This document shows positions 1-63,169 of a stretch of 63,169 nt of DNA, piece by piece. The position numbers and the translations under genes were made by a program. The stretch spans positions 1 through 63,169 of the forward strand of contig CANGPO010000002.1 in assembly GCA_947455705.1 (NCBI GenBank), written 5' to 3'. Source of the stretch: Actinomycetota bacterium. Its GTDB lineage: Bacteria > Actinomycetota > Actinomycetes > S36-B12 > CAIYMF01. Within the stretch, counting starts at the first letter, position 1, and the number at the start of each line of letters is the position of its first letter. The notes under the pieces are model-generated. The model was not told where the DNA came from. It saw only the letters and a list, made by a program, of their open reading frames with translations, and did not search any database.

Positions 1-604
1 ACTCATCCTCTCGGACGGCAGGGCGCTTCGCCGGCGGTGACGCCGGAGCAGCAGACTTCGCCGGCGGTGACGCCGGAGCAGCAGACTTGGCCGGCGGTGA
101 CGCCGGAGCAGCAGACTTGGCCGGCGGTGACGCCGGAGCAGCAGACTTCGCCGCAGGGGCGGGCTTGACCGGTGCAGCCTTGTTCGCCGGCGCTGCCTTT
201 TTTGCCGGTTCAGCTTTTTTCGCCGGTGCGACCTTCTTCACGGGTTCGGCCTTAGGTGTTGCCACCTTGGCAGGCACAGCCTTCTTTGCTGGTGCAGCGC
301 TAGCCGGTGCGGCCTTTTTTACCGGGGCACTCTTGGCCGCAGCACTCTTGACGGGGGCGCTCTTCGCCGGAGCGCTCTTCGCCGGCACACTCTTCTTGGC
401 TGGCGCCGCCTTGGTCGCCGGGGCAGCCTTCTTAGCCGGCGCTACAGCTTTAGCCGGCGTTGCGGCCTTAGCCACAGCAGCCTTAGCCGGGGTGGCCTTC
501 TTCGCAGGGGCAGCCTTGGTGGCTGGTGCGGCTTTCTTCACCGGTGCTGCCTTCTTGGCAGGCGTGGTTACTTGGGCTGACGTGGCCTTCTTCTGCGCGG
601 CCAT
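1..604 (-). CDS. Lys/Ala/Pro-rich N-terminus of probable DksA/TraR-type zinc-finger protein (3' end outside window)
   Basis: Translation from the ATG at 604 starts MAAQKKATSAQVTTPAKKA and continues for about 195 residues of PAKKA/PVKKA-type repeats. It leaves the window at ...KRPAVREDE with no stop. What is seen is only a basic, disordered tail of about 201 residues. The identification rests on two points. Actinobacterial DksA/TraR C4-zinc-finger proteins carry exactly this kind of tail followed by an acidic junction, and such a gene normally follows wag31/ileS and precedes lspA, the position found here. A histone H1-like or HU-type nucleoid protein is the main alternative. The zinc finger itself is not in the window. 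Confidence 0.6.
   Translation of the reverse strand, partial: MAAQKKATSAQVTTPAKKAAPVKKAAPATKAAPAKKATPAKAAVAKAATPAKAVAPAKKAAPATKAAPAKKSVPAKSAPAKSAPVKSAAAKSAPVKKAAPASAAPAKKAVPAKVATPKAEPVKKVAPAKKAEPAKKAAPANKAAPVKPAPAAKSAAPASPPAKSAAPASPPAKSAAPASPPAKSAAPASPPAKRPAVREDE
31..150. repeat. Four tandem 30-bp in-frame repeats
   Basis: Four copies of a 30-bp unit lie head to tail (31-60, 61-90, 91-120, 121-150). They differ only at position 29 of the unit (c or g). On the minus strand each encodes the decapeptide KSAAPASPPA inside the basic tail. The near-identity of the copies indicates recent slippage expansion. Confidence 0.95.
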
Positions 605-827
605 TGCGACTCCTGACGTTGCACCATGTGCCGATGCGACACACTCATCTAGTTCGAGGCCGTCAACGCATCACCAGGTCGGAAATCCGTCGACATGTCG
701 AACCACAACCCCCTGTGGGTTCTCCAAGGGAGTCGTCGAATGGTAAGAGTTACACGTTGATTGATCAAACAGGCGCGCCGCTTAATCGGCAAGAAATCCA
801 CTAATTCGGCACATTTACGCACACTAA

Positions 828-1121
828 TCACGGTAATTCACCGCGTAGAGCGTCAATTCGCTCGTCGAAATCTGGCGGTACTTGGTCAATCTCAAGGATC
901 TTTGCCCGGCTGGTAAAGCCACTGATCAGGTGCACCTGTCCACGTTTCACACCAACGGCCGAGGCCACCGCAACGAGTACCGCCTCGGTGGCCGCACCGT
1001 CAATGGCACGCTCGCGCACAGCCACAATCAGCAGGCTGGACGTACCGTCGTCGCGCACTCCCCCAACCGCTGGGCGTGCTGCACCGGGACGCACCCATAC
1101 AGCCAGCCGACGCGAAGACAT
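828..1121 (-). CDS. DUF167 (YggU-like) family protein
   Basis: This 97-residue protein begins MSSRRLAVWVRPGAARPAVGG and shows the DUF167 pattern: an N-terminal strand with V-x-P-G-A, a central ERAIDGAATEAVLVAVASAVGV segment equivalent to the family's 'A..G.AN..l...la..lgv', and GFTSRAKILEI near the end. Function is unknown in the family. An alternative in-frame ATG lies at 1175 (18 residues longer); the start at 1121 gives the usual length. The gene is divergent from ileS and probably belongs to the same leftward block as the DksA-like gene. In many bacteria this family sits beside yggT, which is also nearby (5637-5945). Confidence 0.8.
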   Translation of the reverse strand: MSSRRLAVWVRPGAARPAVGGVRDDGTSSLLIVAVRERAIDGAATEAVLVAVASAVGVKRGQVHLISGFTSRAKILEIDQVPPDFDERIDALRGELP

Positions 1122-1204
1122 ATCCCGCAGCCTGCCACGCTCTGGGCGCGATAGACTGTGCAACACGTCAGACATGCAATGACGGGGACGCGTTGCTCTG
1201 CAAG

Positions 1205-1449
1205 CAGCCACGAGCGATCCGGGGATGGTGTGAGCCCGGAGGAGATGCGCAGACGCAGTATCACCCCAGCAGCTGCCAGAAGAGCCGGATTCCTTCCGGG
1301 GTAGACCTGGTCGTCTGAGGTATGTGAGTGGGATAGGCAGATGCTTATCCAAGGAGGGTGGTACCGCGGGTTTTCCGGTCGCACGTAAAGGATCGGTAGC
1401 TCGTCCCTTCGTCCACGCACTGTCCCCAGTGCACCTGCGACGACGGAGG
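1205..1449 (+). promoter_or_regulatory. T-box riboswitch (isoleucine, translational type) of ileS
   Basis: The conserved T-box AGGGTGGTACCGCG is at 1355-1368, with the tRNA-acceptor-pairing TGGT at 1359-1362. About 95 nt upstream, in an AGTATC context, ATC at 1260-1262 can act as the isoleucine specifier. Stem I flanks pair between about 1215-1221 and 1284-1290. Downstream there is no U-tract terminator. Instead CCTTCGTC (1406-1413) can pair with GACGGAGG (1442-1449), which contains the Shine-Dalgarno sequence, around an inner stem GCACTG/CAGTGC (1417-1422/1427-1432). This layout matches the class known from actinobacterial ileS leaders, in which uncharged tRNA-Ile frees the ribosome binding site. 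The 5' boundary is approximate. Confidence 0.9.
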
Positions 1450-1453
1450 CTTG

Positions 1454-4400
1454 ATGTACCGCCCGGTTCCACCACAGCTTGATCTGCGTTCCATGGACTA
1501 TCAGGTCCTAGATTTCTGGCGCGAAAACAACGTGTTCGCCACCTCCCTTGCCGCCACCGAAGGACGCCCCCTGTGGGTATTCAACGAAGGCCCGCCAACC
1601 GCGAATGGCAAGCCGGGCACCCATCACGTCGAGGCGCGCGTGTTCAAAGACGTGTTTCCTCGATACCGAACGATGAAGGGGTACCACGTCCCGCGCAAGG
1701 CTGGCTGGGATTGCCACGGTCTTCCGGTGGAGTTGGCAGTTGAGAAGGAATTGGGCTTCTCCGGAAAGAAAGACATCGAGGCTTACGGGATCGCCGAATT
1801 TAATGCCAAGTGTCGCGAGTCGGTACTACGCCACGTCGATGAATTCGCTGCGCTCACAGAGCGTATGGGCTACTGGGTCGACATGGGTGACGCCTACTGG
1901 ACCATGGATGCGGAGTACGTCGAGAGTGTGTGGTGGTCTCTGGCACAGATCTTCAAGAAGGGTCTGCTCGTTCAAGACCATCGAGTAACCCCGTACTGCC
2001 CACGATGCGGTACCGGCCTGTCGGATCACGAACTTGCCCAGGGTTACGAAACAGTTGTCGATCCGTCCGTCTACGTTCGTTTCCCGCTCGCATCAGGTGA
2101 GTTCGTGGATCGGTATCCCGGAATCACCATGGTGGTCTGGACGACTACCCCGTGGACCTTGATTTCCAACACTGCTTGCGCAGTTAACCCGGTTCTGACG
2201 TACGCGGTCGTACGCGCTGCCAACGGCGAGATTGTCATTGTTGCCGATGCTCTGCGAGAACAGGTGATTGGTGAAGACTCGCAGGTCTTAGAGACGTTTC
2301 TTGGCGAATCACTAGTTGGCACCTCGTATGTACGTCCATTTGACGGCGTCGCCTTCCCTGAAACCGACGCCCCAGTCCACACCGTCTTGGCGGCAGATTT
2401 CGTCACCGTTGAAGACGGCTCGGGCATCGTGCATGAGGCACCAGCCTTCGGCGCCGAGGACTTGGCGCTGTGTCGCCGCTACGGACTGCCCGTGGTCAAT
2501 CCATTGCGACCCGATGGAACCTTCGACGCTGACGTTCCGCTCGTCGGTGGACTGTTCTTCAAGAAGGCAGACGAAGTTATCGTCGACGATCTCGGTGCGC
2601 GCGGACTCCTCTACCGCCATCTGCCCTATGAGCACTCGTACCCGCATTGCTGGCGCTGCCACACTCCGCTGGTTTATTACGCACAGCCGTCGTGGTACAT
2701 CCGCACGACAGAAATCAAAGACGCGCTCCTTCGTGAAAACGAAGCGACGGACTGGCATCCCAACACGATCAAGTGGGGGCGGTACGGCGACTGGCTCAAC
2801 AACAACATCGACTGGGCCTTGTCACGCAGCCGCTACTGGGGTACCCCGCTGCCACTTTGGCGATGCGAAGAGGGTCACATCACCTGTGTTGAATCACGCG
2901 CAGATCTGGGCGCGCGCGTCGGTGCAGATCTATCAGATCTCGATCCACACCGACCCTTCGTCGACGAGGTCACCTTCGATTGTCCCGACTGTGGATTGAC
3001 AGCCAACCGAGTTCCAGAAGTTATTGACGCCTGGTACGACAGTGGCGCTATGCCCTTCGCGCAGTTCGGATATCCGCATCGCGGTCAGGATGAGTTTGCC
3101 AATCGCTACCCGGCCGACTTCATCTGCGAGGCGATCGATCAAACCCGCGGTTGGTTCTACACGCTGATGGCTGTTGGCACGCTCGTGTTCGACAAGTCCT
3201 CGTACAAGACCGTCCTTTGCCTCGGACACATCTTGGACGAAGAAGGCCGCAAGATGAGCAAGCACCTTGGCAACGTCCTGGAGCCCATTCCGCTTATGGA
3301 CGATCACGGTGCCGACGCAGTGCGCTGGTTTATGCTCGCCGGTGGTTCACCATGGCAGGCACGACGCGTCGGCCACGGCACAATCCAAGAGGTCGTCCGC
3401 AAGACGTTGCTGACCTACTGGAACGTGGTGAGTTTCCAGGCTCTCTATGCACGTGAATCCGATGTCGACCCGAGCACAGTGCAGGCGCCTGCATTTAACG
3501 ATCGTCCAGCACTCGATCGATGGGCGTTGTCCGAGGCTCATCGCCTCGCGCGTGACGTGGACGCAGCATTGGAGGCATACGACACTCAGCGCGCGGGACG
3601 ACTGCTATCGGCGTACATCGACGATCTGTCAAATTGGTACGTGCGTCGCTCACGTCGTCGCTTCTGGGCTGGCGATGCCTCGGCTCTGGCCACACTTCAC
3701 CAATGCTTGTCGATCGTCACTCTCGTGATGGCACCGTTCACGCCGTTCATTACTGAGCGGGTGTGGCAGGACTTGTTCGCGGCAACGGATCCCGAACTAC
3801 CACCGTCTGTCCATCTGGCGCCGTGGCCCACCGTCGACGATCAGGTCATCAGTGATGAGCTCTCCGAGAACATGGCTCTTGTTCGCCGACTCGTTGAGTT
3901 GGGTCGCGCTGCGCGAGCAACGTCCGGGGTGAAAACCCGTCAGCCACTGGGTCGTGCACTCGTTGCCGCTCAGGGCTGGGATCGCCTGCCCGATGAACTA
4001 CGTGCCGAGGTTTCCGACGAACTCAACTGCGGTGAACTGCTGTCGCTGGGAGGAACGCAGGCAGACCTTGTCGACGTTAGCGTCAAGGCGAACTACCGTG
4101 CGCTCGGCAAGCGATTTGGGAAGAACACCCCTAACGTCGCCGACGCTATCGCCGCTGCCGATCCTGCGGAACTCGTTGTGGCACTTAGGGATGCGAGCGC
4201 ATCAGTCATCGTCGATGGCGATGTTATCCCGATCTCAGACGAGGATGTCATCATCACCGAGACCCCGCGTACTGGGTGGGCGGTGGCAAGTGACGCTGGT
4301 GAGACCATTGCACTGGACTTGAACGTGACACCGGAGCTTCGTCGCGCCGGTCTAGCCCGCGAAATGGTGCGCCTGATTCAAGATGCGCGTAAGAGTTCGG

Positions 4401-4609
4401 GATTTGAAGTGTCCGATCGCATTAGCTGCTGGTGGTCCGCTACCGATTCAGACCTCGCTGATGCTCTTCGTGAACACGGCGTCAACATCGCGAACGAGGT
4501 GCTCGCAACCTCCTTCGCGGAAGGTTCAGCACCCCAGGCAGTCGACTCTGACACCACTGTCACGGACGACGAGTTCGGGCTCACGATCACGGTTCGCCGA
4601 AATAGCTAA
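1454..4609 (+). CDS. ileS: Isoleucyl-tRNA synthetase
   Basis: This 1051-residue class I synthetase charges tRNA-Ile. The HIGH-type signature lies in NGKPGTHHVEAR (about residue 55) and the KMSKS-type loop is KMSKH at about residue 600. The CP1 editing region contains the WTTTPWTL segment, Cys-pair zinc motifs follow (CPRCG, CWRCH, CPDCG), and the C-terminus is a long anticodon-binding extension. The length and the H in KMSKH resemble the eukaryote-like type 2 enzymes found in actinobacteria, a type often insensitive to mupirocin (family knowledge, not tested). The ATG at 1454 is used because GGAGG (1445-1449) precedes it; a TTG directly upstream at 1451 is possible. Regulated by the T-box leader. 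It converges on wag31. Confidence 0.97.
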   Translation: MYRPVPPQLDLRSMDYQVLDFWRENNVFATSLAATEGRPLWVFNEGPPTANGKPGTHHVEARVFKDVFPRYRTMKGYHVPRKAGWDCHGLPVELAVEKELGFSGKKDIEAYGIAEFNAKCRESVLRHVDEFAALTERMGYWVDMGDAYWTMDAEYVESVWWSLAQIFKKGLLVQDHRVTPYCPRCGTGLSDHELAQGYETVVDPSVYVRFPLASGEFVDRYPGITMVVWTTTPWTLISNTACAVNPVLTYAVVRAANGEIVIVADALREQVIGEDSQVLETFLGESLVGTSYVRPFDGVAFPETDAPVHTVLAADFVTVEDGSGIVHEAPAFGAEDLALCRRYGLPVVNPLRPDGTFDADVPLVGGLFFKKADEVIVDDLGARGLLYRHLPYEHSYPHCWRCHTPLVYYAQPSWYIRTTEIKDALLRENEATDWHPNTIKWGRYGDWLNNNIDWALSRSRYWGTPLPLWRCEEGHITCVESRADLGARVGADLSDLDPHRPFVDEVTFDCPDCGLTANRVPEVIDAWYDSGAMPFAQFGYPHRGQDEFANRYPADFICEAIDQTRGWFYTLMAVGTLVFDKSSYKTVLCLGHILDEEGRKMSKHLGNVLEPIPLMDDHGADAVRWFMLAGGSPWQARRVGHGTIQEVVRKTLLTYWNVVSFQALYARESDVDPSTVQAPAFNDRPALDRWALSEAHRLARDVDAALEAYDTQRAGRLLSAYIDDLSNWYVRRSRRRFWAGDASALATLHQCLSIVTLVMAPFTPFITERVWQDLFAATDPELPPSVHLAPWPTVDDQVISDELSENMALVRRLVELGRAARATSGVKTRQPLGRALVAAQGWDRLPDELRAEVSDELNCGELLSLGGTQADLVDVSVKANYRALGKRFGKNTPNVADAIAAADPAELVVALRDASASVIVDGDVIPISDEDVIITETPRTGWAVASDAGETIALDLNVTPELRRAGLAREMVRLIQDARKSSGFEVSDRISCWWSATDSDLADALREHGVNIANEVLATSFAEGSAPQAVDSDTTVTDDEFGLTITVRRNS

Positions 4610-4623
4610 AAATGCTAGCAGAC

Positions 4624-4667
4624 ATGATGAAGCCCGCCTCACCACATGGTCAGGCGGGCTTCATCAT
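4624..4667. terminator. Bidirectional terminator between ileS and wag31
   Basis: A 16-bp perfect stem, ATGATGAAGCCCGCCT / AGGCGGGCTTCATCAT, with a 12-nt loop lies between the two convergent genes. There is no long T-run on either side, as is common for actinobacterial terminators. Confidence 0.85.
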
Positions 4668-4677
4668 GAACTAGGTC

Positions 4678-5439
4678 TTACGGCTGTGCCGGCGGAGGCG
4701 TGAACGGGTTCGGCGCTGCCGGCGGCGGTGGTGGTGGCGTCAACGACGGCCCTGCTGAGCCAGGCACCTGGGGCATTGCCGGCGGCACTGGTGGAGCCGG
4801 AGGCGCTACAACCACCTGCGGCGTTGGAGCGGCAGGGGCAGGGGCCGACGGAGCCGGAGCGGCAGGAGCCGGAGCGGCGGGAGTCGCAGCGGCAGGTGCT
4901 GCCGGCGCCGACGGGGCGTCAGTGCGACCTTCCAGATCCCGCAGAGCTGCTTCGTAATGCTGACGCAACCTGCTGCGGTACTCCCGCTCGAATGCGCGGA
5001 GTTCTTCGATGCGACGCTCAAGTGAGGTGCGGTCGATCTGACCCTGACGTTCAAGGTCGGCAACCTTGACTCGGGCAGCGCTCACCATGTCTTCGGCCTC
5101 AATGCGCGCACGCGTGGTGTGTTCCTCTGCTGTGCGCTGCGCCAGAGCGAGCATGGCAACGGCCTGTTCATTCACGTTCTGTGCTGCAGGAGCTGCCTGA
5201 ACAACGGGCGCAGCAACCGGCGGCGGCGGCGGAGCCTGAACCGGCGCGGCAGCGGCGCGCGCAGCACCCTGCTCAGCAGCGGCAAGCCGTCCGCGTAGCT
5301 CGGCATTCTCCCGCTGAAGTGCACCGAGTTCGAGTTCGACCTGATCGAGGAAGGCATCAACCTCGTCCATTTCGTACCCACTCTTGCGCTTGGCGGTAGA
5401 GAACTGCTTGTTACGTACGTCCTCTGGGGTCAAGGCCAT
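4678..5439 (-). CDS. wag31: DivIVA/Wag31 polar growth and cell-shape protein
   Basis: The 253-residue protein starts MALTPEDVRNKQFSTAKRK, then YEMDEVDAFLDQVELELGALQ, which is the membrane-binding DivIVA N-terminal domain. Coiled coil follows in two segments (about residues 28-60 and 105-165, separated by a Pro/Ala linker). The tail from about 170 to the end is almost entirely Pro/Ala. In actinomycetes this protein marks growing poles and recruits cell-wall synthesis. The ATG at 5439 is chosen because AAGGTG sits 8 nt upstream and it matches the family start; a GTG at 5448 would add only three residues. A TAGTCT -10-like element lies upstream. It is last in the dcw cluster, with its own probable promoter after the hairpin at 5595-5613. 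Confidence 0.95.
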   Translation of the reverse strand: MALTPEDVRNKQFSTAKRKSGYEMDEVDAFLDQVELELGALQRENAELRGRLAAAEQGAARAAAAPVQAPPPPPVAAPVVQAAPAAQNVNEQAVAMLALAQRTAEEHTTRARIEAEDMVSAARVKVADLERQGQIDRTSLERRIEELRAFEREYRSRLRQHYEAALRDLEGRTDAPSAPAAPAAATPAAPAPAAPAPSAPAPAAPTPQVVVAPPAPPVPPAMPQVPGSAGPSLTPPPPPPAAPNPFTPPPAQP

Positions 5440-5594
5440 CAGAATCACACCTTGTCGCTGTAGTTCGACTGAAAAGTACTTCTCGTTAGACTACCGGGCT
5501 AATCGGTAACTCATGGTAGATCCTGCGCAAGGTCGGAGACCAATTCGCTAACACAGGGTGAACAAGAAAATTCGTTGACTAAGAATCACAGCTC

Positions 5595-5613
5595 GTGGGC
5601 TGGCCGAGCCCAC
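5595..5613 (-). terminator. Hairpin after yggT
   Basis: GTGGGCT / AGCCCAC pair across a 5-nt loop, 24 nt past the yggT stop on the minus strand. It probably separates yggT from wag31. No U-tract is present. Confidence 0.5.
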
Positions 5614-5636
5614 ACAAGGTGGTGAGACGCGCTCTT

Positions 5637-5945
5637 CTAGAAGCGAGACACCACATTGATCAGGATCTGAACACCGATCAAAACGATCAGAAAGGCGATA
5701 TCGAAGGAGATGTTGCCGATCCGAATCGGTGGAATAACCCGTCGAAGAGCTTTAATCGGTGGATCGGTCACCGTGTAAATCGCCTCAACGATCACCAGAA
5801 CAGCGCCCTGCGGTCGCCAATCCCGGGCGAAGATGACGACATAGTCAAGAACCAACCGAGCAATCAAAATCACCAGGTAGATGGTCAGGATTGTGCTGAG
5901 AGTACTTCCAACGATGGACGTACCGAGGGTCACGAGGTCATCCAA
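5637..5945 (-). CDS. YggT family membrane protein
   Basis: This 102-residue protein has two hydrophobic segments (about residues 12-36 and 78-98). Between them is a conserved RDWRPQG...IYTVTDPPIKALRRVIPPI segment, which is the YggT signature. The family lies between sepF and wag31 in most actinobacterial dcw clusters and is thought to act at the membrane in envelope or division processes. A precise role is not established. It follows sepF by 35 bp in the same orientation. Confidence 0.92.
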   Translation of the reverse strand: MDDLVTLGTSIVGSTLSTILTIYLVILIARLVLDYVVIFARDWRPQGAVLVIVEAIYTVTDPPIKALRRVIPPIRIGNISFDIAFLIVLIGVQILINVVSRF

Positions 5946-5980
5946 TGTCCGGTGGGGTCATCACGTACGAAAGCGCACGA

Positions 5981-6568
5981 TCAGCTCTGATTGAAAAAGC
6001 CATCCTGCGCAAGTTTACGTGCCTCTGCGGCGACATCGACATTCGCTGGCGACAGTAGGAACACCTTGTTCGTCACGCGCTCGATCGTTCCGCGCAGTCC
6101 GAACACAAGTCCGGCAGCAAAATCGACGATGCGCTTGGCATCAACGTCATCCATCTCCGTCAGATTCATGATGACGGGTACGTTCTCGCGGAACTCTTCG
6201 CCGATTCGGCGCGCATCGTTGTAGGAACGTGGGTGCAGGGTCGTGATCCGGTAAGCGTCACCGGCGCCCATTGCGTCAACCTCGTTGTCAAAGACAACCT
6301 CGCGCGCTACGGCTGTGGTGCTGCTGTACGAACGGGTATCAACGTTGCTGGGACGAGGTGCACCCGACCGTGGGTCAAGGGTGCGAACCGATGACGACGT
6401 GGTGGGTCGCTGTTCGGACCGTGGCTCGCGCGTAGCCGTCGACGAGTAAGACGATCGAGGCTGCGCGTAACTTGTGCGCTCCTCGTCGTACTCAAGATCC
6501 TGATCAACGTAATCGGCGTCGTCCTCGACCAACCCGAGATACACGGCCATCTTGCGCATGGTGCTCAT
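5981..6568 (-). CDS. sepF: Cell division protein SepF
   Basis: The 195-residue protein begins [20 protein letters not shown], the N-terminal membrane-binding helix of actinobacterial SepF, followed by a charged, Ser-rich linker. The C-terminal SepF fold (about residues 105-185) is present with [19 protein letters not shown] and [10 protein letters not shown]. SepF anchors FtsZ to the membrane in organisms lacking FtsA, and no ftsA occurs here. The FtsZ encoded at 8198-9370 ends in [10 protein letters not shown], the type of tail SepF binds. AAAGGAG lies 6 nt before the ATG. Confidence 0.96.
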
Positions 6569-6603
6569 ATCGCACTCCTTTTAAACCTCGCTTGGCCGCT
6601 ACG

Positions 6604-7347
6604 TTACCCGACCTTGGGGCGTCGTCCGAGTACCGCGGTACCTATTCGAATATGTGTCGTGCCTGCAAAAACGGCCTCTTCCAGATCGTCGGACATCCCT
6701 GCAGACATGACGGTGACGTCCGGACATTGATCTTTGAGCCCCTGATACATCGCGTATAGGCGATCAAAGGCGGGCCGTGGATCTGCCCCTAGAGGTGCCA
6801 CAGCCATCACCCCCGTCAGTTTCAGTGACTGCGACGTCATGAGCGCCTCAACCAATCCAGGAATATCCGCCGAAGCGGTGCCACCCCGATGCGGCTCAGG
6901 TGGCTCTTGCAGATCTACCTGAATCAACACATCGATCTGCCGTTCGCACTCCTGTGCGCCGCGATCGAGGGCAGCCACAAGCTCGATCCGATCCACCGAT
7001 TCCACCACATCGGCGTACTGCGCCACCGCGCGACATTTGTTTCGCTGGAGTTGGCCGATGAAATGCCAGCGAAGGTTGAGGTCGCGCAAGCGGTCGTGCT
7101 TGGCTACTGCTTCTTGATGACGATTTTCCGCAACATCGACGATGCCTAACGACGACAAAAGCGCAACATCTTCCGCCGGCCATGTCTTCGTTACCGCAAC
7201 AAGCTGCACGGAACCTGCGGGACGATACGCCGCCACCTCCGCGGCTGATATGCGGGCACGCACGTCCGCCAGATTGGCCGCGAGTTCGTCACGACGATCC
7301 CACTGATCCTCTGGCATAGGCGACTGCACATTCGTCACGTCGTTCAT
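6604..7347 (-). CDS. YggS family pyridoxal-phosphate homeostasis protein
   Basis: The 247-residue protein is an alanine-racemase-like TIM barrel of the YggS/PROSC type. The PLP lysine is in LVAVTKTWP (about residue 53), with ENRHQEA, WHFIGQLQRNK and SAGMSDDLEEAV as the other family blocks. The family binds PLP without known catalysis and buffers vitamin B6. It sits 3 bp after pgeF and before sepF, the usual actinobacterial order. An N-terminal extension of about 15 residues precedes the conserved fold, so an internal start cannot be excluded. Confidence 0.94.
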   Translation of the reverse strand: MNDVTNVQSPMPEDQWDRRDELAANLADVRARISAAEVAAYRPAGSVQLVAVTKTWPAEDVALLSSLGIVDVAENRHQEAVAKHDRLRDLNLRWHFIGQLQRNKCRAVAQYADVVESVDRIELVAALDRGAQECERQIDVLIQVDLQEPPEPHRGGTASADIPGLVEALMTSQSLKLTGVMAVAPLGADPRPAFDRLYAMYQGLKDQCPDVTVMSAGMSDDLEEAVFAGTTHIRIGTAVLGRRPKVG

Positions 7348-7350
7348 CGG

Positions 7351-8091
7351 CTACACCTTTACCCGATCAGTCAAGGCGATCATCGCCCCGTGTCGACCCG
7401 TGATCCCATCACGTCGATAGGAAAACAGCTTCGGATCTTCCATGGTGCAACCACCCCAGGTGGTGGTTCGTACCCCACGATCGCGGAGTTGTTGCATTAC
7501 GCCGCGACGAATATCCAGACCTAGCGAGCCGTCCTCGCGAAGGGTTCCAGCGTCGGCGGCCGCACTGACCGTTGCGTCAAACCGCGCCTGATCTACCGAA
7601 TAGCACTGCCCGCACGCACTTGGTCCGACGACTGCGGTGATCCGATCAACCTGCGCACCCACATCACACATGGCAGCCACGACGCTGGCAGTGACGTTGG
7701 ACTCGATCCCCCGCCAACCGGAATGCGCAACACCGATGACCCCAGCTATCGCATCGCCAAGAACGATGGGTGCACAATCTGCCCCCACCACGAGCAGCGC
7801 GCGTCCAGCAGTACTAGACACCATGGCGTCAACATCTGGAACCGGGGACACAGTGGCGGAATCGACGATTCCAACGTCATTGCCATGTACGGGAGCCATC
7901 GCAATCACCTGATCGACGTCCACGCCGATCAACGCGCTCACCTTGGCACGGTTCTGACGCACGAACTGCGGATCATCCCCGACATGTTCAGCCAGATTGA
8001 GTGAGTCAAACGGTGGTGCGCTGCTACCCATGGTGCGATCGGTAAATGCCCAACGAATGTTGGTCCCGAAACTTCCTTCAGCGATGGCCAT
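7351..8091 (-). CDS. pgeF: Peptidoglycan editing factor PgeF (laccase-domain family)
   Basis: This 246-residue member of the YlmD/YfiH laccase-domain family has the metal-binding blocks MAPVHGN, ADCAPIVLGD, GVAHSGWRG and GPSACGQCYSV. Family members bind zinc or copper and have been reported as purine nucleoside phosphorylases and as editors of mis-incorporated muropeptides. The ATG at 8091 is preceded by GGAGGT and starts MAIAEG; an ATG at 8112 would add seven residues. It follows ftsZ after a hairpin, so read-through or a separate promoter is possible. Confidence 0.93.
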   Translation of the reverse strand: MAIAEGSFGTNIRWAFTDRTMGSSAPPFDSLNLAEHVGDDPQFVRQNRAKVSALIGVDVDQVIAMAPVHGNDVGIVDSATVSPVPDVDAMVSSTAGRALLVVGADCAPIVLGDAIAGVIGVAHSGWRGIESNVTASVVAAMCDVGAQVDRITAVVGPSACGQCYSVDQARFDATVSAAADAGTLREDGSLGLDIRRGVMQQLRDRGVRTTTWGGCTMEDPKLFSYRRDGITGRHGAMIALTDRVKV

Positions 8092-8144
8092 GGCACCTCC
8101 ATCATGCCGCACGTAACGACGACTGGCGTGTCAACCGCAATGCA

Positions 8145-8188
8145 GTGAGTCCCCGACCCGACGGCTTACCGTCAGATCGGGGACTCAC
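8145..8188 (-). terminator. Hairpin between ftsZ and pgeF
   Basis: A 12-bp perfect stem (GTGAGTCCCCGA at 8145-8156, TCGGGGACTCAC at 8177-8188) begins 10 nt after the ftsZ stop. An outer CGTAACG/CGTTACG pair (8112-8118/8188-8194) could extend or compete with it. There is no U-tract. It could terminate or attenuate transcription, or act as a 3' processing/stability element for ftsZ mRNA. Confidence 0.7.
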
Positions 8189-8197
8189 GTTACGACA

Positions 8198-9370
8198 TCA
8201 CTTGAGGAAATCAGGGACATCCAGATCATCGTCGAGATTGTCGTCAAAGATGACTCGACGTGGTTCGCGCTTGAGTTCTTCCTCAACCACTGCAGGTGCG
8301 GAGGCCGGGATCGTAGCTGCCGATCCAGGATCAGCAGTAGCCCTAGCCGCATCAACAGCAAGAGGAGTGGATTCGACATCTCCACGGGTAATCGGGCGAG
8401 CCGATGAACGACGAGCCGGTGGGGCGCCACCGTCAAAACCTGCCGCGATAACAGTCACGCGCACCTCGTCTCCGAGAGTGTCGTCAATAACGGCACCGAA
8501 GATGATGTTTGCGTCTGGATGAGCAGAATCCGCGACGAGCTTGGCCGCCTCGTTGATCTCGAAAAGTCCCAGATCGCTACCGCCAGAAACCGAGAGCAAC
8601 ACCCCGTGTGCACCATCGATACTCGCTTCAAGCAGCGGACTTGAGATAGCGCCCTGAGCGGCAGCAACTGCACGGTCATCGCCACGTGCCGAGCCGATTC
8701 CCATCAAGGCACTTCCGGCACCAGACATGACGCTCTTAACATCAGCGAAGTCGAGGTTGATCAGACCTGGTGTCGTGATCAGATCGGTGATGCCGCTGAC
8801 ACCCTGAAGGAGCACCTGATCTGCCTGACGGAATGCGTCCAGCATCGAGATGGTGCGGTCGGACAAGGACAGCAGTCGGTCGTTCGGAATGACGATCAGG
8901 GTGTCGACTTCAGCGCGCAGCGCATCGACACCATTGTCAGCCTGGTTGCCGCGACGCTTACCCTCAAAGCCAAAGGGACGGGTCACCACACCGATGGTCA
9001 GAGCACCAAGCTCGCGGGCAATGTTTGCCACGACGGGCGCACCACCGGTGCCCGTGCCACCACCTTCGCCGGCGGTCACAAAGACCATGTCGGCACCTTT
9101 AAGAACTTCAGCGATGTCATCGCGGTGATCCTCGGCGGCCTGACGACCGACCTCGGGATCCGCGCCGGCACCAAGTCCGCGAGTGCGCTCACGACCAATG
9201 TCGAGTTTGACGTCGGCGTCGCTCATCAACAGTGCCTGCGCATCGGTGTTTACAGCGATGAACTCGACACCCTTAAGGCCTACCTCGATCATGCGGTTAA
9301 CAGCGTTAACACCACCGCCACCGATACCAACGACCTTGATCACTGCTAGGTAATTCTGCGGAGCCGCCAT
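8198..9370 (-). CDS. ftsZ: Cell division protein FtsZ
   Basis: The 390-residue tubulin-like GTPase forms the division ring. It shows [13 protein letters not shown], the GTP-binding tubulin signature [15 protein letters not shown] (about residues 101-115) and the T7 loop [12 protein letters not shown] variable linker is followed by the conserved C-terminal peptide [10 protein letters not shown] for SepF and other partners. AAGGG precedes the ATG by about 9 nt. The 180-bp gap to ftsQ probably contains its own promoter and includes an imperfect hairpin TAACcTCTA/TAGAGTTA (9419-9427/9437-9444). Confidence 0.98.
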
Positions 9371-9550
9371 GGCTATCGCCCTTCATTCCCAGGGGATTTA
9401 ACCCTGTCAGACAACTCTTAACCTCTACTTGAGGGCTAGAGTTATGTCATCCTGTTGTCGTGAGGACGATAGAGGTAGTGACTACCAATGTGCAACCCAC
9501 TGGTTGAGGCTGAGCGTAAAACGAGAGGCAACGTACGTTCATCAGATGAC

Positions 9551-10282
9551 TTAACCCGCTGTCGGAACCGCCGCGTTCACGTTGCCCCGCGTCGTTGGCA
9601 GGTCCGGCGCGCTGACGTCATAGAAGCGTGCATGCAGATGAAGCAGTGCCGTCAACACGGTGTACTTGCGCTGGCTGTTCTCCGCACTCCCCCACTGGAC
9701 AAAGGCAGGGCCAGCAAGAGTGAGGACGACGTTGTCGCGAGAGGTTGCCGTGACCCTGAGGATCTTCTTCCGAAAATCCGCAGGCACGTCGGCCAGCACC
9801 GATGCGCCTGAGATCTTCGCTGCGGCATTGCGCGCGATCAAGATAGGCATTCCAGCAGGGGCCTTCGCTATGGCATCAAATGTGGTCCCCGTTGAATCGA
9901 TGTAGCTGAGCATCTTCCCGTTGGGCACGACCGCGACCGGTGTGCGCTCACCGACGACAATGACCAAGACGTTAGGCCAACCCCGACGAACCTCAACTGA
10001 CTGGACCCATGGCAGGTCGCCGACTCGGCGCGTCACTCCTGCAACGTCGACGCGGGCGAGCTGGGTACCGGCAGGAACATTGGCCGCCTGACGCACGGCA
10101 TCTGCACTCACATGGACGGCACCGATGACCCGCTCCTCATGCACCGTCAGTAGCGACGAGAAGTAGACGATATAGGTCCCCGCACCGAATACGGCCAACA
10201 ACCCGGCGAGCACGACCCACTTCCGCCAGGCCGTCGACGGCGGTGTCTCGGTGAAACGGTCAGCCTTGTCGATCACTGTCAT
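9551..10282 (-). CDS. ftsQ: Cell division protein FtsQ/DivIB
   Basis: This 243-residue bitopic membrane protein has a short cytoplasmic N-terminus and one transmembrane helix at about residues 22-46. A POTRA domain (VIGAVHVSADAVRQAANV...) is followed by the FtsQ beta domain (WPNVLVIVVGERTPVAVV). It bridges FtsZ-associated proteins and septal synthases in the divisome. The start overlaps the murC stop by 4 bp (ATGA). Confidence 0.94.
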   Translation of the reverse strand: MTVIDKADRFTETPPSTAWRKWVVLAGLLAVFGAGTYIVYFSSLLTVHEERVIGAVHVSADAVRQAANVPAGTQLARVDVAGVTRRVGDLPWVQSVEVRRGWPNVLVIVVGERTPVAVVPNGKMLSYIDSTGTTFDAIAKAPAGMPILIARNAAAKISGASVLADVPADFRKKILRVTATSRDNVVLTLAGPAFVQWGSAENSQRKYTVLTALLHLHARFYDVSAPDLPTTRGNVNAAVPTAG

Positions 10283-11697
10283 GATGACAGCGCCTCACGA
10301 AGGCGCAGTAGGTCGAGAACTTCAGTACCGATCATCGCGATATCACCAGCGCCGAGCGTCATGACCACGTCACCGGGCCGCGCTCGATCTACTAGGTGTT
10401 GAGCCACCCTGCTCCACGACGGTTCAAACACCACCTGCTCCGCAGGTAGCGGTACATGGGAAGCCATCGCAACCCCCGAGGCGCCAGGAATAGCCTCCTC
10501 GCCCGGTGCAAATACCTCCAGCACGACAACCTGATCTGCAAGACCGAGTGCCTCACCAAATTCCTTCACGAACATCGCGGTTCGGTAATAGTGGTGAGCT
10601 TGGAACGCAACAACGAGTTGGCTGTCGCCAATGACCTCTCGCATCGCCCGCAGAGTTGCTGCAATCTCCGTCGGGTGATGGGCGTAGTCGTCATAGACGC
10701 GAACCCGATCTGCACTGCCCTTGTAGTCGAATCGACGTCGCGTTCCACTAAAGCCCGCCAAGCCGGCCCGCAGATCTGTCGCGTTATAGCCAAGCCCAAT
10801 TCCCGTTACGAGAGCTGCCGTGGCATTGAGTGCATTGTGACGACCGGGAACAGCCAACTCAACGACACCGAGGCGCACTCCTCGCGCGATAACGTCAAAG
10901 CGCCAGCCACGCTCGCCGACGCCGAGCATGTCAACGCGATAGTCGGCGTCATCGCTGACCCCATACGTCCGCACGTCAACGCCGGCAGCACGCGCACTCA
11001 TCGCTAACCGAGCACCGCCCGGATCGTCGACGCACACCGTAACGAAGCCGCCGCGCTGTGAGATCGCGAGGCTGAACTCAAGAAAGGCAGACTCGATGGC
11101 GTCAAAAGTCTTCCAGTAATCGAGATGATCCGGTTCAACATTCGTGACGATCCCGGCAAAAGCGGGCAGGGCAAGAAATGCCCCATCACTCTCGTCAGCC
11201 TCTGCAACGAAGTCAGTACCGGATCCCAGGTAGGCATTGCTGCCACTTTCGTTGAGTTCACTTCCAATGGCGAACGATGGGTCAGCCCCACACGCCTGAA
11301 GTGCGATCGTGAGCATCGATGTCGTGGTGGTCTTGCCGTGAGTACCTGCCACCGCGATTCCTCGGTAGCCCTCCATGATCGCGGCAAGCGCCTCGGCGCG
11401 AGTCATCACCCGGATACCCCGCTCGCGGGCGGCCACAAGCTCTGGATTCGTCTGGGGAATGGCCGTCGAGACGATCAACGTATCGATCTCGGTGGCATGT
11501 TCGGCCGAATGACCAATGTGAACATCTACTCCAAGAACAGCTAATGCGGCCACCCGACGTGAGTCCTTGGCATCGCAACCGCTGACAGTCACTCCGCGAG
11601 CAACCAGGATGCGCGAGATCCCAGACATACCTGCACCGCCGATGCCCATGACGTGAACACGTCCCAAGCTGGTGAGGTTGCCTACCGCCTCGTTCAT
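10279..11697 (-). CDS. murC: UDP-N-acetylmuramate--L-alanine ligase
   Basis: The 472-residue Mur ligase adds L-alanine to UDP-MurNAc in the cytoplasm. The Rossmann-type N-terminus HVMGIGGAGMSGISRIL and the ATP loop GTHGKTTTTSML (about residue 117) are typical of MurC, as are EADESDGAF and YDDYAHHPTEI in the central and C-terminal domains. The start is 8 bp after murG. No murB lies between murC and ftsQ, as is normal for actinobacteria. Confidence 0.97.
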   Translation of the reverse strand: MNEAVGNLTSLGRVHVMGIGGAGMSGISRILVARGVTVSGCDAKDSRRVAALAVLGVDVHIGHSAEHATEIDTLIVSTAIPQTNPELVAARERGIRVMTRAEALAAIMEGYRGIAVAGTHGKTTTTSMLTIALQACGADPSFAIGSELNESGSNAYLGSGTDFVAEADESDGAFLALPAFAGIVTNVEPDHLDYWKTFDAIESAFLEFSLAISQRGGFVTVCVDDPGGARLAMSARAAGVDVRTYGVSDDADYRVDMLGVGERGWRFDVIARGVRLGVVELAVPGRHNALNATAALVTGIGLGYNATDLRAGLAGFSGTRRRFDYKGSADRVRVYDDYAHHPTEIAATLRAMREVIGDSQLVVAFQAHHYYRTAMFVKEFGEALGLADQVVVLEVFAPGEEAIPGASGVAMASHVPLPAEQVVFEPSWSRVAQHLVDRARPGDVVMTLGAGDIAMIGTEVLDLLRLREALSS

Positions 11698-11705
11698 GTC
11701 ATTCC

Positions 11706-12806
11706 CTAACTCGTCTGCGCACGATCACTCGCGCTGGCGATTGCATCCAAAACCAACAGTCGTAGTCTCTCGTCCGCATCGCGCTGACCGTGGGAGGCTG
11801 CGGCAATCTCCATCTCGCGTCGTTGATCAACGTCAAGCAACAGCGGCCGCACATTCTCTGAAATCCACGCTCCCGTGAGCTGGCCGTCATCAATGAGGAG
11901 CCCGCCGCCTGCGCCCACGACCGGCAGTGCATTAAGTCGTTGTTCGCCATTGCCAATGGGCAGCGGCACGTACACAGCCGGTAGACCCACCGCGGCAAGT
12001 TCAGCGCAGGTCATCGCACCGGCCCGACACAGTGCGACATCGGCCGCGGCGTATGCAAGATCCATCCGATCGATGTAGCGAAGACCAACATAGGGTGCCG
12101 CACCAAGGCTTCCGGTGGGCCGCTGATCATCATTGCGCTCACCAGCCGAATGCAAAATCTGTACGCCGGCCTGGGTCAAATCCGGCGCGGCATCGACAAT
12201 CGCAGCGTTCAGGCTACGAGCCCCCTGCGAACCTCCGAATATGAACAACGTCGGCAGGTCCGGATCGAGCCCGAAGTGAGCCCGGGCCTGGGCCTGAATC
12301 GAGGAACGATCCAACGTTGCAATCGTTCGTCGCAGTGGAAGGCCAATGTGTTCTGAACGCGCCAACGCGCCAGGTACAGCCGAGGCAAGAAATGGCGTGA
12401 ATCGAGCACCGACTCGATTCGCCAACCCTGGGCGAGCATTCGCCTCATGAATCACGATGGGCGTACGTCCTCGAGCGGCCAGATACGCCGGTAATGCCAC
12501 GTATCCACCAAAACCGACGACGACATCGGCCTGTGTCTCGTTCAACACCCGTTGAACATCTTTGATCGACTGACGGACCCTGGTTGGTAGACGCACCAAG
12601 TCACCGCTGAGTCGACGAGGCATCGGCGATGCGGTGATGAGGTGAAGGTCGTAGCCCCGTTCAGGTACGAGCCTAGTTTCCAGCCCACGCTCGGTTCCCA
12701 AGGCGGAAACCTGAATTGACGAATCATGTCGCACAAGACAGTCCGCAAGATTAAGTGACGGTTCGATGTGCCCCGCCGTGCCACCGCCAGCCAACAAAAC
12801 ATGCAT
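11706..12806 (-). CDS. murG: Lipid II synthase MurG (GlcNAc transferase)
   Basis: The 366-residue GT-B enzyme transfers GlcNAc to lipid I at the inner membrane face. Key blocks are LLAGGGTAGHIEPSLNLAD, the acceptor-site HEANARPGLANRVGARF, the donor-site GGSQGARSLN and CRAGAMTCAELAAVGLPAVYVPLP. It starts 6 bp after the ftsW stop. Confidence 0.97.
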   Translation of the reverse strand: MHVLLAGGGTAGHIEPSLNLADCLVRHDSSIQVSALGTERGLETRLVPERGYDLHLITASPMPRRLSGDLVRLPTRVRQSIKDVQRVLNETQADVVVGFGGYVALPAYLAARGRTPIVIHEANARPGLANRVGARFTPFLASAVPGALARSEHIGLPLRRTIATLDRSSIQAQARAHFGLDPDLPTLFIFGGSQGARSLNAAIVDAAPDLTQAGVQILHSAGERNDDQRPTGSLGAAPYVGLRYIDRMDLAYAAADVALCRAGAMTCAELAAVGLPAVYVPLPIGNGEQRLNALPVVGAGGGLLIDDGQLTGAWISENVRPLLLDVDQRREMEIAAASHGQRDADERLRLLVLDAIASASDRAQTS

Positions 12807-12812
12807 GTGCGA

Positions 12813-13994
12813 TCACCGAGCCGATGCTCGGGCAGCAGGCCTTTCGCGGGCGGGACGTCCGGCCTCGATTCTAGCGAACGACATCAACATGCCAAGAACG
12901 AACAGGGTTGGTACCAAAGACGATCCACCGTACGAGACAAGAGGTAGAGGCACACCGGTGATGGGCAGCAGTTGGAGTACGGCGCAGAGGTTGAGCAGAG
13001 CCTGGGTGGAGATCCACGCAACGGCAGCCGCCGATGCAGTCCGCACGAACGGATCGGTCGTACGCATCGCGAGCCTAAGCCCGGCAATAATGATCGTCGC
13101 AAACAGACAAATCACGAGCAACGAACCGAATAATCCGAGCTCCTCGCCGACGACGGAGTAGATGAAATCCGTATGCGCTTCAGGCAATCCGACCCACTTT
13201 TCGCGCGACGCCCCAAGACCGAGACCAAACCAACCGCCGCTGCCCATCGCGGCGCGAGCCTGCAGTAGCTGGAACCCTTTTCCCATCGGGTCGTCTTCAG
13301 GGTGCAGCCAATAGTGAATGCGGTCCATCCGATAGCCCTTGGTCAGACTCTGAACGGCCACTAAGGCAAGGACACCTACGGCCCCAAGACCAAAGATGCG
13401 CATGGGGGCACCGTTGACGAACAGAACCGCGCCAATCATCGGCAGGATGATGATGGCCGTTCCAAAATCACCTTCGGCAAGAACGAGCAGAACGATAAGG
13501 AGCCCAACCGGCACCACCGGAACAAGCAGGTGCTTCCACTGATTCATCAGGTTCTGCTTGCGCACGACAAGGTCGGCGGCCCACAACACGAATGCGAGTT
13601 TGGCGAACTCGCTTGGCTGCAACCGGAACGGCCCGTAGATCTCAATCCAGTTACGTTGACCGGCCACGGCATGTCCGATGAACAGCACCAGGACCAGCGT
13701 GACTAGTGAAAAAACCATAAGTGGGTACGCAAGTTTGCGATACGACGCAACGGACATTCGAGAGGCAGCGAACATCACAATCAGGCCAAAGATCGCGAAC
13801 ATAACCTGTCGAAACCACAGTGTGTATGCCGAACCATGTTCCTGAAGGCTGACAATCGTCGATGCCGACAAGACCATTGCCAAACCGAGCACCAATAGCA
13901 GGATCGTTGACCCCGCCAGCAGGTAGTAGGTCGTCATGGGATGTTCGCGGCGTGATGCCGTTTTTGTTTCCGGTGTTCGCAAGGTCTGGGTCAT
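12813..13994 (-). CDS. ftsW: SEDS glycosyltransferase FtsW
   Basis: This 393-residue polytopic SEDS-family lipid II polymerase of the septum has about ten hydrophobic segments. It carries the signature QPSEFAKLAFVLWAADLVV, GKGFQLLQARAAMGSGGWFG, the PEAHTDFIYSVVGEELG loop and the C-terminal VPLPLVSYGGSS motif. It probably works with the PBP encoded by ftsI in the same operon. The ATGA overlap with murD (13991-13994) suggests translational coupling. The N-terminal 20 residues are polar, and an internal ATG at 13937 is an alternative start. Confidence 0.95.
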   Translation of the reverse strand: MTQTLRTPETKTASRREHPMTTYYLLAGSTILLLVLGLAMVLSASTIVSLQEHGSAYTLWFRQVMFAIFGLIVMFAASRMSVASYRKLAYPLMVFSLVTLVLVLFIGHAVAGQRNWIEIYGPFRLQPSEFAKLAFVLWAADLVVRKQNLMNQWKHLLVPVVPVGLLIVLLVLAEGDFGTAIIILPMIGAVLFVNGAPMRIFGLGAVGVLALVAVQSLTKGYRMDRIHYWLHPEDDPMGKGFQLLQARAAMGSGGWFGLGLGASREKWVGLPEAHTDFIYSVVGEELGLFGSLLVICLFATIIIAGLRLAMRTTDPFVRTASAAAVAWISTQALLNLCAVLQLLPITGVPLPLVSYGGSSLVPTLFVLGMLMSFARIEAGRPARERPAARASAR

Positions 13995-15442
13995 GACAGC
14001 ACCAACCGCTGGATCGAATCAGCGAATGCGTCACCACGGTGGGCGTAATCACCGAACATGTCCCATGAGGCGCAACCAGGGGCCAGCAGCACCGTGTCGC
14101 CATCAGATGCCATGGCAGCCGCGGCTACAACGACATCATCCATTGCACCAGTGTCGGTCCGCGGAACCTCCACAATGGGGACATTCGGCGCGTGTCGCAT
14201 CAGTGCCTCGCGGATCTTGTCGCGGTCGACTCCGAGCAACACCACGCCACGCATTCGGTCGGCCGTCAGACGCACCAATTCATCAAACTCTTGCCCCTTG
14301 GCCATGCCCCCGGCGATCCACACCACGGACTCGTAGGCCAGTAGCGACGTCTGTGCCGCATGGCAATTTGTTGCCTTGGAATCGTCCACCCAGCGAATAC
14401 CCTCATGCTGCGCAACTGTCGCGATTCGATGACCGGCAGCCTGAAATTGCTCGAGGCCTTCGGCAATAGCCCTCGCCGGCACGCCGTACGCCCGTGCCAA
14501 CGCTGCTGCAGCTAACGCATTCGCAACATTGTGCGGGGCGAACGGCTTTACGAGTTCGACCGACCCCAACTCCAGTGCGGCATCGGCGCGATTTTCAATG
14601 AACGCACGATCAACGAGTAGGTCGTCCACTACGCCGAGCATGGACCGCCCGGGCACTCCAAGGGTGAAGCCAATCGCTCGACAGCCCTCAACAACCTCAG
14701 CCTCTTCAACCATGCGTTCGGTCTCTGGATCGAGCACGTTATAGACAGCCGCAATCTGCGTGTTGCGATAAATACGTGCTTTGGCATCTCGATACGCCTC
14801 GAAGGAGCCGAAGAGATCTACGTGATCAGGTGCCAGGTTTAAGCACACCGACGCAACCGGACTCGCCGAATAAAGGAATGGGAGTTGTGGGGCACCCACC
14901 TCAACGGCGAATACATCACATCCGATCGGATCCATGACTGCGTCAACTAGCGATACCCCGATATTGCCCACCGACGCGGTACGAAGTCCGGCAGCCCGAA
15001 GGATGGATTCAAGCATCAAGGTTGTGGTGGTTTTACCGTTCGTTCCAGTGACGAAGAGCCATGCGGCCGGATTCTCGCCACGCAGGCGCCAGGCAAGTTC
15101 CAGTTCGCCCCAAACCGGCACGTCACGCGCAACGGCAGCCGCAATGATGGGCGCTGACGGAGGTAGGCCCGGCGAGACGATCAAGACGTCCACACCATCG
15201 GGCAGGGTATCGGCGTCACCGAGCCGAACCGTTGCCCCAACCACCCCAAGGATGTCTGCGCGCTCACGTTGCCGTTCGCCATCAGCTGCATCTACAACAG
15301 TGACCCGAGCACCGAGATGGATCAGCTGGTCGGCACAGGCGAACCCGGCCACGCCGATTCCAGCGACGACGGCATGGACCTGTGACCAATCGGAAGCACG
15401 GTTGAACTGCCAGACATCAACCTGCGTCACTGACGAACCCAT
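13991..15442 (-). CDS. murD: UDP-N-acetylmuramoyl-L-alanine--D-glutamate ligase
   Basis: The 483-residue Mur ligase adds D-glutamate. Visible motifs are VVAGIGVAGFACADQL at the N-terminus, the ATP loop VTGTNGKTTTTLML, NLAPDHVDLFGSFEAY and WVDDSKATNCHAA. It overlaps the mraY stop by 16 bp. The N-terminus has about 20 residues before the conserved fold. Confidence 0.97.
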   Translation of the reverse strand: MGSSVTQVDVWQFNRASDWSQVHAVVAGIGVAGFACADQLIHLGARVTVVDAADGERQRERADILGVVGATVRLGDADTLPDGVDVLIVSPGLPPSAPIIAAAVARDVPVWGELELAWRLRGENPAAWLFVTGTNGKTTTTLMLESILRAAGLRTASVGNIGVSLVDAVMDPIGCDVFAVEVGAPQLPFLYSASPVASVCLNLAPDHVDLFGSFEAYRDAKARIYRNTQIAAVYNVLDPETERMVEEAEVVEGCRAIGFTLGVPGRSMLGVVDDLLVDRAFIENRADAALELGSVELVKPFAPHNVANALAAAALARAYGVPARAIAEGLEQFQAAGHRIATVAQHEGIRWVDDSKATNCHAAQTSLLAYESVVWIAGGMAKGQEFDELVRLTADRMRGVVLLGVDRDKIREALMRHAPNVPIVEVPRTDTGAMDDVVVAAAAMASDGDTVLLAPGCASWDMFGDYAHRGDAFADSIQRLVLS

Positions 15443-16494
15443 TCGGCGTAGAACAGGCCAACACCTGCGGCAACGAACAACCCCTGGATGATCCAGAACC
15501 GAACAACGATTTGAACTTCCGGCCAGCCAAGCATTTCAAAGTGATGGTGAAGTGGAGCCATCCGAAACATTCGCTTACCCGTCAGTTTGAAACTGCCGAC
15601 CTGCCCGATGACCGACAGAGCCACAATCACAAATAATCCAGCGAAGAGCGGAAGAAGTAGTTCCGTTCGAGACAGGATTGCCAATGCCGCTATCGCTCCG
15701 CCCAGGGACAGCGAACCTGTATCGCCCATCCAGATCTTGGCCGGTGACGTATTCCACCATAGGAAGCCGAAACAGGCTCCAGCAGCCGCAGCGGCAAAAA
15801 CCGCAAGATCTAATGGATCGCGCACGTCGTAGCAACGAGCGAACTGACCGAACTCGCAGTTCTGACCCTGCTGCCACACCGACGTGATGGTGTACGCCCC
15901 GAACGTCATGACCGAAGCACCCGCAGCAAGACCGTCGAGACCATCGGTGAGATTGACCGCATTGGTCGTGCCCGTCACTAGGAACCACACCCAGATCAAG
16001 AACAAAGCCGTCGGGAGAACAAATGTTGTATCGCGGAACAGCGAAATGGCTTGGGACGCAGGGGTTCGGCCGTACTGATCTGCGAACTGAATCGACAGCA
16101 CTCCGAAACTTAACGCGACCGCCGCTTGGCCCAGGAGTTTCGTTCGAGCGCGCACCCCAGTACTTCGCTGCTGGAAGATTTTGAGGTAGTCATCGGCGAT
16201 ACCAACGATGCCCAATCCGCAGGTCAGGAAAAGCGCCAATAGCCCGGAAACAGAGGGTAACCGCCACATAAGCAAATGAGCTACGAAGTAACCGATAATC
16301 AGGCCGCCGAGAATGGCCAGACCACCCATCGATGGGGTGCCCTTCTTACCCTGGTGTTCGGGGTACAACTCGTCGGGCTTTGACACGCGGATGGCCTGGG
16401 CATATCCGTGCTGGCGAAGGAACTTGATCAACAGCGGGGTGCCAAGAATCGCCACGAAGAAGGCGGTTACTGAACCGATGAACACGAGCCTCAT
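15427..16494 (-). CDS. mraY: Phospho-N-acetylmuramoyl-pentapeptide transferase MraY
   Basis: The 355-residue integral membrane enzyme makes lipid I from UDP-MurNAc-pentapeptide and undecaprenyl phosphate. The signature HQGKKGTPSMGG lies in the first cytoplasmic loop, with the Mg-site NLTDGLDGLAAG and MGDTGSLSLGGA further on, and MAPLHHHFE near the C-terminus. About ten transmembrane helices are apparent. ATGA overlap with murF. Confidence 0.98.
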   Translation of the reverse strand: MRLVFIGSVTAFFVAILGTPLLIKFLRQHGYAQAIRVSKPDELYPEHQGKKGTPSMGGLAILGGLIIGYFVAHLLMWRLPSVSGLLALFLTCGLGIVGIADDYLKIFQQRSTGVRARTKLLGQAAVALSFGVLSIQFADQYGRTPASQAISLFRDTTFVLPTALFLIWVWFLVTGTTNAVNLTDGLDGLAAGASVMTFGAYTITSVWQQGQNCEFGQFARCYDVRDPLDLAVFAAAAAGACFGFLWWNTSPAKIWMGDTGSLSLGGAIAALAILSRTELLLPLFAGLFVIVALSVIGQVGSFKLTGKRMFRMAPLHHHFEMLGWPEVQIVVRFWIIQGLFVAAGVGLFYAEWVRQ

Positions 16495-17903
16495 GAGTCA
16501 AGCCCCAAGATCCCAGCGGCGACTGCGTCAAGTCCAACAGCACGCGAGGCCTTAACCAGAACGACGTCATTGCTGCGCAGTTCCGTCGACAGCAACGCGA
16601 CGGCCGCTTGCGGGTTGGCCACTAGCCTTGTTCCCTCTGACATCCCAGCAGCACTCCGTGCATCCGCGATTGCCTGAGCAGCCGCACCAACAATGACCAC
16701 CTGCTCGACACCCAACTCCACAGTGAGTCGGCCGATTTCCTCGTGCGCGGCTTGTGATGATTCTCCCAACTCACGCATCTCTCCGAGTACTGCAAACGAC
16801 CGGCGAGTCGCAGAAACTTCCGCAGGTATTCCGCCTGCAATCACCATGAGGGCGCGCAGAGCCGCGGCCACAGACTCCGGATTGGCGTTGTAGGCGTCAT
16901 TGATCACCGTGACGTCGTCAGCCGTCGTTGAAACCTCCATCCGCCATCGACTCAGGGCCCGGACGACGCTCAATTGCTCTGCCAACTGCGCTAGCGGAGC
17001 ACCTAACGAGATGCCGGCAGCTACAACCGCGGCTGCATTGAGCACATGGTGTTCACCAACCAGAGGTAGGTCAACGCGCACGGACTCGTCAGCGACGTGA
17101 ACGGTGAAAGACGGCGTCCCATGGGCGGACATGGATATGTCAGACACCCGAACATCGGCCGTGTCACCCCGCCCGAAGGTAAGAACTGCAGCGTTGGTAC
17201 GAGACCGCATTGCTCGAACAAGTTCATCGTCATCATTCAAAATCGCAACACCGTCATGGGGTAGGGACTCGATGAGCTCACCCTTTGCTTGCGCGATGAC
17301 AGCGCGCGAACCGAACTCTCCAACATGGGCGCTCCCCACGTTCAGCACGATTCCAATTTTCGGAGGCGTGATGTCACACAAGTACCGGACATGGCCGATA
17401 CCGCGCGCCCCCATCTCCGCCACGAGAAATCGGGTCTGACGATCAACACCAAGTGCCGTGAGCGGCAAACCCGTTTCATTGTTGAAGGAACCGACCGGAG
17501 CGATCGTGGGGCCCAACGTTGGCAGCACTTGTGCAAGGAGATCTTTCGTACTCGTCTTACCTGATGAACCAGTCAACCCAACGACCGTCAGCTCAGGTAA
17601 TCGATCAACAACACCGCGAGCCAAACGACCAAGCGCCTGCACAGTGTCATTCACACGTATCTGCGGAAGGCCGATATCGAGATCGCGCGCCGTGATTGCG
17701 GCTATCGCTCCATCAGCGACGGCCCGCTCAGCGAAATCATGACCATCAAATTGTTCACCGTGAATCGCAACAAAAAGGTCACCTAGAGCGACCTGACGTG
17801 AGTCGATCCGCACATCGCCTGTCACTACAGCGGAATCATCAGCAACGAACCGAAGCGTGCCATCGGTGATTGCTGCAATCTCAGCGAGCGTAAGCCGAAT
17901 CAT
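16491..17903 (-). CDS. murF: UDP-MurNAc-tripeptide--D-Ala-D-Ala ligase MurF
   Basis: This 470-residue Mur ligase adds D-Ala-D-Ala. It has an N-terminal UDP-binding domain (GDVRIDSRQVALGDLFVAI), the ATP loop GLTGSSGKTSTKDLL, the NNETGLPLTAL block characteristic of MurF, and NDAYNANPESV. The start overlaps the murE stop by 4 bp. Confidence 0.97.
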   Translation of the reverse strand: MIRLTLAEIAAITDGTLRFVADDSAVVTGDVRIDSRQVALGDLFVAIHGEQFDGHDFAERAVADGAIAAITARDLDIGLPQIRVNDTVQALGRLARGVVDRLPELTVVGLTGSSGKTSTKDLLAQVLPTLGPTIAPVGSFNNETGLPLTALGVDRQTRFLVAEMGARGIGHVRYLCDITPPKIGIVLNVGSAHVGEFGSRAVIAQAKGELIESLPHDGVAILNDDDELVRAMRSRTNAAVLTFGRGDTADVRVSDISMSAHGTPSFTVHVADESVRVDLPLVGEHHVLNAAAVVAAGISLGAPLAQLAEQLSVVRALSRWRMEVSTTADDVTVINDAYNANPESVAAALRALMVIAGGIPAEVSATRRSFAVLGEMRELGESSQAAHEEIGRLTVELGVEQVVIVGAAAQAIADARSAAGMSEGTRLVANPQAAVALLSTELRSNDVVLVKASRAVGLDAVAAGILGLDS

Positions 17904-19453
17904 GACTGACTCCCCCGAATATCCGCACCATCGACCGCTGCCGCCAACACCTCGGCCACGACGACACGGTCGTCAAATGGGGTAATCACACCATGAACGT
18001 CCTGGCCCTGCTCGTGTCCTTTGCCTAGCACGAGCACAACGTCACCGTGATGAGCCGATGCAACTGCATGCTCAATGGCCGCCCGTCGATCTGCGATGTC
18101 AAAGACGTCGATCGATTCAACACCAATCGTTCCGTGAAGGACTGCCGCCCTGATCTCTGCGGCTGGCTCTGAGCGCGGATTGTCATCGGTCACGATGACG
18201 ACATCTGCGAGCCGCGCTGCGGCCAGACCCATATGTGGGCGCTTGGCTCGATCCCGGTCTCCACCGGCGCCAAGCACAACGACGATGCGGCCCGTAACAC
18301 CCTCTCGTGCGGCAATAATCGCACGTTCAACCGCGTCAGGAGTATGTGCGTAATCGACAAACACAACGAGTCCGCGACCTGGATCAGGATCACGTACCCG
18401 CTCCATTCGACCTGGCACGCCACCACAGGCCGAGATACCTCGTGCTGCAACCTCCGGTTGCACTCCGGTTAGTGTGGCCAAGGCCAGTGCACCCAATGCG
18501 TTCGTCGCATTGAAGGAACCGGGAAGGTGCACGACGAAAGACACTCGATCGCTCGCCGGGCCGATGGCTTCTACCTGCGATCCACCGGGCAAGGACGTCA
18601 CACCTTCGACGCTCCAATCAGCTGTGGCTTCTAGCGCGAAGGTCGTGACGTCAAGACCCGCCGCTTGAGCGCGCTCGACTAACAGCTCACCCCACGGATC
18701 TTCAACGCAGATCGCGGCATGGCGCGCTCGCGTTGATGAGAACAACGTGGCCTTCGCATCGAAGTAGTCGTCCATACCGTCGTGGAAATCCAGATGGTCT
18801 TCAGTGAGATTTGTGAAGCCAACGGCAGCGAACGTAACACCATCCACGCGACCGAGGCGCAATGCATGACTGCTCACTTCCATAGACACCGCATTCACAC
18901 CGCGCTCGTGCATCACGGCCAAAAGGGCGTGTACATCCGTGGCTTCAGGAGTAGTTCGAGAGGTGGGAATCACCTCGTCACCAATGCGGGTTCCCACTGT
19001 TCCAATAACCCCAGTCTTAAGCCCCGCAGAACGAAAAGCTGCGTCAAGGAGGTACGACGTAGTCGTCTTTCCATTCGTACCCGTAATTCCTACGACCAAC
19101 ATCGAGCGCGACGGATGTCCATAGATTTCGGCGGCAAGTGCACCGACAATCGATCGAGGATCATCGGCGACGAGTACCGGGAGTCCCGCTGCAACAGCGC
19201 GATCACGTCCAGCCGAATCCGTCAGTATTGCCACCGCGCCGGCATCACGGGCGCTGGGGATGAATTCGGCACCATGGGTATTGAAACCGGGTAGTGCCGC
19301 ATAGAGATCACCCTGCGCAACAGCCCGAGAATCATGCGTGATCCCAGTGATGAGAACAGCGTCCCCAGACTCGTCAACGAGTTCACAGTTGGTCACCGCA
19401 CGAAGGGTCTCCAGTGCCACCCCAGATACGCGCGGACGAGGTCCGATAGCCAC
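17900..19453 (-). CDS. murE: UDP-MurNAc-L-Ala-D-Glu--meso-diaminopimelate ligase MurE
   Basis: The 517-residue ligase adds the third amino acid of the peptidoglycan stem. The ATP loop is GITGTNGKTTTSYLL. The substrate-selecting motif is DDNPRSEP: the DNPR form is known to select meso-diaminopimelate rather than lysine, predicting an A1gamma-type wall. The start is GTG at 19453, 20 bp after the ftsI stop. A TAGGGT element exactly 6 nt before it could serve as a -10 for an internal leaderless transcript or as a weak Shine-Dalgarno sequence. Confidence 0.97.
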   Translation of the reverse strand: MAIGPRPRVSGVALETLRAVTNCELVDESGDAVLITGITHDSRAVAQGDLYAALPGFNTHGAEFIPSARDAGAVAILTDSAGRDRAVAAGLPVLVADDPRSIVGALAAEIYGHPSRSMLVVGITGTNGKTTTSYLLDAAFRSAGLKTGVIGTVGTRIGDEVIPTSRTTPEATDVHALLAVMHERGVNAVSMEVSSHALRLGRVDGVTFAAVGFTNLTEDHLDFHDGMDDYFDAKATLFSSTRARHAAICVEDPWGELLVERAQAAGLDVTTFALEATADWSVEGVTSLPGGSQVEAIGPASDRVSFVVHLPGSFNATNALGALALATLTGVQPEVAARGISACGGVPGRMERVRDPDPGRGLVVFVDYAHTPDAVERAIIAAREGVTGRIVVVLGAGGDRDRAKRPHMGLAAARLADVVIVTDDNPRSEPAAEIRAAVLHGTIGVESIDVFDIADRRAAIEHAVASAHHGDVVLVLGKGHEQGQDVHGVITPFDDRVVVAEVLAAAVDGADIRGSQS

Positions 19454-19459
19454 GCTTCG

Positions 19460-19465
19460 ACCCTA
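19460..19465 (-). promoter_or_regulatory. murE: TAGGGT element before murE
   Basis: TAGGGT-CGAAGC-GTG has the same 6-nt geometry as the leaderless genes elsewhere in the window. It may be an internal promoter of the dcw operon, or AGGG may act as a Shine-Dalgarno. Confidence 0.35.
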
Positions 19466-19473
19466 TCTGGTCG

Positions 19474-21339
19474 CTACCACGTAACCGGGATATCCGGCCG
19501 CGTCACGCCAGTTGGCGGAATCCGGAAGTGCTCGAGGCTGTACGTCATTACTTGCTTGAACACCGGCCCGGCGAGCACGCCACCGTAGTGACCATTGCGC
19601 GGGTTATCGAGAATGACGGCGACGACGACGGATGGATTGTCTGCGGGTGCGAAGCCGATAAACGATGAGGTGTAACCCTGGTAATGTCCACCGACTCCCG
19701 CGCGGTTGGCCGTTCCTGTTTTACCCGCCACCCGGTAACCGGCAATCGCAGCCATCGGGGCTGTGCCTTCCGCCGACACCACCGATTCCAACATTGAGCG
19801 CACCGTGCGCGCAGTCGACACACTGACAACTCGCTCCGCTTTACCAGCAGCAGCAGCGTGGAATTGACCATCGGCCGACGTCAGTCCAGCAATCAACGTC
19901 GGCGATACTTTCACGCCGTCATTGGCAATCGTGGCGTACACAGATGCAGCTTGAACGGCATTAACGCTAAGACCCTGACCGAAGGCGATGGTTCCAAATG
20001 ATGTGTTCGACCAATGGGCCGGATCCGGAACATATCCGCGACTTTCACCTGGGAACTGAAGCCCGGTCGATGAGCCGATGCCAAACTTCTTCAGGTAGCG
20101 ATAGAGGGTAGGTCCACCAATCCGTTCGGCGGCCAGGATCGTTCCGATGTTGCTTGACTTGGCCAACACCCCGTTCAAGGTGAGGTGCAAGGTGCCGTGC
20201 TTGTCGTGATCGTGGAAAACCTTTCCGTGCCGCGACAAGGTTGGCGGAACCGTAATCTTCGTCAGCGGATTGGCCTTACCTTCTTCGATCACCGCAGCCA
20301 TCGTCATGATCTTGGACGTAGAACCAGGCTCAAAAACCTGCGAGAGCGCACGGTTTCCGGTATCGGCTTGCACCGCTTCAGCCGGCTTATTTGGGTCGAA
20401 TGTGGGCACTGTCGCAAGGGCGTAGATCTGACCCGTCTTTGGATTCATCACAACAACGGTCCCACTATCCGCGTGCGCAAACTTCACGCGTTCAGCGATC
20501 GCGTTTTGAGCCACCCACTGGACATCGCGGTCAATCGTTAGCGTGACATTCGTTCCGGCTATTGGATCCGTACCCGTCGACGTGGTGGTAGGAATCGCGA
20601 TGCCCTTGGCGCCGCGTTGGAACACCGTGCTTCCCGGCGTACCTGCCAACTGATCTTGTAAGCCGTACTCAAGCCCGCCGCCACCTTTCCCGTCGCCACG
20701 AACAAATCCAATAACGTTGGCCGCGACTGGCCCGGCAGGATACGTACGCTTGGTCGTTGACTCGCTGAAGATGCCAACCAGTTGCAGGTCGAGAAGTTTC
20801 TGCCACGTTGCCGGCGAAATTCCCTTCTCCACATAGACGAAGCGACGATCACCGACAAGACGTTGTTCATAAGCGCGTGGATCTCCACCCAAGACCGATG
20901 CAAGTCCCCTCGCAACGGACTTCACCTTGCCCCGTGGGATCAGGGTCTGATCTGCCGTGACGTTTACCGCCGCAACCGTGGTAGCGAGAGGCACTGCGTT
21001 TCGATCAACAATGGAACCGCGCTGGGCAGGTAATTCCTTAGTCGTCATAACGGCTTTAAGCGCTTTGGCCGCAAGTTCTGGACCTTGAATCACCTGCAAT
21101 TGAACAACTCTGCCGGCCACGACGACCAGAAGAACCAACGACAGCATCTGCCATGCACGAATTCGACGACCGGCATGCCCGGGAATGAACAGTCGAGTTT
21201 GTGCAGGCCGAGGTGCCCGACGAGTTCTCGTTACCCTGGGTGCGTCGCCATGGCCATCATCAACGTAACGGTAGTCATCATCTGTGTAGCGCTCATCGGA
21301 TCTGGCAGAGCGACGAGGTGGCGGAGCAAGAGTGGTCAT
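19474..21339 (-). CDS. ftsI: Septal peptidoglycan transpeptidase FtsI (class B PBP)
   Basis: This 621-residue class B penicillin-binding protein has a basic, disordered cytoplasmic N-terminus of about 60 residues, one transmembrane helix (about 62-82), a dimerisation/pedestal domain, and a transpeptidase domain with the active-site serine in GSTSKIMT, the SSN triad in AKSSNIGT, and KTGTANRA. It cross-links septal wall with FtsW. ATGA overlap with ftsL. Confidence 0.97.
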   Translation of the reverse strand: MTTLAPPPRRSARSDERYTDDDYRYVDDGHGDAPRVTRTRRAPRPAQTRLFIPGHAGRRIRAWQMLSLVLLVVVAGRVVQLQVIQGPELAAKALKAVMTTKELPAQRGSIVDRNAVPLATTVAAVNVTADQTLIPRGKVKSVARGLASVLGGDPRAYEQRLVGDRRFVYVEKGISPATWQKLLDLQLVGIFSESTTKRTYPAGPVAANVIGFVRGDGKGGGGLEYGLQDQLAGTPGSTVFQRGAKGIAIPTTTSTGTDPIAGTNVTLTIDRDVQWVAQNAIAERVKFAHADSGTVVVMNPKTGQIYALATVPTFDPNKPAEAVQADTGNRALSQVFEPGSTSKIMTMAAVIEEGKANPLTKITVPPTLSRHGKVFHDHDKHGTLHLTLNGVLAKSSNIGTILAAERIGGPTLYRYLKKFGIGSSTGLQFPGESRGYVPDPAHWSNTSFGTIAFGQGLSVNAVQAASVYATIANDGVKVSPTLIAGLTSADGQFHAAAAGKAERVVSVSTARTVRSMLESVVSAEGTAPMAAIAGYRVAGKTGTANRAGVGGHYQGYTSSFIGFAPADNPSVVVAVILDNPRNGHYGGVLAGPVFKQVMTYSLEHFRIPPTGVTRPDIPVTW

Positions 21340-21845
21340 CGCGTCGTCACCACCGCGGTGGTAGCAACCTTTGGAACGCTCGGTGCCGACGCCGGTGCAG
21401 CCTTAACTGCGCGAGGTGGGCGAGGTGCAGGAATCGGAGTACCGAGAATCTTGCCGTCAGCAAGGCGAATGAATACCGGATTATCGGAGGGCACCATTCC
21501 AAGTGCGCGTGCCCGCCTTTGCAACTGCTCAGGTGACTGCGCAACTGCCACACTTTGTGCCAGGAGCTGCCGCTGAATATTCAGCTGATGCTGCGCCTTT
21601 GTTAGGTCGTGGATGCGGAAGCCACCCTCGGCCAACGTGATGTTTAAGAACAGCAGGACCATCATGCCGAGTACCAAAATCGCAGCAATAACAAGGGAGA
21701 ACACACCTGTGCCGGCCACTCGCGGACGTGGTGCGGCTACAACGGTGAGATTTGGCTTGTCGGTCTTTGGTGCCCCTGACGCAGAACGGCGGGCACGCGG
21801 CGCAACCTCGACATTCGGATCAGCAACCGGTAGCGCGGTGCTCAT
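21336..21845 (-). CDS. ftsL: FtsL-like septum protein
   Basis: This 169-residue bitopic protein has a polar N-terminus of about 45 residues, one transmembrane segment (about 47-69, [21 protein letters not shown]), and an extracellular heptad-like region ([19 protein letters not shown]). [17 protein letters not shown] segment resembles the C-terminus of FtsL/DivIC proteins. A Pro/Ala tail of about 40 residues follows. Position between rsmH and ftsI, overlapping both by 4 bp, supports FtsL even though sequence conservation in this family is low. Confidence 0.85.
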
Positions 21846-22804
21846 GCGGCCTGCCTCATCCGCTCAGCTGCCCGTAAGCGCACCGATGCAGCACGTGGAT
21901 TGAGTTGAATCTCCGCCTCAGAGGCCATCTCCGAGCCACGAGTAAGCAGACTGAATTCGGGTTCGTGGCCCGCCGGGATGAAAGGCATGTCGACAGGAAC
22001 GTCGGTTGTAGCACGAGCCGTGATCGCATGCTTAGTAATGCGATCTTCAAGTGATTGATACGACAACACCACGATGCGGCCGCCAACCTTGAGAGCATCT
22101 AATGCAGCCGGGATTGCCCTTTCGAGAACATCGAGTTCGGCATTTACTTCGATCCGCAGTGCCTGAAAGGTTCGCTTGGCAGGATTTCCGCCGGTGCGGC
22201 GAGCCGGTGCCGGGATGGAATCGCGTACCAAATTCACCAGCCGGGCGCTGGTATCGAATGGCTCACGTGCTCGTTCGCGCACAATCGCCGCAGCAATTTT
22301 GGAAGCGAATTTCTCTTCCCCGTAGAGGCGAAGGATGCGCGCCAGTTCGCCAGCTGCATAGGTATTGAGTACATCGGCTGCTGTTGGGCCGGTGGATGGA
22401 TCCATCCGCATATCGAGTGGAGCGTCGTAGGAGTAGGCAAAACCTCGCTCCCGTTGATCAAGCTGCATCGAGGAAACACCGAGATCGAAAAGTATTCCGT
22501 CAACCCGAGGCAATCCCGCCTGGTGAAGTACCTCTGGAAGCTCGTCATACACCGCGTGAACGAGGACGGTGCGTTCTGCAAACGGCGCAAGACGTTCGGC
22601 GCTCAGCGCTAGTGCTGACTCGTCACGGTCGATACCGACGAGTCGAACATCGGGAAAACGGGTAAGGAGGGCTTCGCTATGCCCGCCGAGGCCCAGCGTG
22701 GCATCAACAACAACCGCATTTGGCCGATCAAGGGCAGGAGCCAACAACGCAAGACACCGGTCCAGAAAGACCGGGACGTGCGACGGCGTTGGCACGATTG
22801 TCAT
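21842..22804 (-). CDS. rsmH: 16S rRNA (cytosine(1402)-N4)-methyltransferase RsmH
   Basis: The 320-residue SAM-dependent methyltransferase modifies the ribosomal P site. Motif I is [15 protein letters not shown], followed by [27 protein letters not shown] and [17 protein letters not shown]. The ATG at 22804 is chosen because the conserved N-terminus ([13 protein letters not shown]) starts just after it. The frame upstream of 22804 is occupied in another reading frame by the small gene at 22807-22956, whose stop lies 2 bp before this start. Confidence 0.97.
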
Positions 22805-22806
22805 CG

Positions 22807-22956
22807 TCAGCCGATCCGACCAATAACCATAGAGACGACGTAGACCATCGCGGCAGCAAGTGCTGCGGCACCGATAAGTGCAAGAACTGAACGCGATGCA
22901 GATGGAGCGGCTGAGCCAGACTCCTGCGGCACAGGGCGCATGATCGTTTGTGACAT
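22807..22956 (-). CDS. Small single-pass membrane protein (49 aa) between mraZ and rsmH
   Basis: I do not recognise this protein. Translation from the ATG at 22956 gives a polar N-terminus ([20 protein letters not shown]), one hydrophobic segment at about residues 24-46 ([20 protein letters not shown]), and ends at IGRIG. A strong Shine-Dalgarno AGGAGG lies 7 nt upstream, and the stop is 2 bp before the rsmH start, so coupling is likely. A hairpin GGCCC/GGGCC (22970-22983) sits immediately upstream of the Shine-Dalgarno. The N-in or N-out orientation is not certain; few charges flank the segment (one Arg before, one Arg after). The operon position suggests a division or envelope role, which is inference. 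Confidence 0.75.
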
Positions 22957-23160
22957 TGCCAAGCCTCCTGGCCCGTGTGGGCCCTCGCGGTGGGGGTCTG
23001 GATGAGGTGCTGACTTCGGGACGCTGATGTCGCGTTCTTGCTGATTTCAAGGGTTTTTATGCTGTCGTGGCCCTAGGTCCCCGTCCGTCACACTCATCGC
23101 CTGCAACCGGGGAAGGTGCGTCAGGAGCAGGTGACGGCGCGGAGACCTCGTGTCACGACA

Positions 23161-23589
23161 TCAACCGGTCGGAATCACCTCACCGTCTAGATCGACGAAC
23201 GACTGCTCGGTCCCAGACAGGTAGGACTCCCATGCCTGCGCATCCCAGATTTCAATACGCGTGTCTGCACCGACGACGACGCAGTCGCGGGTCAGTCCGG
23301 CGTAATCGCGCAAGTTCTGCGGAATAGTGATGCGGCCCTGCTTATCGGGCACATCGTCGTGGGCGCTTGCAAACAACACACGCGTGTAGGCGCGCACACG
23401 CTCGCTGGTTTGGGAACCAGCGCGTAACTGCTCGGCATAGCCAGCAAAACCAGACTCTGTCCACACAACCAGACAGCGATCCTGGCCTTTGGTCATCACC
23501 AAGCCATCGGACAGGGCTTCACGGAATTTCGCCGGCAGGATGACCCGATTCTTCTCATCCAAACGTGGGGTATGCGTACCAAGGAACAA
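23161..23589 (-). CDS. mraZ: Transcriptional regulator MraZ
   Basis: The 142-residue protein has two AbrB/SpoVT-like half domains: [16 protein letters not shown] (about residues 11-26) and [13 protein letters not shown] (about 82-94). MraZ binds repeated sites upstream of its own operon and, in studied bacteria, represses dcw transcription. The start is TTG at 23589 ([11 protein letters not shown], the canonical N-terminus) with GGAGGTGA 6 nt upstream. It is first gene of the dcw operon, with a repeat operator at 23652-23701. Confidence 0.96.
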
Positions 23590-23651
23590 CTCAGGTCACC
23601 TCCGATCTGCGTCTGCGTCACCATGCCGTTTCTGGTTCACATGTGGTCATG

Positions 23652-23701
23652 CTCCCCAAGTTCCTCCACTTTACTCCACTTATGGCCCCTATGACTCCCC
23701 T
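23652..23701 (-). promoter_or_regulatory. mraZ: MraZ-type operator with 10-bp repeat period
   Basis: On the plus strand five successive 10-mers read CTCCCCAAGT, TCCTCCACTT, TACTCCACTT, ATGGCCCCTA, TGACTCCCCT. On the mraZ strand this is AAGTGGAGTA-AAGTGGAGGA with weaker flanking units. Tandem G-rich boxes spaced one helical turn apart, upstream of mraZ, are the known MraZ binding arrangement. No other gene was seen in 23590-23902; that gap holds this operator and presumably the promoter. Confidence 0.75.
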
Positions 23702-23902
23702 TTGGCCATGTTTTTTGGAAAAGTTTTGGACGATCTGGCACAACACCACAGGTCAGACCGGTGGTGCGATGTGGAGGGTAAACCTGCCTATGCAGTCTTA
23801 TGTAGCTGCGCGACAGCAGGATCGCGGTGAGGGTGTGGCCTGCAGATGCCCCTGGGGGCGGGTCAGCCGCGCGCCTCGGGGCGGCCTGAGGGGAACGACG
23901 AG

Positions 23903-24466
23903 TTAGGCGTCCGGAGTCGTCGGGCCGGCATGACCGAGATCAAGTCGACGATCCTGCGTGTTCAGGATCTCTAGGTCAACCACCGAACTTGGCCAATCAT
24001 GAATGACTGACGTGCGTAGAACAATGTCTTGCAGTGATCGGTTTTCACGGCTGATCGCGCACCACACCAATCCAATCGGAACGACGGCGCAGGCAACAGC
24101 ACGAATCAGCGCAACAAACCAGTTCACCCGGCGTCCCGTACGGCTCACCACCCGAAGACCCACGACGCGGTTTCCGACGGTACGTCCGTAGGTGGCCCAG
24201 CAACCCCACAGATAGAGCACCATGAACGCCAAACCAACAGCAACAAATGTTCCGAAGGTCCAACGAGGAACTCGATAGTTACGCGGATCAATCAAGAATC
24301 GCAGCAGGGCGAGCCCTATGTACGATCCGATCGTCAAAATGGCGACCGTCGCGTAATCGACCCCGCCTGCGACCAAGCGAGAAACCAACCCAGCTCGCAA
24401 CCCTTGAACATCGCGGGCTGCCGGCGGGAGCACCTCGGCGGGAACATGCCGCATTCGCTCACTCAT
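23903..24466 (-). CDS. RDD family membrane protein
   Basis: The 187-residue protein carries the RDD domain: SRLVAGGVDYATVAILT near the first transmembrane segment (the R and D positions), further hydrophobic segments around residues 70-95 and 120-140, and TYGRTVGNRVVGLRVV followed by RSLQDIVLRTSVIHDW. The function of RDD proteins is mostly unknown; some affect ion or osmolyte movement. The ATG at 24466 has GAGGG 7 nt upstream; an upstream GTG-type frame start at 24517 would overlap the preceding gene. It follows the gene at 24477 by 10 bp. Confidence 0.85.
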   Translation of the reverse strand: MSERMRHVPAEVLPPAARDVQGLRAGLVSRLVAGGVDYATVAILTIGSYIGLALLRFLIDPRNYRVPRWTFGTFVAVGLAFMVLYLWGCWATYGRTVGNRVVGLRVVSRTGRRVNWFVALIRAVACAVVPIGLVWCAISRENRSLQDIVLRTSVIHDWPSSVVDLEILNTQDRRLDLGHAGPTTPDA

Positions 24467-24476
24467 AGCGTGACCC

Positions 24477-25283
24477 TCATGACGTCGATTCCTGACCTGT
24501 CGAGGAGCTAGGCACATCGCGTCGACGGCTATTGCGTCGAAGCATGAACCTGTCTACCCAGTGATTGACCAGTTCGTCGCCGGACAGTGCAACAAGCCTG
24601 CCCTGGTTGACGAAGTCAGCCGCCACACCCGTGGTCGAATCCCTAATGATTTCAGGCAAATCCACATCGTCGATAACGTCTTCGGCAAGCCCGGCGACGT
24701 CGACGCGCGTTCGCACGATCTCGGTCAGATCCATCCCATCAAGAACCTTGGTCACAATCCGATCGAGGTCAACGCGGCTGATAACCACGTCGGTCAAATC
24801 CATACCGTCGAGAGCCGACGTCACAATCCGATCAATGTCCACCATGTCGAGCACAAGACCGGTGACATCTACGCGGTCGACAACCTGGCCGACCAGACCA
24901 GGAACCAGTCCCGGAACAACCGAGTCCAGAGTGTCCGTCGTCGCCGTGGCCAAGTCACCGGTCGCGGCTTGCCGGACGTGCCTGCCTCGATCCCCCAACC
25001 GATCAAGCATGGAACCAAGTGAGAGTGCCTGCGGCACAAGAGGTGGATGTTTAACGAACTCCCACGCCACCTGAGCCGCTGGCGCAGCAACGTACGCCGC
25101 TGCCTTACTCACGGCAACAATCGGCGTCGCAATAGTGGCCGCGGCCCCTAGCGCGACATCAATCGGAGCCTGAACGCCCGGTGGAAGTTTCGGTCCCGGC
25201 TCGTGGATGATCGCGGTGAGATCGCGTGGCTCGCTCACCGTTGGTGAGGTTGGCGCCTCCACCCACTCCTGACTCATAGACAC
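24477..25283 (-). CDS. Hypothetical protein with Val-Asp-Leu/Ile repeat array
   Basis: I can assign no function. The 268-residue protein has an acidic N-terminus, an Ala-rich hydrophobic stretch (about residues 44-78), then five related segments of about 20-22 residues at about 135-215 of the form VD(L/I/V)xxIVxxxLDGMDLTD. The second and third copies are nearly identical. The repeats suggest a regular helical or solenoid array; the C-terminus is basic (RRNSRRRD). A GTG at 25283 and an ATG at 25277 are both possible starts. It is probably co-transcribed with the RDD gene downstream, so it may be a membrane-associated partner. Confidence 0.65.
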   Translation of the reverse strand: MSMSQEWVEAPTSPTVSEPRDLTAIIHEPGPKLPPGVQAPIDVALGAAATIATPIVAVSKAAAYVAAPAAQVAWEFVKHPPLVPQALSLGSMLDRLGDRGRHVRQAATGDLATATTDTLDSVVPGLVPGLVGQVVDRVDVTGLVLDMVDIDRIVTSALDGMDLTDVVISRVDLDRIVTKVLDGMDLTEIVRTRVDVAGLAEDVIDDVDLPEIIRDSTTGVAADFVNQGRLVALSGDELVNHWVDRFMLRRNSRRRDVPSSSTGQESTS

Positions 25284-25348
25284 AGTGTGTCCTAGTCCCC
25301 GTCACCTGCGCACGTCACCGTTGTCATAACCCCATCTGGGTTGTGTCT

Positions 25349-25876
25349 TTACGGAGCGGTAAGTGGCCCGGATTTCGCTGCCGGGAAGTAGTTCTGAGCG
25401 ATCCCCGAGGAACGCTTGGGGATCATGACCGAGCGCGTCCACGACGTGATGACATCACCGTGCTGGTTCAGCCCACGGGAAAACATGGTGATGATGCCCA
25501 TTTCGGGACGCGAGGCGCTCTCCCTCATGTCTGTGCAGACGCTCTCGGCGTAGAGAGTGTCGCCGATGTACACCGGGTGGGTCAGTTTGATGTCGTTCCA
25601 GCCAAGGTTGGCCACCGCATTCTGACTCATGTCCAGCACAGTCATTCCAAGAATGATCGCGACGGTCAGGCCCGAGTTCACGATGATTCGGCCACCCGAT
25701 ACCGGGTTCGACTCGGCGAAATGGGCGTTGAAGTGATTCTGATTCGTATTGCAGGTGAGCTGCGTGAACCACGTGGAGTCTGCCTCAGAGATGGTCCTAC
25801 CAATGGCGTGCTGGTAGACGTCCCCGACAACGAAGTCCTCGAAGAACCGTCCGAGCACCGCCTCATGAACTGCCAT
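25349..25876 (-). CDS. MaoC-like hotdog-fold hydratase
   Basis: The 175-residue protein resembles single-domain MaoC-type (R)-specific enoyl-CoA or mesaconyl-type hydratases. FFEDFVVGDVYQHAIGRTISEAD is the usual N-terminal block, and HFNAHFAESNPVSGGRIIVNSGLTVAI the region with the catalytic His/Asn area, followed by WNDIKLTHPVYIGDTLYAES. The substrate is unknown. The start is taken at the ATG at 25876, with AAAGGA 8 nt upstream; an ATG at 25882 adds two residues. The same frame stays open upstream to 26071 and encodes a Cys/His-rich stretch (see findings). Confidence 0.85.
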   Translation of the reverse strand: MAVHEAVLGRFFEDFVVGDVYQHAIGRTISEADSTWFTQLTCNTNQNHFNAHFAESNPVSGGRIIVNSGLTVAIILGMTVLDMSQNAVANLGWNDIKLTHPVYIGDTLYAESVCTDMRESASRPEMGIITMFSRGLNQHGDVITSWTRSVMIPKRSSGIAQNYFPAAKSGPLTAP

Positions 25877-26153
25877 GTCCATCGTCCTTTCGCACACATC
25901 AGAGGGCGAATACGCCCCGCCCGCTGCTGGGATCCTCCCATTGCGGTCCCGACACGTGCACTTAAACCAGACGTGACCTTCGGCACGTGCACCACAGACC
26001 ACCAAGCACTCGTCGCACACTGGTGACCGGCTCAACCTCTCGGGAACGCACGGGTGATGGTGGTCGTCCAACGAGCAGTTAGGCGCTCAGGTCGCCTTTC
26101 TGGTCACAGCAGGCAAGAATCATGATCACGCACCGACTAACTGGGGAGATTTC

Positions 26154-27140
26154 GTGGCCAGTGATTTCACCGATGTCCGGACAGCACCGGTCACAGACGA
26201 CGACCTGAGTAATGTCGTGCAGACAGCCGCGGTGATCGCCCGATCCATTGAATCGGTAGTGGAGGGTAAGCCCGAGGTCGTCAGGCTGGCCCTGATCGTG
26301 CTGTTCGCACAGGGGCACCTGCTGCTCGAGGACGTTCCAGGGGTTGGCAAGACCACCCTGGCCAAGACCTTGGCCAAGACTCTTGATTGTTCAGTTCGGC
26401 GAATCCAATTCACCCCAGATCTCCTGCCCAGTGACGTCACCGGCGTGAGCATCTTCAATCAATTGACGCATCAATTCGAGTTCCGACCTGGTGCCGTGTT
26501 CGCCAATATCGTGCTTGGTGACGAGATCAACCGAGCATCGCCAAAGACACAGTCGGCGCTGCTTGAATGTATGGAAGAGCAGCAAGTCACCGTCGATGGC
26601 ACCACGTATCACTTAGCCTCACCCTTCATCGTGATTGCTACACAGAACCCCATCGATATGGAAGGCACCTACCCACTTCCCGAGGCACAGCGCGATCGGT
26701 TTATGGCCCGAGTGTCTATGGGTTACCCCGATAGGGCTGCTGAGATTGCCATGCTCGACGGACATGCCGCGCGCAAACCGCTTGACGCAATCCAGCCGGT
26801 CGCTGATGCCGCCGCGGTGGCCGGACTCATCGAGGCCGTTAACCGCATCCACGTCTCACCTGCAATTCGTCAGTATGCGGTAGATATTGCCCATGCCACA
26901 CGCACCCACCGCGACATCCGACTCGGCGCGTCACCGCGCGCAACCCTGCACGTAATTCGGGCAGCAAAGGCGTCCGCAGCACTTCAATCCCGCGACTACG
27001 TCCTACCTGACGACATTCAAGAACTTGCCGCACCCGTACTGGCACACCGCCTCATTCTCACTGCTGATGCGCAAATCGGTGGCCGCACTCCAGCGGCGAT
27101 CATTGCTGACATTCTGCAACGCACCCCGGTATCGAACTGA
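26154..27140 (+). CDS. MoxR family AAA+ ATPase
   Basis: The 328-residue MoxR-type ATPase has Walker A EDVPGVGKTTLAK (about residues 59-71), Walker B VLGDEINRA (about 121), and sensor regions IATQNPIDMEGTYPLPEAQRDRF. MoxR proteins act as chaperone-like ATPases that usually work with VWA or DUF58 proteins encoded next door, as here. The start is GTG at 26154 with GGGGAGA upstream. It is first gene of a three-gene operon; the TGA overlaps the next ATG by 1 bp. Confidence 0.95.
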   Translation: MASDFTDVRTAPVTDDDLSNVVQTAAVIARSIESVVEGKPEVVRLALIVLFAQGHLLLEDVPGVGKTTLAKTLAKTLDCSVRRIQFTPDLLPSDVTGVSIFNQLTHQFEFRPGAVFANIVLGDEINRASPKTQSALLECMEEQQVTVDGTTYHLASPFIVIATQNPIDMEGTYPLPEAQRDRFMARVSMGYPDRAAEIAMLDGHAARKPLDAIQPVADAAAVAGLIEAVNRIHVSPAIRQYAVDIAHATRTHRDIRLGASPRATLHVIRAAKASAALQSRDYVLPDDIQELAAPVLAHRLILTADAQIGGRTPAAIIADILQRTPVSN

Positions 27141-28420
27141 TGGATCTACGGCACGTGCTAGCTCCGCTCACCCGGCGCGGCCATGCCTTGTTGTGGTCAG
27201 GCACCGCCATGGCCGCCGTCGCTCTCCTGTTCGGCCAGCGAGATCTTGTTCGCGTTGGGGTATTCCTAGTAACTCTGGCCTTGCTGTCACTCGTGGTCAT
27301 GTCGCGGATCAGATTCAAGTTGTCGATCACCCGAGGTGTGGCGTCGAGCCGGATTCCGGTAAACGAAACGACAATCTCATCCATTCGACTGCACAATGTG
27401 GCTCGCCTATCCTCCGGGCTTCTTTTGGTTGAGGACGCAATCGCATGGGAGCTTGGTAGATCTCAACGCGTCGTGGTCGACCAACTAGCCCCAAACCAGT
27501 GGCGAGACGTTACGTGCACTCTTCACGGCACAACGCGAGGGCGCTACACCGTCGGCCCCACGTCGATCACACTGGTTGACCCATTCGGGCTCTGCCGCAC
27601 CACGAGGCAATTCAGTGCGACAGACACAGTCACCGTCGTACCAGAAACGATGGCGCTACCCACCATGCCTCTACATGGCGATTGGTCTGGAGTGGGCGAG
27701 TCACGGGCTCGAGCGATCGCTTCAACAGGTGACGACGACGTGATCCCGCGCGAGTACCGAATTGGTGATGACCTTCGTCGCGTCCACTGGAAATCTACCG
27801 CTCGCTCGGGTGAACTGATGGTGCGTCGCGAAGAGCAACCCTGGCGTAACCGGGTCACGATCGTTCTTGACTCGCGAGCGGGGTCCCATCGAGGTTCCGG
27901 TCCAGACTCATCATTTGAGTGGGCCGTGACAGCGACAGCGTCCATCGGAAAACACCTACTCGAGCGTGGCTTCGGCGTTCGCATCATCGACACCAACGGG
28001 ACGCAGTTCGTCACAGCATCTCAGGCAACCGAAACGTTGAGCGGCACCGAGGCGGTGGGCGCACTTCTCGATCTTCTCGCGGGTGCCGAACTCGACGATG
28101 GCACCGTGAAAAGCACGCCACATTCGCTGACCCCGGAGGCATTTTCCGACGGAGTCCTCATCGCCATATTGGGCGATATAGATCTCAAAGACGCCGAAGC
28201 AATCGCCACTCTGCGACCGCGCAGAGGAACCGCTATGGCGATCGTTCTCGACACGTCCACCTGGGCCGGGCGCAGCCAAACACCGAATGATGCAGGTCCG
28301 TCGAGGAGTGCTGCCCTATTCAACGTTCATGGGTGGCGTACTGAAATCTGTGGGCGTGAATCACAGTTAGCTGACTCATGGCGAAGCCTCACCGTGGGTG
28401 CATTGGCGGGTGCATCATGA
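27140..28420 (+). CDS. DUF58 domain protein
   Basis: The 426-residue protein has two N-terminal transmembrane segments (about residues 14-32 and 36-54), a beta-rich central region, and the DUF58 core with YRIGDDLRRVHWKSTARSGELMVRREEQPW (about residues 205-235). The core is followed by a VWA-like region starting VTIVLDSRAGS. DUF58 proteins accompany MoxR ATPases and transglutaminase-like membrane proteins. The complex is probably envelope-associated, but its role is not established. It overlaps the next gene by 4 bp. Confidence 0.92.
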   Translation: MDLRHVLAPLTRRGHALLWSGTAMAAVALLFGQRDLVRVGVFLVTLALLSLVVMSRIRFKLSITRGVASSRIPVNETTISSIRLHNVARLSSGLLLVEDAIAWELGRSQRVVVDQLAPNQWRDVTCTLHGTTRGRYTVGPTSITLVDPFGLCRTTRQFSATDTVTVVPETMALPTMPLHGDWSGVGESRARAIASTGDDDVIPREYRIGDDLRRVHWKSTARSGELMVRREEQPWRNRVTIVLDSRAGSHRGSGPDSSFEWAVTATASIGKHLLERGFGVRIIDTNGTQFVTASQATETLSGTEAVGALLDLLAGAELDDGTVKSTPHSLTPEAFSDGVLIAILGDIDLKDAEAIATLRPRRGTAMAIVLDTSTWAGRSQTPNDAGPSRSAALFNVHGWRTEICGRESQLADSWRSLTVGALAGAS

Positions 28421-30762
28421 GCACCTCCCTAGCCGACAGCCCTACGACGGATACACAGCAAAGCCCGTTACTTCTACCGATGGTGGCAGAGCCGGGACTT
28501 ACCACCAGAAAACTACTTTCACTATCGATCGCCACCGTGGTGGCAATGGTCCTCGGTTCCTTGGGGTTGTCGTCCATCCTGATCGGAAGTGGCTGGCTCG
28601 GGCCTAGCTTGATTACGATCACCTGCCTCATCGCCTTGTGCACGTTGCTCACCGCTCTGCGCGTGCCCCTATTTTTCATACCCATCGCAGCGGGTGCCGC
28701 ACTACTCGGTCTCATAACGGCTCAGTTCTGCGATAACGCGACCTACATCTTCATTCCGAATGAGGATTCCCTCAACTCACTTCGCGATCTGCTTATCGCC
28801 GGACAGGACAACGTCAATCAATACGCTCCGCCCGTCCCGGTGTTCGCAGGCCTGTCGTGCCTGATCGCCCTGTCACTCGGGGCCGTGGCCATCATTGTTT
28901 ATCTGTTGACGGTGAATCTGCGCCTGCCGACGTGGGCGTGTATTCCGGTGCTCGCCCTCTACGTGGTGCCTGCATTCGTCGTCGAAGGCGGTGCACCCCT
29001 GTGGGCCTTCGTCATCGTGGTGGCCGGGTGCTTGATTCTGCTAGCCACCGATCAGCGCATTGAAGTTTCCCTATGGGGTAAATCGGTTTCCACGAATCGA
29101 CAAGCGCGCAGTTCCGCTGCTTCGTCAGGGCTGTCATTTGCTGCCCTCCGGTTGGGCGCGCTGAGTTTGGCTGTCGCTGTTGCAGTCTCATTCATCCTGC
29201 CTGGATTATCGGATTCAGCATTGAACTGGTTCAACGCACAGCACGCGCTCAATGCGGCGTCAGGCAACGATCCGTCATCGACACAGCCCATCGGCCTAGA
29301 TCCGCTGGTTTCACTTCGTCGCAATTTGTTGAACCAACCCAATGGCGTGATGTTCACGTACAGGACGAATAATCCATCGCCTGGTTACCTACGTACGGCC
29401 GTGCTATCTGCCTACAACGGTGAGACCTTCTATCCGTTGGTTGCCGGTGCAGGTGTCGCGGCGACAAGTCCGGAAATGGATGCACTACTCAACGTCTACC
29501 GAACGCCCACAGCGTGGACGTACAGCTTCGTCGATCAACAACTCTCGAGCCCGTATCTGCCTGTTCCAGAAAACTTCTACGCGATTCAGAGCAGTCCGAC
29601 AGCGTGGGTCGTCGATCCAGGAACTCTTCAAGTCAGCGGCTCGAACACGCGCGGTTCATCGTGGACAGTGCAGGTAGGTACGCAATCACCATCGCCAGCG
29701 GCTTTACTTCAGGCGCCAAACCTCGCGGCAGATGAGCAACGAAATCTGGTAAACGGAGTACCCAAGGCCCTGGTTGATCAGGCCAAACTATTGACGAAAA
29801 ACTCGGCGACCAAATACGACGCAGCGATTGCCATTCAGGACTGGCTTCGAAGCTCGTTCACGTACAGCACCGACGTGCAATCCAACGAGTCCTCGAGTTA
29901 CCTCACCCAGTTCCTGACCGACCGCAAAGGCTACTGCGAGCAATTTGCCGCGACCATGGCGCTGATGGCTCGTGCTGTGGGAATCCCATCGCGGGTCGTC
30001 GTTGGGTTCACCGCAGGAACCAAGCAGAGTGATGGGTCATGGTCAGTTACCCCCCATCAGGCGCATGCCTGGCCGGAGCTGTTCATTGGTCAGTGGGTAC
30101 GTTTTGAGCCGACCCCACGGGCCCAAGTGGATGGCAGTGGCGTCACAGTCCCGTCATGGACGCGACCACAAGTTATCCCCATCACCCCGGTCAAGCCCGG
30201 TACGCCCAAGCCAAGCACCGCGCGCGATCGACGCGATCAGGATCTGCGTCGGGACAAGACGGCCAATCGCAAGCCTGTTGATCTAGGTAACACGCCAACT
30301 CCCACCAGCGCGATGAGTCCAGATCGCTGGCGCTGGATTGCACTCGGTGTGGCAGGGCTCATCGCACTGATCGCCAGCGTCGCTCCTGCCGTTCGTCGGT
30401 GGTGGCGCAGACGAAGCCGGCTTGCCAGCGGCGACGTCGATCAGGCGTGGGATGAATTGCGTGACACCGTGCGCGACATTGGCGCACCATGGTCCGACGC
30501 CTCAACACCGCGTCAAGTCGCGGCAACGATTATCGGGGCTCAACACCTTCGCGGAGATGCCGCGCTGGCAGCAACCCGACTGTGCCACGCGGCTGAACTT
30601 TCGCGTTATTCACCACGACCACCGCGGATCGGGCGACTGGCAGATGACGTACGCACTGTGCGCCGTGCCTTGCTCACACGCATGGATCGACGAACCCGAA
30701 TCCGGGCTACCTTACGGCCAGCGTCACTAAATCACGCCAGATCAGTCGATGAGTTGAGCTAG
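28417..30762 (+). CDS. Membrane-anchored transglutaminase-like protein
   Basis: The 781-residue protein has about six N-terminal transmembrane helices (to about residue 255), a large extracytoplasmic domain, and a transglutaminase-like core with the catalytic Cys in KGYCEQFAATMALMARAVGIPSRVVVGF and His in HQAHAWPEL. A Pro-rich linker, a further transmembrane helix (about residue 635), and a DUF4129-like cytoplasmic tail (DVDQAWDELRDTVRDIG) follow. This domain order is typical of the third gene in actinobacterial moxR-DUF58-TGase operons. The start at 28417 is set by the ATGA overlap with the DUF58 gene. A protease or cross-linking activity on envelope proteins is possible but unproven. Confidence 0.92.
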   Translation: MSTSLADSPTTDTQQSPLLLPMVAEPGLTTRKLLSLSIATVVAMVLGSLGLSSILIGSGWLGPSLITITCLIALCTLLTALRVPLFFIPIAAGAALLGLITAQFCDNATYIFIPNEDSLNSLRDLLIAGQDNVNQYAPPVPVFAGLSCLIALSLGAVAIIVYLLTVNLRLPTWACIPVLALYVVPAFVVEGGAPLWAFVIVVAGCLILLATDQRIEVSLWGKSVSTNRQARSSAASSGLSFAALRLGALSLAVAVAVSFILPGLSDSALNWFNAQHALNAASGNDPSSTQPIGLDPLVSLRRNLLNQPNGVMFTYRTNNPSPGYLRTAVLSAYNGETFYPLVAGAGVAATSPEMDALLNVYRTPTAWTYSFVDQQLSSPYLPVPENFYAIQSSPTAWVVDPGTLQVSGSNTRGSSWTVQVGTQSPSPAALLQAPNLAADEQRNLVNGVPKALVDQAKLLTKNSATKYDAAIAIQDWLRSSFTYSTDVQSNESSSYLTQFLTDRKGYCEQFAATMALMARAVGIPSRVVVGFTAGTKQSDGSWSVTPHQAHAWPELFIGQWVRFEPTPRAQVDGSGVTVPSWTRPQVIPITPVKPGTPKPSTARDRRDQDLRRDKTANRKPVDLGNTPTPTSAMSPDRWRWIALGVAGLIALIASVAPAVRRWWRRRSRLASGDVDQAWDELRDTVRDIGAPWSDASTPRQVAATIIGAQHLRGDAALAATRLCHAAELSRYSPRPPRIGRLADDVRTVRRALLTRMDRRTRIRATLRPASLNHARSVDELS

Positions 30763-30775
30763 CAGCACAAAGAAA

Positions 30776-30807
30776 AACTCGCCGATGCTCTCGGAGCACG
30801 GCGAGTT
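30776..30807 (-). terminator. Terminator between the transglutaminase and DUF3040 genes
   Basis: A 9-bp stem (AACTCGCCG / CGGCGAGTT) is stacked on an inner 5-bp stem (TGCTC / GAGCA) with a TCG loop. On the minus strand it is followed by TTTTTCTTT, so it is a canonical intrinsic terminator for the DUF3040 gene. It can also stop the convergent operon on the plus strand. Confidence 0.88.
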
Positions 30808-30825
30808 CAGGATGTAGGACGGGTC

Positions 30826-31212
30826 CTACTGGTCAGAATCGTCACCTTCGCGACGACGACGGAATCGCTCATCCATCCGATCCATGAATCCGGAGTTGGG
30901 CGGAGTGGGGGCAGCAGGCGCGGTAGGAGCAGCCTCAGCCGTTGCCGACGCGCGCATACTGCGGACTACTGCGTACGAGCCAAACAGCATCATCAAGAAG
31001 CCAAGGACGCCGACAGGGATCAGCGAGGATGCCGCACCCAGAACAAGAACCGCCAAGCCACCAAGGGCAACCACGACACCAAGGGCGGCTTGTCGCCGTG
31101 ATCCTGGACGCGGACCAGCCGAGCGGAGGGACGAGGCGAACTTCGGATCCTCTGCGTAGAGGGCTCGTTCCATCTGCTCGAGCAGGCGCTGCTCGTGCTC
31201 AGATAGTGGCAC
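30826..31212 (-). CDS. DUF3040 domain membrane protein
   Basis: The 128-residue protein begins MPLSEHEQRLLEQMERALYAEDPKFASSLR, the DUF3040 signature, then two transmembrane segments (about residues 43-61 and 66-84) and a basic tail FRRRREGDDSD. This actinobacteria-specific family often lies near mraZ or dinB; its function is unknown. GTG start at 31212 with AGGAGG 4 nt upstream. The 210 bp between it and dinB contain no further gene I can support. Confidence 0.9.
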   Translation of the reverse strand: MPLSEHEQRLLEQMERALYAEDPKFASSLRSAGPRPGSRRQAALGVVVALGGLAVLVLGAASSLIPVGVLGFLMMLFGSYAVVRSMRASATAEAAPTAPAAPTPPNSGFMDRMDERFRRRREGDDSDQ

Positions 31213-31422
31213 AGCTCCTCCTCGTGATTAACACACCCGATCCGCCGGTAAAACGATTCAGGTGCCCGCGGGGTTCCCCGGGTGTTCTAAGACCAGAATA
31301 GGCACCTAATGGCCAGAACGAAACCCGTAGCGGCAGATGAGTTACATCGGACTTGGCTGAACTGCTCCCTCGTGGGCACTCTGCGTCACTTTTCATGGTC
31401 AACATGCGCTCTGTGTAACGCA

Positions 31423-32739
31423 TCAGTGATCTGCCTGCCGCGCAGGGCGGGGGGCGACTGGGGCGCCGCCGAAGCCATCAGAGCCTCCGGTATCGAGCAA
31501 CCGCGCCGACTGAACTGCCCCCTTACCGAACCGAGCGCTAGCCTTATCGACTGCCTGTTCTGCCTCACGCCACCCAACCTCAGGCTCATCAAGGAACATG
31601 TATCGCGGGGAATCCTGCGCAGCTGTGAGCCCCTCAGCCCGAACTCCGACCAGACGGATGCGGGCCCGCTGCAACCCCAGCGCATCGTAAAGATCACGAG
31701 CAGTTGAGTACACCTCGCGAGAAATGTCTGTGCCAGATCGAAGCGTTCGCGATCGGGAGATTGTGGTGAAGTCAGCAAATCGCACCTTGAGCACAATGGT
31801 GCGCGACACAAAGCCCTGGTGGCGCAAGCGAGCGGCAACCCGCTCCGAGAGCCGAAGAATCTCGCGATGAATCACCTCGGGATCATCGATATCACGCGGG
31901 AAGGTCTCTTCGGCCCCGATGCTCTTCTCCCCTTCGGGCACCACCACGGAGCGTGGATCTCTCCCCCAAGCCAATTCATAAAGATGTGTTCCTGCAGCCT
32001 GGCCAACGGCACGAATCAACGTATCAACGGGTGTATGGGCGATATCACCAACAGTGGTAAGCCCGAGGCGAATGAGCGCCTCCTCAGTTTTATCCCCTAC
32101 TCCCCATAGGGATCCCACCGGAAGCGGATGCAGAAACGCAATGACGCGATCTGCTGGCACGACGAGCCGTCCGTCTGGTTTGGCGCGGGTGGATGCGAGT
32201 TTGGCAACGAACTTTGTTGGCGCCACTCCAACCGTGCACGTGATGCCCTGCTCATCAACGACTCGGGCTCGAATCATGTCGGCAATATCAACCGGCGGAC
32301 CAAGCCGACGGATTGCACCAGAGACATCAAGGAATGCCTCATCAAGGCTCAGCGGCTCAACGTGAGGCGTGACATCACGGAAGATCGCCATGACACCTGC
32401 AGATACTTCGGTGTAGAGCGCAAAGTTTGGGGGCAGCACGATGACCGCAGGGCATAGCCGCTTAGCCCGAGACATGGGCATGGCTGAGTGAATGCCATAG
32501 CGACGTGCCTCATAGGTAGCTGCGGTAACGACCCCACGTGAACCATCACCACCAACGATGACGGGTTTACCCACTAAGTCTGGACGCGAACGCAACTCAC
32601 ATGATGCGTAGAAGGCATCCATATCAACATGCAGAATGTGACAGCCGTCGTCCTCACGCACTCCACCATCACCGGGGTCAGCGGTGGAGACATCGGCCTG
32701 CGTAAGGCGGGCTCCCCTGGTGATCTGGCTGCGGCTCAC
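31423..32739 (-). CDS. dinB: DNA polymerase IV (Y-family, catalytically intact)
   Basis: The 438-residue Y-family polymerase carries out translesion synthesis. Catalytic carboxylates are present: HVDMDAFYASCE (about residues 38-49) and PLSLDEAFLDVSG (about 128-140). The thumb (GVGDKTEEALIRLG) and little-finger domain (KSIGAEETFPRD...) follow. The C-terminus is a Pro/Ala extension without an evident beta-clamp motif beyond the usual region. It lies 36 bp after dnaE2 in the same orientation, so it is probably part of the SOS operon. The intact active site separates it from ImuB. GTG start at 32739; no strong Shine-Dalgarno is visible. Confidence 0.95.
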   Translation of the reverse strand: MSRSQITRGARLTQADVSTADPGDGGVREDDGCHILHVDMDAFYASCELRSRPDLVGKPVIVGGDGSRGVVTAATYEARRYGIHSAMPMSRAKRLCPAVIVLPPNFALYTEVSAGVMAIFRDVTPHVEPLSLDEAFLDVSGAIRRLGPPVDIADMIRARVVDEQGITCTVGVAPTKFVAKLASTRAKPDGRLVVPADRVIAFLHPLPVGSLWGVGDKTEEALIRLGLTTVGDIAHTPVDTLIRAVGQAAGTHLYELAWGRDPRSVVVPEGEKSIGAEETFPRDIDDPEVIHREILRLSERVAARLRHQGFVSRTIVLKVRFADFTTISRSRTLRSGTDISREVYSTARDLYDALGLQRARIRLVGVRAEGLTAAQDSPRYMFLDEPEVGWREAEQAVDKASARFGKGAVQSARLLDTGGSDGFGGAPVAPRPARQADH

Positions 32740-32775
32740 AGGATCATCATCTCTAGTTCATCTGACATTCGATGC

Positions 32776-35700
32776 TCACCACCCCGAACTTCCGTTACTG
32801 CTATGCCATAACTTGCGCGGAGTGGGGCGGTCGGAGTCCTTAGGTGTGGTCGGACCGCTCTGATCACCGTCCGCACCTGAGACTGATCCTGGTCGTCCAC
32901 CGCGCGCCGCCGCCTGGCTGCGAGTATCAGCAGCAGCGATCCCCTGCGGCGCAATATCAGCATAGGGTGATTGCCGAAATCCGCTGGCATGAATGAGTAC
33001 TCGACGTAACCGCTCCCCTCGTTCATGCGGACTTTCCTGCTGCGGTGGGGATGCGGCCACAGGACGAGTGGATCGGCTACCGGCCCGACCTTCAACGGCT
33101 GCGTCATCAGAATCTGCTGATGTACCAAGACCGGAATCTAGAAGTTCTGCAACGGCCGCTTTACCACCTGATTTCCACGCCTCGTAAACCACTCCGAGCT
33201 CCCAAGCCCCAGTTGCTCTAATGGAAATCCCACGTGGCCCCGTTCGTCGTGTGACACCCCGAACGAGTAAAAGCCACGAACCGAAGACCGTGGCCGCGTA
33301 GGGCCCCTGAACATCTTCAAAAAAGGTCGCATCAACCGGACCCGTTGAATCATCGAGGGTAAGAAAGACCACTCGGCGACCAGATCGAACAGGTGGGGTT
33401 TGGGTTGCGACTTTCACTCCAGCAACAAGCACTTCGGTCGTTGAACGACGACTAAGTAGGTCGCGTGAGGGGGTAACGCCGAGATCGTTAAGCATGGGTG
33501 CGTAAAAATCGACGACATGGCGACTTGCATCGAGCCCCAAGATTTCAAGCTCAGCGCGAACCCGTTCTGCATCACTCATTTCAGGAAGCCCGCTGGCGGC
33601 AATGTCACCCGGTGCATCACCAAGTTCGAGGGTGAGTTGCACATCCAATTCCGACGCTTGAATCGCTGCCATCGGCGCTTGGCTCTGTCGACGTGAGGCC
33701 GCAACAACATCCCCTACTCCCGTAGATACCCCCGTGCCATCAACACGAACAGCCACACCATGAGATGGCTCACCTAATGAATAGGTACGTCGCTTCGGTG
33801 TCGCCGCTCGGGCCGCCTTACGTGCCGCTCTGCTATATCGATCGAGATCGGCGATCTGCAACAGCAGGTCGCGACGGGTGACTCGACCACGTCGACGCAC
33901 CGGGGCCGATAACCCAATGCCATAGACCGAATCGAAACCACCCGCGAGCACTAAGCGCTCAACAATCGGACGTGACACTGATGCCCGAGTCCAGAAATCT
34001 GATAGGGATTGATAGGGCCGGCTAGCCACAATCCGTTCAATCTCAGCAGCACTGATTCCTTTGACATCAGCCAGTGACAACCGAATCCCATAAGCCGAGC
34101 CATCAGGGAGACCCGGTACATCTACCGGCCGACGTGGCCGCTCGCCCAAGATTTCAGGTGGTGGCTCGTCATAGGGAGAAACCCGTTCAACTCGATAGGT
34201 CTTATCTGAGGTATTCACATCGAGTCCAAGGATGGCGATACCCAGATTGCGTGCCTCATCAAGGATGAGTCGCTTGGGATACATCCCCGGATCATGGGTG
34301 AGTACACCAGCAAGGAAGGCTGCCGGGTGGTGTGCTTTCAACCACGCCGAGTGATACGTCGGGATAGCAAATGCAGCCGCATGAGCCTTACAGAAACCAA
34401 ATGATGCAAAGGCCTTGAGCACTTCCCATACGCGCTCAATCGTGACGAGGTCATATCCCTTATCCCGAGCAGAAGGATAGAACCATGCACGCACCTCCTG
34501 CTGCGACTCAGGAGAACCAAGACTTCGCCTAATCTCATCCGCCTCAGCTAATGAACAACCCGTCATAATCGACACGATCTTCATGACCTGCTCATGAAAG
34601 ACAACCACTCCATAGGTCTCTTCAAGTGCTGGTCGTAGATCGGGATGTAGATACTCCGCCTCGTTCCATCCTTGGCGAGCCCGCAGGAATGGAGTGATCA
34701 TGTCGGACTTCACCGGGCCAGGGCGAAAGAGCGAAATATCGGTGATCAGATCATCAAACCGATCCGGCGCAAACTTACCGATGAGTTCACGTTGACCTGG
34801 GGATTCGATCTGGAAGCAGCCAAGAGTGTGTGCGGATTTCACTAAGTCATAGGTGGGCTCATCATCAAGCCCGACTCCGTCGAGATCGATCTGCACTCCA
34901 TCAACTCGAGCAACTTCATCAATGGCATAGGCCATCGATGACTGCATTCGGATGCCGAGAACATCGAGTTTAAGTAAGCCCAGCTCTTCAACATCGTCTT
35001 TATCGAATTGGCTCATCGGGAATCCCCGCCAACTTGCTTCAACTGAGGTGCGATCTAACAGCGTGACATCGGACAGCACCACCCCACAGGGGTGTAATGC
35101 GATGTGTCGCGGCAAGCCATCAAGGGCTTGCACAAGTGACAGGAAGCCATCAAGTTCACCGCGAGCTGCCAACTTGCCAAGACCCGAGGATCGAAGTTCA
35201 GGAAGCTCTGCCAGCGCATTACGAGCGTCCCGAGCCCTGATATGCGGAAAAGCCGTTGCAAATGCATCGATCTCACCGCGCGGCATTCCTAGGGCTGCAC
35301 CCACATCGCGAACGGCATGGCGCACGCGATAGGTGTCGCGCATCGAAATACAGACACATCGCTCACCACCGAATCGGTTAAGCATCTGCTCGTACACCTC
35401 GGTGCGACGTGCAGATTCAACATCGATATCAATATCGGGCAGGGCTCGACGAAGTGGGGATAGGAACCGCTCCATGACGAGCCCGTGAGCTAATGGATCG
35501 ACTGCGGAGATTCCGAGCATGTGATTAACCAAACTGCCCGCACCTGAACCACGGGCAGCAACCCTGACATTCATCCCCTTGATCAGATCTACAACCTCAG
35601 CAACGGTGAGGAAATATCCCGCAAAACCAAGGGTTGAGATCGTGGAAAGCTCATCGTCAAGACGATCCCGAGCAGATGTTTCGCGATGTCCGGTACGGAT

Positions 35701-37020
35701 CAGATAGTCATTGAAGACTCCCTCACATCGTTGACGTAAATATCGATCCGCCGCATGTGCTTGCGCAGCAAGTGCCTTCGGGCCACGATCACGCTGCACA
35801 GACGTGCGTTGTGCGTAGCGAGCCGGCACGATGAGATCAAGCTCAGGGACATGTACCTCACCAATCCCGAGATCAGTCACTGGATCAAGCTGGCAGGCCC
35901 GGGCAAGTTGGCGAGTGTCGGCAAGTAACCGATCAACTTCACGTCCCGCTCTACCTTCATCTCTGGCTAGCCCCGACAGATGGACGATCTCGGTCGCCAA
36001 CTCGCGCATATGCGCACCAGATGCCAGATGGCCTTCACCATTGGCTCGGTCGAGGTGCCGTGAATCCAATGGGACAAGGCGACGAATCGCATCAAGCACA
36101 TCAATAACCGGAGCTTGGTCACGCTCTGCATGACGAACTGCTGCAGCCAAGATCGCCGGGGTCTGCTGTTCTCTGGCGAAACTCAGCATCCGCGCGGCTG
36201 CAGCCGACGAATAGGGCAATCCACGCACGGCTGCCCCAGAAATATCGGTAACAGCTAGGGCAGAATCACGGGCGCGATGACTGACGATCTCGATTGCTAG
36301 TCGTCGACCAAATACCTCACGCCAGAACCCCAAGGCGGCAAGCCCTTGATCAGGTCGTCGACGCATGATGGCTCGACCAACATCTGATTCAGGCCCAAGT
36401 AATGCCACTAAGCCCTCGGAATGCTGGGCTATGAGCTCAAGGGATGCCACCGGTGATCCACGTCGCCCTTGGGCTGCAACCATCGGAGCATCATCGCCAT
36501 GAAATTCGCGATGCATCGACTCACGTGTTCTGAGTTGCTGTGAGTTCTCGATGCTGAGATCTGATTCAAGTCCTAGATGAGCCGCCGAAACGAGTCGACA
36601 TAGTGATGCCCAACCGCGTTGCCCACGAGCAAGAAGTACAACTCGACTGTGTCGCTGATCTATCTCACGTCCCCCACGTGCAGGAGTCCGGCGGATATTC
36701 GTCCGCTCAGCCAGGGTTGGACCCTGCCCAACCCTGCCCGCCGAGGTGCGCTGCACCCGCGATCCGAGGGCGGCTCCACTCGCGCCCTGAGGCGTCGGGG
36801 AGGTGTAAGCCAGATCAACACCCACGATGGGAGCAATACCCGCATCACGACAGGCCAGTACGAATCGCACTGCACCATAAAGACCATCGCGATCGGTAAG
36901 TGCGAGTGAATCTTGGCCAAGGGCCGCAGCACGCGCCACGAGAGCAGCCGGACTACTGGCCCCGTGACGAAGTGAGTAACCCGAGGCCACATGGAGATGG
37001 ACAAAGGAATCTTCAGGCAT
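32776..37020 (-). CDS. dnaE2: Error-prone DNA polymerase III alpha subunit DnaE2 (ImuC)
   Basis: The 1414-residue C-family polymerase carries out damage-induced mutagenesis. The PHP domain starts FVHLHVASGYSLRHGASSP. The catalytic Asp pair is in PDIDIDVESARR and the third in LLKLDVLGIRMQ. A helix-hairpin-helix region follows, then an OB domain (VLVAGVKVATQTPPVRSG...VTFFEDVQ-like segment) and a C-terminal RKLWHSSNGSSGW. DnaE2 proteins are usually about 1050-1150 residues, so this one is long: extra sequence sits inside the PHP region (about residues 75-190) and after the OB fold (about 1260-1400, Ser/Arg-rich). It starts 15 bp after the HEPN gene. The Shine-Dalgarno is weak (GAG), suggesting coupling. 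Confidence 0.94.
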   Translation of the reverse strand: MPEDSFVHLHVASGYSLRHGASSPAALVARAAALGQDSLALTDRDGLYGAVRFVLACRDAGIAPIVGVDLAYTSPTPQGASGAALGSRVQRTSAGRVGQGPTLAERTNIRRTPARGGREIDQRHSRVVLLARGQRGWASLCRLVSAAHLGLESDLSIENSQQLRTRESMHREFHGDDAPMVAAQGRRGSPVASLELIAQHSEGLVALLGPESDVGRAIMRRRPDQGLAALGFWREVFGRRLAIEIVSHRARDSALAVTDISGAAVRGLPYSSAAAARMLSFAREQQTPAILAAAVRHAERDQAPVIDVLDAIRRLVPLDSRHLDRANGEGHLASGAHMRELATEIVHLSGLARDEGRAGREVDRLLADTRQLARACQLDPVTDLGIGEVHVPELDLIVPARYAQRTSVQRDRGPKALAAQAHAADRYLRQRCEGVFNDYLIRTGHRETSARDRLDDELSTISTLGFAGYFLTVAEVVDLIKGMNVRVAARGSGAGSLVNHMLGISAVDPLAHGLVMERFLSPLRRALPDIDIDVESARRTEVYEQMLNRFGGERCVCISMRDTYRVRHAVRDVGAALGMPRGEIDAFATAFPHIRARDARNALAELPELRSSGLGKLAARGELDGFLSLVQALDGLPRHIALHPCGVVLSDVTLLDRTSVEASWRGFPMSQFDKDDVEELGLLKLDVLGIRMQSSMAYAIDEVARVDGVQIDLDGVGLDDEPTYDLVKSAHTLGCFQIESPGQRELIGKFAPDRFDDLITDISLFRPGPVKSDMITPFLRARQGWNEAEYLHPDLRPALEETYGVVVFHEQVMKIVSIMTGCSLAEADEIRRSLGSPESQQEVRAWFYPSARDKGYDLVTIERVWEVLKAFASFGFCKAHAAAFAIPTYHSAWLKAHHPAAFLAGVLTHDPGMYPKRLILDEARNLGIAILGLDVNTSDKTYRVERVSPYDEPPPEILGERPRRPVDVPGLPDGSAYGIRLSLADVKGISAAEIERIVASRPYQSLSDFWTRASVSRPIVERLVLAGGFDSVYGIGLSAPVRRRGRVTRRDLLLQIADLDRYSRAARKAARAATPKRRTYSLGEPSHGVAVRVDGTGVSTGVGDVVAASRRQSQAPMAAIQASELDVQLTLELGDAPGDIAASGLPEMSDAERVRAELEILGLDASRHVVDFYAPMLNDLGVTPSRDLLSRRSTTEVLVAGVKVATQTPPVRSGRRVVFLTLDDSTGPVDATFFEDVQGPYAATVFGSWLLLVRGVTRRTGPRGISIRATGAWELGVVYEAWKSGGKAAVAELLDSGLGTSADSDDAAVEGRAGSRSTRPVAASPPQQESPHERGERLRRVLIHASGFRQSPYADIAPQGIAAADTRSQAAARGGRPGSVSGADGDQSGPTTPKDSDRPTPRKLWHSSNGSSGW

Positions 37021-37035
37021 CAGAACTCATGTCGA

Positions 37036-37578
37036 TCACGATTCACGGGTAGGTGGTACCGGCATCACCATCGTGAGCTCACTTAATAGCGGTTGGTGAA
37101 TAGCACCCAACTGACGAGCCACTAGGCCAAGGAATTGCTCGACCTCACGAACCAGATCATCAGCTTCCCGGGCAGTAACGACCCCGCGTAAACCAGCCTC
37201 GGCCGCGGCGCGCTTACTGGCTCCTGCAGCAAAAAACGCTGCCCACTCAGAAAATTCTGGTGCGATATCAGCAAGTAGTACCCATGCACTGCGAACCCGT
37301 GAGCCTCGGCGGCTTCGTGGACGTGCACGTGTTGCCAGAACTGCAGCCGCGGCACGTAGGGCCGCTAGATGCGCATGCGCATATCGTGACTCGCTCTCCT
37401 GAGCTACTCCGGCTGCAAGAAGTTCGCGTGCAGCACCGGCGAGTAAGTCACGACTCTGCGGCGTAGCACTCCCTACCGCACCATGGGTTGGTTGTGCACC
37501 TAGTTCAGACTCGTTTAATGAGTTGGTATCAAGGGAAAGCTGGAGTGCGGTAGCTGGATTCATTGATGTGACAGTCAT
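37036..37578 (-). CDS. SAV_6107-type HEPN domain protein
   Basis: The 180-residue protein matches the actinobacterial SAV_6107 HEPN family: RYAHAHLAALRAAAAVLATRARP, RSAWVLLADIAPEFSEWAAFFAAGASKRAAAEAG, then VTAREADDLVREVEQFLGLVARQLG. It is predicted to be an all-helical bundle. Start at the ATG at 37578, with AAAGGAGG 5 nt upstream. A R-x4-H pattern (RYAHAH) is present but lies in the first helix, not where the RNase-type HEPN motif normally lies, so catalysis is doubtful. The gene sits between DUF6504 and dnaE2 downstream of a LexA box, which points to a role in the translesion-synthesis operon. Confidence 0.85.
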   Translation of the reverse strand: MTVTSMNPATALQLSLDTNSLNESELGAQPTHGAVGSATPQSRDLLAGAARELLAAGVAQESESRYAHAHLAALRAAAAVLATRARPRSRRGSRVRSAWVLLADIAPEFSEWAAFFAAGASKRAAAEAGLRGVVTAREADDLVREVEQFLGLVARQLGAIHQPLLSELTMVMPVPPTRES

Positions 37579-37666
37579 AACGACCTCCTTTACTCGACCC
37601 AATGGGTCAATCAACCTACGAAGACGTACCAGGACGTATGCGCAACTAAGCGCGGTGATTAATTCG

Positions 37667-38107
37667 TTAGTCCAGTGCTCGAGCGAGCCGCCACTGACCG
37701 TGTACAAGCTCTGCGACATCAGCACGGTGAACATCACATGCCACGTCATAGACCCCGATGGGTGCAGATGAACCAGCTGCAGCTTCTACTCGCCACACCC
37801 ACCGTTCCGTAGCTCCGACATCTCGAGTAATGGAACGTTCGTCAACGGCCTGATCTACGTGCCGCCCAGGCACTACAGGTGACTTCATTGAGCGATGAAG
37901 TGACGTCCACCAGGTACCCGACTCAACCCAGTGAGCTAAGACAGCGCGTACGACGTAGATGCGGCTGCGCCATAGGAACTGGTTGCCGACGGCAACCCCA
38001 CCTAAGAACTGGTTGCCGACGGCAACCCCACCCGCAGGACCAGCACCCAAAGAACCAGATCCCGAAGAACCAGAGCGGATGGAAATAACTTCGCCATAGG
38101 TGCGCAT
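37667..38107 (-). CDS. DUF6504 family protein
   Basis: The 146-residue protein has the DUF6504 pattern: FLWRSRIYVVRAVLAHWVESGTWW, then ERWVWRVEAAAG, VGVYDVACD and WRLARALD. The family occurs next to Y-family polymerase/DnaE2 genes in actinobacteria; its biochemical role is unknown. The ATG at 38107 has GAGGAAGG upstream and matches the family N-terminus (MRTYGEVISIR). A duplicated decapeptide GGVAVGNQFL (two 30-bp DNA repeats) precedes the core. It is the first confident gene downstream of the LexA box at 38391-38406. Confidence 0.85.
   Translation of the reverse strand: MRTYGEVISIRSGSSGSGSLGAGPAGGVAVGNQFLGGVAVGNQFLWRSRIYVVRAVLAHWVESGTWWTSLHRSMKSPVVPGRHVDQAVDERSITRDVGATERWVWRVEAAAGSSAPIGVYDVACDVHRADVAELVHGQWRLARALD
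37975..38032. repeat. Two 30-bp direct repeats, each containing a perfect palindrome
   Basis: Copies at 37975-38002 and 38005-38032 share GAACTGGTTGCCGACGGCAA and following bases. Each includes GGTTGCCGACGGCAACC (37981-37997 and 38011-38027), an 8-bp inverted repeat around a single A. They lie in frame in the DUF6504 gene and duplicate ten residues. Confidence 0.92.
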
Positions 38108-38144
38108 CGCACGACCTTCCTCGGATGTATCTAGACGCTTTCGG

Positions 38145-38363
38145 CTATGAACTGCCATGGCAGTTCACCCGGTCCAGGGGAAGGCAACCGAGAACCAGCC
38201 CGTGGTGGGATGCGGTGCTTCCCCGCACACGCACCCCACACACGGGAAGGTCGTAGATCATGAAGTCAGACGGCCCGCGAGAACTACCTGAATCCTGATC
38301 TAGGCGAAAACTCAGATCAGACAGCCGCGAATCCGCCGATGCAGAGTTTCCGAATCCGAACAT
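38145..38363 (-). CDS. Possible small ORF in the SOS operon leader
   Basis: This 72-codon open frame starts MFGFGNSASADSRLSDLSF and lies between the LexA box and the DUF6504 gene. I recognise no family. No clear Shine-Dalgarno precedes the ATG at 38363, which is about 30 nt from the expected transcription start. It may be a real small SOS-induced peptide or simply untranslated leader. Its stop is 37 bp before the DUF6504 start. Confidence 0.3.
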   Translation of the reverse strand: MFGFGNSASADSRLSDLSFRLDQDSGSSRGPSDFMIYDLPVCGVRVRGSTASHHGLVLGCLPLDRVNCHGSS

Positions 38364-38390
38364 TCGACGAAAGTCAGGGAAAGGCTTTCA

Positions 38391-38406
38391 TCGAACATAT
38401 GTTCGA
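38391..38406 (-). promoter_or_regulatory. LexA/SOS box
   Basis: TCGAACATATGTTCGA is a perfect match to the actinobacterial LexA consensus TCGAAC-N4-GTTCGA and fully palindromic. On the minus strand it includes TATGTT, a TANNNT -10-type hexamer at 38399-38394, so LexA binding would block the promoter. It is placed to control DUF6504-HEPN-dnaE2-dinB. Confidence 0.93.
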
Positions 38407-38480
38407 ACAAGTTCTAAGGTAGCCCTACCCCCTGACAGTGCGCAAGATGCATCCCTGTCGGATGTGCGGTGGGGGTACGA

Positions 38481-38501
38481 ATCCGCGCTCGTTGCGCGGA
38501 T
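38481..38501 (-). terminator. Hairpin after the ABC-like gene
   Basis: ATCCGCGC / GCGCGGAT pair with a 5-nt loop 12 nt past the stop of the gene at 38514. It isolates that gene from the SOS promoter just downstream. No U-tract follows. Confidence 0.65.
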
Positions 38502-38513
38502 AGCAGTGACGAT

Positions 38514-40865
38514 CTACAGATCGCCCAACACGTCTAGCAACCCGGTGGTATCACGGATTGTCTTGCGATTAACGGACACAACCAGCCCACCGTCGGCACG
38601 CTCTTTGACCTGACCAAGCGATACGAGGTTATCGATTGCAGCATCCACCTGTTCGTCTGGGAACTCAGTGATCTTGGCCGCAAGCTCCGCCCTCGTCGGA
38701 TACTCCAACCGCAGGATCGACGACAAAACCCGACGTTCAGTTGGATCCGCATCGAGCAATCCGAGCAGGCCTGCGGACCATGATTCTGCACTCAATGCTC
38801 TCACCGTCGTCTCTTCAACCGCGCGAATCGTATGGGAGTTGATTCCCCCCGACTCGCTGAGGTCTCCACAGAAATTACCCGGACCAATCTCAGCTATCCG
38901 TCGATCGTGACCTGATTCGCTCGTCGCGAAGATTTCTACACGCCCACTAACCACGTACATAACCCGATCAATACGCGACCCCGACCGCACCAAGATGTCA
39001 CCTGGACTGAAGTGCTCACTAAACAGTCGCGACTGTAGCCGCTCACGCTGTGATTCGGGGAAGGTCGCAAGGATCCGGCCATCAATAACACTTGGCAGGT
39101 GCCGCTGCCAGACTTGGGCGTAGTCCTCACGCGCCATAAGTTCGCCGTGTTTACCTGTCATCAGATCCCTACCGACCATGGCCAGCACATGATCTGCCAA
39201 GGATGCGACCTCTTCGTTCATCGTCGACAACACAACAGTTCGCTTCACATCATGTCTCAACGCAGCAATGAGTGGGCCGGCTGCGTCAGCATCGGAAAAC
39301 AGCGAAATATCCTGAATCACAACCACATCTGTTGCGCTCAGACATGCCATCGCGATCATTAACCGTTGGCGTTCATGAACACTCAGCAATTCAGCGTGGG
39401 TACCAAGTGATGCGTCGACACCACCGTGGTTCAATGACGTCAGGTGAGCTAGGCCGACTCGTTCCAAGGTCGCATCGATCTCCGCATCCGATAAGTCGGC
39501 GCGAGCTGAGACAAGGTGTTCTCGGACGCTCGCATCCATCAGATAGGGCTCGTCCGCGATCAAGGTGAGACGACGGCGGATGGTTGGGTAGCGCACATCC
39601 ATCCCATCCAGCAGTACGCAGCCCGCGTCCGGATCTCGGTCGCCGGCAAGAACCTCCGCTAGGGCATCGGGTGAACTACCGCGGTCCCCCGCCAACACAA
39701 CGAGCCCACCAAGTGGAAGCTCAACGTCACCAACCGCGAGAGGGCTATCCGGTGACAGCGCAACATCTCGCAGAACAAGCGTGCCCGCTACGGACGAGCC
39801 AAGCTCCCCGCTAGGTCGATGTACTCGTCGAGGTGAGTTGACGATCTGCTCGATGCGTCGCTTACTTGTGACGGCCAGTCGGAACTCTCGAATCCAAGGC
39901 GGTAGAGCTTCCAAGCCACTGACGACAAACTCGATGTAGAGCAGGGCAGGTGCAATTGCGGCGGCACTATCGCTTCCGCCGACTACCGCTATACACACCA
40001 CGACAAAAAGTGCGAGATAGCCGGTGAAGCGCGCCGCAGTAAGAAGACGATTAATCTGCGTATGTTGGTGATGGGTTGCGATGCGCAAATGCTCGGCACG
40101 GGTGAAGAACCGCGACTCCATCCAAGCGCCAAGATTCATGCCCGTCACATTGCGACCCGCCGTGATGGCCTCATCCACCATGGCGCCGACATCAGCTGAC
40201 GCATCCAAGCGATGCCGGTCGCGCTCGAAAATCACGTTACCGATGGCTCGGTTGACAACCAAGAACAAGAGGACCGCCGCCGTCGTCACTACTCCGACTG
40301 GCAATTCGATGTACAGCAGAAGCAGGAGACTCAGGGTGATGCCAACGATGGCTGGCAAACCTTCCACAACGGTTGCATCCATCGCCACTTCAATGCGATC
40401 GACATCGGCAGTGTGACGGTCGATGACGCTGGGCCGGCGCAAGAACTTCTGCCGAAGCACCGGTGATTCCAATGTTGACTCGAACACCGATGCGCTGATG
40501 TCACGACTTACTTCAGTGACGAAATCGTGGGTTACCCGCCGAGAAAGCATGGCCCCGATGACCGCGATTGCCACGAGACCCGCGATGGAGCCAATTGCTT
40601 CAAAGCTCGAAATCTCGGCGTGTACCGCTTCCTGCGAAGACTCGGCGCCATGCTCCCCTGCAGCCAAGATCGCATGAATCCGAAGCGGAATGTAGAGGCC
40701 GGCCAGTAGTGCCGTCAGACCCAAAGCCAACGCAAGAATGACCTTGGCTTTAACGGGTTCAAGGAACGGGCGCAAAAAGCCATACAGCTCGCGTACGGCC
40801 GAAATGCGGCTCATCTGACCCACAGGAGGATGCTCGACGGTCGGGATGACCCCAGACTCATCCAT
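38514..40865 (-). CDS. ABC-exporter-like protein with degenerate ATPase and fused cyclic-nucleotide-binding-like domain
   Basis: The 783-residue protein has, in order, a type IV ABC-exporter membrane domain (about residues 20-345, several long hydrophobic helices), an ABC ATPase-like domain (about 360-580), a Crp-type cyclic-nucleotide-binding fold (about 610-715; FSPGDILVRSGSRIDRVMYVVSGRVEIF), and a C-terminal winged-helix-like segment (TRAELAAKITEFPDEQVDAAIDNL). The ATPase motifs have decayed: Walker A reads GDRGSSPDA with no Lys or Ser/Thr, the signature is LSVHE, Walker B is VVVIQDIS without the DE pair, and the switch His is replaced in LSTMNEE. The Arg of the phosphate-binding cassette is also missing (GINSHTIRA). 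It is therefore probably a sensor or scaffold rather than a pump. The start is uncertain (40904 or 40955 also possible). Confidence 0.8.
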   Translation of the reverse strand: MDESGVIPTVEHPPVGQMSRISAVRELYGFLRPFLEPVKAKVILALALGLTALLAGLYIPLRIHAILAAGEHGAESSQEAVHAEISSFEAIGSIAGLVAIAVIGAMLSRRVTHDFVTEVSRDISASVFESTLESPVLRQKFLRRPSVIDRHTADVDRIEVAMDATVVEGLPAIVGITLSLLLLLYIELPVGVVTTAAVLLFLVVNRAIGNVIFERDRHRLDASADVGAMVDEAITAGRNVTGMNLGAWMESRFFTRAEHLRIATHHQHTQINRLLTAARFTGYLALFVVVCIAVVGGSDSAAAIAPALLYIEFVVSGLEALPPWIREFRLAVTSKRRIEQIVNSPRRVHRPSGELGSSVAGTLVLRDVALSPDSPLAVGDVELPLGGLVVLAGDRGSSPDALAEVLAGDRDPDAGCVLLDGMDVRYPTIRRRLTLIADEPYLMDASVREHLVSARADLSDAEIDATLERVGLAHLTSLNHGGVDASLGTHAELLSVHERQRLMIAMACLSATDVVVIQDISLFSDADAAGPLIAALRHDVKRTVVLSTMNEEVASLADHVLAMVGRDLMTGKHGELMAREDYAQVWQRHLPSVIDGRILATFPESQRERLQSRLFSEHFSPGDILVRSGSRIDRVMYVVSGRVEIFATSESGHDRRIAEIGPGNFCGDLSESGGINSHTIRAVEETTVRALSAESWSAGLLGLLDADPTERRVLSSILRLEYPTRAELAAKITEFPDEQVDAAIDNLVSLGQVKERADGGLVVSVNRKTIRDTTGLLDVLGDL

Positions 40866-41106
40866 ATCCGTTCGCTCTCCCCTGACAGACCCTGTTCGCT
40901 CCATGCGCCCCATCGTAGGTGGTTCGCCACGATTCACAACGCTGAGCCAGCACAACTCGGCCGAACCGTCGGCCGAACCTTGAGCGCAGGTTTAGGTGGC
41001 GGCGAGGCTGAAGTAGATCCGATCACGTACAAATAGAGCGAGAAATGTGTGACGCTGTCACCCATTCGATTGTTGATCACCCTAGAGCGGTTGGAGGTGC
41101 GCGCAG

Positions 41107-42555
41107 GTGGCACTACCAGAAATACCTTCGCGCTGGTCCTCGCTAAGCGTTCGACTAGCTCTCCTTATTGCCGGATTACTTGCGCTGAGCGCACTCGTGA
41201 CAACCGCTTACTCAGCTAGTACCGCTCACCGCGCAGCCTCCGATAACTCCCAACAGGCCATGCAAAAGGCACTGGAATCAACCACCCTGCTGGTTCACCA
41301 GTCCAACGATCAAGAACAGACTTTTCGATCGACCGCGCTGTCTGATCGAGCTGCTCAGTTGAAGAACATCGCTCAACCCATCATCGAAACGCTCAATGAA
41401 CTGAACGCTGAGGTCGAAGCCGGTCAGCTCACCAAGGCGCAGGCTCAGGCAACCGCCGAACGGGTGATCAGATCTGTTCGGTACGGAAACAACGACTACT
41501 TCTTTGCATTCGATCCAGCCGGATTAGCTGTCGCCCACGCCAACCCGAAGTTCGATGGTAAGAACCTGATCGACGTGAAAGATGCAGACGGAAACTTCGT
41601 CATTCGCCAACTCATCCACTTGGCCCAAACGAAGGGCTCAGGTTACTTGCAATACAAATGGCCTCGGCTCAACGCAACGGCAGCATCACCTGGTCTCAGC
41701 GCAATGCCCTCCGGCGGTTTTTCCGCACCCAAACTTTCCTACGTCTATCAATTCGCTCCATGGGACTGGACGATCGGTACGGGGGTCTACCTCGACGACA
41801 TCGATGCAACCGTTGCCGCGATGCGAGCCAAGGATGCAGAGAGTTTGTCCCAATCGTTTGCGAATCTGAATATCGCCGATCGAGGGCTGATCTTCGTGTT
41901 GGACAAAGGTGGCAAGGTTGCCATCGCACCCAGTAACCGAGATCTGACAGCACTCGGCACAACGCAGTGGGGAAAGAAATTCGAAAAAATCGCACTGTCC
42001 AACGCACCAACCTCTGACGGACCCATCAATCACATCGACCTCACTACGAACCTGTCGGGTGACCCAGAGTCCTGGCAATTGGACATTGCTTCGATTCCCG
42101 ATCGCGATTGGACACTCGTAACTGCAATACCGGACGCGGAGATCAATGCTCCAGGTAACGCTTTGGCGCTCAAGCAAGCCATCTTGAGTTTGTTGGTTCT
42201 CGCCCTCGGTATCGGAATCGGATTGCTGACCAGCCGACGAATCGTCCGCCCTGTCGAACAACTCACCGCGGCAGCCAGAGACCTCCAAGATCAAAGGTTT
42301 GATCCGACGAGTCTGGATGAGGTTGCGGCTCGCACCGATGAGGTCGGAGTTCTGGCACAAACCTTCCAGCGCATGGGTTCAGACTTAGTCGAACGCGAAC
42401 GCAAGTTGCGTGACCAGGTACGAAAGCTGACCGTCATGATCGATCACGACAAGGTTCAGGAAGAAGCCAGCGCAATCACCGACACTGACTACTTCAAGGA
42501 TCTAGCGCAGCGCGCCCAAGAAATGCGCACGCGGAATACTGAAGCGAAGATTTAG
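41107..42555 (+). CDS. Cache-HAMP membrane sensor without output domain
   Basis: The 482-residue protein has an N-terminal transmembrane helix (about residues 16-36), a periplasmic Cache-type sensor with YGNNDYFFAFDPAGLAVAHAN and YQFAPWDWTIGTGVYLDDID plus a second, similar module (GLIFVLDKGGKVAIAPSN...WTLVTAIPDAEI), a second transmembrane helix (about 353-371), and HAMP (RRIVRPVEQLTAAARDL). The C-terminal coil ends DTDYFKDLAQRAQEMRTRN. No kinase, cyclase, GGDEF or methyl-accepting domain follows. Similar 'ITxTDYF' coils are seen in HAMP-cyclase-type sensors (family recollection). GTG start with GGAGGT about 8 nt upstream. Divergent from the cyclic-nucleotide-domain protein at 38514-40865. Confidence 0.85.
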   Translation: MALPEIPSRWSSLSVRLALLIAGLLALSALVTTAYSASTAHRAASDNSQQAMQKALESTTLLVHQSNDQEQTFRSTALSDRAAQLKNIAQPIIETLNELNAEVEAGQLTKAQAQATAERVIRSVRYGNNDYFFAFDPAGLAVAHANPKFDGKNLIDVKDADGNFVIRQLIHLAQTKGSGYLQYKWPRLNATAASPGLSAMPSGGFSAPKLSYVYQFAPWDWTIGTGVYLDDIDATVAAMRAKDAESLSQSFANLNIADRGLIFVLDKGGKVAIAPSNRDLTALGTTQWGKKFEKIALSNAPTSDGPINHIDLTTNLSGDPESWQLDIASIPDRDWTLVTAIPDAEINAPGNALALKQAILSLLVLALGIGIGLLTSRRIVRPVEQLTAAARDLQDQRFDPTSLDEVAARTDEVGVLAQTFQRMGSDLVERERKLRDQVRKLTVMIDHDKVQEEASAITDTDYFKDLAQRAQEMRTRNTEAKI

Positions 42556-42566
42556 TCTGCGAGAGT

Positions 42567-43067
42567 ATGGCTGTGACTGAAAACGCTCGTCCCGCCTTGC
42601 ATCCGAACGCGCAAAAAGTCGCCGCCGCCCTCGATTCGGTAGGCGTGCCGGGCCAAGTTCGTGAATTGAACGATCCCGCGCGTACTGCTGAAGAAGCGGC
42701 TGCACTTCTCGATATTGAGGTAGGGGCAGTGTGCAACTCGCTCATTTTCGACGCCGACGGTGCGCCACTGCTCGTGCTCACTTCGGGCGCGCATCGGGCA
42801 GATACAACTATCTTGGCATCCCTGGTCAATGCGACTCAGGTCCGAAGGGCCACACCGGATTTCGTTCGAGAGGCCACCGGCCAACCTATTGGCGGGGTCT
42901 CCCCCGTCGGCCATCCAGCGCCGATCACAACGATCGTGGATATTGCTCTATCGAACTTCGATGCCGTGTGGGCCGCTGGTGGTCATCCCCACTACGTCTT
43001 CCCGACAACGTATGCCGAGTTACTCCGCATCACCGGTGGTACATCGGCCGTCGTTTCAGAGTCGTGA
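42567..43067 (+). CDS. YbaK/EbsC family aminoacyl-tRNA deacylase
   Basis: The 166-residue protein belongs to the YbaK/ProX-type editing superfamily that hydrolyses mischarged aminoacyl-tRNA (often Cys- or Ala-tRNA-Pro). Family blocks include VCNSLIFDADGAPLLVLTSGAHRAD (with the conserved Lys position occupied by N-S-L here), ATPDFVREATGQPIGGVSPVGH and AWAAGG-like VWAAGGHPHYVFP. The Lys-to-Asn change in the usual VKSLVF segment is notable and may shift specificity. It begins 11 bp after the Cache-HAMP gene and may be co-transcribed. Confidence 0.88.
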   Translation: MAVTENARPALHPNAQKVAAALDSVGVPGQVRELNDPARTAEEAAALLDIEVGAVCNSLIFDADGAPLLVLTSGAHRADTTILASLVNATQVRRATPDFVREATGQPIGGVSPVGHPAPITTIVDIALSNFDAVWAAGGHPHYVFPTTYAELLRITGGTSAVVSES

Positions 43068-43093
43068 CACTCCACGGCTCTGTGTGAGGCGCT

Positions 43094-44809
43094 CTACCCG
43101 GTTAGGGCATCGGAGTTATCGTCACGACGAACATGTTTGCGCGCATGGTCAATCGCATCCGGAGTCGAAGCGAAGACATGTTGCTCCGCGGCTAACTCTT
43201 CGTAGACACCGAGCCGAGAGAAGACTGGATCGTGTTCGGGCCGCACCCCCGATAGGAGCACGGTCACTCCTCGTCGTTCGAGGGTCTTGATGGTGTCTGC
43301 GAGGACTGCGGCACCTGTCGCATCGAGCGACTTGACCCGTGACAGTCGAAGGATGACGACACGGAAATCACGGACTTCGGCAATTCCGGTCAGGAAGTCG
43401 TGTGCCGCCCCGAAAAACAGCGGACCATCGAGCCGATACGCCACCACATGATCTCCGAGCAGCGCTCGTTCCTCATCGCTGTGATCGTCTGACGCCACTG
43501 AAAGCTCATCGACCTGAACTGATTGTGCCAACGATCGAAGAGCCAACAATCCCGCCACAAACAGCCCTGCGATAACAGCCGTCACAAGGTCAAACACCAC
43601 CGTTGCAACAGCGGTAACGATCAAAATCATCGCGTCCGCCCGTGTAGCCCGAGCAATGGACGAGATACGGGATGCATCAACCATCTTGACCACCGTGGCA
43701 ATCAAGACGCCAGCAAGTGCCGCAAGGGGTATGTACGAAACCCAACGTGCGGCAAACAGAATCACGCCAAGTAAGACGACCGACTGAGTTATCGCGCCGA
43801 GCCGAGACCGTGCCCCACTTCGAACATTGACTGCGGTTCGAGCAATGGCCGCCGTTGCCGGGACGCCGCCGAACAACGGCGTCACGAGGTTGGCGATTCC
43901 CTGGCCGAACAGTTCACGGTTCGAGTCGTGCCTCTCACCAACCGTCATCGCATCGGCAACAGTGGCAGATAGAAGGCTTTCCAACGCGGCCAAGGCAGCT
44001 ACTGCAATCGCTGGAATCACCAAGGCGGAAAGATGGCTTACGGCCACTGTAGGAAACTCGGGTCGAGGCAAACCTGTTGGGATCTGACCGATCAGCGGCA
44101 CGTCGATGTGACCTACGGCCGTCACGACGGTGACGATGGCGACGGCAGCTAGCGATACCGGAATTCCTGGCCGCCAGCGCGCAGCAATTAACATGGCGGC
44201 CGCGACGAACCCTGAAATCATCACTGGAGCAATGTGCGGAGCAGCAAACCACTCGTGCACTGCGTTAGCCGCCGTAAACACGACCTTCGTCCCTTCGGCC
44301 TTAACACCTAGTGCAGCTGGGACCTGCTGCAGTCCAATGATGATCGCGATGCCGAGCGTGAAGCCTTCAATCACAGGTAGCGGCAGGTAACGCATGTACC
44401 GACCGAATCCTGCGATGGCGAGTCCGATCAAAATGAGACCGGCCATCAGCCCAACGACCAAGACACCTTGGGTTCCGACCGCCGCGACGATAGGCAGCAG
44501 CACAACCGTCATCGCACCTGTCGGTCCACTCACCTGCACATTGCTGCCACCACATACGGCCGCGAGCAATCCCGCTACGACTGCGGTAATCAATCCGGCT
44601 CCAGCGCCAAGCCCAGATGCGACCCCGAAGGCCAGCGCCAGAGGAAGGGCAACCATGGCCACGGTGACGCCCGCAACGATGTCGCGACGGGGATGACGCC
44701 GCATCGCAGCAACATCGCGGCGCTGCGGCAGTAACTCCTGGATTCGACGCCACCCCGTTCGCGGAGTTGAACCCACCAACGATGTTGCAGCCGATTCCCC
44801 GGCGATCAT
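43094..44809 (-). CDS. SulP family anion transporter with STAS domain
   Basis: The 571-residue secondary transporter (sulfate, bicarbonate or related anions) has about 11-12 transmembrane segments. SulP blocks include RDIVAGVTVAMVALPLALAFGVASG and QVSGPTGAMTVVL, followed by a C-terminal STAS domain (about residues 440-555) with SRVKSLDATGAAVLAD. The ATG at 44809 overlaps the arsR stop (ATGA); a GTG-type start at 44824 is less likely. The substrate cannot be fixed from sequence. Co-transcribed with and probably controlled by the upstream ArsR regulator. Confidence 0.93.
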   Translation of the reverse strand: MIAGESAATSLVGSTPRTGWRRIQELLPQRRDVAAMRRHPRRDIVAGVTVAMVALPLALAFGVASGLGAGAGLITAVVAGLLAAVCGGSNVQVSGPTGAMTVVLLPIVAAVGTQGVLVVGLMAGLILIGLAIAGFGRYMRYLPLPVIEGFTLGIAIIIGLQQVPAALGVKAEGTKVVFTAANAVHEWFAAPHIAPVMISGFVAAAMLIAARWRPGIPVSLAAVAIVTVVTAVGHIDVPLIGQIPTGLPRPEFPTVAVSHLSALVIPAIAVAALAALESLLSATVADAMTVGERHDSNRELFGQGIANLVTPLFGGVPATAAIARTAVNVRSGARSRLGAITQSVVLLGVILFAARWVSYIPLAALAGVLIATVVKMVDASRISSIARATRADAMILIVTAVATVVFDLVTAVIAGLFVAGLLALRSLAQSVQVDELSVASDDHSDEERALLGDHVVAYRLDGPLFFGAAHDFLTGIAEVRDFRVVILRLSRVKSLDATGAAVLADTIKTLERRGVTVLLSGVRPEHDPVFSRLGVYEELAAEQHVFASTPDAIDHARKHVRRDDNSDALTG

Positions 44810-45147
44810 GACGACGCGAGCCAATCCCCACGCAATTCGGAGCGAAGATCGATTTGGTCACTGACAACATCGGACAGAATCGCTCGCGCCGCCAGAAGTA
44901 GATCGCGAATCTCTGGCGCTGAAACGGAGTAGTAAACCTGACCGTCGCGTCGCGTTTGCTGGACTAGGCCGGCCCTGCGCAAGACACCAAGTTGATGTGA
45001 AAGGTTACTTGGCTCAATGGGAATCTCGGCCAGTAGTTCGTGGACGGCGTGATCGCGCTGCGAAAGCAGTTCTAAAACTCGGATGCGCGCTGGGTGCCCC
45101 AGATTTCGGAAGAACTCCGCCTTCACTTCATATAGCGGCCGCTTCAC
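44806..45147 (-). CDS. ArsR family winged-helix regulator without cysteines
   Basis: The 113-residue repressor has the ArsR helix-turn-helix (PSNLSHQLGVLRRAGLVQQTRRDGQVYYSV) and start FFRNLGHPARIRVLELL. There is no cysteine anywhere and no His/Asp metal cluster is obvious, so metal or thiol sensing through Cys is excluded; the ligand is unknown. GTG start at 45147 with GGAG 9 nt upstream. A TAGTCT -10 (45168-45163) and an inverted repeat at 45176-45195 lie upstream. It heads the arsR-sulP operon and is divergent from the CrtA-like gene. Confidence 0.9.
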   Translation of the reverse strand: MKRPLYEVKAEFFRNLGHPARIRVLELLSQRDHAVHELLAEIPIEPSNLSHQLGVLRRAGLVQQTRRDGQVYYSVSAPEIRDLLLAARAILSDVVSDQIDLRSELRGDWLASS

Positions 45148-45175
45148 GGCTGAATCTCCATGAGACTACTTTAAC

Positions 45176-45195
45176 ACTTGAACAAGTATTCAAGT
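45176..45195. promoter_or_regulatory. Inverted repeat, probable ArsR operator
   Basis: ACTTGAA-CAAGTA-TTCAAGT is a perfect 7-bp inverted repeat with a 6-bp spacer. A shorter nested palindrome ACTTG-AA-CAAGT is also present. It lies between the arsR start and the CrtA-like gene, over the arsR -35 region, the expected place for autoregulation. Confidence 0.7.
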
Positions 45196-45274
45196 TATAG
45201 ACCTCCGTCTGGGTCCTTTCGTTCACATCGTGGGACCATCTAGTCGTTATGACGAGCCAGATCCGAGCGCCGCG

Positions 45275-46051
45275 ATGACGCACTACGCGGCCCAGAACCG
45301 ACCGACCGCAGTCGAGCCGATGCCCGCTGTGGTCTGCCTCGATGTGTTCGGGGTGTCTGGAGCCGGGATCGGCGCTGCGGTGAGCCGGATGAGCGTCGAT
45401 CGCATGCTCGTCCGACGCCAACCCGGCGTGACGTTCGCCAAACTCCTCGGCACAGGATCAGGTAAGACCTTCACGAGTCGGGATGCAGATCCGCGACACT
45501 GGGCGATCCTGACCTGTTGGGATCACCCGGGCGGGCCGGAGAGCTTCGCTCATTCACGGGTCTTTCGATCGTGGTCACACTTCTCAGACGAACATGCCCG
45601 TTTCGTCATGTTGCCACTGGCATCACGCGGCTCATGGTCGCAACGTGAACCCTTCGGCGATCCGCTCCCGCATCGATGGGACGGGCCGATCGCTGCAATC
45701 ACTCGGGCCCGCATCAAGACGAGCCAATGGCGCAACTTTTGGGCGTCGGTACCACCTGTCTCAACCGACCTACATCAAGTGGACGGACTCAACGTCGCGA
45801 TGGGTATCGGCGAGGTTCCAGTTGGCCTTCAAGGCACCTTCAGTACATGGTCCGATGGCCGAGCGCTGTCGAGCTTCGCACATCGACGCAGCCCACATGG
45901 TGAGGTGATGCGCATGACTAAAGAGCTCGACTGGTACGCCGAAGAACTTTTTGCACGCTTCGCCCTGGTGAACGCAGCCGGAAACTACCAAGGACTACCA
46001 GTGGCACTGCCGTCGGATTCGCAGGTGTACGAATCTATCGATCACCGATAA
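45275..46051 (+). CDS. crtA: CrtA-like (spheroidene monooxygenase family) carotenoid oxygenase
   Basis: The 258-residue protein resembles spheroidene monooxygenase, which introduces keto groups at C-2 of acyclic carotenoid ends. Matching blocks are VTFAKLLGTGSGKTFTSRDADPRHWAILTCWD near the N-terminus, ITRARIKTSQWRNFWASVPP, and the long IGEVPVGLQGTFSTWSDGRALSSFAHR followed by WYAEELFARFALV. The start is uncertain: ATG at 45275 is used; GTG at 45230 or the ATG at 45320 (MPAVVCLDVF, closest to the family N-terminus) are alternatives. It is first of four carotenoid-modification genes in the same direction. Confidence 0.75.
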   Translation: MTHYAAQNRPTAVEPMPAVVCLDVFGVSGAGIGAAVSRMSVDRMLVRRQPGVTFAKLLGTGSGKTFTSRDADPRHWAILTCWDHPGGPESFAHSRVFRSWSHFSDEHARFVMLPLASRGSWSQREPFGDPLPHRWDGPIAAITRARIKTSQWRNFWASVPPVSTDLHQVDGLNVAMGIGEVPVGLQGTFSTWSDGRALSSFAHRRSPHGEVMRMTKELDWYAEELFARFALVNAAGNYQGLPVALPSDSQVYESIDHR

Positions 46052-46063
46052 GGTCGCTGGCAC

Positions 46064-46873
46064 ATGAGCATTCGCGTTTACTCCGGTCCGCACGCTGATA
46101 GACGACGTGGCGGCGGTTCTGCATTGCAATTCCTCCCGTGGATCCTCGCCGGAGCAACGATCCTGGTTCAAATCGTGTGGCCACTAACGCACGGAACCAC
46201 CCGCGACGCGTTGACAGTCTTGGCCGTCATCTTGTTCTTCCTCACCAGCGCCAGCCACGCTCTGATCAGTCGCGGGCTGTTCTGGACTCTTGGATGGTTC
46301 GCGATCAGTGCCGGAATTGGGTTCCTCACCGAACTCATTGGCGTGCACACCGCTCTCCCGTTTGGCGTTTACAGCTACGGCACACGTCTTGGCCCCGCCC
46401 TCTTTGGAGTGCCACTTCTGATCCCGCTGGCATGGGCGATGATGAGTTACCCCGCGCTACTTGTCGGACGACGGCTGGCAAAGGGCAGCATGACCTCGGC
46501 AGTGATCGGCGCAGTTGCCTTGGCATCATGGGATGTATTCCTCGACCCCCAGATGGTGGCCGAAGGACATTGGACGTGGGCCGATACCGGGGCGCAACTG
46601 CCCGGTATCCCCGGCATTCCGCTGCAGAATTTCGTCGGCTGGTTTCTGGTCTCGTTGCTCATGATGATTGCACTAGATCGCTTACCCCGTCGCAGAAGTG
46701 ATGGCGGTGCTGGAGACGGAGTCCCCGCTCTGATGTTCCTGTGGACGTACGTCTCGTCCATCCTGCTCAATGGCGTGTTTGAACATCGCGGTGGCGCAGC
46801 TGTCTGGGGTGCTGTTCTGATGGGTTCGGTGGCGATTCCTTACGCGTACAGATTATGGATCGGACGCGATTAG
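46064..46873 (+). CDS. cruF: CruF-like carotenoid C-1' hydratase (carotenoid biosynthesis membrane protein)
   Basis: The 269-residue polytopic protein has about seven transmembrane segments. It shows the signature FLTELIGVHTALPFGVYSYG and ASWDVFLDPQMVAEGHWTW...PGIPLQNFVGWF, which is the CruF/bisanhydrobacterioruberin hydratase family. These enzymes add water to the psi end of carotenoids to give a 1'-hydroxyl. It starts 12 bp after the CrtA-like gene and its last 19 bp overlap the glycosyltransferase gene, so coupling is likely. Confidence 0.88.
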   Translation: MSIRVYSGPHADRRRGGGSALQFLPWILAGATILVQIVWPLTHGTTRDALTVLAVILFFLTSASHALISRGLFWTLGWFAISAGIGFLTELIGVHTALPFGVYSYGTRLGPALFGVPLLIPLAWAMMSYPALLVGRRLAKGSMTSAVIGAVALASWDVFLDPQMVAEGHWTWADTGAQLPGIPGIPLQNFVGWFLVSLLMMIALDRLPRRRSDGGAGDGVPALMFLWTYVSSILLNGVFEHRGGAAVWGAVLMGSVAIPYAYRLWIGRD

Positions 46874-47997
46874 GTCAGGTGGCCCGCGCAGCCACCATGA
46901 CTGGTTCACTGATGGCCGTGGCGGCCACCGCACACAGCGCCTACAACGCACGGGTACTGCGAACCCCATCCCCCCGCAGCGAGGCTGTCACCGAAACGAT
47001 CAGCGTTCTCATACCTGCGCGCAATGAAGCCGACAACATCGGGGCCTGTGTAGCAGCGGTGTTGAAATCCACCGGGATAACAGACCTCGAGGTCATTGTT
47101 CTTAACGATGGGTCGACAGACCGCACAGCTGAGTTAGCGATACAGGCAGCCCATGGAGATCCGCGATTTCAACTGCTAGACGGGCAGGAAGAACTACCTG
47201 ACGGCTGGCTGGGCAAGGCCTGGGCGTGCAACCGATTAGCTCATGTCGCCCGCGGCTCGGTACTCGTTTTCGTTGACGCCGATGTTGTGGTGGCTGCCGA
47301 CGGCATCGCCAACAGCGTCGCCCTTATGCGAGAGTGCGACCTCGCCGTCGCGTGCCCGTATCCCATGCAGCAAACCACCGGGCCACTCACCCGCATCGTT
47401 CAACCATTACTGCAATGGTCGTGGCTGACTCTGCTGCCACTGCGGCTGGCAGAAACGTCAAAACAACCCTCTCTGACTGCAGGTAACGGTCAATTGCTGA
47501 TCATCGACGCAGATGAGTATGCGTCGATCGGCGGTCACGAATCCGTGCGAGACACAGTCTTGGAAGACGTGGCTCTCGTTCGCAATATCAAGTCAGCAGG
47601 CGGACGTGGTGGCGTGGTCGACGGCACGGACGTGGCCCGATGCCAGATGTACGCCACCTCGGGCGACCTCATCGATGGGTACAGCAAGTCACTGTGGACC
47701 GCTTTCGGATCACCAGCGGGCTCTATCGGTGCGGTAGCGATGCTGAACCTCATGTACGTACTACCCCCAGTTGCTGCGCTCACGAGTCGATCTACCGCCA
47801 CGCGCCTGTGGGGTGCACTTGGGTACGCCGCCGGTGTTACCGGTCGTGCCATTGCCGCCGAACGGACCGGTGGCCGAACCGTCCCTGACGCATTCGCCCA
47901 TCCGGTGTCGATCATGGCTTTCAGCGCGCTGGTGGGCGAATCCTGGCGCCGCCACCGCAACGGCACCATCAGTTGGCGGGGCCGCGGGCTGCCCTAA
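46855..47997 (+). CDS. Family 2 glycosyltransferase, CruG-like
   Basis: The 380-residue GT-A enzyme has TISVLIPARNEADNIGACV (about residues 43-61), VIVLNDGSTD, VFVDADVVVAADGIA (DxD) and TVLEDVALVRNIKSAGGR. A hydrophobic N-terminal segment and C-terminal hydrophobic region suggest membrane association. Next to a CruF homologue this type is expected to glycosylate the new hydroxyl of the carotenoid (CruG role). The sugar is not predictable. A sterically similar family with ceramide or polyprenol substrates is the alternative. Confidence 0.82.
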   Translation: MDRTRLGQVARAATMTGSLMAVAATAHSAYNARVLRTPSPRSEAVTETISVLIPARNEADNIGACVAAVLKSTGITDLEVIVLNDGSTDRTAELAIQAAHGDPRFQLLDGQEELPDGWLGKAWACNRLAHVARGSVLVFVDADVVVAADGIANSVALMRECDLAVACPYPMQQTTGPLTRIVQPLLQWSWLTLLPLRLAETSKQPSLTAGNGQLLIIDADEYASIGGHESVRDTVLEDVALVRNIKSAGGRGGVVDGTDVARCQMYATSGDLIDGYSKSLWTAFGSPAGSIGAVAMLNLMYVLPPVAALTSRSTATRLWGALGYAAGVTGRAIAAERTGGRTVPDAFAHPVSIMAFSALVGESWRRHRNGTISWRGRGLP

Positions 47998-48011
47998 AGG
48001 GCTTACTGGCC

Positions 48012-48017
48012 TAGGCT
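48012..48017 (+). promoter_or_regulatory. TAGGCT -10 element, leaderless start of the CrtD-like gene
   Basis: TAGGCT is followed by CACCAC and the GTG start codon. The 6-nt spacing puts the transcription start at the first base of the codon. No Shine-Dalgarno is present. Confidence 0.65.
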
Positions 48018-48023
48018 CACCAC

Positions 48024-49550
48024 GTGGCACGAGTCGTGGTTATTGGCGCCGGGATGGGCGGAATGGCTGTTGCCGCACGCCTGTCGGTGAAGAAGCACGA
48101 CGTCACCATCGTCGAACAATCACACACCTATGGCGGCAAACTCGGCACCGTTGAACGAGATGGCTTCGTGTTCGATACCGGGCCATCCCTGCTGACAATC
48201 CCCGCGGTGTATCGCGACCTTTTCAACAAGACTGGTGGGCCGCTGGAGAAATCGGTTGACCTCGTCGATCTCGACCCCGCGTTCGGCTATCACTTCAGTG
48301 ATGGCACTCAACTCGATATGCCTGGCTTCGGCGTAGGGCGTTGTGCGGCCGCCATGCAGGACGCATTTGGCGGCACAGCCGGTGATGATTGGCGAGCCTT
48401 TTCTGCTCGTGCTGCCGACATCTGGCAAATCACTCGTCGGCCAGTTCTTGAATCGCCTCTTTCAGGCATGCGAGACATGCTGCCCTTAGCCAAGGACTTG
48501 TCCGCAATCCGGACGGTTGCACCCTTCACCTCGCTACGTTCACTTGAGTCGGATTACTTACGCGACCCGCGCCAACGCACACTCGTCGATCGCTATGCGA
48601 CGTACACGGGATCCGATCCACGTAAGGCGCCCGCCGCTCTTGCAACCGTGCCATACGTCGAGCAAACGTTCGGCGCCTATCACGTGGCCGGCGGGATCAG
48701 AAGACTCGCTGACGCACTCTACGAACGGGTACTCGAACGCGGTGTCTCAGTTCGATTCAACGCAGATGTATCAGCGATTATCGTTGAGAATAAAGGCGTA
48801 ACCGGCGTTCGACTCACCGACGGAGAGATCCTTCCTGCCGACATCATCGTGTCGAACGTTGATGCTCGACACCTGTATAGCGATCTGATTGACGACCCAC
48901 GAGCGAAGAGTGCGCTAAGTGCGCTCGACCGGGCGACGCCATCACTGTCAGGATTTGTCCTTCTGATCGCAGCTCGCGGCCGAACCCCCAATATTCGTCA
49001 TCACAACGTGTGGTTCCCACCGAATTACGACGATGAGTTCGATTCAATTTTTGGTAAGAATCCGCGGCCTGTCCCTGATCCCACGATCTACGCATGTGTT
49101 CCCGACGACGACCACATGCGTCCGGACTCCAACCATGAGTCGTGGTTCATCTTGGTCAATGCACCGCGGCACAGCACCACTGCCAAGCCCGGCACGATCG
49201 ACTGGACGACACCTGGCTTGAGCGACGCTTATCGTGATCAGATCCTCACCGTTCTGGCCGAACGTGGAGTTGATTTACGTGAGCGTGCCCTCTGGACGAT
49301 CACCCGCACACCAGCTGATCTCGAGCAGGCCACCCGCGCACCAGGGGGTTCGATTTACGGCACATCAAGTAACGGTGCTCGAGCTGCATTCCTGCGACCG
49401 TCTAACGTGTCACCGATTCCAGGGCTCTACCTCGTCGGCGGATCAGCACATCCCGGCGGCGGACTGCCTCTGGTAGGAATGTCGGCTGAGATCGTGGCAA
49501 ACGTAATAGGCCGAGATGGCGAACCGACACCCGGCCGTGCCCTGCACTAG
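48024..49550 (+). CDS. CrtI/CrtD-type carotenoid desaturase
   Basis: This 508-residue FAD-dependent phytoene-desaturase-superfamily protein has the dinucleotide-binding start VVVIGAGMGGMAVAARLS, then GFVFDTGPSLLTIP and the C-terminal FAD signature LYLVGGSAHPGGGLPLVGMSAEIVA. Since a classical CrtI is at 52661-54181, this second copy beside crtA and cruF probably acts on the hydroxylated end (CrtD-like 3',4'-desaturation). It could instead be a diapophytoene or ketolase-type relative. Start at GTG 48024, 6 nt after a TAGGCT -10, implying a leaderless transcript. It converges with, and overlaps by 4 bp, the cupin gene. Confidence 0.88.
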   Translation: MARVVVIGAGMGGMAVAARLSVKKHDVTIVEQSHTYGGKLGTVERDGFVFDTGPSLLTIPAVYRDLFNKTGGPLEKSVDLVDLDPAFGYHFSDGTQLDMPGFGVGRCAAAMQDAFGGTAGDDWRAFSARAADIWQITRRPVLESPLSGMRDMLPLAKDLSAIRTVAPFTSLRSLESDYLRDPRQRTLVDRYATYTGSDPRKAPAALATVPYVEQTFGAYHVAGGIRRLADALYERVLERGVSVRFNADVSAIIVENKGVTGVRLTDGEILPADIIVSNVDARHLYSDLIDDPRAKSALSALDRATPSLSGFVLLIAARGRTPNIRHHNVWFPPNYDDEFDSIFGKNPRPVPDPTIYACVPDDDHMRPDSNHESWFILVNAPRHSTTAKPGTIDWTTPGLSDAYRDQILTVLAERGVDLRERALWTITRTPADLEQATRAPGGSIYGTSSNGARAAFLRPSNVSPIPGLYLVGGSAHPGGGLPLVGMSAEIVANVIGRDGEPTPGRALH

Positions 49551-50038
49551 CGATGCAGATCGTCAATCCATGCAACCGTCTCCGGTGATGTTTCAATCTC
49601 GATGTCGTCGAGATTGACCACAATCGGCTCCTGGCCAGAGCGCACCAGAACACAGGACAGGGTCTCGTCATCACTGGCGTTGATCTCTTGATGTGGGACG
49701 AACGGCGGCACGTGAATGAAATCGCCGGGGCCGGCTTCGGCCACAAATTCAAGCCGTGCACCCCATCGCATGCGTGCTCGCCCCCGAACCACGTAGATCA
49801 CGCTCTCGACCGGGCCGTGATGATGTGCACCCGTCGCAGCTCCAGCGTGAATATCGACCGTTCCTGCCCAGAGGCTGGCCGCGCCGTGACGCGCTGCAGT
49901 GATTGCGGCGGCGCGGTTCATACCCGGTGTTTGGGCAGTGTTGGAGTCCAGGTCAGTGGCACGAACCACGTGCACACCGTGAGTGCGCCAATCCGGATCA
50001 ACATCGGATTTTGTCCAGTCTTCTGCTGACTCTGTCAT
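49547..50038 (-). CDS. Cupin domain protein
   Basis: The 163-residue protein has a single cupin barrel. Metal-type motif 1 is AGAATGAHHHGPVESVIYVVRGRARMRWG (His-His pair and Glu), and motif 2 PGDFIHVPPFVPHQEIN. An N-terminal region of about 45 residues precedes it. The function is unknown: it may be a small-molecule dioxygenase/isomerase or a binding protein. The start at ATG 50038 is a choice; an ATG at 50056 adds six residues. It converges with the CrtD-like gene. Confidence 0.85.
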   Translation of the reverse strand: MTESAEDWTKSDVDPDWRTHGVHVVRATDLDSNTAQTPGMNRAAAITAARHGAASLWAGTVDIHAGAATGAHHHGPVESVIYVVRGRARMRWGARLEFVAEAGPGDFIHVPPFVPHQEINASDDETLSCVLVRSGQEPIVVNLDDIEIETSPETVAWIDDLHR

Positions 50039-50083
50039 TGCACCACCATGCCCCATCAGTGCCGCGGTGGCTACGGCTGGGAA

Positions 50084-50743
50084 TCAACGAAGTCGCTGAC
50101 GGGCCACAACGAGAAACTGAATGAGTCCGATAACGCACACGATGCCGACGATGGCTGCCGCCGAACTTGCCCATGTTTCGGCCGAACCCACGTAAATTCC
50201 GGCCGCGAGAAGGAACGTTGACACCACCGTCACCCGGGTCGGCCGCTCCCCCGTACTGATGATGCCAACGTCATCCATACCGATAGCAAGTGCGCGTGCA
50301 CGCGTGTACTCAAGTAGGAACATGGCAAACCCCGCCACCACGCACCACAATGCCGGCGCACCTACGATCCACAGCGCCAACAGGTAGAGCACGTCACTGA
50401 TGCGATCAACGAGCGAGTCCAGAAGAGAACCCCATCGGGACGTCCGTTGCGTCATCACCGCAACGGCGCCATCTAATGAGTCAAAGACGCCCGACAACGC
50501 ACACACCACCGCTGCGGCGATCAACCAACGGCCACCGAGCTGTGCCAACCACACGACCACGCCTGCAACCAGTACACCGCAGCCCGTTATGACGTCGGGC
50601 GGTATACCGGCACCGGCAAGAGGACGAGCCAGGGTGTAGATCAACGTCAGCCAAGGGCCAACAAAGCGCGATCGAGTCGGGTCGTAACCACCGTGAAGTT
50701 CAGACCAGCGCTCGAAATACTCCGAGCGAGACGGCACCAGCAT
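50084..50743 (-). CDS. CDP-alcohol phosphatidyltransferase family protein
   Basis: The 219-residue membrane enzyme has about six helices. The family motif appears as D-SL-DG-AV-A-V-(8 residues)-G-SLL-D-SLV-D (DSLDGAVAVMTQRTSRWGSLLDSLVD, about residues 93-118). The usual Arg after DGxxA is Val. Acidic catalytic residues are all kept. The substrate is probably CDP-diacylglycerol or another CDP-alcohol in phospholipid synthesis. Start at ATG 50743, which shares one base with the stop of the upstream SIMPL gene (TGATG), implying translational coupling. Confidence 0.87.
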   Translation of the reverse strand: MLVPSRSEYFERWSELHGGYDPTRSRFVGPWLTLIYTLARPLAGAGIPPDVITGCGVLVAGVVVWLAQLGGRWLIAAAVVCALSGVFDSLDGAVAVMTQRTSRWGSLLDSLVDRISDVLYLLALWIVGAPALWCVVAGFAMFLLEYTRARALAIGMDDVGIISTGERPTRVTVVSTFLLAAGIYVGSAETWASSAAAIVGIVCVIGLIQFLVVARQRLR

Positions 50744-51366
50744 CAGACAGCGGGCCCCAGCGCCCACGTAACGGTGACGGTCGAGTTGATCGTGCCCTCA
50801 CCAGCATCAATGGGAGCGCCCCCTGCGTCGGCCCGAGCCATCATGACCCGTCCCCGCGGGTCTGGCATGGACGCAGCACCTTCAACCACATGACGAACCT
50901 CGCCCAGCGCCTGACCGGCAAGCCCGGCAAACTGCTCAGCCTTGGCTCTGGCGTCAGCAAACGCCGATTCGCGTGCGGCATGGTGAAGTGCGGCTGGATC
51001 GCGATGCGTGAACTCAATACCGTCCACTCGAGCGCCGTCACCACCTGATTCCACCGCCGACACCAAGAGGGATCCAATGGTGCCTAAGTCGCGTACCTTC
51101 ACTGCCAATCCAAGCGTGGCTTCATAGGCGACGACGGTGGGCCACGGATCGTGAACCGGTGATAGTGAAACGTTCGTCGTCGCTAGCGCGGACTCTTCTA
51201 CCCCACCGCGCAGCACAACCTCACGAATAGCGGCCATGGCATAGGTGGCACGAGCTGTGGCATCACCAGGATTTGCCGCACGGGCCACTGCCGCGAGCCG
51301 CAAAGTGGCTTGGTCGTAGGTGCCTGTGGCGTAGCCGAAACCGGTAACACTGACTGATCTGCCCAT
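50743..51366 (-). CDS. SIMPL (DUF541) domain protein
   Basis: The 207-residue protein has the SIMPL domain: SVSVTGFGYATGTYDQATLRLAAVARA, then ATTNVSLSPVHD, FTHRDPAALHHAARESAFADARAKAEQFAGLAGQALGEV and a C-terminal INSTVTVTWAL. No signal peptide or transmembrane segment is visible, unlike secreted family members. The function is unknown (the family oligomerises into ring-like assemblies in some species). The start at ATG 51366 has AGGA upstream; the frame is open to 51552 but the conserved N-terminus begins here. Divergent from crtE. Confidence 0.85.
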   Translation of the reverse strand: MGRSVSVTGFGYATGTYDQATLRLAAVARAANPGDATARATYAMAAIREVVLRGGVEESALATTNVSLSPVHDPWPTVVAYEATLGLAVKVRDLGTIGSLLVSAVESGGDGARVDGIEFTHRDPAALHHAARESAFADARAKAEQFAGLAGQALGEVRHVVEGAASMPDPRGRVMMARADAGGAPIDAGEGTINSTVTVTWALGPAV

Positions 51367-51507
51367 GACTGAATCCTGCCTTACGTACGAGGTCCTTGTC
51401 CCGATCATCACGACGCTACCGGCATAGTCCGCCGATCGAGCATCGACTCGGGATCGCCAGTCAGCAGGAATATGCGTTGCGATTGCACTGAAATCACCGC
51501 TAAGCCG

Positions 51508-51513
51508 TAGATT
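51508..51513 (+). promoter_or_regulatory. crtE: TAGATT -10 element before crtE
   Basis: TAGATT lies 8 nt before the GTG at 51522 with no Shine-Dalgarno. TTGCAC further upstream could be a weak -35 at long spacing. A leaderless transcript is likely. Confidence 0.5.
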
Positions 51514-51521
51514 GTCCCCTC

Positions 51522-52604
51522 GTGGGAACACTTCAGCCGGGCACATCGCCACTCGATGCCGACGAGTTGCGCGTGCGCGTGCAGCGAAAGTTGGACGAAT
51601 TCCTCGCCCATCAGATGCCGATCCTTGAAGACGTCAGCCCCGACCTGGCCCCACTCACAGATGCCGTGACCGATCTCCTTCGTGGTGGCAAGCGGCTCAG
51701 GCCAGCGTTTTGCTACTGGGGATGGCGGGGTGCCGGCGGCGACGATGGCGATGCGGCAGTTGCGGCGGCCACATCTTTGGAACTCCTACAGGCATGTGCG
51801 CTCATCCACGATGACGTGATGGACGGCTCCGACACGCGACGGGGTTTACCAGCAGCGCACCGCCGATTCGCGACCCTGCACCGAGGTAACGAATGGCTCG
51901 GATCACCGGAAGGCTTCGGCGTAGGCGCGGCAATTCTCCTCGGCGACCTGTGCCTGTCCTGGGCCGACGAACTACTTATGAACTGCGGGCTATCAGCCGA
52001 GCAAACACTTCGTGGTAAACCCATTTACGACATCATGCGCACCGAGCTCATGGCGGGCCAGTACCTCGACCTGCTCGAACAGGCCATGGGTGGCGGCTCA
52101 GCCGAGCGAGCCATGCGCGTGGTTCGCTTCAAGTCAGCTAAGTACACGATCGAACGGCCACTTCATCTTGGCGCAGCACTTGCCGGCGCTCCGGATGAGA
52201 TTCACATCGCATACTCCGGATATGGGCTGCCACTAGGTGAAGCCTTCCAACTGCGAGACGACGTGCTCGGGGTGTTTGGAGATCCTGCCCAGACCGGTAA
52301 GCCGGCAGGTGATGATCTGCGCGAAGGTAAGCGAACCGTTCTTGTCGCAACTGCCCTTGAGGCGTCATCGCCGACCCAACAGTCACTATTACGGCGCCAT
52401 CTCGGCGATCCTGCGCTTGATGCCGCCGGTGTCAACGTGTTGCGCGAGGTTATTACTGACACGGGTGCGCTAGCACATGTCGAAGCACTTATTGACGCAC
52501 TGCTCGACCAAGCGCTGCACTCACTTGACCGAGTGGAGTTGGCCGAACCGGCCCGCGACATCCTCACCGGACTGGCCCACGCGGCCACCTCACGTTCGAT
52601 ATAG
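51522..52604 (+). CDS. crtE: Geranylgeranyl diphosphate synthase
   Basis: The 360-residue trans-polyprenyl synthase supplies GGPP for carotenoids. The first Asp-rich motif is ALIHDDVMDGSDTRRG (about residues 91-106), and GGKRLRP upstream contacts diphosphate. The second motif is LRDDVLGVFGDPAQTGKPAGDDLREGK. A bulky residue pattern before the first motif is not decisive for chain length; the neighbouring crtI supports C20. GTG start at 51522 behind a TAGATT -10. It is followed 56 bp later by crtI. Confidence 0.9.
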   Translation: MGTLQPGTSPLDADELRVRVQRKLDEFLAHQMPILEDVSPDLAPLTDAVTDLLRGGKRLRPAFCYWGWRGAGGDDGDAAVAAATSLELLQACALIHDDVMDGSDTRRGLPAAHRRFATLHRGNEWLGSPEGFGVGAAILLGDLCLSWADELLMNCGLSAEQTLRGKPIYDIMRTELMAGQYLDLLEQAMGGGSAERAMRVVRFKSAKYTIERPLHLGAALAGAPDEIHIAYSGYGLPLGEAFQLRDDVLGVFGDPAQTGKPAGDDLREGKRTVLVATALEASSPTQQSLLRRHLGDPALDAAGVNVLREVITDTGALAHVEALIDALLDQALHSLDRVELAEPARDILTGLAHAATSRSI

Positions 52605-52648
52605 ATCACAACGCCCAACTTCGACGGGCCGAGGTGAGCGTTGATGCC

Positions 52649-52654
52649 TAGGCT
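52649..52654 (+). promoter_or_regulatory. crtI: TAGGCT -10 element, leaderless start of crtI
   Basis: TAGGCT-GAGGGC-ATG: the same hexamer and 6-nt spacing as before the CrtD-like and threonine aldolase genes. Read-through from crtE is also possible. Confidence 0.6.
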
Positions 52655-52660
52655 GAGGGC

Positions 52661-54181
52661 ATGGGTTTTCTAGGTCGTTCACCTCGTACCGTTCAGGGCC
52701 GCACCGACAACGTCGTGATCGTAGGTGCCGGACTCGCGGGCCTGTCATGCGCACTTCGGCTGGCAGGGGCCGGTCGACAGGTGACGATTCTGGAACGTGA
52801 GTCTGTACCGGGCGGGCGGGCTGGCCTGATCGACGATGCTGGTTACCGCTTCGATACCGGGCCTACCGTCCTGACGATGCCTGATCTCATTCACGATGCA
52901 TTTAATTCCGTCGGTGAAGATATGAATGACTGGCTCGATCTGATGCCTGTCGAACCGCTCTACCGAGCCTTCTATCCCGATGGATCACAACTTGACGTCC
53001 ACTCGAACGTCGATGCGATGGCCGAAGAGATTTCGCAGGTGATCTCACCGGCAGAGGCCGCCGGATACCGACGCTACGTTGATTTCGTATCGAAGCTGTA
53101 TCGCTATGAAATGCGCGATTTCATCGACACGAACATCGATACGCCGCTGGACCTTCTGACCGAAAACCTAGCGAAACTCGTTGCCATTGGTGGGTTCCGC
53201 AAACTCGCACCGAAGGTTCGCCAGTACCTTAACGACCCTCGAACCGAGCGGCTCTTCAGCTTCCAAGCGATGTACGCGGGCCTGTCCCCACAAGATGCCT
53301 TGGCGATTTACGCGATCATCGCCTACATGGATTCTGTGGCAGGGGTGTACTTCCCCAAGGGCGGCATGCACGCCCTTCCCAAGGCGATGGCCGCTGCAGC
53401 CGAGAAGCATGGCGTTCAGATCCACTACAACTCAGAAGTCACTGACGTCGAGCTCAATGGGCGACGGGCAGTCGCGGTTCGCACAGCAAACGGCGAGCGC
53501 TACGAGGCCGATGCCGTGGTCCTCAACCCTGATCTCCCCGTCGCGTACAGGCAACTTCTCGGTCGCGAACCGTGGAATGTTCGTCGGCTCACGTACTCGC
53601 CTTCGTGTTTTCTACTCCTGGCCGGTTCGTCCGCGACCTACTCCAAGACCGCACACCACAACATCCACTTCGGTAGATCATGGGACGGAGTGTTCCGCGA
53701 ACTGATCGACGATAAACGGCTGATGAGCGACCCCAGCATTCTGGTGACGAATCCGACGTATTCAGATCCAGAGCTAGCTCCAGACGGCAAGCAGATCTAC
53801 TACGTACTTTTCCCAACACCAAATCTCGATGCGGATATCGACTGGAGGGTTACCGGCCCCCGATACCGGGATGAGGTCGTGAAGACCCTCGAGGCGCGCG
53901 GGTACATCGGATTCGGCGATGCCATCGAGGTGGAACACATCACCACACCCCTGGACTGGGCGGCCCGCGGGATGGAACGCGGTGCCCCGTTCGCATCTGC
54001 TCACTCGTTCATTCAGACCGGGCCATTCCGGCCGGCAAACCTATTCGGCGACAACATCGTCTTCACCGGCTCCGGTACCCAACCGGGAGTCGGAGTGCCG
54101 ATGGTTTTGGTTTCAGGTCGTCTAGCCGCCGAACGTATTACTGGCGTCGACCGAACGTACGCACCCACCTACCTCCACTGA
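52661..54181 (+). CDS. crtI: Phytoene desaturase CrtI
   Basis: The 506-residue FAD enzyme desaturates phytoene to lycopene. The N-terminus is VVIVGAGLAGLSCALRLAGAG followed by PGGRAGLIDDAGYRFDTGPTVLTMP. A central AIIAYMDSVAGVYFPKGGMHALPKAM and the C-terminal FTGSGTQPGVGVPMVLVSGRLAAERI complete the bacterial CrtI signature. Length is normal for the family. It lies between crtE and the MptB-like gene. Confidence 0.95.
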   Translation: MGFLGRSPRTVQGRTDNVVIVGAGLAGLSCALRLAGAGRQVTILERESVPGGRAGLIDDAGYRFDTGPTVLTMPDLIHDAFNSVGEDMNDWLDLMPVEPLYRAFYPDGSQLDVHSNVDAMAEEISQVISPAEAAGYRRYVDFVSKLYRYEMRDFIDTNIDTPLDLLTENLAKLVAIGGFRKLAPKVRQYLNDPRTERLFSFQAMYAGLSPQDALAIYAIIAYMDSVAGVYFPKGGMHALPKAMAAAAEKHGVQIHYNSEVTDVELNGRRAVAVRTANGERYEADAVVLNPDLPVAYRQLLGREPWNVRRLTYSPSCFLLLAGSSATYSKTAHHNIHFGRSWDGVFRELIDDKRLMSDPSILVTNPTYSDPELAPDGKQIYYVLFPTPNLDADIDWRVTGPRYRDEVVKTLEARGYIGFGDAIEVEHITTPLDWAARGMERGAPFASAHSFIQTGPFRPANLFGDNIVFTGSGTQPGVGVPMVLVSGRLAAERITGVDRTYAPTYLH

Positions 54182-54256
54182 TCGAATGTGGGTTACCTAG
54201 ACGTGAATCACCGGTTGATCATGGCGTTTTCGGCGTGATCAGAGTCCGAACACTTG

Positions 54257-54262
54257 TATCCT
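54257..54262 (+). promoter_or_regulatory. mptB: TATCCT -10 element, leaderless start of mptB
   Basis: TATCCT-TTCCAC-GTG places transcription start at the GTG at 54269. No Shine-Dalgarno is present. Confidence 0.55.
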
Positions 54263-54268
54263 TTCCAC

Positions 54269-55834
54269 GTGGCTTCCGTTGATCCTGTCGGAGGCGAGTA
54301 CGACGATTCGGATTCCCACCTAGCGTTCACCATTCGGTACGCAGTCCCTGGCTTGATCGCAACGAGTGTGCTTGCACTCGGCGCACTCGGGGTGGGTTGG
54401 CTCCCGATCTACGGACTCGTCGACGTTCCGTTCGTGCACACTCTGCGCACGACGGATATCGGCATGTTTCTGTCACGTGTCTCAGTAATTCTGGGCGGTG
54501 CGCTCCTGCTGCAGGCCTGGCTGGTGGCCGGGGCCGACGTGATGTCCGGTCACATTCGGGACGTACGTCGCCTTTGGACCGTCTTGGCAATCTGGATAGC
54601 CCCGCTGGTACTGGCACCACCGCTGTTTAGTCGCGATGTCTACTCCTATTACGCCCAGGGCAAGCTCGTTCTGAAGGGGGTTGATCCGTACACCAACGGT
54701 GTCGACTCAATCCCCGGTTGGTTTCGAGATGGCGTCGATCCCATGTGGAGCCAAGTTCCCACGCCGTACGGTCCGGCATTCTTAGGAATCTCCCGGGCCA
54801 TCGCACAAGTGATTGCCGATCCGTTCGTCGCGGCTATCGCCTTTCGCTTGGTGGCCATTGCCGGTGTCGCACTGCTGGCCTACTACGTGCCTCGACTCGC
54901 TTTCTTACATGGCATCGATGCGCCCAAGGCTTTGTGGCTAGGGGTCATGAACCCGCTCATCCTGATGAACTTTGTAGCTAGTTCGCATAACGATGCATTA
55001 ATGATGGGGCTGATTGCAGCCGGACTCTGTCTGGCGATGGAAGGCTCCATGATCTACGGCATCGTCCTTGTGACAGCCGGTGCCATGGTGAAGCCCATTG
55101 GTTTGCTGGCACTACCGTTCGTGGGATTGATCTGGGCCGGAGCGCGCAGTAGTCGCAAAGAACGTTTCACCTCATGGGCCAAAACGTTTGGCGTGGCAGG
55201 CTTCACGTTCGTCGCGACCTCAGCCATCGTTGGAGTCAATTTCGGTTGGGTACATGCCCTGACGACACCAGGCAGTGTGCGCACCTGGCTTTCGCCGTCG
55301 ACTGCACTCGGCATGGCATCGGCAAATGTGCTCAATTGGTTTGGCCTGGGCGATCACGTCGAGCTCACGGTGTCTGTCTTTCGCATCCTGTTCGAAATTG
55401 CCGCGATCGTGATCATCGCCCGGCTCATCTTCAAGCCGGATGGCAGAACGGCACTGCGCGGTCTGATTCTGGCATTTGCCGCTGTTGTTGCACTCGGTCC
55501 GGTCATTCAGCCGTGGTACCTGCTGTGGGCACTCCCACTGGCCGCGGCGGCCGGGCTCAGCGCCAAGGAATTGCGCACGGTTCTGGTCTTGATCGCAGGT
55601 TTTACCCTCTACGGACTCTGTGGCTCCAGTGCAACCTCTGACAGCTTGGTTGAACTTTCCGATGGTCTTGCCGCACTTGCCGCGTTCGGTGCAGTCCTAC
55701 TAGCCGTCTCTGTCTCACCCCGGGAACGCGCCCTCTTCTTCGGTGAACCCGCCTCACACGGTTTGATGCCAGAGGATCGACCATCCATAGCGCGTCACGA
55801 CCAACTGATCATCGGCGGCCCGCTGGCTCAGTGA
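54269..55834 (+). CDS. mptB: Polyprenol-phosphomannose-dependent alpha-1,6-mannosyltransferase (MptB-like)
   Basis: The 521-residue GT-C membrane glycosyltransferase has about twelve transmembrane helices. The first large loop holds SRDVYSYYAQGKLVLKGVDPYTNGV, the acidic motif and surrounding residues typical of MptA/MptB. NFVASSHNDALMMGLIAAGL and GAMVKPIGLLALPF follow, and LGPVIQPWYLLWALPLA lies near the C-terminus. Homologues build the mannan core of lipomannan or lipoarabinomannan-type glycolipids outside the membrane. Start chosen at GTG 54269 (leaderless); a TTG at 54254 would add five residues. Its location inside the carotenoid region may be incidental. Confidence 0.85.
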   Translation: MASVDPVGGEYDDSDSHLAFTIRYAVPGLIATSVLALGALGVGWLPIYGLVDVPFVHTLRTTDIGMFLSRVSVILGGALLLQAWLVAGADVMSGHIRDVRRLWTVLAIWIAPLVLAPPLFSRDVYSYYAQGKLVLKGVDPYTNGVDSIPGWFRDGVDPMWSQVPTPYGPAFLGISRAIAQVIADPFVAAIAFRLVAIAGVALLAYYVPRLAFLHGIDAPKALWLGVMNPLILMNFVASSHNDALMMGLIAAGLCLAMEGSMIYGIVLVTAGAMVKPIGLLALPFVGLIWAGARSSRKERFTSWAKTFGVAGFTFVATSAIVGVNFGWVHALTTPGSVRTWLSPSTALGMASANVLNWFGLGDHVELTVSVFRILFEIAAIVIIARLIFKPDGRTALRGLILAFAAVVALGPVIQPWYLLWALPLAAAAGLSAKELRTVLVLIAGFTLYGLCGSSATSDSLVELSDGLAALAAFGAVLLAVSVSPRERALFFGEPASHGLMPEDRPSIARHDQLIIGGPLAQ

Positions 55835-55842
55835 GCCAGCGG
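55820..55842. terminator. Hairpin between mptB and the barstar gene
   Basis: CGCTGGCTCA / TGAGCCAGCG form an almost continuous inverted repeat over the mptB stop codon (55821-55830/55832-55841). It is suitable as a bidirectional stop for the two convergent genes. Confidence 0.65.
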
Positions 55843-55856
55843 CAAACTCGCATTGT

Positions 55857-56288
55857 TTAGAGCTCGGGTACTTCGAGTTCGGAGTTGGGGCCGGGCCCAA
55901 CCAACACAATCCCGCCCTTCACCCCATCTTCCCGCCAGGCATGTGCCGCGGACATGAAGACGTCGAGTGCGACGGCGAAGTCAGCCGGTTCGGCTTCGGC
56001 AAATTCCGCCCACTCCGACCACAGGACGACCACTCCCTCGGTGTCTAGGTCGAGCTCACCGAGACATTCTTCAAGGGCATCCCAGTTCATCCCAAACCAT
56101 TCGGGCAGACCAAACGACACGGCGCATTGCTCGAGAAACGCATCCTTGTCGGCGACCTCCGTGCCATCCAGAGGGATACAGCGCCAGCCAAGAGCGTCTG
56201 CCAACTGTTCTAACTCGTCGACCGTCGCAGCACTTCGGCGGATCCCGCTCAACTTTCGAAGCGCGGAGTTCTGCTTCTTTGCGCTCAT
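55857..56288 (-). CDS. Barstar family ribonuclease inhibitor
   Basis: The 143-residue protein has a barstar fold (about residues 38-135): LDGTEVADKDAFLEQCAVSFGLPEWFGMNWDALEECLGEL is the diagnostic segment, with WFGxNWDAL, and the Asp/Glu-rich helix that blocks the RNase active site. The basic N-terminal extension of about 25 residues is unusual. The ATG overlaps the stop of the RNase gene by 4 bp, the tight coupling expected of an immunity protein. Confidence 0.92.
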   Translation of the reverse strand: MSAKKQNSALRKLSGIRRSAATVDELEQLADALGWRCIPLDGTEVADKDAFLEQCAVSFGLPEWFGMNWDALEECLGELDLDTEGVVVLWSEWAEFAEAEPADFAVALDVFMSAAHAWREDGVKGGIVLVGPGPNSELEVPEL

Positions 56289-56869
56289 GAGCCTGGCCCT
56301 CCTTGAATGACTTCCTGGAAACTCGCATAGTGATCTGAGGTGTAATACCGCTCACCATTGCGACCGCTGATGATGCGGCGGGCCCCACGGTCAGGTGATC
56401 CTGGAGTTATCACCGTGTACTCCTGATACCAGCCGTAATCATGCTTGGGCAGTCGACGCTCACGATTGGTGAACACCACCCCATCTTTGCGATATGGGAA
56501 CGGACCGTTTGATGCAATCAGTACGAGGGTTTTGCGACCCTCCGCCGGAAGCTGAGCGATCGTGATTGTCGGCAAGTTGGACGATGGTAGCGACGGCGCC
56601 AGCGTTGGCCCGGTCTTTGACGGGCTGGGAGCCGGCGTACTCGGCGCCATGCTCGTCGGATCCACACTGGGCGATGGCTCGATTGTTGGCGTTGCTGAAG
56701 CCGCCACCTGACTCGACGTTGGGAAAACCGATGCTGGAATGCTCGCAGCGTCCGTTGCACCTCGGCCGCAGCCAGCCAGAGCCAGCGCTACGGCCATGAC
56801 GATGGCCGCGATAGTCGCACCCTCGAACCCGAATCGGCGCACCTTATGACCGCCTGCGTGATCAACCAC
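56285..56869 (-). CDS. Secreted lipoprotein guanyl-specific ribonuclease (barnase / RNase Sa type)
   Basis: This 194-residue protein has a hydrophobic signal (about residues 16-33) ending in ALALAGC, a lipobox, so it is probably a lipoprotein. A Thr/Ser/Pro-rich linker follows (about 40-95). The microbial RNase domain contains the catalytic set in YQEYTVITPG (Glu), RGARRIISG (Arg) and YYTSDHYASFQEV (His), closely resembling RNase Sa. GTG start at 56869. It is encoded just before its barstar and divergent from crtB by 58 bp. Roles could be competition with neighbouring cells or nucleotide scavenging; targeting is inferred. Confidence 0.92.
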   Translation of the reverse strand: MVDHAGGHKVRRFGFEGATIAAIVMAVALALAGCGRGATDAASIPASVFPTSSQVAASATPTIEPSPSVDPTSMAPSTPAPSPSKTGPTLAPSLPSSNLPTITIAQLPAEGRKTLVLIASNGPFPYRKDGVVFTNRERRLPKHDYGWYQEYTVITPGSPDRGARRIISGRNGERYYTSDHYASFQEVIQGGPGS

Positions 56870-56927
56870 GAACGTATCGTCGCACGGCGGCGGCGCAACC
56901 TCCCGCCGTCAATGCAAAGATTTACCC

Positions 56928-57881
56928 ATGAGCGCACATGAATTGGATTTAGCCGGGGTTACAGACCCGGCTATGCGTGCATCATACGAGCGGTGCCGGC
57001 AACTCAATGCCGATCATGGGAAGACGTACTATCTGGCCACTCTGCTGCTCCCAGCCGCGAAACGCCCCTATGTTCATGCCCTCTACGGATTTGCTCGCTA
57101 CGCAGATGAAATCGTCGACGATCTCGCCTCCACGCTCACCGACGAGCAAAAGGCACAGTGGCTGGATTCGTGGGCTGACAAGTTCTTCGCCGATCTCAAG
57201 CTCGGACGCAGCGATGATCCGGTATGCATGGCCGTTGTTGACACGGTGTTGCGATGGAACATTCCGATCAGCTACTTCGAAGCATTCATCCACTCGATGA
57301 AGATGGACCTCACGGTCACGCAGTATCAAACCTACGATGATCTCTACGAATACGTGTACGGATCGGCTGCCGTCATCGGGTTGCAGATGGTGCCCATCCT
57401 CGAGCCCACAGATCACGAGGCTTTCGAACGGGCCAAGGATCTCGGAGTCGCTTTCCAACTGGCGAACTTCGTACGCGATGTCGGCGAAGATCTCGACCGC
57501 GGCCGGGTTTATCTTCCGTTGGACGACCTGTCGAAGTTCAACGTCACTCGTGCCGATCTCGAAAAGAGAGTCCTCACACCAGATATTCGGGCCGCACTCG
57601 AGTTTCAAATAGCGCGAGTGCGCCAAGTTGAAGAGCAATCACGGCCCGGGATCGCGATGCTGCATCCGTCATCGCAACCATGTGTCGAGGCGGCGAGAAT
57701 CCTCTACTGCGGGATCGTGGACGCCGTGGAAGATATTAATTATCAGGTGTTTACCAAACGAGCGAGTGTCTCCCAACCACGGCGGATGGCCGTGGCACTA
57801 CCCGCGTTAGGAAAGGCGATCATCGCGCGCAAGCGCTACGGCGCCGGCCATGCGCACGGACTATTTCCCACTGGTTCCTGA
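56928..57881 (+). CDS. crtB: Phytoene synthase CrtB
   Basis: The 317-residue enzyme condenses two GGPP to phytoene. The substrate-Mg Asp motifs are YADEIVDDL (about residues 58-66) and NFVRDVGEDLDRGRVYLP (about 182-199). The first segment HGKTYYLATLLLP is also typical. Its last 21 bp overlap the 3' end of the convergent crtYd gene. Confidence 0.95.
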   Translation: MSAHELDLAGVTDPAMRASYERCRQLNADHGKTYYLATLLLPAAKRPYVHALYGFARYADEIVDDLASTLTDEQKAQWLDSWADKFFADLKLGRSDDPVCMAVVDTVLRWNIPISYFEAFIHSMKMDLTVTQYQTYDDLYEYVYGSAAVIGLQMVPILEPTDHEAFERAKDLGVAFQLANFVRDVGEDLDRGRVYLPLDDLSKFNVTRADLEKRVLTPDIRAALEFQIARVRQVEEQSRPGIAMLHPSSQPCVEAARILYCGIVDAVEDINYQVFTKRASVSQPRRMAVALPALGKAIIARKRYGAGHAHGLFPTGS

Positions 57882-58280
57882 TCGAGGATCATCCGCTGAA
57901 CCCGAATAGGTGATTCGAGGGGGTCCCGAGTACGGGGTCCGCTGAACACCTCTGCGCCCCCAGAAAACCCACAGCGATAACGCTAAGACGACCAGGGCAA
58001 ATCCGAACAGTAAGTCTTCCACCGGCGCGTAGGCGATCCGTCCATCCCCCATGAACGGCGGCGGCGAGGACGTAGGCGTCGATGAGCCAATGATGGCGTC
58101 TGCGTCATAACGCACAATGCGAAGCCCAGTCAGAACGCCGTTCGTCACCAGTTGGAAGAACACGATGATCGCGTAGGCGACCCAGAACGCCTTGCGACGC
58201 AAAAGTGCCGTGCGCAAAACAACGAGATCCACCAGCCCGGCAACGCCAACGCCGAGGACGGCCATGAGTGTGTACGTCAC
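57861..58280 (-). CDS. crtYd: Lycopene cyclase subunit CrtYd
   Basis: The 139-residue membrane protein has three hydrophobic segments. The lycopene-cyclase-domain hallmark APVEDLLFGFALVVLALSLWVFW is at about residues 83-105, with LRIVRYDADAIIG before it. It forms a heterodimeric cyclase with CrtYc. The start overlaps the crtYc stop by 4 bp. Whether the product is beta- or epsilon-cyclic, mono- or bicyclic cannot be read directly. Confidence 0.9.
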   Translation of the reverse strand: MTYTLMAVLGVGVAGLVDLVVLRTALLRRKAFWVAYAIIVFFQLVTNGVLTGLRIVRYDADAIIGSSTPTSSPPPFMGDGRIAYAPVEDLLFGFALVVLALSLWVFWGRRGVQRTPYSGPPRITYSGSADDPRSGTSGK

Positions 58281-58645
58281 TGCTCCCCCACCCGCCGACC
58301 ATCGACGATCTCGCCGACCGGTTCGTCACCAATCGGCCAACGCTTGACAGCGCGCACCGCTTCGAGAGTGAGGATGGCCGCGATCGGTACCACGATGAAG
58401 AACAGCACCTCGTCCAGCGGCAGACCACCAGGGAACAGCACACCCGTGACATGGGCCCAGTCGAACGTCCAGTGGTTGCGCGCAATCGCGTAGAGGTCCC
58501 ACGCACTGAATACCAGGACGACCGGGACTAGGCTCAGTAATAGCCGGCGCCATTTTGAAAAGACCCTGGTCCGTAGTGCAAGCTCCAACCAGCCGGATCC
58601 CATCAGGATGAACCCAAGCACTGCCACATACGCCAGGTGACTCAC
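58277..58645 (-). CDS. crtYc: Lycopene cyclase subunit CrtYc
   Basis: The 122-residue membrane protein begins MSHLAYVAVLGFILMGSGWLEL and has WDLYAIARNHWTFDWAHVTGV followed by GLPLDEVLFFIVVP, the lycopene cyclase domain motif. Start at GTG 58645 (AGGTG 8 nt upstream), which matches the family N-terminus; the frame is open upstream to 58696. Divergent from pknB across about 200 bp. Confidence 0.9.
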   Translation of the reverse strand: MSHLAYVAVLGFILMGSGWLELALRTRVFSKWRRLLLSLVPVVLVFSAWDLYAIARNHWTFDWAHVTGVLFPGGLPLDEVLFFIVVPIAAILTLEAVRAVKRWPIGDEPVGEIVDGRRVGEQ

Positions 58646-58833
58646 AACCAGGCACCTGCGCACATGATGGATAACCGGAAAGGTCGGGGCACACACCCAT
58701 CCTGCCGTGCGAGCGCGCTGGCCGCAGCCGCGGCTCGCAGGCCAGTCCCCTGGGGTGTCGAGCCAGCCAGATCACCGTCACATCACAATCGGACAAATCG
58801 GCGCGCCAGACCGGTCATTGCGCGTGGCGTACG

Positions 58834-58839
58834 TAGACT
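58834..58839 (+). promoter_or_regulatory. pknB: TAGACT -10 element before pknB
   Basis: TAGACT is 8 nt before the GTG at 58848 and only 2 nt before an in-frame ATG at 58842. The geometry favours a leaderless GTG start. Confidence 0.5.
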
Positions 58840-58847
58840 CAATGATT

Positions 58848-60728
58848 GTGGAGTCGTCTGCCAGAACCAAGATCGCTGACCCGCTCGTCGGGCGGGTTCT
58901 CGACGGCCGCTACCGGATCGAAGACCGCATCGCTCGCGGTGGAATGGCAACGGTCTACTCGGCCACCGATCTGCGCCTCGACCGCTTCGTGGCAATCAAG
59001 GTCATGCACGCCTCGCTCGCCGAGGACAGTGCGTTCGTCTCACGATTCGTGCGCGAAGCAAAGTCAGCCGCTCGGCTGAGCGATCCACATGTCGTGGCTG
59101 TTTACGATCAGGGTGAAGATAACGGCCTGATCTACCTGGTCATGGAGTACGTACCAGGGCGCACCGTACGCGATGTCTTGCGCGAATTTGGCCGGCTAAG
59201 CCCTGAGCAAGCTCTCACCATCTTAGACCCCGTTCTTCAAGCCCTCGACGCGGCACATGCGGCGGGCTTCGTTCATCGCGATGTAAAGCCCGAGAATGTT
59301 CTGCTCACTGACGATGGCAGAGTGAAAGTGGCTGATTTCGGGCTTGCTCGCGCGATCAGCGCTGGGAACGCAACGGCCGCGACTCAGGGTTTGCTCATCG
59401 GAACGGTGGCCTACTTGTCCCCAGAGCAGGTTCAGCGCGGGATCGCTGATGCCCGCAGCGATGTTTATGGTGCAGGAATCCTGCTCTACGAAATGATCAC
59501 TGGCGCAGTTCCATTCGCCGGCGAAACACCCCTGGCAGTTGCCTATCAGCACGTCAATGCTGTTGTGCCGATGCCATCAAGCGTGCGGCCCGGCATCCCC
59601 AGCGAGGTTGACGCGCTCGTTGCACGCGCCACCGAACGCGATCCGGATCGTCGCTACTCAAGTGCGGGCAACTTTTTGGCGGATCTGCGACGTATTCGCG
59701 CCGAACTTCCAGCACCTCGGCCATTCGGGGTAGGCGATGCAAACGCGTCAACCTTGATTGTTCCGTTGGCTGGGATGCAGACCGGTCCGGTCCTGCACAA
59801 CTCACTCGACGCTCCACCAACGTTCGTCGCAGCACCTCGCAAAAAGCGTAGGGGCCTGATCACATTCGTGATCTTCCTCCTGATTGCTGCCATGGTGGCT
59901 GGCGCAGCGTGGTTCCTGGGTATCGGCAAGAAGGTTGCCGTGCCCTCGGTCGATGGTTTGACGGTGGCCGCTGCGCAAGCCAAACTCAAGCCCCTCAATC
60001 TCAGCCTGTCCATCGGCGGTCAGCAATTCAGCGAGACGATTCCCAATGGTCACATCATCTCAACGAATCCCGAGGCCGGTGTAGATGTGCGCGATGGGTC
60101 GTCGATCGCGGCCATCGTGTCCAAAGGCCTTGAACGGTATGCGATTCCTCAGGTGGCGGGAATGTCCGTCGCAGACGCAACCGCAGCCATCACAGACAGT
60201 TCACTCACGGTCGGCGGCCAGAGCACTGCCTATGACGAAAAGATCGTCAAGGGAAAGGTCATCGGCACCAACCCACCAGCCAACGAAAAACTTAAGCGCG
60301 ATCAGCAGGTAACGCTCATCGTGTCTAAGGGGCCTGCTCCGGTACCGGTACCCAACCTCGTTGGCCGATCACTTTCTAGCGCCGAGAAGGTTCTCACCAC
60401 CGCCGGTCTCGAATACTCCGTTTCTCGCGCTTACAGCAAGAGCGTTCCCACCGGCCACGTCATCTCAACTGATCCCAAGGCAGGTCAGAAGGTCAATAAG
60501 GGTGCGTCGGTTTCGCTGGTCGTCAGCAAGGGCCCACCGTTGATCACGGTGCCAGATCTGTATAAGACCGCCGAGGCAGATGCACGGTCAACACTTCAGG
60601 GCCTGGGCTTCAAGGTAAAGGTCACCTATCCGCTTGGAATTGCTCCGTTCGGTCGCGTGGTGCGTCAATCCGAGCCGGTGGGTACCGAATTGCCATGGGG
60701 ATCGACGATCAGCATCGACGTCGTCTAA
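58848..60728 (+). CDS. pknB: Serine/threonine protein kinase with four PASTA domains
   Basis: The 626-residue receptor kinase has a kinase domain (about residues 15-275) with GRYRIEDRIARGGMATVY (P-loop), AIKVM (Lys), HRDVKPENVLL (catalytic loop), VADFGLA and SPEQ. A juxtamembrane basic stretch precedes one transmembrane helix (about 350-368, ITFVIFLLIAAMVAGAAWFLG). Four extracellular PASTA repeats start at VPSVDGLT, IPQVAGMS, VPNLVGRS and VPDLYKTA. PknB-type kinases bind muropeptides/lipid II and regulate growth and division. The start codon is GTG 58848 or ATG 58842. Its TAA overlaps the promoter of the aroF leader. Confidence 0.95.
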   Translation: MESSARTKIADPLVGRVLDGRYRIEDRIARGGMATVYSATDLRLDRFVAIKVMHASLAEDSAFVSRFVREAKSAARLSDPHVVAVYDQGEDNGLIYLVMEYVPGRTVRDVLREFGRLSPEQALTILDPVLQALDAAHAAGFVHRDVKPENVLLTDDGRVKVADFGLARAISAGNATAATQGLLIGTVAYLSPEQVQRGIADARSDVYGAGILLYEMITGAVPFAGETPLAVAYQHVNAVVPMPSSVRPGIPSEVDALVARATERDPDRRYSSAGNFLADLRRIRAELPAPRPFGVGDANASTLIVPLAGMQTGPVLHNSLDAPPTFVAAPRKKRRGLITFVIFLLIAAMVAGAAWFLGIGKKVAVPSVDGLTVAAAQAKLKPLNLSLSIGGQQFSETIPNGHIISTNPEAGVDVRDGSSIAAIVSKGLERYAIPQVAGMSVADATAAITDSSLTVGGQSTAYDEKIVKGKVIGTNPPANEKLKRDQQVTLIVSKGPAPVPVPNLVGRSLSSAEKVLTTAGLEYSVSRAYSKSVPTGHVISTDPKAGQKVNKGASVSLVVSKGPPLITVPDLYKTAEADARSTLQGLGFKVKVTYPLGIAPFGRVVRQSEPVGTELPWGSTISIDVV

Positions 60729-60738
60729 CATCGTGGGT

Positions 60739-60795
60739 ATGCGTCCGAACTATTTTTATGGCTACCAACCCGGGGTTTCCGGGTGGGCGGTCTAG
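60739..60795 (+). CDS. Aromatic-rich leader peptide of the DAHP synthase gene
   Basis: The 18-codon ORF encodes MRPNYFYGYQPGVSGWAV: three Tyr and one Phe in five codons (60751-60765) and one Trp (60784-60786). A TAACAT -10 lies 7 nt upstream, so it is probably leaderless. It precedes a terminator/antiterminator pair, the arrangement of a transcription attenuator. Confidence 0.85.
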   Translation: MRPNYFYGYQPGVSGWAV

Positions 60796-60843
60796 TCGTA
60801 CGCGCCCACTCCACAAGCCCCGTGCCAATGGCCGGGGCTTTTT
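60771..60843 (+). promoter_or_regulatory. Attenuator with alternative antiterminator upstream of the DAHP synthase gene
   Basis: Terminator: AAGCCCCG (60815-60822) pairs with CGGGGCTT (60833-60840), with TTTTT immediately after. Antiterminator: CGGGGTTT (60771-60778), inside the leader ORF, can pair with the same AAGCCCCG (one G-U). A ribosome stalled at the Tyr/Phe codons leaves 60771-60778 free and favours read-through. One that moves on to the stop at 60793 covers it and lets the terminator form. GGTGGGCG / CGCCCACT (60782-60809 region) forms a further alternative stem. Confidence 0.82.
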
Positions 60844-60888
60844 GCTTGCGGCACGGCGGCAATCCTTCCCACTGAAAGAAGATCAACC

Positions 60889-61923
60889 ATGGTTATCGTC
60901 CTTAGTCCTACTGCTACCGAAGCCACGATCAATGACGTGGTTACCCGCGTGGCCGACGTAGGTGGCCAGGCGTTCGTGAGTCGCGGCGAACGCCGCACCA
61001 TCATCGGCTTGGTAGGCGACCTCGACCTTTTTGAAGACCTGAACCTGCTTGCCCTCGACGGAGTACAACGCGTTGTCCGGATTTCCACTCCGTTCAAGTT
61101 GGTTTCCCGCGATCACCATCCGGAGAAGTCCACCGTCATGGTGGGTGAGCGCAGAGTGCCGATAGGCCCGGGGATGTTCACTCTCATCGCCGGCCCATGT
61201 GCGGTGGAGACACCCGAGCAAACATTGGCCGCAGCCCAGATGGCTAAGGCGGCCGGCGCGAGCTTGTTGCGTGGAGGCGCCTACAAGCCCCGCTCGTCCC
61301 CGTACGCCTTCCAAGGGCTCGGTGAGGACGGACTGCGCATCCTTGCTGACGTCCGTGCCGAAACCGGATTGCCTATCGTCACCGAGGTTGTTGATGTCGC
61401 CGATGTCGAGGTGGTTGCGTCGTACGCAGACATGCTGCAGGTGGGTACGCGCAATGCCCAGAACTTCGCCCTGCTCCAGGCCGTCGGTGCAGCCGGTAAG
61501 CCGGTCATGCTCAAGCGCGGTATGAGTTCAACCATCGAAGAGTGGCTCATGGCCGCGGAATACATTGCTCAGCGTGGCAATCTCGAGATCGTCCTGTGTG
61601 AGCGCGGTATTCGCACCTTCGAGAAGGCCACCCGCAACACGCTGGACATCTCAGCCGTGCCCGTCGTTCATGCACTCTCGCATCTTCCGATCGTGATTGA
61701 TCCATCACACTCGGGCGGCCGACGCGATCTGGTCGTGCCGCTTTCCCGCGCCGCCGTTGCGATCGGGGCTGACGCGATCATCGTCGATGTTCACCCAGAT
61801 CCGGCATCTGCACTGTGCGATGGTCCGCAAGCACTGATTGCCGACGACCTCGCCGAGCTCACAGCGGCCATCCACGCGTTGGCACCCATCGCCGGACGAA
61901 CGATGACTCCGGCACCGGCGTAG
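60889..61923 (+). CDS. aroF: 3-deoxy-7-phosphoheptulonate synthase (DAHP synthase, type I beta with ferredoxin-like domain)
   Basis: The 344-residue enzyme catalyses the first shikimate-pathway step. The N-terminal ferredoxin-like domain (about residues 1-75) is the regulatory domain known in Thermotoga-type enzymes to respond to Tyr and Phe. The barrel follows with LIAGPCAVETPEQ, RGGAYKPRSSPYAFQGLG, VGTRNAQNF, LKRGMS, CERGIRTFE and DPSHSGGRRDLV. GAAAGAAG precedes the ATG by about 8 nt. Tyr/Phe control at both the protein and attenuator levels would agree. It is convergent with the threonine aldolase gene. Confidence 0.95.
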   Translation: MVIVLSPTATEATINDVVTRVADVGGQAFVSRGERRTIIGLVGDLDLFEDLNLLALDGVQRVVRISTPFKLVSRDHHPEKSTVMVGERRVPIGPGMFTLIAGPCAVETPEQTLAAAQMAKAAGASLLRGGAYKPRSSPYAFQGLGEDGLRILADVRAETGLPIVTEVVDVADVEVVASYADMLQVGTRNAQNFALLQAVGAAGKPVMLKRGMSSTIEEWLMAAEYIAQRGNLEIVLCERGIRTFEKATRNTLDISAVPVVHALSHLPIVIDPSHSGGRRDLVVPLSRAAVAIGADAIIVDVHPDPASALCDGPQALIADDLAELTAAIHALAPIAGRTMTPAPA

Positions 61924-61926
61924 CGC

Positions 61927-62979
61927 TTAGGCGGCACCCCGAGAGCGAATAAGACTCGTCACGACCTCGATGGCCCGGTCGATATCGGTGTCTTCGAGGT
62001 CGAGGTGTGTGACGAGCCGAACGAACGTTGGCCCGAGAGCAGAGATCAGCAGACCCTGTTCCCGAGCAGCAGTTGCAAGCTCGGCAGCTTTCCATCCGGT
62101 GCCCGCTAACTCGAGTACCACCATGTTCGTCTGGACCGATTCGAGATTGACGATTCCATCCCCAACCGCGGCAATGGCTTCGCCAAGCCGAGTTGCTCGT
62201 GCATGATCCTCGGAAAGTCGATCGATGTTGTGATCCAAGGCGTATAGCCCTGCGGCGGCCAGCACTCCGGCTTGTCGCATACCGCCGCCGTAACGCTTGC
62301 GCCACACCCGTGCTCCGGCGATGCGCTCGGCAGTCGACACCAGCACTGAACCAACAGGTGCACCCAGTCCTTTACTCAAGCAGACGGAGATCGTGTCGGC
62401 TGTCGTGCCGTACTCGCCAAGCGACACCCCGGTAGCCACATGGGCGTTCCACAGTCGAGCACCGTCTAGGTGAACGGCTAGTCCAGCAGAGCTGGCGAAT
62501 TCGCGGACCGCATGCATCCGGTCGATGGGTTGAATCGTCCCGCCGCCAAAGTTGTGTGTGTTCTCAATGGCGATTGCCGTCGTCGATACCAGGTGTGGGC
62601 CGCCATCCGGACGGACGAACGCCTTAATCTGGTCGACGTCGATAACCCCACGTGGGGTCTCCCACGTGCGCGTGGTGATTCCGCTAAAGACCGCAGCCGC
62701 ACCGAGTTCGGCTCGGACGATATGGGCTTGAGAGTCACACACGATCTCTTCACCCGGCTTAACCAGCATGCGCAGGCCCAATTGATTGGCCATCGAGCCT
62801 GTCGGAGTGAATAGGCCGGCCTCGTGACCAAACATCTCGGCCACCCGTCGCTCAATCTCATTGAGCATCGGGTCCTCGCCGTAGACGTCATCACCCACCT
62901 GCGAGTTGGCAATGGCATCGCGCATCTGGGCAGATGGGCGGGTAACGGTGTCGCTGCGTAGATCAACAAGATGAGTCAC
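61927..62979 (-). CDS. Low-specificity L-threonine aldolase
   Basis: The 350-residue PLP enzyme cleaves L-threonine/allo-threonine to glycine and acetaldehyde. It has DLRSDTVTRPSAQMRDAI, GEDPMLNEIERRVAEMFG, IENTHNFGGGTIQP, VHLDGARLWNAHVATG and the PLP lysine in SVCLSKGLGAPVGSVL. Start at the GTG at 62979, exactly 6 nt after a TAGGCT -10 (leaderless); the GTG at 62985 abuts the -10 and is unlikely. Confidence 0.94.
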   Translation of the reverse strand: MTHLVDLRSDTVTRPSAQMRDAIANSQVGDDVYGEDPMLNEIERRVAEMFGHEAGLFTPTGSMANQLGLRMLVKPGEEIVCDSQAHIVRAELGAAAVFSGITTRTWETPRGVIDVDQIKAFVRPDGGPHLVSTTAIAIENTHNFGGGTIQPIDRMHAVREFASSAGLAVHLDGARLWNAHVATGVSLGEYGTTADTISVCLSKGLGAPVGSVLVSTAERIAGARVWRKRYGGGMRQAGVLAAAGLYALDHNIDRLSEDHARATRLGEAIAAVGDGIVNLESVQTNMVVLELAGTGWKAAELATAAREQGLLISALGPTFVRLVTHLDLEDTDIDRAIEVVTSLIRSRGAA

Positions 62980-62985
62980 GTGCAC

Positions 62986-62991
62986 AGCCTA
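62986..62991 (-). promoter_or_regulatory. TAGGCT -10 element, leaderless start of the threonine aldolase gene
   Basis: On the minus strand CCTAGGCT-GTGCAC-GTG repeats the sequence and spacing seen before crtI and the CrtD-like gene. Confidence 0.65.
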
Positions 62992-63025
62992 GGCCCATCT
63001 GCCCGCCCCAGCATCGGGTGTGCCA

Positions 63026-63169
63026 CTACGTCGCAATCGCCACACCTTCATGAATCAACAGCGCTCGCTTAACCGGTAACCCATAGGCGTAGCCACCGAG
63101 TGATCCGTCCGTTCGAAGGATCCGATGACATGGTACGAAGGGTGCAACCTTGTTCGTCGCACAGGCTTG
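63026..63169 (-). CDS. Methylated-DNA--protein-cysteine methyltransferase, C-terminal part (5' end outside window)
   Basis: The minus strand reads ...ACATNKVAPFVPCHRILR, then TDGSLGGYAYGLPVKRALLIHEGVAIAT and a TAG stop. The active-site PCHR and the following GSLGGY are the hallmarks of the Ogt/MGMT family, which transfers alkyl groups from O6-alkylguanine to the Cys. Only the last 47 residues are in the window. Confidence 0.93.
   Translation of the reverse strand, partial: QACATNKVAPFVPCHRILRTDGSLGGYAYGLPVKRALLIHEGVAIAT

Follow-up and report, generated by a model that had tools for sequence, protein, structure and literature searches.

An ABC exporter-fold clade without ATPase motifs, carrying a Crp-like tail and recurring beside MinD-like and Cache/HAMP genes

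The 63,169 nucleotides of Actinomycetota DNA analysed here (the window) encode a 783-residue protein in which an ABC exporter fold that has lost its ATPase motifs is continued by a Crp-like tail (hereafter the pseudo-ABC protein; Table 1). Upstream, the open frame runs on as far as a TTG at 40955, and a start near 40865 agrees with the closest orthologue, which is 90% identical and was the only match in a scan of genome contigs, in the uncultured-bacterium bin Umea2p1_bin-0293. Pfam matched cNMP_binding to residues 617-696 of the protein, ABC_tran weakly to residues 381-516, and ABC_membrane to residues 93-294, the last just under the gathering score. Neither this protein nor its Cache/HAMP neighbour matched an anti-phage defence model in PADLOC. 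The presence of a mur/ftsZ cell-division cluster in the window indicates that the locus belongs to the core chromosome. The window also contains a PASTA-kinase neighbour; a SAV_6107-like HEPN protein (37036-37749, minus strand) directly upstream of a DnaE-type polymerase (32776-37020, minus strand), with a DNA polymerase IV homologue (31423-32739, minus strand) on the same strand as both; and a 526-residue open frame (54254-55834) with no Pfam match at 1e-5. The HEPN and PASTA-kinase neighbours by themselves suggest an actinobacterial source.

Table 1. Positions of the pseudo-ABC gene, its parts and its divergent neighbour in the window.
Feature	Position	Strand	Evidence
Pseudo-ABC exporter with Crp-like tail, whole gene	38514..40865	-	783 aa; translation, Pfam, model, fold match
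Exporter membrane domain, six helices, residues 20-342	39840..40808	-	Model helices; ABC_membrane 6.6e-6, below gathering score
Pseudo nucleotide-binding domain, residues 361-588	39102..39785	-	ABC_tran 1.4e-7; exporter fold match through residue 591
Lost Walker A site, GDRGSSPDA	39663..39689	-	Lys in 0/38 of family, 8/8 intact controls
Degenerate signature site, LSVHE	39372..39386	-	Leu and following Gln-Arg kept; two Gly replaced
Lost Walker B site, VVVIQDIS	39303..39326	-	Asp in 0/38 of family, 8/8 intact controls
Crp-type cyclic-nucleotide-binding fold with altered phosphate cassette, residues 604-700	38766..39056	-	cNMP_binding 5e-14; CRP fold match; Glu to Asp, Arg to Asn
Winged helix with acidic recognition helix, residues 706-765	38571..38750	-	Model helices and strands; helix net charge
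Cache/HAMP membrane protein, 482 aa, without catalytic domain; divergent neighbour, module partner	41107..42555	+	Pfam dCache_2 2.5e-40, HAMP 1e-9; same cluster beside relatives
Conserved 50-residue tail of the Cache/HAMP protein	42394..42543	+	Tail profile E 1.8e-25

An AlphaFold2 model built from 35 family members predicted six long transmembrane helices and a nucleotide-binding domain (NBD) fold, followed by a beta-roll and then a winged helix (mean pLDDT 74, pTM 0.53). Within it, residues 21-591 aligned end to end with type IV ABC exporters of known structure (VIA Z reaching 27, although the whole-chain rmsd was high), and the C-terminal 195 residues, folded alone, matched CRP (Foldseek E 2e-11). 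Hence the predicted protein has both the six-helix membrane domain and NBD fold of an active type IV exporter, as in MsbA, TM287/288, TmrAB, MsRv1273c/72c and CydDC, and the beta-roll followed by a winged helix of a Crp/Fnr regulator, as the initial annotation had proposed from the letters alone. It differs from these exporters in having lost all nucleotide-contacting motifs and in the added tail, and from Crp/Fnr regulators in its altered cassette, acidic helix and attachment to a membrane domain.

The loss of the motifs was read from columns of an alignment of the window protein, 37 relatives and eight intact exporters. The three strings quoted in the initial annotation for the lost Walker A, signature and Walker B are present in the translation and fall in the corresponding columns. 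Relative to the intact exporters, the window protein has Pro for the Walker A Lys and Asp for the Ser/Thr, Asp for the Q-loop Gln, Val and His for the two signature Gly, Gln for the Walker B Asp, Asp for the catalytic Glu, and Met for the switch His. Among the 38 members of the family, none has the Walker A Lys or the Walker B Asp, while a Glu at the catalytic column and the switch His each occur in one member; the eight controls all retain the Walker A Lys and Ser/Thr, the Walker B Asp and the switch His. The replacements recur, with Pro for the Walker A Lys in 19/38, Asp for the Ser/Thr in 26/38, Gly for the Walker B Asp in 29/38 and Arg for the switch His in 23/38, and almost all members retain the signature Leu, the Gln-Arg following it and the D-loop Asp; structural residues are preserved. 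Because the replacements follow a pattern, the loss resembles an established condition of the whole family more than it does drift. These substitutions strongly imply that the pseudo-ABC protein cannot use ATP at its own sites.

The family comprises approximately 40 full-length relatives spread over several genera and families and extending beyond the class. It is present in 35 of the 166 genomes of the order, many of the genomes searched being incomplete and fragmented, and a class-wide search also found it in another family (f10). The phylum sample added a member in genome G362 (E 1e-274) and a distant one in G431 (E 7e-86, 25% identity), both without the motifs. A plasmid search with the whole protein returned no match at 1e-15. 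In a maximum-likelihood tree, 18 pseudo-ABC members lay on one side of a branch from 12 intact exporters (99/90; 100% of 200 bootstrap trees), the intact controls being few and three end branches, including that of the G431 member, being long. The membrane domain is conserved together with the rest of the protein, and dN/dS in three pairs of relatives was 0.07-0.13 overall and 0.08-0.11 in the pseudo-NBD, indicating that purifying selection acts on both the pseudo-NBD and the whole gene. The co-loss of ATPase motifs, which the initial annotation proposed to test in homologues, thus extends to a whole conserved clade.

A C-terminal profile searched against 297 genomes of the class gave strong matches only to the pseudo-ABC family and did not find the same C-terminus on an intact exporter, the next listed matches resembling free-standing Crp-type proteins in size and score. 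One protein, in genome G809 (contig C75, locus L149), has the same order of exporter and cyclic-nucleotide-binding (CNB) domains; it differs in its intact ATPase motifs, its canonical FGE cassette and the absence of a matching winged helix. In the tree it was placed among the intact exporters and not as sister to the pseudo-ABC clade, hence the two CNB fusions look independent. In the phosphate cassette of the family's own tail, Asp stands for Glu in 37/38 members and the phosphate Arg is kept in 33/38. The window copy has both Asp for the Glu and Asn for the Arg, bearing out the earlier description of the cassette as atypical; lacking the canonical form, this copy is less likely to bind cAMP in the canonical manner.

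The family also has recurring neighbours. In stretches fetched around 23 loci, with genes called by a simple script, a protein with the same conserved 50-residue tail as the Cache/HAMP neighbour was found in 16, a MinD/ParA-like ATPase with an FRGGTGKSN P-loop in 14, a multi-pass protein of approximately 480-510 residues (c3) in 9, and a protein of approximately 235 residues without a Pfam match (c4) in 9. At least one of these module genes lay near the pseudo-ABC gene in 19/23 loci, and none in the other 4/23. The three tail proteins scanned with Pfam had Cache/HAMP or HAMP domains and no catalytic domain. In G362 the tail stands on a PAS-domain-like protein, as read by eye (locus L145, 7732-8718), indicating that sensors of more than one type share this tail. 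In the window genome (G000), the module has its main copy on another contig (C38, locus L146, 7358-12323), where the MinD-like ATPase, a HAMP-tail protein, c4, a 298-residue gene that looks unrelated, and c3 form one row on one strand, from which the pseudo-ABC gene is absent. Far outside the class, all four module genes are near the pseudo-ABC gene of G431.

This association extends to the genomes in which the genes occur. Across the 166 genomes of the order, 32 had both the family and the MinD-like gene, three the family only, nine the MinD-like gene only, and 122 neither (Fisher p 1e-22); this value and the counts of loci and genomes ignore kinship between genomes. The nine indicate that the module can work without the pseudo-ABC protein. 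The tail was present in 18/18 genomes with the family and 0/7 without it, the seven having been picked by hand. G000, G362 and G431, all of which have the family, carry the MinD-like gene in the phylum sample, as does G584. Outside the phylum, MinD-like proteins 52-57% identical are encoded on plasmids of Nostoc, Pseudanabaena, Kovacikia, Rhizobium and Deinococcus; among the plasmid loci opened, tail proteins lay near the MinD-like gene in Nostoc (C057), Deinococcus and Rhizobium, and the pseudo-ABC protein was absent from every one. On the plasmid of Deinococcus sp. KNUC1210 (L158, 10253-16348), the MinD-like gene is accompanied by two proteins with the tail, another MinD-like frame and one resembling c3, and the cluster adjoins an annotated SpoIIE phosphatase.

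Taken together, the predicted fold match, the motif loss, the purifying selection, the single clade, the recurring neighbours and the shared occurrence point, with moderate confidence, to a type IV exporter fold that has given up nucleotide binding and hydrolysis and probably serves, anchored in the membrane, for signalling or as a scaffold within a module of Cache/HAMP-tail proteins and a MinD/ParA-like ATPase. Neither shared neighbourhood nor shared occurrence shows contact between the pseudo-ABC protein and the products of the module. The original suggestion of a ligand sensor or signalling scaffold is thus backed in its sensory or scaffolding part by the recurring Cache/HAMP and MinD-like genes, and weakened as far as it implied canonical cAMP binding or DNA binding. 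Hence the initial annotation was supported only in part, and neither the gene module nor a second paralogue entered its account.

The conserved membrane domain would also fit a channel or transporter subunit. A channel or facilitator working without ATP, formed by the exporter transmembrane bundle and gated when the Crp-like domain binds its ligand, would make use of both this conserved domain and the attached ligand-binding beta-roll fold, and CFTR is a familiar case of an exporter fold turned channel. However, the neighbourhood holds no substrate or transport genes, the recurring neighbours being sensors and the MinD-like ATPase, and the cassette is altered in the window copy, leaving a channel rather unlikely.

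It is more doubtful still that the protein is the degenerate half of a heterodimeric exporter with an intact partner encoded elsewhere, its Crp-like tail regulating transport. There is ample precedent for exporters in which one site has degenerated, solved structures of several such exporters rank among the best fold matches, and the window genome carries other, intact exporters that could serve as partners. Yet degenerate halves normally still bind ATP and complete one site with their Walker A or signature, as in TM287/288 and TmrAB, where a degenerate motif in one exporter half leaves one site competent. In the pseudo-ABC family both contributions are gone, neither half-site keeping the Walker A Lys or Walker B Asp and the switch His surviving in one member only, in accordance with the earlier remark that this is not one-site degeneration. 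The proposed search for a catalytic partner found no linked intact ABC exporter recurring beside the pseudo-ABC gene in approximately 20 loci. Instead, the window genome has a second pseudo-ABC member, split over two contig ends (C3 9-809 and C116 1-423) such that its NBD is unreadable; its equivalent in G007, with flanks that correspond on either side, is whole and is likewise without the motifs. In genomes with two members readable through the NBD, both are pseudo, meaning any dimer within the clade would be pseudo-pseudo.

A membrane-bound transcription factor, in which the transmembrane bundle senses and the tail binds DNA, is marginally less plausible again. The C-terminus follows the CRP order of beta-roll then winged helix. 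However, the recognition helix is net negative in 38/38 members (mean -3.3), against about +1 in Crp-type controls (19 rows from the class, picked by pattern, of which L099 is a spurious frame and L114 is negative), and the RETV motif present in nearly all of these controls is missing in the family. An acidic recognition helix in all members is indirect evidence that DNA binding is unlikely, and protein-protein contact the more likely role. Finally, a single decayed and functionless gene, which the loss of every ATPase motif in one gene could suggest, is ruled out by the open frames of approximately 40 relatives, dN/dS of about 0.1, the shared replacements and their position in one clade.

If the pseudo-ABC protein is a signalling or scaffold protein, its action could be envisaged as follows. 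It would dimerise through the transmembrane bundle, with another copy of itself or with its own pseudo-paralogue, as the fold suggests. Either this bundle would sense a ligand or the state of the membrane, or a partner from the module would bind, and the coupling helices and pseudo-NBDs would move in response. The pseudo-NBDs may then relay this movement to the Crp-like tail, which, given its acidic recognition helix, would serve as a ligand-tuned platform for protein interactions and not as a DNA binder. Any ATP-driven step would come from the MinD-like ATPase, as its neighbourhood and shared occurrence suggest. Tentatively, a nucleotide-free receptor or scaffold clade and Cache/HAMP-tail sensors might together control the MinD-like ATPase, forming an undescribed sensory or spatial-organisation system; if so, its MinD-like and tail parts would extend to cyanobacteria and Deinococcus.

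The use of an exporter architecture in a non-pumping role has parallels in SUR of KATP channels and in CFTR. Both still bind nucleotide and have one functional site or more, whereas in the pseudo-ABC family both half-sites are gone. A search of the open-access literature for ABC-CNB fusions, pseudo-ABC exporters and MinD-like/HAMP modules returned nothing relevant, a result that says little about novelty. Degeneration of ABC sites is frequent; what stands out here is a conserved clade that lacks both half-sites, with the fold nonetheless under purifying selection. Should its members signal, they would constitute a clean natural test of what the exporter fold can do without ATP, and would offer a way into the study of the widespread MinD-Cache/HAMP module.
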